The notes under the pieces are model-generated. The model was not told where the DNA came from. It saw nothing but the letters and a program-made list of their open reading frames with translations, and did no database searches. From a virus: a DNA stretch of 22,435 bases. Made by a program: the position numbers and the translations under genes. The stretch covers positions 1-22,435 of IMG/VR virus record IMGVR_UViG_3300032309_003125. The stretch is one strand, 5' to 3'. The number at the start of each line of letters is the position of its first letter. The first letter of the stretch is position 1. This document shows positions 1 through 22,435 of this stretch, piece by piece.

Positions 1-309
1 GGACACAGAACAGTAAGTAACACTCACAACGTATCTGCTACAATCTCAATTAGAGAACATGAGTGGCCTGCAGTTGGAGAGTGGATGTGGGAAAACAGAG
101 ACCATTACAATGGACTTTCAGTTTTACCTTACGATGGAGGAACTTATATTCAAGCACCATTCGAAGATTGTACTGAAGAAAAATATGAAGAGTTGATGGA
201 AACTCTCAAAGACGTTGATCTTTCAAAAATTGTAGAGATTGACGATAACACGGATCTATCAGGTGAAGTTGCTTGTGCTGGTGGGGCTTGTGAAATAGTA
301 ATGGCGTAA
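1..309 (+). CDS. nrdJ: Class II (B12-dependent) ribonucleoside-triphosphate reductase, C-terminal fragment
   Basis: The frame is open from the first base of the window, so this is the last 102 residues of a longer gene whose start lies upstream. The fragment carries the end-of-barrel signature of adenosylcobalamin-dependent ribonucleotide reductases: an NVSAT segment, a tryptophan-rich EWPAVGEWMWEN helix, and LPYDGGTYIQAPFED. It ends in CAGGAC (codons 274-276 and 289-291), the C-terminal CxxxxC pair that in this family re-reduces the active-site disulfide. The enzyme makes deoxyribonucleotides for DNA synthesis, here presumably to support phage replication. The TAA stop overlaps the ATG of the next gene by one base, so the two are probably translationally coupled. 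The family call is strong. Whether it is a tri- or diphosphate reductase cannot be settled from the fragment; the short tail ending just after the CxxxxC suggests the monomeric RTPR type. Confidence 0.88.
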   Translation, partial: GHRTVSNTHNVSATISIREHEWPAVGEWMWENRDHYNGLSVLPYDGGTYIQAPFEDCTEEKYEELMETLKDVDLSKIVEIDDNTDLSGEVACAGGACEIVMA

Positions 310-503
310 TGGAAAATACAAATAATGTAAATCAAGGGGAGAAGCCAAAACTTCTCCCTTCTGATTTTTATGAAGAAAACGGAAGAAAAGTTATGACCGA
401 ACAATATCATATTCGTAGAGGGTATTGTTGTGGTAATGGTTGTAGACATTGTCCTTATATCCCTAAGGCAGTAAAAGGAAATACTACTTTAATTGAAAAA
501 TAA
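309..503 (+). CDS. DUF5522-like small cysteine-rich protein
   Basis: This 64-residue protein has a YxExGxxVxTxxYHxxRG lead-in followed by CCGNGCRHCPY (Cys40, Cys41, Cys45, Cys48). That is the pattern I recognise from DUF5522, a small family of unknown function common in Bacteroidota. The four cysteines could bind a metal or do thiol chemistry; neither is shown here. The start codon shares its A with the stop of the ribonucleotide reductase gene (TAATGG), so it is probably made together with that enzyme. There is no Shine-Dalgarno sequence. Such a gene in a phage is most simply explained by acquisition from a Bacteroidota host. The next gene begins after a 20-nt gap that holds a promoter-like motif. 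Confidence 0.8.
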   Translation: MENTNNVNQGEKPKLLPSDFYEENGRKVMTEQYHIRRGYCCGNGCRHCPYIPKAVKGNTTLIEK

Positions 504-511
504 TCCAAGTA

Positions 512-519
512 TATTTATA
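512..519 (+). promoter_or_regulatory. TATTTATA motif before gp25
   Basis: Exact TATTTATA, only 4 nt upstream of the gp25 ATG, in the 20-nt gap after the DUF5522-like gene. It is one of five such motifs, one in each intergenic gap of at least 20 nt. If it acts like a T4 late promoter element, the transcript would start at about the ATG and be leaderless or nearly so. Function is inferred from position and recurrence. Confidence 0.45.
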
Positions 520-523
520 ACAT

Positions 524-985
524 ATGGGTGACGGTACAACATATGGTATAAATTTTCCATTTAGAAATTCTTTAACAGGAGACTATTTGGAATTGACTAA
601 TACTGCAAACCAAGAAATCAGAGCGGATTTAATTAATCTTCTTTTAACAAGAAAAGGATCAAGATATTTCTTACCTGACTTTGGAACAAGATTATATGAA
701 TTCATATTTGAACCTATGGACGGTTTAACATTTGATGCTATCGAATCTGATATAAGAGCAAATGTAGAAAAATATATTCCAAATCTTTTGTTAGATAAAA
801 TAACAATTGAACCACTAGACCCAACAGAGGAAGCAACTGACGAATTTGCTTCTGTCGATCAACCCTCACCTGTTTATAGATATCCAGGGAAAGGAACCGC
901 AGAATACACTGCAAAAGTAAAAATTGAATATTCTGTTCAAGATAGCACTTTTGCAACAAGTGATTTTGTAATAATCAATATTTAA
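524..985 (+). CDS. gp25: Baseplate wedge protein, gp25-like (GPW/gp25 family)
   Basis: The 153-residue product matches the GPW/gp25 family in length and pattern. An N-terminal FPF is followed by a helical ALIN-type segment (ANQEIRADLINLLLTRKGSR), the family hallmark LPDFGTRLYEFIFEP, and a helix leading to VEKYIPNLLLDKITIEP. In T4 and other contractile machines this protein sits in the wedge core, binding gp6 and contacting the sheath-tube assembly. The position where relatives usually carry a Glu-Pro-Arg (EPR) motif appears to read Ile85-Pro86-Asn87, so only the proline is kept. An insertion of about 20 residues rich in acidic residues and prolines (roughly residues 97-120) precedes the last beta strands. 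The start fits the family N-terminus. gp6 follows after 5 nt, the usual wedge gene pairing. Confidence 0.9.
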   Translation: MGDGTTYGINFPFRNSLTGDYLELTNTANQEIRADLINLLLTRKGSRYFLPDFGTRLYEFIFEPMDGLTFDAIESDIRANVEKYIPNLLLDKITIEPLDPTEEATDEFASVDQPSPVYRYPGKGTAEYTAKVKIEYSVQDSTFATSDFVIINI

Positions 986-990
986 GATAA

Positions 991-2829
991 ATGGCTAATC
1001 GTAAGATATCATATACAACCAGAGACTTTGAAGGAATAAGATCCGAACTTATACAGTACGTTCGTACTTACTATCCTGAACTAATTCAAAACTTCAACGA
1101 TGCTTCGGTATTCTCAGTATTTTTGGATTTAAATGCTGCGGTAGCCGACAACTTACATTACCACATTGATAGAAGTATACAGGAAACTGTGTTACAATAC
1201 GCACAACAAAGATCTTCTGTCTACAACATTGCCAGGACATACGGATTGAAACTACCAGGACAAAGACCATCCGTAGCTCTTGTTGATTTTTCAATAACAG
1301 TTCCAGCCTTTGGAGATAAAGAAGATGAAAGATATTTGGGACAACTTAGAAGAGGTTCCCAAGTTTTAGGTGCAGGACAAGTTTTTGAAAACGTTGAAGA
1401 TATTGATTTTGCTTCACCGTATAATTCACAAGGGTTTCCAAATAGACTAAAGGTACCAAACTTCGATTCAAGTAATCGATTAGTAAACTATACAATTACA
1501 AAGAGAGAAGTTGTTGTTAATGGATTAACTAAAGTTTTCAAAAGAGTTATAAGTCCAAGTGATGTAAGACCATTCTTAGAAATATTCCTACCTGAAAAAA
1601 ACGTTTTAGGTGTTACAAGTGTTTTATTAAAAGATGGTACAAGTTACACAACAGTACCAACAGTCAATGAATTCTTAGGATTACAAAACAGATGGTATGA
1701 AGTTGATGCTTTAGCTGAAGACAGAATATTCATTGAAGACCCAACAAAAGTATCAGACCAACCAGGTATCAAAGTGGGTAGATACATTCAAACACAAGAT
1801 AGATTTATTACTGAATATACCCCTGAAGGATTTTTAAAGATGACTTTTGGTGGTGGAACAAACACATCACAAGATGCCTTAGATCAATTCACAACTCTTG
1901 GAGTTCCTTTGAATTTACAATTGTATCAAAATAACATGTCATTAGGATCTGCCTTAAAAGCTAACACAACATTATTCATTCAATATAGAACGGGTGGTGG
2001 GTTATCAACTAACTTAGGAACTAATGTAATTAATCAAATCGGTACAGTTACATTTTTCGTTAACGGTCCTTCTGAAAATATTAACCAACAAGTTGTTGGA
2101 TCTTTAAGATGTAACAACGTGACAGCAGCAATTGGTGGAGCGGGACAACCAACAGTAGAAGAAACAAGAAACTATGTTGCATTTAACTTCTCATCACAAA
2201 ACAGAGCGGTGACAATTAATGACTACGAAGCTATTATTAGAAAGATGCCATCTCAGTTTGGAGCACCTGCAAAAGTTGCGATAACTGAAAACAACAATAA
2301 AATTCAAGTTCAAATTTTATCATACGATACTTCAGGTAACTTAACATCAATTGTGTCAAACACCTTGAAACAAAACTTGGCAAATTATTTATCAAACTAT
2401 AGAATGATGAATGACTATGTTTCAATTGAAACTGCTGAAGTTATTGATCTTAGTTTTGAAGTTTCAGTTGTATTAGATGCAACACAAAACCAAGGACAAG
2501 TTATTACAAATATTATCAATAAGTTGACGACATTCATGAATCCACAAATAAGACAACTTGGACAAAACATTTATTTGTCTGAATTGAATAGTTTGATTCA
2601 AGACGAAAATGGAGTTATTACTGTTACAGGAATCAATGTGTTCAATGAAGTTGGAGGACAGTATTCATCATTCCAAACATCAATGGCATATTCTGATGAC
2701 GTTACAAAACAAATCAGACCTGTTGATGACACAATATTCGCTCAACCAAATCAAGTGTACCAAATCAGATATCCTCAGAAAGATATTAAGGTGAGAGTTA
2801 AGAACTTCCAGAACGTTCAGTTCTCTTAA
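991..2829 (+). CDS. gp6: Baseplate wedge protein, gp6/J-like
   Basis: The 612-residue product resembles T4 gp6 (about 660 residues) and the wider baseplate J family. The N-terminus has the typical YTTRDFEGIRSELIQYV...YPEL..NFNDASVFSVFLDLNAAVADNLHYHIDR pattern, followed by a helix with QETVLQYAQQRSSVYNIA and a GLKLPGQRPS turn (about residues 1-95). The middle is beta-rich with a GGGTNTSQD-type segment near residues 287-296. The later VTINDYEAIIRKMPSQFG segment near residue 410 is also typical of gp6/J proteins. In T4, gp6 dimers build the inner iris of the baseplate and drive its conformational switch. The gene follows gp25 by 5 nt and is followed by a 96-nt gap with a hairpin and a promoter-like motif, so gp25-gp6 looks like a two-gene unit. 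Confidence 0.9.
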   Translation: MANRKISYTTRDFEGIRSELIQYVRTYYPELIQNFNDASVFSVFLDLNAAVADNLHYHIDRSIQETVLQYAQQRSSVYNIARTYGLKLPGQRPSVALVDFSITVPAFGDKEDERYLGQLRRGSQVLGAGQVFENVEDIDFASPYNSQGFPNRLKVPNFDSSNRLVNYTITKREVVVNGLTKVFKRVISPSDVRPFLEIFLPEKNVLGVTSVLLKDGTSYTTVPTVNEFLGLQNRWYEVDALAEDRIFIEDPTKVSDQPGIKVGRYIQTQDRFITEYTPEGFLKMTFGGGTNTSQDALDQFTTLGVPLNLQLYQNNMSLGSALKANTTLFIQYRTGGGLSTNLGTNVINQIGTVTFFVNGPSENINQQVVGSLRCNNVTAAIGGAGQPTVEETRNYVAFNFSSQNRAVTINDYEAIIRKMPSQFGAPAKVAITENNNKIQVQILSYDTSGNLTSIVSNTLKQNLANYLSNYRMMNDYVSIETAEVIDLSFEVSVVLDATQNQGQVITNIINKLTTFMNPQIRQLGQNIYLSELNSLIQDENGVITVTGINVFNEVGGQYSSFQTSMAYSDDVTKQIRPVDDTIFAQPNQVYQIRYPQKDIKVRVKNFQNVQFS

Positions 2830-2866
2830 GTTTATTTACAATTTTATTAGGTTATTATTAAATTGT

Positions 2867-2899
2867 ACGCCCATTCACATTTCCTTAGAAAATGGGGGT
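2867..2899 (+). terminator. Possible hairpin terminator after gp6
   Basis: Inverted repeat ACGCCCATT (2867-2875) and AATGGGGGT (2891-2899): eight of nine pairs match (one G-G mismatch) around a 15-nt loop. It is the only GC-rich patch in the 96-nt gap 2830-2925 and lies between the gp6 stop and the next promoter-like motif, as a terminator would. No T-run follows, so it could instead be an RNA-end stabiliser or chance. Confidence 0.3.
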
Positions 2900-2904
2900 T
2901 AAAC

Positions 2905-2911
2905 TATTTAT
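2905..2911 (+). promoter_or_regulatory. TATTTAT motif before the 1747-residue gene
   Basis: CTATTTATC in the context TTAAACTATTTATC, 14 nt upstream of the ATG at 2926. The context ...AAACTATTTAT is nearly the same as that before position 11764. It follows the hairpin at 2867-2899, giving a plausible terminator-then-promoter arrangement. Inferred from recurrence and position only. Confidence 0.45.
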
Positions 2912-2925
2912 CAAAAAAGAGATGA

Positions 2926-5900
2926 ATGACCAATTCTTACAGAATTAAAACACAAGTAGGGTCTGACCAAACAATAAATGTACAGATAGATCAAGAGTTC
3001 GACTTTTTAGAGATTCTATCTTTGAAGATTCAAAGTGATGATATCTACACAAGAAACTGTGCAGACTATGGTGTCATTGTTGGTCGTGTTACTGCTAACG
3101 GAGGATTCGGATTACCAAATGTAAGAGTGTCTGTTTTTGTACCTTTAGAACAAGAAGATGAGAATAACGAGATTATCTCAACACTTTATCCTTATAAAAC
3201 AACTAATGACAAGAATGAAGATGGGTATAGATATAATCTATTACCGTATGAAAAATCTTATTCAAAACATGCCGCGACAGGTACATTTCCTTCAAGAAAT
3301 GACGCTTTAACAAATCCAACAGTTGTTACTGTTTATGACAAATACTATAAGTTTACTGTAAAGACCAATGATAGTGGTGACTACATGATAATGGGTGTTC
3401 CATTAGGAGACCAAACAGTGTTCATGGATTGTGACCTATCTGATATAGGTGAGTTTAGTTTGACTCCACAGGACTTGATAAGAATGGGGATTGCAACTGA
3501 AAGCCAATTATCAGGAAATAATTTCAAATCATCACCTGACTTACAATCATTACCACAAATTATTTCACTTCAAGCAAATATAAGTGTGTCACCATTATGG
3601 GGACAACCTGAAGTTTGTCAATTAGCAATTAATAGAGTCGACTTTGATTTAAGGGATGATGCAAATATTGATATACAACCTACAGCAGTATTCATGGGAT
3701 CTATAATTTCTGCCAGTGATAGAAGAGTTATAAGAAAGAATTGTAGACCTTCTACCGAGGCGGGTAATATATGTGACTTAGTCTCAGGACCTGGTGAAAT
3801 TCTTGCAATAAGACAAACAGTAGGTCAAGATAGTAATGGTCGACCTATTTTAGAAGAGTATGAATTTGATGGAGGAGCTAAAGTAATAGATGGAGATGGT
3901 GCGTGGTTAACCGATTTACCTATGAATTTGGACTATGTCATAACCAATGAATTTGGTGAAAGAACAATATCTTTAGATCCAAATGTTGGTATACCAACGA
4001 AAGGGAAATATAGATTCAAAATTAAATGGGAACAATCTCCCGATATGGGAGAACAAGTTAAAAGAGCTTATTATCTTTTACCGAATGTGAGAGAATATGG
4101 TTGGAGCTCTGCATCATTGGACCCATCAACCTTTACGTCAGGGTCTACTTCATATCAACAATATCAAAAGTCTTATGCCTTTTCTTTGGATTGGGACGAA
4201 TACGCCGACCCAACAACAGCTATTAGTTGTCAAGACACCTTTTATGAATTTGGATACAATAGAGTTTATACTCCATCACAATTCATTGACGGATATCATA
4301 ATGGATCTAATAGAGGTAGATTCATCGGAATAAAAGAAATATTAGACTCGACTTGTGATTCGACAAACAACAAGTTTCCAACCAATGATGGAGTTAAGAA
4401 TTTTGATTTGATTTTCATCCTATTCAACTTCTTTTTTAGTTTTATAACGTTGTTACTTATACCATTAATGGTTGTGGTACATATACTGGCATTTTTATGG
4501 CCGATACTTAAAATTGTAATTACATTTGTATACGGAACACTGGCGACTTTTGTATATGTTTTATGTAAAATTGTTGATGCAATTCCATTTGTTACTATCA
4601 ATTGTCCAAGACCACCGTCGTTCAGAGATATTTTTAATTCATTAGGAGACCCGTTCAAAAATATTGCATTACCAACGATAACGTATCCTGATTGTGAACT
4701 TTGTTCTTGTACTAATGAAACACCAGAATCAAATGCAAACGCTCAGGCGTTCGTTCAAGAGTCTTTAAAAACGACATCTTTAACATTATTGGCGGATACA
4801 CCAAATCCTGTTTCTTATGGTAATATATTTGATGAACAATATTGTATTGATGATACTTGGTTCAAATATTATAATACAACTTATTTTACTTTAGATCAAC
4901 AAGGTATTTCATGTAGACGACAAACAGTTGAAAATCCAGCAAATGTATACCAAACAGATATACAAAGAATTGTTGCAGGAAATAATCAAAATAGTGTTGG
5001 ACAAAGAACTCCATCAACACTTTGGATTGCTGATAGACCTAGAGCATCTTTCGATTTGACCTTGACCGAAAGACTTAATTTATTTAATCTTAAGAATCAA
5101 TATTTTAATAGTACAGGAGGTTTCAACCAAGTTAGAACTTATGTTGCCTCAGATGTTGCAGCCAACTCAGGACAGTATCATTATGATAATACAATAACGA
5201 TTTTATGTGATCCTATTACATTAGAAAATTTTACAACAGGAAGAGTGATGACGTTCCAAAATCCATTCAATTCTTTGGATCCAAACGTGAATGGTGCTGA
5301 AACTAATTTCTCAGGATTTTCGTCATCAACAGGATACGCTAAGAACCTGAAGGCAATCACAGTGAATTATGCTAATCCTGATAATCCTGATCAATTGTTA
5401 TCTCAACAGTATATTGTTAATCAATCGGCGGATACTATTCAAAACTGTTGGGTTTCCACAATAACTGCGGAAACAGGAACACAATGGTACTATACTGATT
5501 GTGACGGAATTTATCATTCTGGAGACACATTGATGACAGGTACAGTATGTGTAAATGATTTATTTCCGTATGATGGCGTTGCAATAACAAGCGCGAGGTG
5601 TCAAGAGCCCAAGTTTCTAATGTATTCAAAAGTTAAATCTGATTGTGAATACTTCCAAGTTATTACGGCAATGACTTACAGTAATTTTTCATCTTTAAAT
5701 CCACAGGTTTTCACAGGACAAAGAAGTTTAAATGAAAGATATATTGCTGGTGCAATGTATTTGTGGGAAGAACATCACGTTAAAACAGGGTTCTTAGGTT
5801 TAGGACAAGGAGCCAAAACTTGGCAACCGATGTATGCAACAAGACCATACTATGCAATACCTGACAACAAAGATATTTGTGTTGTTGTATTACAAAGAGG

Positions 5901-8169
5901 TGTTGACCCAAACAGTACAAGACAAACAACAACAGTAGACATATCAAGGATATGCGGACAACCATATGGAACAGTACAAGTAACATCAAAATATAAATTG
6001 AATATTCCTATACAAACAGGTTTAGTCTTACCAAGACATGATCAATATTCTACAAATGAGAGTAGTCCCATATTTTTTGACTCATATATTTTCCAACCAG
6101 GAACAAATTATTCAGGATATACTACAAACATGCCTTCATATTATTCAAGTTTGGACTCAACAAGTGTTGGGTCATTCCAAGTTAAATCTGGAAACACATA
6201 TTCTATTTTAGATTCTACAAAGGTGACAATAAACTCAGGAAGTTATGGGTCTTATTTGAAGGCAAACACTTCTGTGAACGTATTTGGGATGTCACAATAT
6301 CCAATAGTAAGTTCACAACCAATGTATAGTGATTATGCTGCTGTTTTAAATCCAAATAAACTCAATTGGTATACTGTATTCGGAAGATATTACTCAGATG
6401 TTTCACAAGGTAAAAAAATGGTGGGATATTGGAACGATGAATATGTGGAAGGAGGTTCGTATTTCTTTGCATCGGTTGGAGGAACTATTGAAGATAATTT
6501 AGCTTCTCTAAGAGTCGATAGATTTGTTTATTTCTCTCCAGTCTACTCAACAGCTACCACAATGTCTATGCAAGCTCAAACTGAAAAAATTGTCATGAGA
6601 ACAGACAGACTTCCAACATCAACTTCAAGATCAGGATATGAAAACAACAGTTACTTGTTACACCAAAATACAAACTTCAGTTTTTATTTTGTTAGTGACG
6701 AAGGTGATGTTGAGTCTTATGATGATCAAGGGGCTTCATTTTTAATTAATGAGGCAGCAGAAGAACTAAGTCAGTATGAAGAACAATTCACATCGACCTT
6801 TACATGTCAAGGATTAGTACCATTACAATGTTATTCTGGTGATTCAGAATCATTCGGTGTTAAACCTTCTACAGATTCTTGTTATAAGAAAGCTGTTGTT
6901 AAAGGAGGATGTTATGTTTTTGTTAGTAAGGTTATATTGTCATTACCTAATGACTTTAAACAATTAGGTGAATACAAGGCAAGAACAAGAGTAAACTTCG
7001 CAGCTTGTAGAGGTGTATTCGGACATACCTTTATTAATAATTGGGTTAATGGTGTGTTATATCATTTTCCTTTTAGAAATTTAAGATTTTTTAAATCTCC
7101 TTTAGATCCTGTAGATCCTAACGGACCATATAATGAGTTTTGTAAGGACACAATTGTATTACATGAAAAGACCAATAATTTTTATTATAGATCTTCACCA
7201 TACAATTCATCGAGTAAAACATTTGTTGGTAAACAAAGAACACCTTCACCAAGAAGAAGAAATGAAAAAGAAATTCTATTCCCAACAACTGTTATGGATA
7301 TGGGACCAAGAGACGCTTTCACTCAAGAGATTTCGTTAAACGAAGAATTCTATGGATATAATATGACTAATATACCAACTACTACATTCCAAGACCCTGC
7401 TGAAATTTTGAATCTTTTTATCATATCAAGACAGGTTAACTCTAAGTGGTTGGGTAATCTTATTGGATTAGGAGATGGATCTATTAACGCTTTCTTTACA
7501 AGAAATAAGTCAAAGATAGATGGGGACTATGCTCAAATGATTTCAATTAATTCAGAACTCGGTGTTCAAGAATTCAATTTTGAGGCATACACTGCACAAT
7601 CAGGATCAAGTACAAACAATCCATTCTACGTTGGACAAGATAGAAGTGGTAACCCAGTGATTGGTGTTTTCTTCTCTTCTGATACTGTAACAAGAGACTT
7701 GGTTACTCCGAGAAGATTGATTAGAAATGATAATGCAACATATAACAGTGCTGTTTATGATTACTTACCTGTTAAAACACAGGAAGTTCCATTCTATTCT
7801 TGGCAAACAAGAAATAGTAATGCTATCTTCGGTACCGAAAATAATGATTGGAGAACAGGATCAATTGAGAAAAATCTATATCAGAAGTTAAATAGAACTG
7901 ATATTACATCAAACTATTTTATGGGTGAAAATCCAAGAGCAGACTTCATGAAAGGATACATTTATAATAGAAGTAATGTTTTATTCGGAGCTGGAACTAC
8001 AGGTGAAGCTTATCAGTTCGAAGGAGATAAAAACACTGCCGATTCACCGAGTTACGACCCGGTTAATTTAAATTCTTATTTCACAGTTGGATTACCTTTC
8101 CATTTCTATTTTGGATTATCGAGAGGTAAGAGTGCGATGAATAGGTTTGTTAAAAAATATGTTGATTAA
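2926..8169 (+). CDS. Very large putative baseplate/tail protein with an internal membrane-type module
   Basis: This 1747-residue protein is the largest complete gene here and sits directly after gp6, where T4 has gp7. Residues about 48-172 look like a carboxypeptidase-regulatory-like beta-sandwich (VGRVTANGGFGLPNVRVSVF, then DSGDYMIMGVPLG). Residues about 495-558 are strikingly hydrophobic, long enough for two or three membrane helices broken only by Pro513, His519, Pro526, Lys529 and Lys548. They are followed by a CxxCxC cluster (Cys590, Cys593, Cys595). The remaining 1150 residues are polar, rich in Tyr, Asn and Ser, and end in a VGLPFHFYFGLSRGKSAMNRF segment. An in-frame stop lies immediately upstream of the chosen ATG. 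Location by synteny suggests a baseplate part, but I do not recognise the protein as a whole and do not claim it is gp7. Its stop overlaps the next ATG (TAATGG). Confidence 0.75.
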   Translation: MTNSYRIKTQVGSDQTINVQIDQEFDFLEILSLKIQSDDIYTRNCADYGVIVGRVTANGGFGLPNVRVSVFVPLEQEDENNEIISTLYPYKTTNDKNEDGYRYNLLPYEKSYSKHAATGTFPSRNDALTNPTVVTVYDKYYKFTVKTNDSGDYMIMGVPLGDQTVFMDCDLSDIGEFSLTPQDLIRMGIATESQLSGNNFKSSPDLQSLPQIISLQANISVSPLWGQPEVCQLAINRVDFDLRDDANIDIQPTAVFMGSIISASDRRVIRKNCRPSTEAGNICDLVSGPGEILAIRQTVGQDSNGRPILEEYEFDGGAKVIDGDGAWLTDLPMNLDYVITNEFGERTISLDPNVGIPTKGKYRFKIKWEQSPDMGEQVKRAYYLLPNVREYGWSSASLDPSTFTSGSTSYQQYQKSYAFSLDWDEYADPTTAISCQDTFYEFGYNRVYTPSQFIDGYHNGSNRGRFIGIKEILDSTCDSTNNKFPTNDGVKNFDLIFILFNFFFSFITLLLIPLMVVVHILAFLWPILKIVITFVYGTLATFVYVLCKIVDAIPFVTINCPRPPSFRDIFNSLGDPFKNIALPTITYPDCELCSCTNETPESNANAQAFVQESLKTTSLTLLADTPNPVSYGNIFDEQYCIDDTWFKYYNTTYFTLDQQGISCRRQTVENPANVYQTDIQRIVAGNNQNSVGQRTPSTLWIADRPRASFDLTLTERLNLFNLKNQYFNSTGGFNQVRTYVASDVAANSGQYHYDNTITILCDPITLENFTTGRVMTFQNPFNSLDPNVNGAETNFSGFSSSTGYAKNLKAITVNYANPDNPDQLLSQQYIVNQSADTIQNCWVSTITAETGTQWYYTDCDGIYHSGDTLMTGTVCVNDLFPYDGVAITSARCQEPKFLMYSKVKSDCEYFQVITAMTYSNFSSLNPQVFTGQRSLNERYIAGAMYLWEEHHVKTGFLGLGQGAKTWQPMYATRPYYAIPDNKDICVVVLQRGVDPNSTRQTTTVDISRICGQPYGTVQVTSKYKLNIPIQTGLVLPRHDQYSTNESSPIFFDSYIFQPGTNYSGYTTNMPSYYSSLDSTSVGSFQVKSGNTYSILDSTKVTINSGSYGSYLKANTSVNVFGMSQYPIVSSQPMYSDYAAVLNPNKLNWYTVFGRYYSDVSQGKKMVGYWNDEYVEGGSYFFASVGGTIEDNLASLRVDRFVYFSPVYSTATTMSMQAQTEKIVMRTDRLPTSTSRSGYENNSYLLHQNTNFSFYFVSDEGDVESYDDQGASFLINEAAEELSQYEEQFTSTFTCQGLVPLQCYSGDSESFGVKPSTDSCYKKAVVKGGCYVFVSKVILSLPNDFKQLGEYKARTRVNFAACRGVFGHTFINNWVNGVLYHFPFRNLRFFKSPLDPVDPNGPYNEFCKDTIVLHEKTNNFYYRSSPYNSSSKTFVGKQRTPSPRRRNEKEILFPTTVMDMGPRDAFTQEISLNEEFYGYNMTNIPTTTFQDPAEILNLFIISRQVNSKWLGNLIGLGDGSINAFFTRNKSKIDGDYAQMISINSELGVQEFNFEAYTAQSGSSTNNPFYVGQDRSGNPVIGVFFSSDTVTRDLVTPRRLIRNDNATYNSAVYDYLPVKTQEVPFYSWQTRNSNAIFGTENNDWRTGSIEKNLYQKLNRTDITSNYFMGENPRADFMKGYIYNRSNVLFGAGTTGEAYQFEGDKNTADSPSYDPVNLNSYFTVGLPFHFYFGLSRGKSAMNRFVKKYVD

Positions 8170-9875
8170 TGGATAATACAATTATAGTACCAAGTAGGTT
8201 AAGGTATAAGTCAGCACCAACTGTAAATCAACAAGTTAGTGTATCAGTAGATTCAAAAACAAATGAAATTACTGAGTATGATAGAATTGCCTCAGTCAAT
8301 CTGGCAACATTATTTGATGACGAAAGACAGGCGTCAACTACATTTAGACCAACATTTAAAGTTGCTCCATTGTATGAGAATGCTTATACAGGGACGACAG
8401 AATATATTCCGTTCTTAAACAATTTATATTATGTGGATGCAGAAAGATCTTTATTGAGCGGTATTTGGAAAGGGTATCCTCAGTATTATGAGTTTGAATT
8501 TTTCAGACCTAATATCTCTGATCAACACATTCCGTATGTTAGTAGAAGTGCCTACACTTATAATTGGACTTATTATTTGACTCTACCTGTAGAAAACAAT
8601 TATACCCAACAATTATTTTGGACAAATGGTACTGACGAAGTTAATTGGTTAGCAGGTGATGGAATACCATTTATTGTTAATTTAAAGTCGTTTAACGGGA
8701 CTGATTTCATTTCTTGTAAGTGTATTACCGAACATAACTTACAGATCGGTGATTACGTTGAATTCAACTTTAGTTACGGTAATCAAAAACTATTCCAAGT
8801 TAACTCTTTGGGAGATGGTACCTTTGCATCTGAAACATATATTTTCAATTTGTTTAATGTGGGATATACTGGAAATACTTTTACTAATAACAGAAAAGGT
8901 GTTTTCAAAAAAATATTAGACATATCAAATTCTGCAGAAACCAAATCAACGTATTATATTAAAATGCATAAAGTCATAACAAATGTTAATGACTTAGTTG
9001 TAACTAAAACAGGATTTGAAGAATTACCATTTGCTTCAAATAAGAAGTTTGAATTTTCATCTTTGACACCAAATAACGTTTCAAGAATTTCTCAGAAGAA
9101 TGCATCTCAAACATATACATTTACGATGAATTATGATTTGAACATCAAAAATTTATTGGATAATCAGAAGAGACCTTTGAACGAAATTTTCTTAACAATA
9201 ATCAATAAAGGTTATTCAGGTTACTTTAACAAACCAAATCAAGGTACTGGTGTAAAACAAGGATGGCAATTTAATATCACTCAACAAAATAATCTTTATT
9301 GGGATGAATCGAATCTTAAATCAAATACTAACATTGGGTTTTCATCATACACATTAACGAGTGGATCTACGGAAACTTTTTACTATAACTTAGATTTTAA
9401 ATCTGGAGATATTATCTGTGGTGATTGGTGTGAATGGAATAACGTTACTCAAACCGAAAGAATTATTTCACCATATTATCAAAAAATAAAATATAACCAA
9501 GATGTGTTTAAATCTTCGGATGTACCGACGACTAATCCAAATGGTTATTATTATCAGCCTCATATAGGAATGAAAATAAGACAATTTTCAAACTATGTTG
9601 AAACAGGGTCAATTGAAAATGCGGACAATGTTCCGTTTTGGTCATACTACTCTAACAACTATACAGAGTTTTTTTGGAGAGATCTTTACACCTATGGATT
9701 TATAGATGAGGTAGGTAATGGGGTGGACTATCCATTTGTGAACTCCGCACATTATCCATACATAAACAGTTTCTTTAGGGTTATACCTGAAGGAGCTAAA
9801 TTCTCACCTATTCAAGGATTTAGTTTGAATACAGAGACAGTTGTAACAAAACCAATTATAGATGAGTGTGAGTAG
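8169..9875 (+). CDS. Putative tail/baseplate protein, unrecognised (568 aa)
   Basis: I do not recognise this protein. It has no signal peptide or membrane segment. It is rich in Tyr, Phe, Asn and Thr, with many alternating patterns that suggest beta structure, as expected of an extracellular virion protein. The N-terminus has a DDERQASTTFRPTFKVAPLYENAY segment, and aromatic-rich stretches such as FWSYYSNNYTEFFW fall in the C-terminal third. The start is fixed by the one-base overlap with the stop of the preceding large gene. The 3' end overlaps the next gene by 14 nt. Membership in the same overlapping gene run as the 1747-residue protein suggests it belongs to the same baseplate or tail assembly. 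T4 places gp8 nearby, but I see no sequence basis for that name. Confidence 0.6.
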   Translation: MDNTIIVPSRLRYKSAPTVNQQVSVSVDSKTNEITEYDRIASVNLATLFDDERQASTTFRPTFKVAPLYENAYTGTTEYIPFLNNLYYVDAERSLLSGIWKGYPQYYEFEFFRPNISDQHIPYVSRSAYTYNWTYYLTLPVENNYTQQLFWTNGTDEVNWLAGDGIPFIVNLKSFNGTDFISCKCITEHNLQIGDYVEFNFSYGNQKLFQVNSLGDGTFASETYIFNLFNVGYTGNTFTNNRKGVFKKILDISNSAETKSTYYIKMHKVITNVNDLVVTKTGFEELPFASNKKFEFSSLTPNNVSRISQKNASQTYTFTMNYDLNIKNLLDNQKRPLNEIFLTIINKGYSGYFNKPNQGTGVKQGWQFNITQQNNLYWDESNLKSNTNIGFSSYTLTSGSTETFYYNLDFKSGDIICGDWCEWNNVTQTERIISPYYQKIKYNQDVFKSSDVPTTNPNGYYYQPHIGMKIRQFSNYVETGSIENADNVPFWSYYSNNYTEFFWRDLYTYGFIDEVGNGVDYPFVNSAHYPYINSFFRVIPEGAKFSPIQGFSLNTETVVTKPIIDECE

Positions 9876-10650
9876 ACAAATATTATTATCGGGAGCGGTT
9901 AATAACCAAATTAATATACCAATAAACCTTGATTGGGAGTACCTTGATGTTGAATCAGATATTATTGAGTTTCAAGATATGGCTATCGAGGAACTATTGA
10001 AGACTGATAAGGACTTTGAAACAACAAGATTTGTACACAGTGTTTATGAAAATAGAACAGATATAAATTATGAATTCTATTTCTTCGAAGGAAATGGTTT
10101 ATCTAATCAAAACAATTGGAAGATAGATTATAGAGCAGAAGGATTCACAACACAAGAGATTTATTATTACACAAATCAATTCACAAATTCATTCTTCAAA
10201 TTAGATCTATATGATAGTCCAATCGAATCACAACAAAAAAATTACATAACGATTATACTACCAACACAACAAGGTGCGAGAATGTCAACACTAATGCAAA
10301 CTACTCAAGTCTTTATTAGAAAGCCACAATTTGTTTTAGATTATGTTGGAGACAAAGAAGGGTTCTTTATTTATTGGTTGAAAAAAAGAGACTTTCTTGA
10401 CATCAGTAGATTTTACATGACTGCTAAGTTTTTCGATGGAAAGACAGGACAGTTTGTAAGAATGATGAACAGACCGCAATCTTCAGTAGTTGGGAACAAG
10501 TATGCATTTAATTCAACTGACTATTTTTATTATAGGGTTGATTTAGATTATCCGACACACACTTACCAAGTGTTTGATACCTATTCTTTAGTTCCACAAA
10601 GAGTGGGAGGGCTAGTACCCATAAAATGGTATGAATATGTAAATCCATAA
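9862..10650 (+). CDS. Putative tail/baseplate protein, unrecognised (262 aa)
   Basis: I do not recognise this protein. The N-terminal part is acidic (ESDIIEFQDMAIEELLKTDKD), the middle is aromatic, and a central TIILPTQQGARMSTLM strand-turn precedes a GDKEGFFIYWLKKRDFLDISRFYMTAKFFDGKTG segment. That segment looks like a compact mixed fold with a glycine turn. There are no cysteines and no membrane segments. The ATG at 9862 lies inside the end of the previous gene (14-nt overlap, different frame) and has no Shine-Dalgarno sequence. The stop overlaps the next ATG by one base. This tight nesting between two other predicted virion genes suggests a structural role made in fixed proportion with its neighbours; the role itself is unknown. 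Confidence 0.6.
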   Translation: MSVSRQILLSGAVNNQINIPINLDWEYLDVESDIIEFQDMAIEELLKTDKDFETTRFVHSVYENRTDINYEFYFFEGNGLSNQNNWKIDYRAEGFTTQEIYYYTNQFTNSFFKLDLYDSPIESQQKNYITIILPTQQGARMSTLMQTTQVFIRKPQFVLDYVGDKEGFFIYWLKKRDFLDISRFYMTAKFFDGKTGQFVRMMNRPQSSVVGNKYAFNSTDYFYYRVDLDYPTHTYQVFDTYSLVPQRVGGLVPIKWYEYVNP

Positions 10651-11729
10651 TGGCATCAGATTACGTTTATAGAATATCCCCTGAAGTAATTCAAGGAGAC
10701 ATTTTCACAGTATATTATTTGGGAAATCCCGTTGGGGTTTATTCAGGAATGACGCAAGTGTTATCAGGCGGACCTGGGGGTACCTCACTCCTTACTGGAC
10801 TTACGATTCCTATTATGATTACTGAAACTGCACTGGATTGCGGTTACTATTCACCATTTGATGGAGCTCTTTTACAAAAAGATGTGGTTACAAACTTTAT
10901 ATTTTCTTCAACAACAGGATCACCATATACATATTATGTTTACAATACTTCAGATGAATTTAAGAAATTCTTGGAGTTATCGACATATACAATCGATTGG
11001 GGTGACGGATCACCGGTAAACAATTTCAATCAACTCACACCCGCATCAATATCCCATCAATATCCTACAGTAGTGAGTGGTTATACCATTACATTATCAC
11101 AAAAGAATCCATGGGGAACAAACACAGTAAAAAAACAAATCGTTACACCATATACGAATCCTATTATATTGAATCAATCAGGAACAGCTTTCTTCACATC
11201 AAATACAGGAAGTTGGTCTGCAACACCAATAAGTTATGATTTTATTTTCTCAGGTGACGCTGAGAACAACGTTCAAGATCAAGTAACAAGTGCCTACATA
11301 ACAGTTCCATATACAGTATCAGGTATTACAACATCAAGAATACAAGAGTTAGCTCAATATGGTCCACAGAAATTTATTGTTGGTGCACCTGTAATAAAAA
11401 ATAATGAAGTGTTTGGGGTTATTAATGACATTTCACCTCTTTACACAGGTTATACCATTCAAAATGTTGACTATTACGACTATGTTGATGATGGAACCAT
11501 ATTCTTTGTAAAAAGTTCTGGGTTAACTGACAATGAACTAACTGCAGAATTTTTTTATAAAAATCCCGCACTTCAGAAAACTATTGGAGATGCTGAAATT
11601 GTTACTAATTTATATGTTGAGAGGGGAAAAAACTCAGCTTATCAATATATTCAAAGATTAGGAGAGGTGGATAATGTAGGTGACCTTCAAAATTATGGTT
11701 ACGGGTTTTTTAATGTGGAAACCAAATAA
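10650..11729 (+). CDS. Putative virion protein with a PKD-like domain
   Basis: The 359-residue product contains a segment (about residues 88-170) resembling a PKD domain. It has a strand ending in IDWGDGSPVNNF (WGDGS at residues 117-121), then SHQYPTVVSGYTITLSQKNPWGTNTVKKQI, matching the usual WDFGDG...H.Y...G.Y.V.L...N..G pattern. PKD and other Ig-like beta-sandwiches are common on phage surfaces and in secreted Bacteroidota proteins, where they act as spacers or carbohydrate/protein-binding modules. The flanking regions are not recognised. The gene starts on the stop of the preceding one (TAATGG) and is the last of a four-gene run; a 34-nt gap with a promoter-like motif follows. A decoration or spike-accessory role is inferred. 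Confidence 0.65.
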   Translation: MASDYVYRISPEVIQGDIFTVYYLGNPVGVYSGMTQVLSGGPGGTSLLTGLTIPIMITETALDCGYYSPFDGALLQKDVVTNFIFSSTTGSPYTYYVYNTSDEFKKFLELSTYTIDWGDGSPVNNFNQLTPASISHQYPTVVSGYTITLSQKNPWGTNTVKKQIVTPYTNPIILNQSGTAFFTSNTGSWSATPISYDFIFSGDAENNVQDQVTSAYITVPYTVSGITTSRIQELAQYGPQKFIVGAPVIKNNEVFGVINDISPLYTGYTIQNVDYYDYVDDGTIFFVKSSGLTDNELTAEFFYKNPALQKTIGDAEIVTNLYVERGKNSAYQYIQRLGEVDNVGDLQNYGYGFFNVETK

Positions 11730-11739
11730 AGAGATAAAC

Positions 11740-11747
11740 TATTTATA
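11740..11747 (+). promoter_or_regulatory. TATTTATA motif before the 301-residue gene
   Basis: Exact TATTTATA in the context AAACTATTTATAG, 16 nt upstream of the ATG at 11764, in a 34-nt gap. Together with the similar site at 2905 it suggests a promoter element with a very short leader. There is no Shine-Dalgarno sequence between motif and ATG, only an A-rich stretch. Confidence 0.45.
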
Positions 11748-11763
11748 GAAAATAAATTAAAAC

Positions 11764-12669
11764 ATGGCAATAGCTTCATACGGTACAATAAGACCAGCAG
11801 ACTGTTCACCAGATGATATGGAGATAATCTTGAATTATACTCCCTCAAGAGACGTTACAAGCAACTTCGTATTGAAAAAATTGGATGCCAAGACATTGTT
11901 GAGACCTTATTTTAGTAATCAACAAGTCGGTGGGTCACCGGTAGAAATATTAGGTGGGTTATACAATTTAACTCTACCCGCAACAGAATTTAACGCCTTG
12001 GGAATTTATACAATGTTAATCAGACCAGCACAGATTAGAACTTCAATCGTAGATTGTGGAGTTTTAAGTGCACTTCCGAACGTAAAAGGAATTGTTCTCG
12101 ATTTATCATTAATACCACAAGAGTATAGAAATAAGTTTGTACCACAAGGATTAGTTGGGTTTAGAATAGAATATTTGAATGAAGATGGAACTAAAATTCC
12201 TAACTTCTTTAGAGTGGTTACATCTAATTTTTATTGTGAACCTGTTGTTACGAATCAGGTAAATGCACAACAGAAGTCAATCAGATATAGATATGTTGAT
12301 AGTACAGCAAACTTAATGTTTTTAACATTATCACCTTCATCATCACCAACAAACAAACCAAACGCAACTCCATATATTGGACAACCCGATCAAGATATTA
12401 TTATAACAAACACATTTTTTAATCCACTAACGATTGATATTGAAATGGTTGAATATGATGTGTCATCACTTGCAATCGCACTTTACGGTAATCAAACTAA
12501 ATCAATTGATGACGGTATCTACACAATTTACGACTCTAATAACAACATTTACAGACAATACAACTTGTTTGAAATTAGAGATCAGTTCAATGAACTTCTA
12601 TACGAGGTTAGACAGAACAGAGGTGATAATATCGATTTCAGTAAAAACTTTAATACTATCATTAGTTAA
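11764..12669 (+). CDS. Putative baseplate protein, unrecognised (301 aa)
   Basis: I do not recognise this protein family. It opens with MAIASYGTIRPADCSPDDMEI and continues through a beta-rich body with LGIYTMLIRPAQIRTSIVDCG and a short Ser/Pro/Thr-rich loop near residues 198-210. It closes with a probably helical segment, LFEIRDQFNELLYEVRQNRG. There is no membrane segment or signal peptide. It is the first gene of a four-gene run and directly precedes, with a one-base overlap, the 998-residue protein that may be the wedge gp7 equivalent, so the two products may bind each other. A baseplate role is inferred from context only. Confidence 0.6.
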   Translation: MAIASYGTIRPADCSPDDMEIILNYTPSRDVTSNFVLKKLDAKTLLRPYFSNQQVGGSPVEILGGLYNLTLPATEFNALGIYTMLIRPAQIRTSIVDCGVLSALPNVKGIVLDLSLIPQEYRNKFVPQGLVGFRIEYLNEDGTKIPNFFRVVTSNFYCEPVVTNQVNAQQKSIRYRYVDSTANLMFLTLSPSSSPTNKPNATPYIGQPDQDIIITNTFFNPLTIDIEMVEYDVSSLAIALYGNQTKSIDDGIYTIYDSNNNIYRQYNLFEIRDQFNELLYEVRQNRGDNIDFSKNFNTIIS

Positions 12670-15665
12670 TGGCAGTAACTCAGAAATATTTTTATCCTCC
12701 GAGACCCGCTTCAGGAGTTAATACATTCTCGGACAACATCGTGGGTTTACAACTCGTTGATGGAGGGGGACTTACGCAGGGTAATTTCGAATTTACAACA
12801 GCAGTTACAGAAAAGGTTAATAGAACCTTCAACATCGGAGCGTTCTCTGAACCAATAACTTTAGAGAATCTTGATATTGATAGAATTAATGAGAGTAGAT
12901 TAATATTTGCTAAAGAATTTAGAGTTTATCCAAACTTAGATTTAACCGAAGTTACCAACTTTTCAATGTATGGATCGTTGGCGAAGAGACTTGAAGTTTC
13001 AATTACAAGAATTATTAATCATTTTCCGGCTTCTTTGGATATAAGGTATATGAGTACTCAATCGTTAACAGGGTATACTGCGACAAATATCGTTTATGAT
13101 TCTGTTAACGATGAAACAACGTTTACAATTGATGTTGATAGAATTGTTAATCCATTTGCGATAGATTACTCAATATCTGCAGCAACCAATATTATTGCTA
13201 GAGAAATTGTAACGTCTCCGTTAAGAAATTTAAACCAAACGTATTTGGACTATTGTATTGCAATTACTAACACAGGTAATACAACCAATCCCTATGATAT
13301 TTTCAAAGTATTATCATTCGACCCTTCAACAAGTTTATCATCAGGATATCTTACGTTTTACGTTTCAGGATCTCCTTTTGGAACTACAGCAACAACATAT
13401 CAAAATAACTTCCAAGTAAGACCTAACGACTTGGTTGTCGATCAAGTTTTTGCGGAAACCTTTAATGAGGTTGAGAAATTCTTACTTAATAGACTTATTG
13501 ATCCACCATATACTGCGGTGTTCCAAGTGCCCGCAGAAAATCAAAACGGACAAGTGTATACAAGCATTTCAACTTTGACATGGCCTTTAGATGGAGTATG
13601 GAACTTAGATATTACATCTCCAAGTTTCGAATATTATTTGGAACAAATAGGATATGTTGCAACTGAACTAGACACTTACAAAACAGATTTATTATCTAGA
13701 TTTCTAACTCAAGAATCGTTTAAGGAGTTTGATACCAAGGAAAGAAAGGTTGAGAAGATTTTACAAATCTATGGTAGAAGTTTTGACGAGATAAAAAAAT
13801 TCATTGATGGTATGGCTAACATGACTTCGGTTAACTATACAGTGCAAGATGACGTTCCTTCGTTGTTATTGAAGAACTTGGCTGCAACATTAGGTTGGGA
13901 ACCAAATGTATCTCCGATTACTAATGAGAATTTTTTAGATTCTGTTTTTGGACAAACAAACACACCAACATATCCAGGTTACACAAGAGCCTTAACACCA
14001 ACAGAGTTGAACTATCAATTTTATAGAAACTTGATATTAAATTCAGGTTATTTGTTTAGATCAAAGGGTACAAGAAAATCGGTTGAATTTTTATTAAGAT
14101 TAGTCGGTGCTCCTGAATCATTAGTCGAGTTCAACGAGACAATATATCTTGCGGATCAAAGAATCAATATGGAGCAATTTACAACACAATTTGCTCAAAT
14201 ATCAGGAGGTACTTACGCAAACAACGTACCATCCTTAGCTGCAGGACAAACTTATAAGATACAAGGACAAACTTACACAGGATTTACTTCAACAACCACC
14301 TATGAACAAGTTAGACTTGGGGCTTCTGATTACCCTGTGGACATTTTAGGTTATCCAAGTGCACCGACAGACACTGAAGATTATTTCTTCCAAAAGGGCG
14401 CTGGTTGGTACGAAAGTACGCCACAACATAGAAGTCCTGAAATACCATTGGTAACACAAGTATTCACAGGTGCTAACCCTGATATACAAACTCAATTAGA
14501 GCCGTTCACATATGGACAACTTTATTTAGAAAGATTTAGAGATTTTCCCTATATGACTGAAGGATTTAAACTTCAAAAAACAATAGATAATAAAAAGTCA
14601 TGGGTTTCGGACGACGATGACTTAAGAATCTCAACAGATGCAGGATATGATGCTTATTATTACATTGACAATGAAAAATTGATATTGAATGCAAAGAATG
14701 TCGATTTGTTTTTAAATCCTGGACAAGGTTTAGTTTATGATGTTTGGACTCAATCAAGATTATATGACTATCCAATTCCTGAAAGTGGAATGACATCACC
14801 ATTCCCAACACCAGGAGGGGTTGATTGGACATTTATCAACCCACAACCGAAGAAAAAGACATTCTTTGAATTTGCTCAAACATTTTGGCAAAATACAATC
14901 AATGTTAGAAATAGAATGTATATCACTGACGGACATACTGGAGGTTATCCAACATTATCTTCAATCTTTTGGAAATATTTGGAACAAGAAAATACTATTG
15001 GAATTCCTAACAACCAATACACTTATCAGAAACTAATTGATTATGTTGAAGGGTTAGGACCATATTGGATGAAGTTAGTGGAACAAATGATTCCAGCAAC
15101 AACAATTTGGAATTCAGGAACAAGATTTGAGAATTCAATATTTCAAAAACAAAAATATGTTTACAGAAGACAAAGAGGGTGTCAGTTTGTACCGGTGCCT
15201 GCAGATAGTTGTTACATAATAGGAAATGTATTTAACTACGACTGTTCAACAGAGTTTGTTGAATTTGGTGTATATCCGTGGTTAAATGGAGATGCATCCG
15301 TTAGTAACTTCCAAGGAATACTTGCAAATAGATTACAGAACTTTTTATCTGAAGAAGGACTTACACTAAATGAGTGTATAACAAGTACACTTACAACACA
15401 GTGGTATGTTGATATGAGAATCGGTGATGAAGTTTTGATATTCGCACCTTTCTATGAAGGATTTGGGTTGAATGATGTTCCAAGTAGATCACTTTGGAAA
15501 AACACACTTTCATCAAATTTAGATAATTTATACAATTATGGATTGAATTACTTCATCAATGGGAATATATTGAATGTTACGAATATGGATTGTGTTCCAA
15601 AAAACTTAGATCAAACTTTGAGTTTGAATGTAGGTATAAATTTATCAATAAGTTGTGTTAATTAA
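12669..15665 (+). CDS. Large tail protein, candidate gp7 / P2 gpI-like wedge component
   Basis: The 998-residue product has a helical stretch around residues 341-416 (FLTQESFKEFDTKERKVEKI, LLLKNLAATLGWE) followed at about 448-490 by NLILNSGYLFRSKGTRKSVE and FLLRLVGAPESLVEFNE. A helix, the phrase RSKGTRKSVEFLLRLVG, then a beta segment is the arrangement I associate with phage tail protein I and its wedge relatives, which pair with gp6/J and gp25. A second conserved-looking segment near residues 798-838 reads LGPYWMKLVEQMIPATTIW, then a tyrosine- and arginine-rich YVYRRQRGC. The N-terminal ~330 residues are beta-rich. Starting on the stop of its neighbour and ending on the ATG of the SprB-repeat gene, it sits mid-operon. 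The gpI/gp7 link is a by-eye inference; a generic structural protein is the alternative. Confidence 0.65.
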   Translation: MAVTQKYFYPPRPASGVNTFSDNIVGLQLVDGGGLTQGNFEFTTAVTEKVNRTFNIGAFSEPITLENLDIDRINESRLIFAKEFRVYPNLDLTEVTNFSMYGSLAKRLEVSITRIINHFPASLDIRYMSTQSLTGYTATNIVYDSVNDETTFTIDVDRIVNPFAIDYSISAATNIIAREIVTSPLRNLNQTYLDYCIAITNTGNTTNPYDIFKVLSFDPSTSLSSGYLTFYVSGSPFGTTATTYQNNFQVRPNDLVVDQVFAETFNEVEKFLLNRLIDPPYTAVFQVPAENQNGQVYTSISTLTWPLDGVWNLDITSPSFEYYLEQIGYVATELDTYKTDLLSRFLTQESFKEFDTKERKVEKILQIYGRSFDEIKKFIDGMANMTSVNYTVQDDVPSLLLKNLAATLGWEPNVSPITNENFLDSVFGQTNTPTYPGYTRALTPTELNYQFYRNLILNSGYLFRSKGTRKSVEFLLRLVGAPESLVEFNETIYLADQRINMEQFTTQFAQISGGTYANNVPSLAAGQTYKIQGQTYTGFTSTTTYEQVRLGASDYPVDILGYPSAPTDTEDYFFQKGAGWYESTPQHRSPEIPLVTQVFTGANPDIQTQLEPFTYGQLYLERFRDFPYMTEGFKLQKTIDNKKSWVSDDDDLRISTDAGYDAYYYIDNEKLILNAKNVDLFLNPGQGLVYDVWTQSRLYDYPIPESGMTSPFPTPGGVDWTFINPQPKKKTFFEFAQTFWQNTINVRNRMYITDGHTGGYPTLSSIFWKYLEQENTIGIPNNQYTYQKLIDYVEGLGPYWMKLVEQMIPATTIWNSGTRFENSIFQKQKYVYRRQRGCQFVPVPADSCYIIGNVFNYDCSTEFVEFGVYPWLNGDASVSNFQGILANRLQNFLSEEGLTLNECITSTLTTQWYVDMRIGDEVLIFAPFYEGFGLNDVPSRSLWKNTLSSNLDNLYNYGLNYFINGNILNVTNMDCVPKNLDQTLSLNVGINLSISCVN

Positions 15666-17845
15666 TGGCGTCGTTTAATTATGTAGTTAATGTTACAGGA
15701 GATTGTCAGAACGATGGTACTGGATCAATCTCAGTTGGATTCTCAGGAGGAACTCCTCCTTATACCGTGCAGTGGATAAGTCCCTATAATAGTGGAGATA
15801 TATTCAATTATTTAGCATATGATTATAGTTTTATTGACCCAACATCATACCTTTTAACATATTCAGTCCTAACAAATCTTTCGGCTAACACATATACATT
15901 CAGAGTAAACGACTCTACGGTACCTGTTAACTTAGAATATGCTGTAAACGTTCCTGTTTCGTCAGGAAACTGTACAAGTATTATTGATGTTTCTGCAACA
16001 ACATGTAACCAAAATAATGGTAGTGTAACTGCTGACGCAAGTTCAGATTATTCTGACACAGCCTACATTCTTTTCACTTCAAATAATGAAATGGTTCAAT
16101 CAGGAATTACTGCATTGGATCAATTAACATTCCAAGGGTTATCTGCGGGAACGTATTATGTCTCTTCCATAGATTATGGTGGATGTACAGGTACATCACA
16201 ATCTTTTGTGGTTAACTCATCGGTTGAAGTTGATTATGGATTTTATCCTGTTGATGATACACAATGTGGATCTGCATCAGGTAGAATTATTGTAACAGGA
16301 CAGACAGGAGTTCCACCATGGACATACATTTGGAATGATGGAAGTACGGGAAGTACCCTTACAGGATTAACTGCTGGTACGTATAGTGTTAAAGTAACAG
16401 ATGCGACAGGATGTTCCACAATTAAGAGCCAAGCCATTGGTCAAATAGACCCTGTAGGTTTAGGAGGGTTTACTGTAGACCAAGTACCAACTTGTTTGAA
16501 CTCTGATGGTATAATAACAATGACAATAACAGGGGGGACAGGTCCATATTACTATTCTGCATCAACAGGTGCAATAGATGTTAGTTATTTAAAGACTTTC
16601 CAATTAGTTGGAGTTCCTGCAGGATCTTATAACTTCATGGTGACAGATGCCGCATTATGTAAATTCACAACGGGTATTGATTTGGCGACAGAAAATGGTA
16701 TTTCTGATATTATTTTGTCTGTTACACCAAGTTCATGTAGTAATGCCGACGGATCTATCTTAGTAACTGCATTGGGAGGAACATCTCCGTATACGTTTAC
16801 GTTGATTTACCCTGACTCATCAACCTTTTCAATTACATCGAATGCTGCGTCCTATACATTCAGTGAATTATCAGGTGGAACCTATACAATTATATTAGAA
16901 GACTCTACAGGTTGTTATTTCTTAAGTGAAAGTGCCATATTATCAAGTAATTCATTTACTATAACCGCAACTACAACAGGAACAACTTGTTCTGCAAGTA
17001 ATGGAACCATTGTTGTTGAGAAATCTACAGGTGGTATTGCACCATTTGACTACTCACTCGATGGAATTCAAAATATAATTGATACAACTGCGAGTGCTGT
17101 CACATTTACAAATGTTACTGCGGGACAACATCAGATTTCTGTTACGGATTCATCAGGATGTACCCAAACAACTCAAGTTTATGTTAGTCCAAGTACACCA
17201 CTTTCTTACAATTTGTATTCGACATCTTGTGGTCAGGGTTCTGAAGGTACAATTACCGCATTTATCTCTGATGGAATACCTCCGTTCACGTATGAGTGGT
17301 CAAGTAACGTTGAATCTAATCCACAAGAGATTAAAGTGACAGGATTGACTGCGGGAACGTATTCGTTAACTGTTATTGATTCAAGCGGATGTAGTCAAAC
17401 AAGAACAACAATAATCGATTGTGATAAAACATATGTTTCATATCAAAGTTATGTGATGGGTGCAGAAATATTCTCTGTAGTTGCAGGAACAAAGAGGGGT
17501 ATGTTACAATTAATGAATGAAGGATTTGATGATTTAACACAAGGAAAAACAAACTGTGTCTTAGTTTCTGCAGATTTTACAGCAAAAGTTGAAATACAAC
17601 CACAAGGTACAGTATTAGAACAATATTTTTATACAAGCACAAGTTTAGTTCAAGCGCCACCTGATAGTTTATACTATTCTACTGTCGAAACATTACTTGA
17701 AAGTATTTGGGGAATTGGTGATGTAACAATTGATCAATTAACTAATGAAATTACAATACAGACAGATAGAAGTGAAACATCATTAAATAATCAAGAAGTG
17801 AAAGTTGAACTAATTATAGTATACGACATTAAGTGCTTGACATGA
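15665..17845 (+). CDS. SprB-repeat virion protein
   Basis: The 726-residue product consists of about seven SprB-type repeats followed by a different C-terminal domain. Repeats begin near Cys14, Cys114, Cys201, Cys277, Cys358, Cys442 and Cys522, so most are 76-87 residues. The clearest units read CGSASGRIIVTGQTGVPPW then YIWNDGSTGSTLTGLTAGTY then SVKVTDATGC, the classic C..ssGsi.v...GG..PY.Y.W...GLtaGtY.V.VtDs.GC pattern. SprB repeats are known from the Flavobacterium gliding adhesin SprB and other Bacteroidota surface proteins. Repeats 1 and 2 are the most degenerate. Residues about 587-726 carry no repeat and may attach the protein to the virion. There is no signal peptide, so it is probably assembled on the tail rather than secreted. 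It overlaps its neighbours at both ends (TAATGG upstream, ATGA downstream). Confidence 0.82.
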   Translation: MASFNYVVNVTGDCQNDGTGSISVGFSGGTPPYTVQWISPYNSGDIFNYLAYDYSFIDPTSYLLTYSVLTNLSANTYTFRVNDSTVPVNLEYAVNVPVSSGNCTSIIDVSATTCNQNNGSVTADASSDYSDTAYILFTSNNEMVQSGITALDQLTFQGLSAGTYYVSSIDYGGCTGTSQSFVVNSSVEVDYGFYPVDDTQCGSASGRIIVTGQTGVPPWTYIWNDGSTGSTLTGLTAGTYSVKVTDATGCSTIKSQAIGQIDPVGLGGFTVDQVPTCLNSDGIITMTITGGTGPYYYSASTGAIDVSYLKTFQLVGVPAGSYNFMVTDAALCKFTTGIDLATENGISDIILSVTPSSCSNADGSILVTALGGTSPYTFTLIYPDSSTFSITSNAASYTFSELSGGTYTIILEDSTGCYFLSESAILSSNSFTITATTTGTTCSASNGTIVVEKSTGGIAPFDYSLDGIQNIIDTTASAVTFTNVTAGQHQISVTDSSGCTQTTQVYVSPSTPLSYNLYSTSCGQGSEGTITAFISDGIPPFTYEWSSNVESNPQEIKVTGLTAGTYSLTVIDSSGCSQTRTTIIDCDKTYVSYQSYVMGAEIFSVVAGTKRGMLQLMNEGFDDLTQGKTNCVLVSADFTAKVEIQPQGTVLEQYFYTSTSLVQAPPDSLYYSTVETLLESIWGIGDVTIDQLTNEITIQTDRSETSLNNQEVKVELIIVYDIKCLT

Positions 17846-18264
17846 CAAGAGTAGAAATTTTAGCGGTAACGGGTACAACCCCAATAAATGTATATGTCTC
17901 TGATTATTATGGTAATTATGAGACATTAATTTATACCATCACCTCAGGTAGTTCAATTCCTCCTGCCACAGGTGCAACTCTTTCATCAGTATTTGCTACG
18001 GCACCTGCTATTTTGTTGAAAATGGTGGATGCAAATGGGTGTGAGAAGATAGAACTACTCGAATGTAGATTCGGTTGTTCGTTCTTGATTACAATCCAAG
18101 CTGAATCTTGTGTGACAGATATTACTATCAGTACATCATCTTGTGACGTTGGTGGTTTAGCGATTGTGGAAGCAAGTTGTGTAACAACGTTAAACATTCA
18201 AGAACCTAATTGTGGTACATCAATAGTGGTTCAGGAACCTAATTGTGGGTTAGTTTTAAATTGA
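17842..18264 (+). CDS. Small protein with an 11-residue cysteine repeat
   Basis: I chose the ATG at 17842, which overlaps the preceding stop as ATGA; a GTG at 17833 would add three residues. The 140-residue product has an N-terminal domain (residues 1-75, with TPINVYVSD and a closing CEKIELLEC). It then has a regular ladder of cysteines at 79, 90, 101, 113, 124 and 135, spaced 11, 11, 12, 11 and 11. Repeats alternate hydrophobic residues (CSFLITIQAES, CVTDITISTSS, CVTTLNIQEPN, CGTSIVVQEPN), suggesting stacked beta strands as in a solenoid. The last two repeats share QEPNCG and are nearly identical in DNA over 18 bases, 33 bp apart, so the array seems to have grown by duplication. Function unknown; context suggests a small virion component or fibre adaptor. 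Confidence 0.65.
   Translation: MTRVEILAVTGTTPINVYVSDYYGNYETLIYTITSGSSIPPATGATLSSVFATAPAILLKMVDANGCEKIELLECRFGCSFLITIQAESCVTDITISTSSCDVGGLAIVEASCVTTLNIQEPNCGTSIVVQEPNCGLVLN
18076..18261 (+). repeat. 33-bp coding repeat giving a Cys ladder
   Basis: About five and a half units of 33 bp (one of 36 bp), each starting with a TGT cysteine codon, inside the 3' half of the small protein gene. The copies at 18199-18215 and 18232-18248 are almost identical; the earlier copies have drifted. Confidence 0.6.
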
Positions 18265-18309
18265 TTTTAATTTTTGTACAAATATGGAAGATAAATTACT
18301 AAAAAAAAG

Positions 18310-18316
18310 TATTTAT
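18310..18316 (+). promoter_or_regulatory. TATTTAT motif before the Thr-Pro stalk gene
   Basis: GTATTTATT, 14 nt upstream of the ATG at 18331, inside a 66-nt, very AT-rich gap (18265-18330). A-tracts lie on both sides. A weak AT-only hairpin with a short T-run at the end of the previous gene is the only other structure seen in this gap. Confidence 0.4.
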
Positions 18317-18330
18317 TAAAAAAATCTTGA

Positions 18331-19926
18331 ATGAGCTTATATTCTATATTTGTTGTTAATACTGCTCCTGGTTGCGATAACTCAATTGAACAACAATTAA
18401 ATGTTTCTGGTTGTACCAATTATATTGTTAGATTAGCCTCTAATTCTAACGCATTAGGTCCGTTTGACATTTACTTGGATGCGATTGCACCTGCCAATAT
18501 TTTATATTCAGCTGTTACGAGATACGACATGTTTAATGGTGTTGTTATTGAGTTAGAATGTACTCTTACACCAACTCCAAGTAACACACCAACTCCGACA
18601 CCTACAGTCACGACAGGATTAACTCCAACACCAACTAGAACTAATACTCCTACACCAACAAATACACCATCAATTTCCGCAACTGAAACAAGTACACCAA
18701 CTCCAACAGGAACTCCAACTCAAACACCTTCTAATACGCCAACAGAAACCCCAGCAGCAACGGCAACCGCAACACCAACAACAACTCAAACTCAAACACC
18801 TACAACAACTCAAACTCAAACACCTACAACAACTACAACTTTAACTGCGTCTCCAACTCCGACGGTAACGTCAACCCCAACAGAAACTCCTACAAATACA
18901 CCAACAGGTACTCCAGCAGCAACAGCAACCGCGACACCAACAGAGACACCAACATCAACTCCTACAAATACACCAAGTACAACTCCAACAAATACACCAA
19001 GTATAACACCGTCACAAACAGAAACACCAACAACAACACCTACTGAAACTCCTACAAATACACCGACACCTTCAATAACTGCGTCTCCAACAGAAACACC
19101 AACACCAACACCTTCAATAACTGCATCTCCAACTGAGACAATGACGCCGACGCCGACAACTACGTCAACACCTACTGAAACGGTTACACAAACTCCATCA
19201 CCATCGGTAACTGCAACACCAACAATGACTCCAACTGAGTCAATGACACCAACACCTTCGGTGACAGTAACTGCAACACCAAGTATGACTCCTACTGAGT
19301 CACCAACACCTACGGCAACATTAACACCTACAGGGTCCCCTACTCCAACACCAACACCAGCTCCATTATTAGCATATCTATTTATTGAACCTACTTCCGC
19401 AAATACAACGTTTAGTGGTTGGATGGCAGCGGGAAGTGTAGGAACATTCCGTGGATTTAGTAATGGTGTCTTACCATCAACAATTCAGTCATCATTTGAT
19501 GCTCAGTTCAATAGATATATGAACTACTCAGGTTGGACAATAAACGCTCCGGCAATTGAATCAGCAGCAATATCAACAACTACAGGAGGTTTAGATCCAT
19601 ATGGTAATACTATTGAGGCATATAAATTCCAAACTCACGAAGTTGCTGCGGGAACAACAGCGGGTAATGCATGGTTTACATGGATTATTGCTACGGGATC
19701 AACAAATGGTCAAAAACTTTCTGCAATTGGAATTAACAGTCTTGGAAATCCAAATGCATTGACATCAACAAATATGAATGCTACTTGGTACAACTTGACG
19801 GTAAATTACACAGGATCTACAATACCTCAAGGTGTTTACAGAGTTTACTCAACATTCAACGCCACTCAATCAAGAATAAACAATTCGTTAAATAATTTAT
19901 ATTTCAGAGGAAATACACTTGTTTAA
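18331..19926 (+). CDS. Stalked virion protein with Thr-Pro-rich linker
   Basis: The 531-residue product has three parts. Residues 1-79 form a small domain with three cysteines ([18 protein letters not shown], ending VVIELEC). Residues 80-345 are a 266-residue low-complexity stalk built from TPT, TPTxTPT, TETPT and TNTP units, with no aromatic or basic residue apart from one Arg near its start. Residues 346-531 form a compact-looking domain ([19 protein letters not shown], later [13 protein letters not shown] and ending [11 protein letters not shown]). A Thr-Pro tract of this length should be extended and stiff, holding the C-terminal domain away from the anchored N-terminus, as in many surface adhesins. 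A receptor-binding or decoration role is inferred. The gene stands alone between two promoter-like motifs. The repeats could expand or shrink by recombination. Confidence 0.7.
18568..19365 (+). repeat. Thr-Pro low-complexity coding repeat
   Basis: About 800 bp encoding only a few residue types. It includes perfect or near-perfect direct repeats: a 24-bp unit twice in tandem at 18781-18828 (TTQTQTPT twice), and a 42-bp unit starting at 19069 and again at 19111 ([14 protein letters not shown] type). Codons vary at third positions between other copies, so most of the array is old. Confidence 0.8.
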
Positions 19927-19973
19927 TGGATAAACATAACATAATAAATATTTATAGGTCGTATGAGCTTTAA
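19926..19973 (+). CDS. Possible 15-codon micro-ORF between stalk and fibre genes
   Basis: The stop of the stalk gene is followed by the same TAATGG junction used at five true gene borders here. The ATG at 19926 opens a 15-codon frame ([15 protein letters not shown]) that spans the promoter-like motif and ends 11 nt inside the next gene, in another frame. It could keep ribosomes moving to the fibre start, or be a relic or chance. Low confidence. Confidence 0.2.
   Translation: MDKHNIINIYRSYEL
19949..19956 (+). promoter_or_regulatory. TATTTATA motif before the fibre gene
   Basis: Exact TATTTATA, 6 nt upstream of the fibre ATG at 19963, in a 36-nt gap. As at 512, the spacing would give an almost leaderless transcript if this is a promoter element of T4-late type. 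Confidence 0.45.
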
Positions 19974-22435
19974 TTACAAAAACCCAGTTTCACCAGTAAC
20001 CCTAACGGGACCAGATTCGGTCTCCTTAGATGCTAACTACGGATCAAACTATAGCGTTTTGGGCGTAGGAGGTTACATGGAAGTCTACTCGTATCAGGAT
20101 TTGGATTTCATTATTCCATCCGGTTCAAGTGGAACAATTTTATATTCCGGAAATACCATTCCGATTGACTTTTCGTATGGTGTGCCAATCTCTAATCCTG
20201 ATGTATTATCATTAGCATCAGATGGAATTTCTTCAGGTAGAAGGAGACTTGGAATGCTTGCCTATGTCATTACTGCGGACACGACCTATCAGTATACCAT
20301 AGACAATTATGCAACATTATTTAATGCAGCTGAAAATGCTGGAGACTTACTTGATTCATGTACGGGTTATGTTTGTTACAACACACAAGTTGCGGGTCAA
20401 AACTTCATCAATGCATGGACAGGATCTACAATTGAAGGTGTTAATGGTGTAACGAGAGAAAATGCTAGATGGAGAGTTTATACACCAGGTGGACCAAGTA
20501 GTGGATCTCTTTCAGTTTCTGACGGAGTTACCACAGTAACTTCTGTTACAGGATTAACAGTTTCAGGTGCAACAGTAATAAGTGGTGGTACCGGTTTAGC
20601 AATTCTAAATATTACAGGTGCAACATCGGGTTCTTCTGGAACAAGTGGAACATCAGGTATTGATGGTTCCTCTGGAACAAGTGGAACATCAGGATTAGAT
20701 GGTAGCTCAGGAACAAGTGGATCTTCAGGAACATCTGGATCTTCAGGAACGTCAGGAATTAATGGTATATCAGGAGGTCAGAGATATTATTTCAACAGTT
20801 CGGTTACAGACGGATCATTTAAAGAATTTGGTTTAACTGCTGATAATTTACCTGAATCTTCAATAACTGACGGTGCAAGTGCTGGACAAACAATAATATT
20901 ACAAGAATATATTACACCAATAGGAAACCCAGGAGTAACATTTATTCCAGGTGGAATTTGGTCATTTTTCTTACATTTTTCTCAACAAACTTCAGGAGAT
21001 ACAATCCAAGTAGCTGCACAAGTTTATTCAAGAACAACAGGAGGATCAGAAAATTTATTATTTACTTCTGACTTTGTTATGATTCCAAGTAACGCAGTTA
21101 CTCCCTCTCCTGAAATGGTATTATCAGATGCTTATTTTTCAGGAACAAGTTTAAATATATCGGATAGAATTGTAGTTAAAGTTTTAGCGGAAAATTTAGG
21201 AGCTTCTTCTACAAACATGAGTTTTTGGTCAGAAGGAGGAGAACATTATTCATATGCTTCAACTCCATTAAGTATAACAAGTAATGGTTCGTCAGGAACT
21301 TCTGGTTCTTCAGGAACTAGTGGTAGTAATGGTACAGATGGTACATCAGGAACTAGCGGAAGTAACGGAACTGATGGTACATCAGGAACTTCAGGATCAA
21401 ATGGAACAGATGGAACTTCAGGAACTAGTGGTAGTAATGGAACAGATGGTTCTTCAGGAACTTCAGGTTCTAATGGAACAGATGGAACTTCAGGAACTTC
21501 AGGTATAGATGGATCATCAGGAACCTCAGGTTCTAATGGAACTAGTGGAACTTCAGGTGTGAGTGGTATAGATGGTACAAACGGTTCTTCAGGAACATCA
21601 GGTTCCAACGGTACAGACGGAACTTCTGGTTCTAATGGTACAGACGGTACATCAGGTACAAGTGGTAGTAACGGAACGGATGGTACATCAGGTACAAGTG
21701 GTAGTAATGGAACGGATGGTACTTCTGGTTCTAATGGAACAGATGGTACATCAGGAACAAGTGGTATAGATGGTACTTCAGGAACATCGGGATCAAATGG
21801 TACAGATGGTTCTTCAGGAACAAGCGGAAGTAATGGTACAGACGGAACTTCAGGTACATCTGGTTCTAATGGAACAGATGGTTCATCAGGAACAAGTGGT
21901 AGTAATGGTACAGACGGTACATCAGGTACAAGTGGTAGCAATGGTACAGACGGTACATCAGGTACAAGTGGTAGTAACGGAACAGATGGTACATCCGGAA
22001 CAAGCGGAAGTAACGGAACAGATGGTTCATCCGGGACAAGCGGAAGTAACGGAACAGATGGTTCATCAGGTACAAGTGGTAGCAATGGTACAGACGGTAC
22101 TTCGGGAACATCAGGTTCTAATGGTACAGATGGTACGTCAGGAACTAGTGGTATAGATGGTACATCAGGAACTTCAGGTTCAAATGGTACGGATGGAACT
22201 TCAGGTACATCTGGATCAAATGGTACGGATGGAACTTCGGGAACTTCTGGCTCAAATGGTACAGACGGAACTTCGGGAACTTCTGGTTCTAATGGAACAG
22301 ATGGTTCATCAGGTACAAGTGGTAGTAACGGTACAGACGGAACTTCGGGAACTTCAGGTTCTAATGGTACGGATGGAACTTCAGGAACAAGTGGCTCAAA
22401 TGGTACAGACGGAACTTCAGGTACGTCAGGTTCGA
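19963..22435 (+). CDS. Large collagen-like tail fibre protein, 3' end outside window
   Basis: The frame stays open from ATG 19963 to the last base, at least 824 residues. Residues 1-222 form an N-terminal domain with a GRRRLGMLAYVITADTTYQY segment and NARWRVYTPGG. Residues 223-271 are a first Gly-X-Y tract (GSS, GTS, GID type). Residues 272-441 form a globular, probably beta-rich domain (GGQRYYFNSSV, PGGIWSFFLHFSQQ, TIQVAAQVYSRTTGG). From residue 442 onward the chain is an unbroken Gly-X-Y tract, mostly the 12-residue unit GSN-GTD-GTS-GTS. Collagen-like stretches are well known in phage tail fibres, where they trimerise and extend the tip. This one has no proline, so a polyglycine-II-like bundle is another option. 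The C-terminal tip, probably receptor-binding, is not in the window. The ATG follows a promoter-like motif by 6 nt. Confidence 0.8.
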   Translation, partial: MSFNYKNPVSPVTLTGPDSVSLDANYGSNYSVLGVGGYMEVYSYQDLDFIIPSGSSGTILYSGNTIPIDFSYGVPISNPDVLSLASDGISSGRRRLGMLAYVITADTTYQYTIDNYATLFNAAENAGDLLDSCTGYVCYNTQVAGQNFINAWTGSTIEGVNGVTRENARWRVYTPGGPSSGSLSVSDGVTTVTSVTGLTVSGATVISGGTGLAILNITGATSGSSGTSGTSGIDGSSGTSGTSGLDGSSGTSGSSGTSGSSGTSGINGISGGQRYYFNSSVTDGSFKEFGLTADNLPESSITDGASAGQTIILQEYITPIGNPGVTFIPGGIWSFFLHFSQQTSGDTIQVAAQVYSRTTGGSENLLFTSDFVMIPSNAVTPSPEMVLSDAYFSGTSLNISDRIVVKVLAENLGASSTNMSFWSEGGEHYSYASTPLSITSNGSSGTSGSSGTSGSNGTDGTSGTSGSNGTDGTSGTSGSNGTDGTSGTSGSNGTDGSSGTSGSNGTDGTSGTSGIDGSSGTSGSNGTSGTSGVSGIDGTNGSSGTSGSNGTDGTSGSNGTDGTSGTSGSNGTDGTSGTSGSNGTDGTSGSNGTDGTSGTSGIDGTSGTSGSNGTDGSSGTSGSNGTDGTSGTSGSNGTDGSSGTSGSNGTDGTSGTSGSNGTDGTSGTSGSNGTDGTSGTSGSNGTDGSSGTSGSNGTDGSSGTSGSNGTDGTSGTSGSNGTDGTSGTSGIDGTSGTSGSNGTDGTSGTSGSNGTDGTSGTSGSNGTDGTSGTSGSNGTDGSSGTSGSNGTDGTSGTSGSNGTDGTSGTSGSNGTDGTSGTSGS
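20629..20775 (+). repeat. First collagen-like Gly-X-Y tract
   Basis: Sixteen Gly-X-Y triplets (GSS, GTS, GID, GLD, GIN, GIS), encoding residues 223-271 of the fibre protein. The DNA is built from GGAACA-AGT-GGA-type blocks with third-position variation. It separates the N-terminal domain from the 170-residue middle domain. Confidence 0.8.
21286..22435 (+). repeat. Long 36-bp tandem coding repeat (GXY tract)
   Basis: At least 127 consecutive Gly-X-Y triplets running off the end of the window. The main unit is 36 bp (GSN GTD GTS GTS). Exceptions are 27-bp units lacking one triplet and GID-GTS-GTS variants near 21505, 21763 and 22150. Third codon positions vary freely between copies while the protein pattern is kept. 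Some neighbouring copies are nearly identical in DNA, for example around 21650-21715 and 21900-21970. The repeat keeps the opposite strand open by chance. Confidence 0.9.

Follow-up and report, generated by a model that had tools for sequence, protein, structure and literature searches.

We find that a gene in the baseplate/fibre module of an uncultured phage encodes seven SprB-type repeats followed by a non-repeat C-terminal domain, and that the repeat number is seven in all 96 IMG/VR cores compared (non-redundant at 95%). Judging from sequence comparisons, we propose with a probability of about 0.6 that this protein, P0001, is carried on the virion of a contractile-tailed phage as a constant spacer or stalk with swappable tips. 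The seven Ig-like domains would form a rod ending in the C-terminal domain and lying between the baseplate and the host-recognition tips. Specificity would come from tips that are interchangeable and hang on Thr-Pro linkers, whether fused to the C-terminal end of the protein itself or encoded by downstream genes, and the C-terminal domain would be a junction module that probably pairs with a paralog at the end of the preceding baseplate-module protein. The Ig-like domains that phages display have usually been portrayed as variable adhesives of low specificity. The array found here, frozen at seven with unrelated tips exchanged on Thr-Pro linkers, would give such domains a structural role. It would also locate host specificity in uncultured, probably Bacteroidota, phages, with the conserved array as a marker beside which receptor-binding modules can be found. 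We found no description of the P0001 family in the open-access literature.

The window analyzed here is the complete 22,435-nucleotide stretch of IMG/VR record IMGVR_UViG_3300032309_003125. Within it, P0001 and its parts are:

15665-17845, plus strand: SprB-repeat tail-module protein P0001, 726 aa; open reading frame, Pfam SprB match at E=2.3e-26, more than 150 ortholog ORFs fetched (some duplicates)
15671-15973, plus strand: SprB-type repeat 1 (residues 3-103); PF13573 match at 15704-15778; greatest length variation, 85-108 aa in orthologs
15974-16234, plus strand: repeat 2 (residues 104-190); below the Pfam threshold, placed by alignment and by a beta unit in the model; C114 and C174 invariant
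16235-16462, plus strand: SprB repeat 3 (residues 191-266); PF13573; own clade, support 100/100
16463-16708, plus strand: SprB repeat 4 (residues 267-348); PF13573; own clade, support 99/89
16709-16957, plus strand: SprB repeat 5 (residues 349-431); PF13573, best stretch
16958-17194, plus strand: SprB repeat 6 (residues 432-510); PF13573
17195-17422, plus strand: SprB repeat 7 (residues 511-586); PF13573; highest conservation, mean pairwise identity 0.67
17423-17842, plus strand: non-repeat C-terminal domain (residues 587-726), predicted alpha/beta, AF2 pTM 0.80

P0001 scores 91.6 bits with the Pfam SprB model (PF13573), for which the curated cut-off is 28 bits, and matches it in six separate stretches. 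In a six-frame search these fall at 15704-15778, 16253-16348, 16487-16573, 16718-16804, 16964-17071 and 17225-17308, and the same search gave no match in any of 14 control genomes. The six stretches correspond to repeats 1 and 3-7. Repeat 2 is missed by the Pfam model; given that it aligns with the other repeats (20-32% identity) and is predicted to form an all-beta unit like theirs, we count seven repeats in total. The repeats are 20-40% identical among themselves, are about 76-101 aa long by alignment and predicted structure, and are of the beta-sandwich type. The full-length structure model has a pTM of 0.29, which limits trust to domain-level folds; at this level the PDB entries nearest to the modelled array are fragments of the Aureispira (Bacteroidota) grappling-hook adhesin GhpA. 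A preliminary description of this DNA had reported seven SprB-type repeats, with their motif, in a gene at 15665-17845, and the Pfam match together with the alignment and model of repeat 2 bears this out.

P0001 is packed closely between its neighbors. Its ATG at 15665 shares the last base of the preceding stop codon, and the likeliest start of the next gene, ATG 17842, overlaps the P0001 TGA (17843-17845) in a 4-base ATGA overlap. The genes that define the module are:

524-985, plus strand: gp25-like baseplate wedge protein (PF04965 2.9e-11; phrog_261 2.7e-19)
991-2829, plus strand: gp6-like/Baseplate_J wedge protein (PF04865 1.2e-5; phrog_219 1.1e-25; 26% identity to the baseplate wedge protein of Flavobacterium phage immuto)
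12669-15665, plus strand: 998-aa protein, probable large baseplate (wedge-type) protein, by profile matches to Mel-JY01 WWT39511 and immuto gp109
17842-18264, plus strand: next gene, a small domain of 140 aa from ATG 17842 (143 aa if GTG 17833 is the start), with Thr-Pro linkers and tips in some relatives
18331-19926, plus strand: 531-aa protein with an N-terminal domain (86 residues conserved), a long Thr-Pro linker and a C-terminal tip, read from sequence
19963-22435, plus strand: collagen-like (GTSGTDG) fibre gene, Pfam Collagen E=5.5e-62, cut by the window end

The profile of the 998-aa protein matches WWT39511 of Microcystis phage Mel-JY01, a large gene behind gp6, with an hhalign probability of 89 and, more weakly, gp109 of Flavobacterium phage immuto with a probability of 43. 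None of the immediate neighbors of P0001 has a confident family match. Given the gp25-like and gp6-like genes upstream, the profile matches of the 998-aa protein, and the Thr-Pro-linker and collagen-like fibre genes downstream, we infer that the flanking genes are tail genes. The preliminary description had placed the gene between tail genes with overlapping starts and stops; the overlaps and the gp25-like and gp6-like genes upstream are there to be seen, and the tail identity of the immediate neighbors is read from this context. Naming the neighbors after T4 gp7-gp12 was rejected, as there was no profile match to T4 proteins and only the 998-aa protein matched immuto and Mel-JY01. Two further genes of the window stand out. 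The collagen-like gene has a very long run of GTSGTDG repeats whose length differs among relatives, and a 1747-aa protein (2926-8169) without a Pfam match is only about 30% identical between subclades in its C-terminal half, versus about 65% for the neighboring 998-aa protein.

Profile scans of IMG/VR show that SprB-array proteins are not a one-off but a family found in hundreds of uncultured contractile-tailed phages. A first scan identified 79 loci, including ones on contigs of 183 and 326 kb, and essentially all of them share the gene order 568-262-359-301-998-P0001-143 aa where the contig allows. A second scan, with a distant ortholog of the 998-aa protein as query, found at least 534 relatives, 80 of which were fetched. 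Here a seven-repeat SprB protein, with identity to P0001 reaching down to about 33%, directly follows the 998-aa gene wherever the contig end does not cut; at one locus (L224) the SprB gene is split in two frames. The position of P0001 in the baseplate/fibre module is thus conserved in both scans, in agreement with the earlier assignment of the gene to a tail module.

The array itself is highly constant. The 96 cores measure 675-746 aa, and their repeats differ little in length (72-108 aa); the repeat counts come from a model trained on the P0001 family, and the constant core lengths give them independent support. Twelve of the 14 repeat cysteines, two per repeat in repeats 2-6, are retained in at least 94 of the 96 cores. 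Among 34 representatives, the repeat at a given position has a mean pairwise identity of 54-67%, with conservation peaking at repeat 7, also high in the C-terminal domain, and lower in the N-terminal repeat; overall, the array and the C-terminal domain are conserved to about the same degree. When phage and bacterial repeats are placed in one tree, built from 78 alignment columns, positions R1, R2, R3, R4 and R7 each form a strongly supported clade. Because these position clades are supported and the repeats have diverged within the protein, we conclude that the seven-domain array predates the family and has not been reshuffled. A fast-evolving receptor binder was rejected, as repeat number is constant in intact orthologs and there are no homogenised repeats. 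In some bacterial SprB-type proteins the repeats are up to 97-99% identical, and in others they have diverged like those of P0001.

Variation is instead concentrated in what follows the core. In 25 of the 95 other non-redundant orthologs the chain extends more than 60 aa beyond the C-terminal domain. The extensions, 84-695 residues long, are usually attached via a Thr-Pro-rich linker, and similarity was seen in just 12 of 300 pairs of extensions, even though the cores average 47% identity. Two extensions contain DUF285 repeats (E=4.5e-145 and 2.5e-82), which are grouped with BspA-like leucine-rich repeats; a third has a sub-threshold match to leucine-rich repeats and a fourth is a candidate YVTN-type propeller, with a match below the cut-off. 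About three quarters of the orthologs, P0001 included, have no fused tip, and there the link to a tip is one of gene neighborhood. For instance, in relatives L072 and L040 the Thr-Pro linker and tip are located on the next gene, and in the window they are on the 531-aa protein. These unrelated extensions and tip-bearing downstream genes indicate that the variable material sits behind or downstream of the SprB core and not inside it. The preliminary description had suggested that the repeats may serve in host binding or mimicry; with repeat number and length frozen in 96 cores and change found in the tips and downstream genes, this finds no support, and we favor a binding role for the tips. The conserved Ig-like domains may nonetheless bind a ligand that is itself conserved and of low specificity.

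The C-terminal domain of 140 residues has a confident small alpha/beta model and no fold relatives in the PDB at E<=0.001 (best E 0.013). Closer to hand, the last ~100 residues of the preceding 998-aa protein (about 15357-15647) resemble it: the profile of the domain matches the C-terminus of the 998-aa protein with E-values to 2.7e-5 (hhalign E=9e-6), and in hmmsearch real sequences score up to 24.7 bits, while 1660 shuffled sequences score at most 6.1 and reversed sequences below 0. We take the two domains to be paralogs, and they may pair, which would make that of P0001 a docking module. The appearance of this paralogy led us to soften an earlier reading of the C-terminus as simply the distal end. 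Residues 587-726 had been proposed at the outset as the virion anchor. The paralogy to a baseplate-module protein speaks for this; the tips fused behind the domain speak against it, as the domain cannot form a buried end in the phages that carry them.

The same observations bear on a Hoc-like geometry in line with the preliminary description, in which the C-terminal domain would sit on the baseplate while the seven SprB domains face away from it and themselves bind host surface glycans or adhesins, weakly and reversibly. T4 Hoc has this order, an N-terminal string of Ig-like domains and a non-Ig C-terminal domain that binds the capsid (PMC10385173), and both the C-terminal paralogy and the conservation peak at repeat 7 and the adjoining domain would fit; the less conserved N-terminal repeat likewise agrees better with an N-terminus that is free than with one that anchors the protein. 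However, Hoc homologs carry 1 to 10 Ig domains of variable sequence (PMC10385173), whereas the number in the P0001 family is constantly seven, with a conservation close to that of the C-terminal domain, and the variable modules lie behind that domain. We regard this arrangement as rather unlikely and prefer the stalk with exchangeable tips, in which either end of the protein may face the virion.

That P0001 is itself a Hoc-like capsid decoration protein is highly improbable. Residues 306-426 match phrog_3945, "Hoc-like head decoration" (E=2.3e-10), and PDB decoration proteins give weak matches at the sequence level. The phrog_3945 match, however, is confined to the Ig-like repeats; Hoc is on the capsid, and P0001, judged by its gene neighborhood and sequence, would belong to the tail: every relative seen has the gene in its baseplate/fibre module, and the C-terminal domain is similar to the C-terminus of a baseplate-module protein.

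By profile the repeats of P0001 are SprB repeats, and its sequence indicates that the whole protein is not a SprB-type gliding adhesin, because it has neither a signal peptide nor a T9SS sorting domain. The N-terminus (MASFNYVVNVTGDCQNDG...), as read from the sequence, has no hydrophobic segment and hence no Sec signal peptide. Searches with CHU_C (PF13585) and TIGR04131 gave no match in P0001, and the same searches detect such a domain in a protein of phage record LR756502; Por_Secre_tail gave no match above its cut-off. P0001 thus resembles SprB of Flavobacterium and GhpA of Aureispira in its profile and fold matches, and differs from them in these missing export features, in its short, fixed array and in its place within a run of phage structural genes. 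The fold and motif common to Bacteroidota adhesins and P0001 might suggest mimicry, with the array disguising the tail as material of the host surface or binding to host SprB in a homotypic manner. The sampled bacterial repeats are at best about 42% identical to those of P0001, nothing points to a recent exchange between phage and host repeats, and we give mimicry a very small chance. A dynamic version, in which the array engages the moving SprB-family adhesins or T9SS track of the host and the particle is carried by the gliding machinery to an injection site, strikes us as equally far-fetched. Least credible of all is a secreted host-surface adhesin (moron) exported by the host T9SS during infection: an example exists in the distant huge-phage record LR756502, whose protein has 13 SprB stretches and CHU_C/TIGR04131, but P0001 lacks the N-terminal signal and the sorting domain and lies within a translationally coupled structural gene run.

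It is plausible that the repeats were borrowed from a host adhesin, as was first proposed. A single host-to-phage transfer was set aside, given that the repeat phylogeny, at 78 columns, shows neither direction nor a single origin. Of 61 genomes sampled from the phylum to which an Allomuricauda genome belongs, 12 have SprB repeats. Across 84,980 bacterial and archaeal genomes, a search with the family profile that used two short peptide patterns returned only two distant bacterial SprB proteins and no prophage copy, an absence to which these short patterns lend little weight. In the phage collection, no isolate with a P0001-type gene was found. The phage host is probably a member of the Bacteroidota, on two indirect grounds. 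First, a Shine-Dalgarno-like motif precedes none of 12 window genes, similar to the immuto region (2 of 33) and in contrast to T4 (12 of 18). Second, the nearest gp6 proteins from isolates (26% identity) are mostly from Flavobacterium phages. The Bacteroidota -33/-7 promoter motif was not usable, with counts near chance.

Among known systems, the closest parallels are T4 Hoc, compared above, and gp64 of crAssphage, a protein of the tail region with eight tandem BACON domains whose configuration depends on the lineage and whose array is distinct from bacterial copies (PMC6949934). Like P0001, it has Ig-like domains in tandem, of a type known from Bacteroidota surface proteins, and is encoded in the tail region of a phage. 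The domains differ (BACON PF13004 versus SprB PF13573), as do the crAss-like lineage and the gp25/gp6-bearing lineage of P0001, and BACON was absent among the Pfam matches of P0001 up to E=1. The nearest isolates by gp6 (~26%), immuto (vB_FspM_immuto) and Mel-JY01, each encode, behind gp6, a homolog of the 998-aa protein; in contrast to the P0001 phages, SprB repeats are absent throughout both genomes, and none were found in phage records LR756508 and T4. UniProt A0A6J5LD72 from an uncultured Caudovirales phage, 714 aa long and 34% identical over the model (Foldseek E=2.3e-60), is very likely a member of the P0001 family by its modelled fold; the database already labels it "SprB repeat", and we found no paper describing it in the open-access literature.

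SprB-type repeats also occur elsewhere in the sequences examined. LR756502.1, a 642-kb phage record, encodes a 1670-aa SprB-repeat protein (L019:18885-23897) with a signal-peptide-like N-terminus, PKD and a CHU_C/TIGR04131 T9SS sorting domain, which together make up an entire secreted adhesin of the host type, in a sequence that was deposited as a huge phage; the phage origin of this stretch is putative. In one subclade, a tail-region protein with two SprB-like repeats is encoded downstream of the P0001 ortholog (L018:14351-16423, with similar ORFs in L181, L194 and L203). Contigs of 183 and 326 kb contain a second fibre region (L125:2711-5200 and L126:2389-4878), in which an 829-aa Thr-Pro-linker protein with weak SprB-type repeats adjoins a 728-aa conserved fibre-like protein. 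Lastly, on a 183-kb contig (L128, 75648-95647) a run of glycosyltransferase-, radical-SAM- and GDSL-like genes lies directly behind the fibre module and perhaps modifies the Thr-Pro linkers or the host surface.
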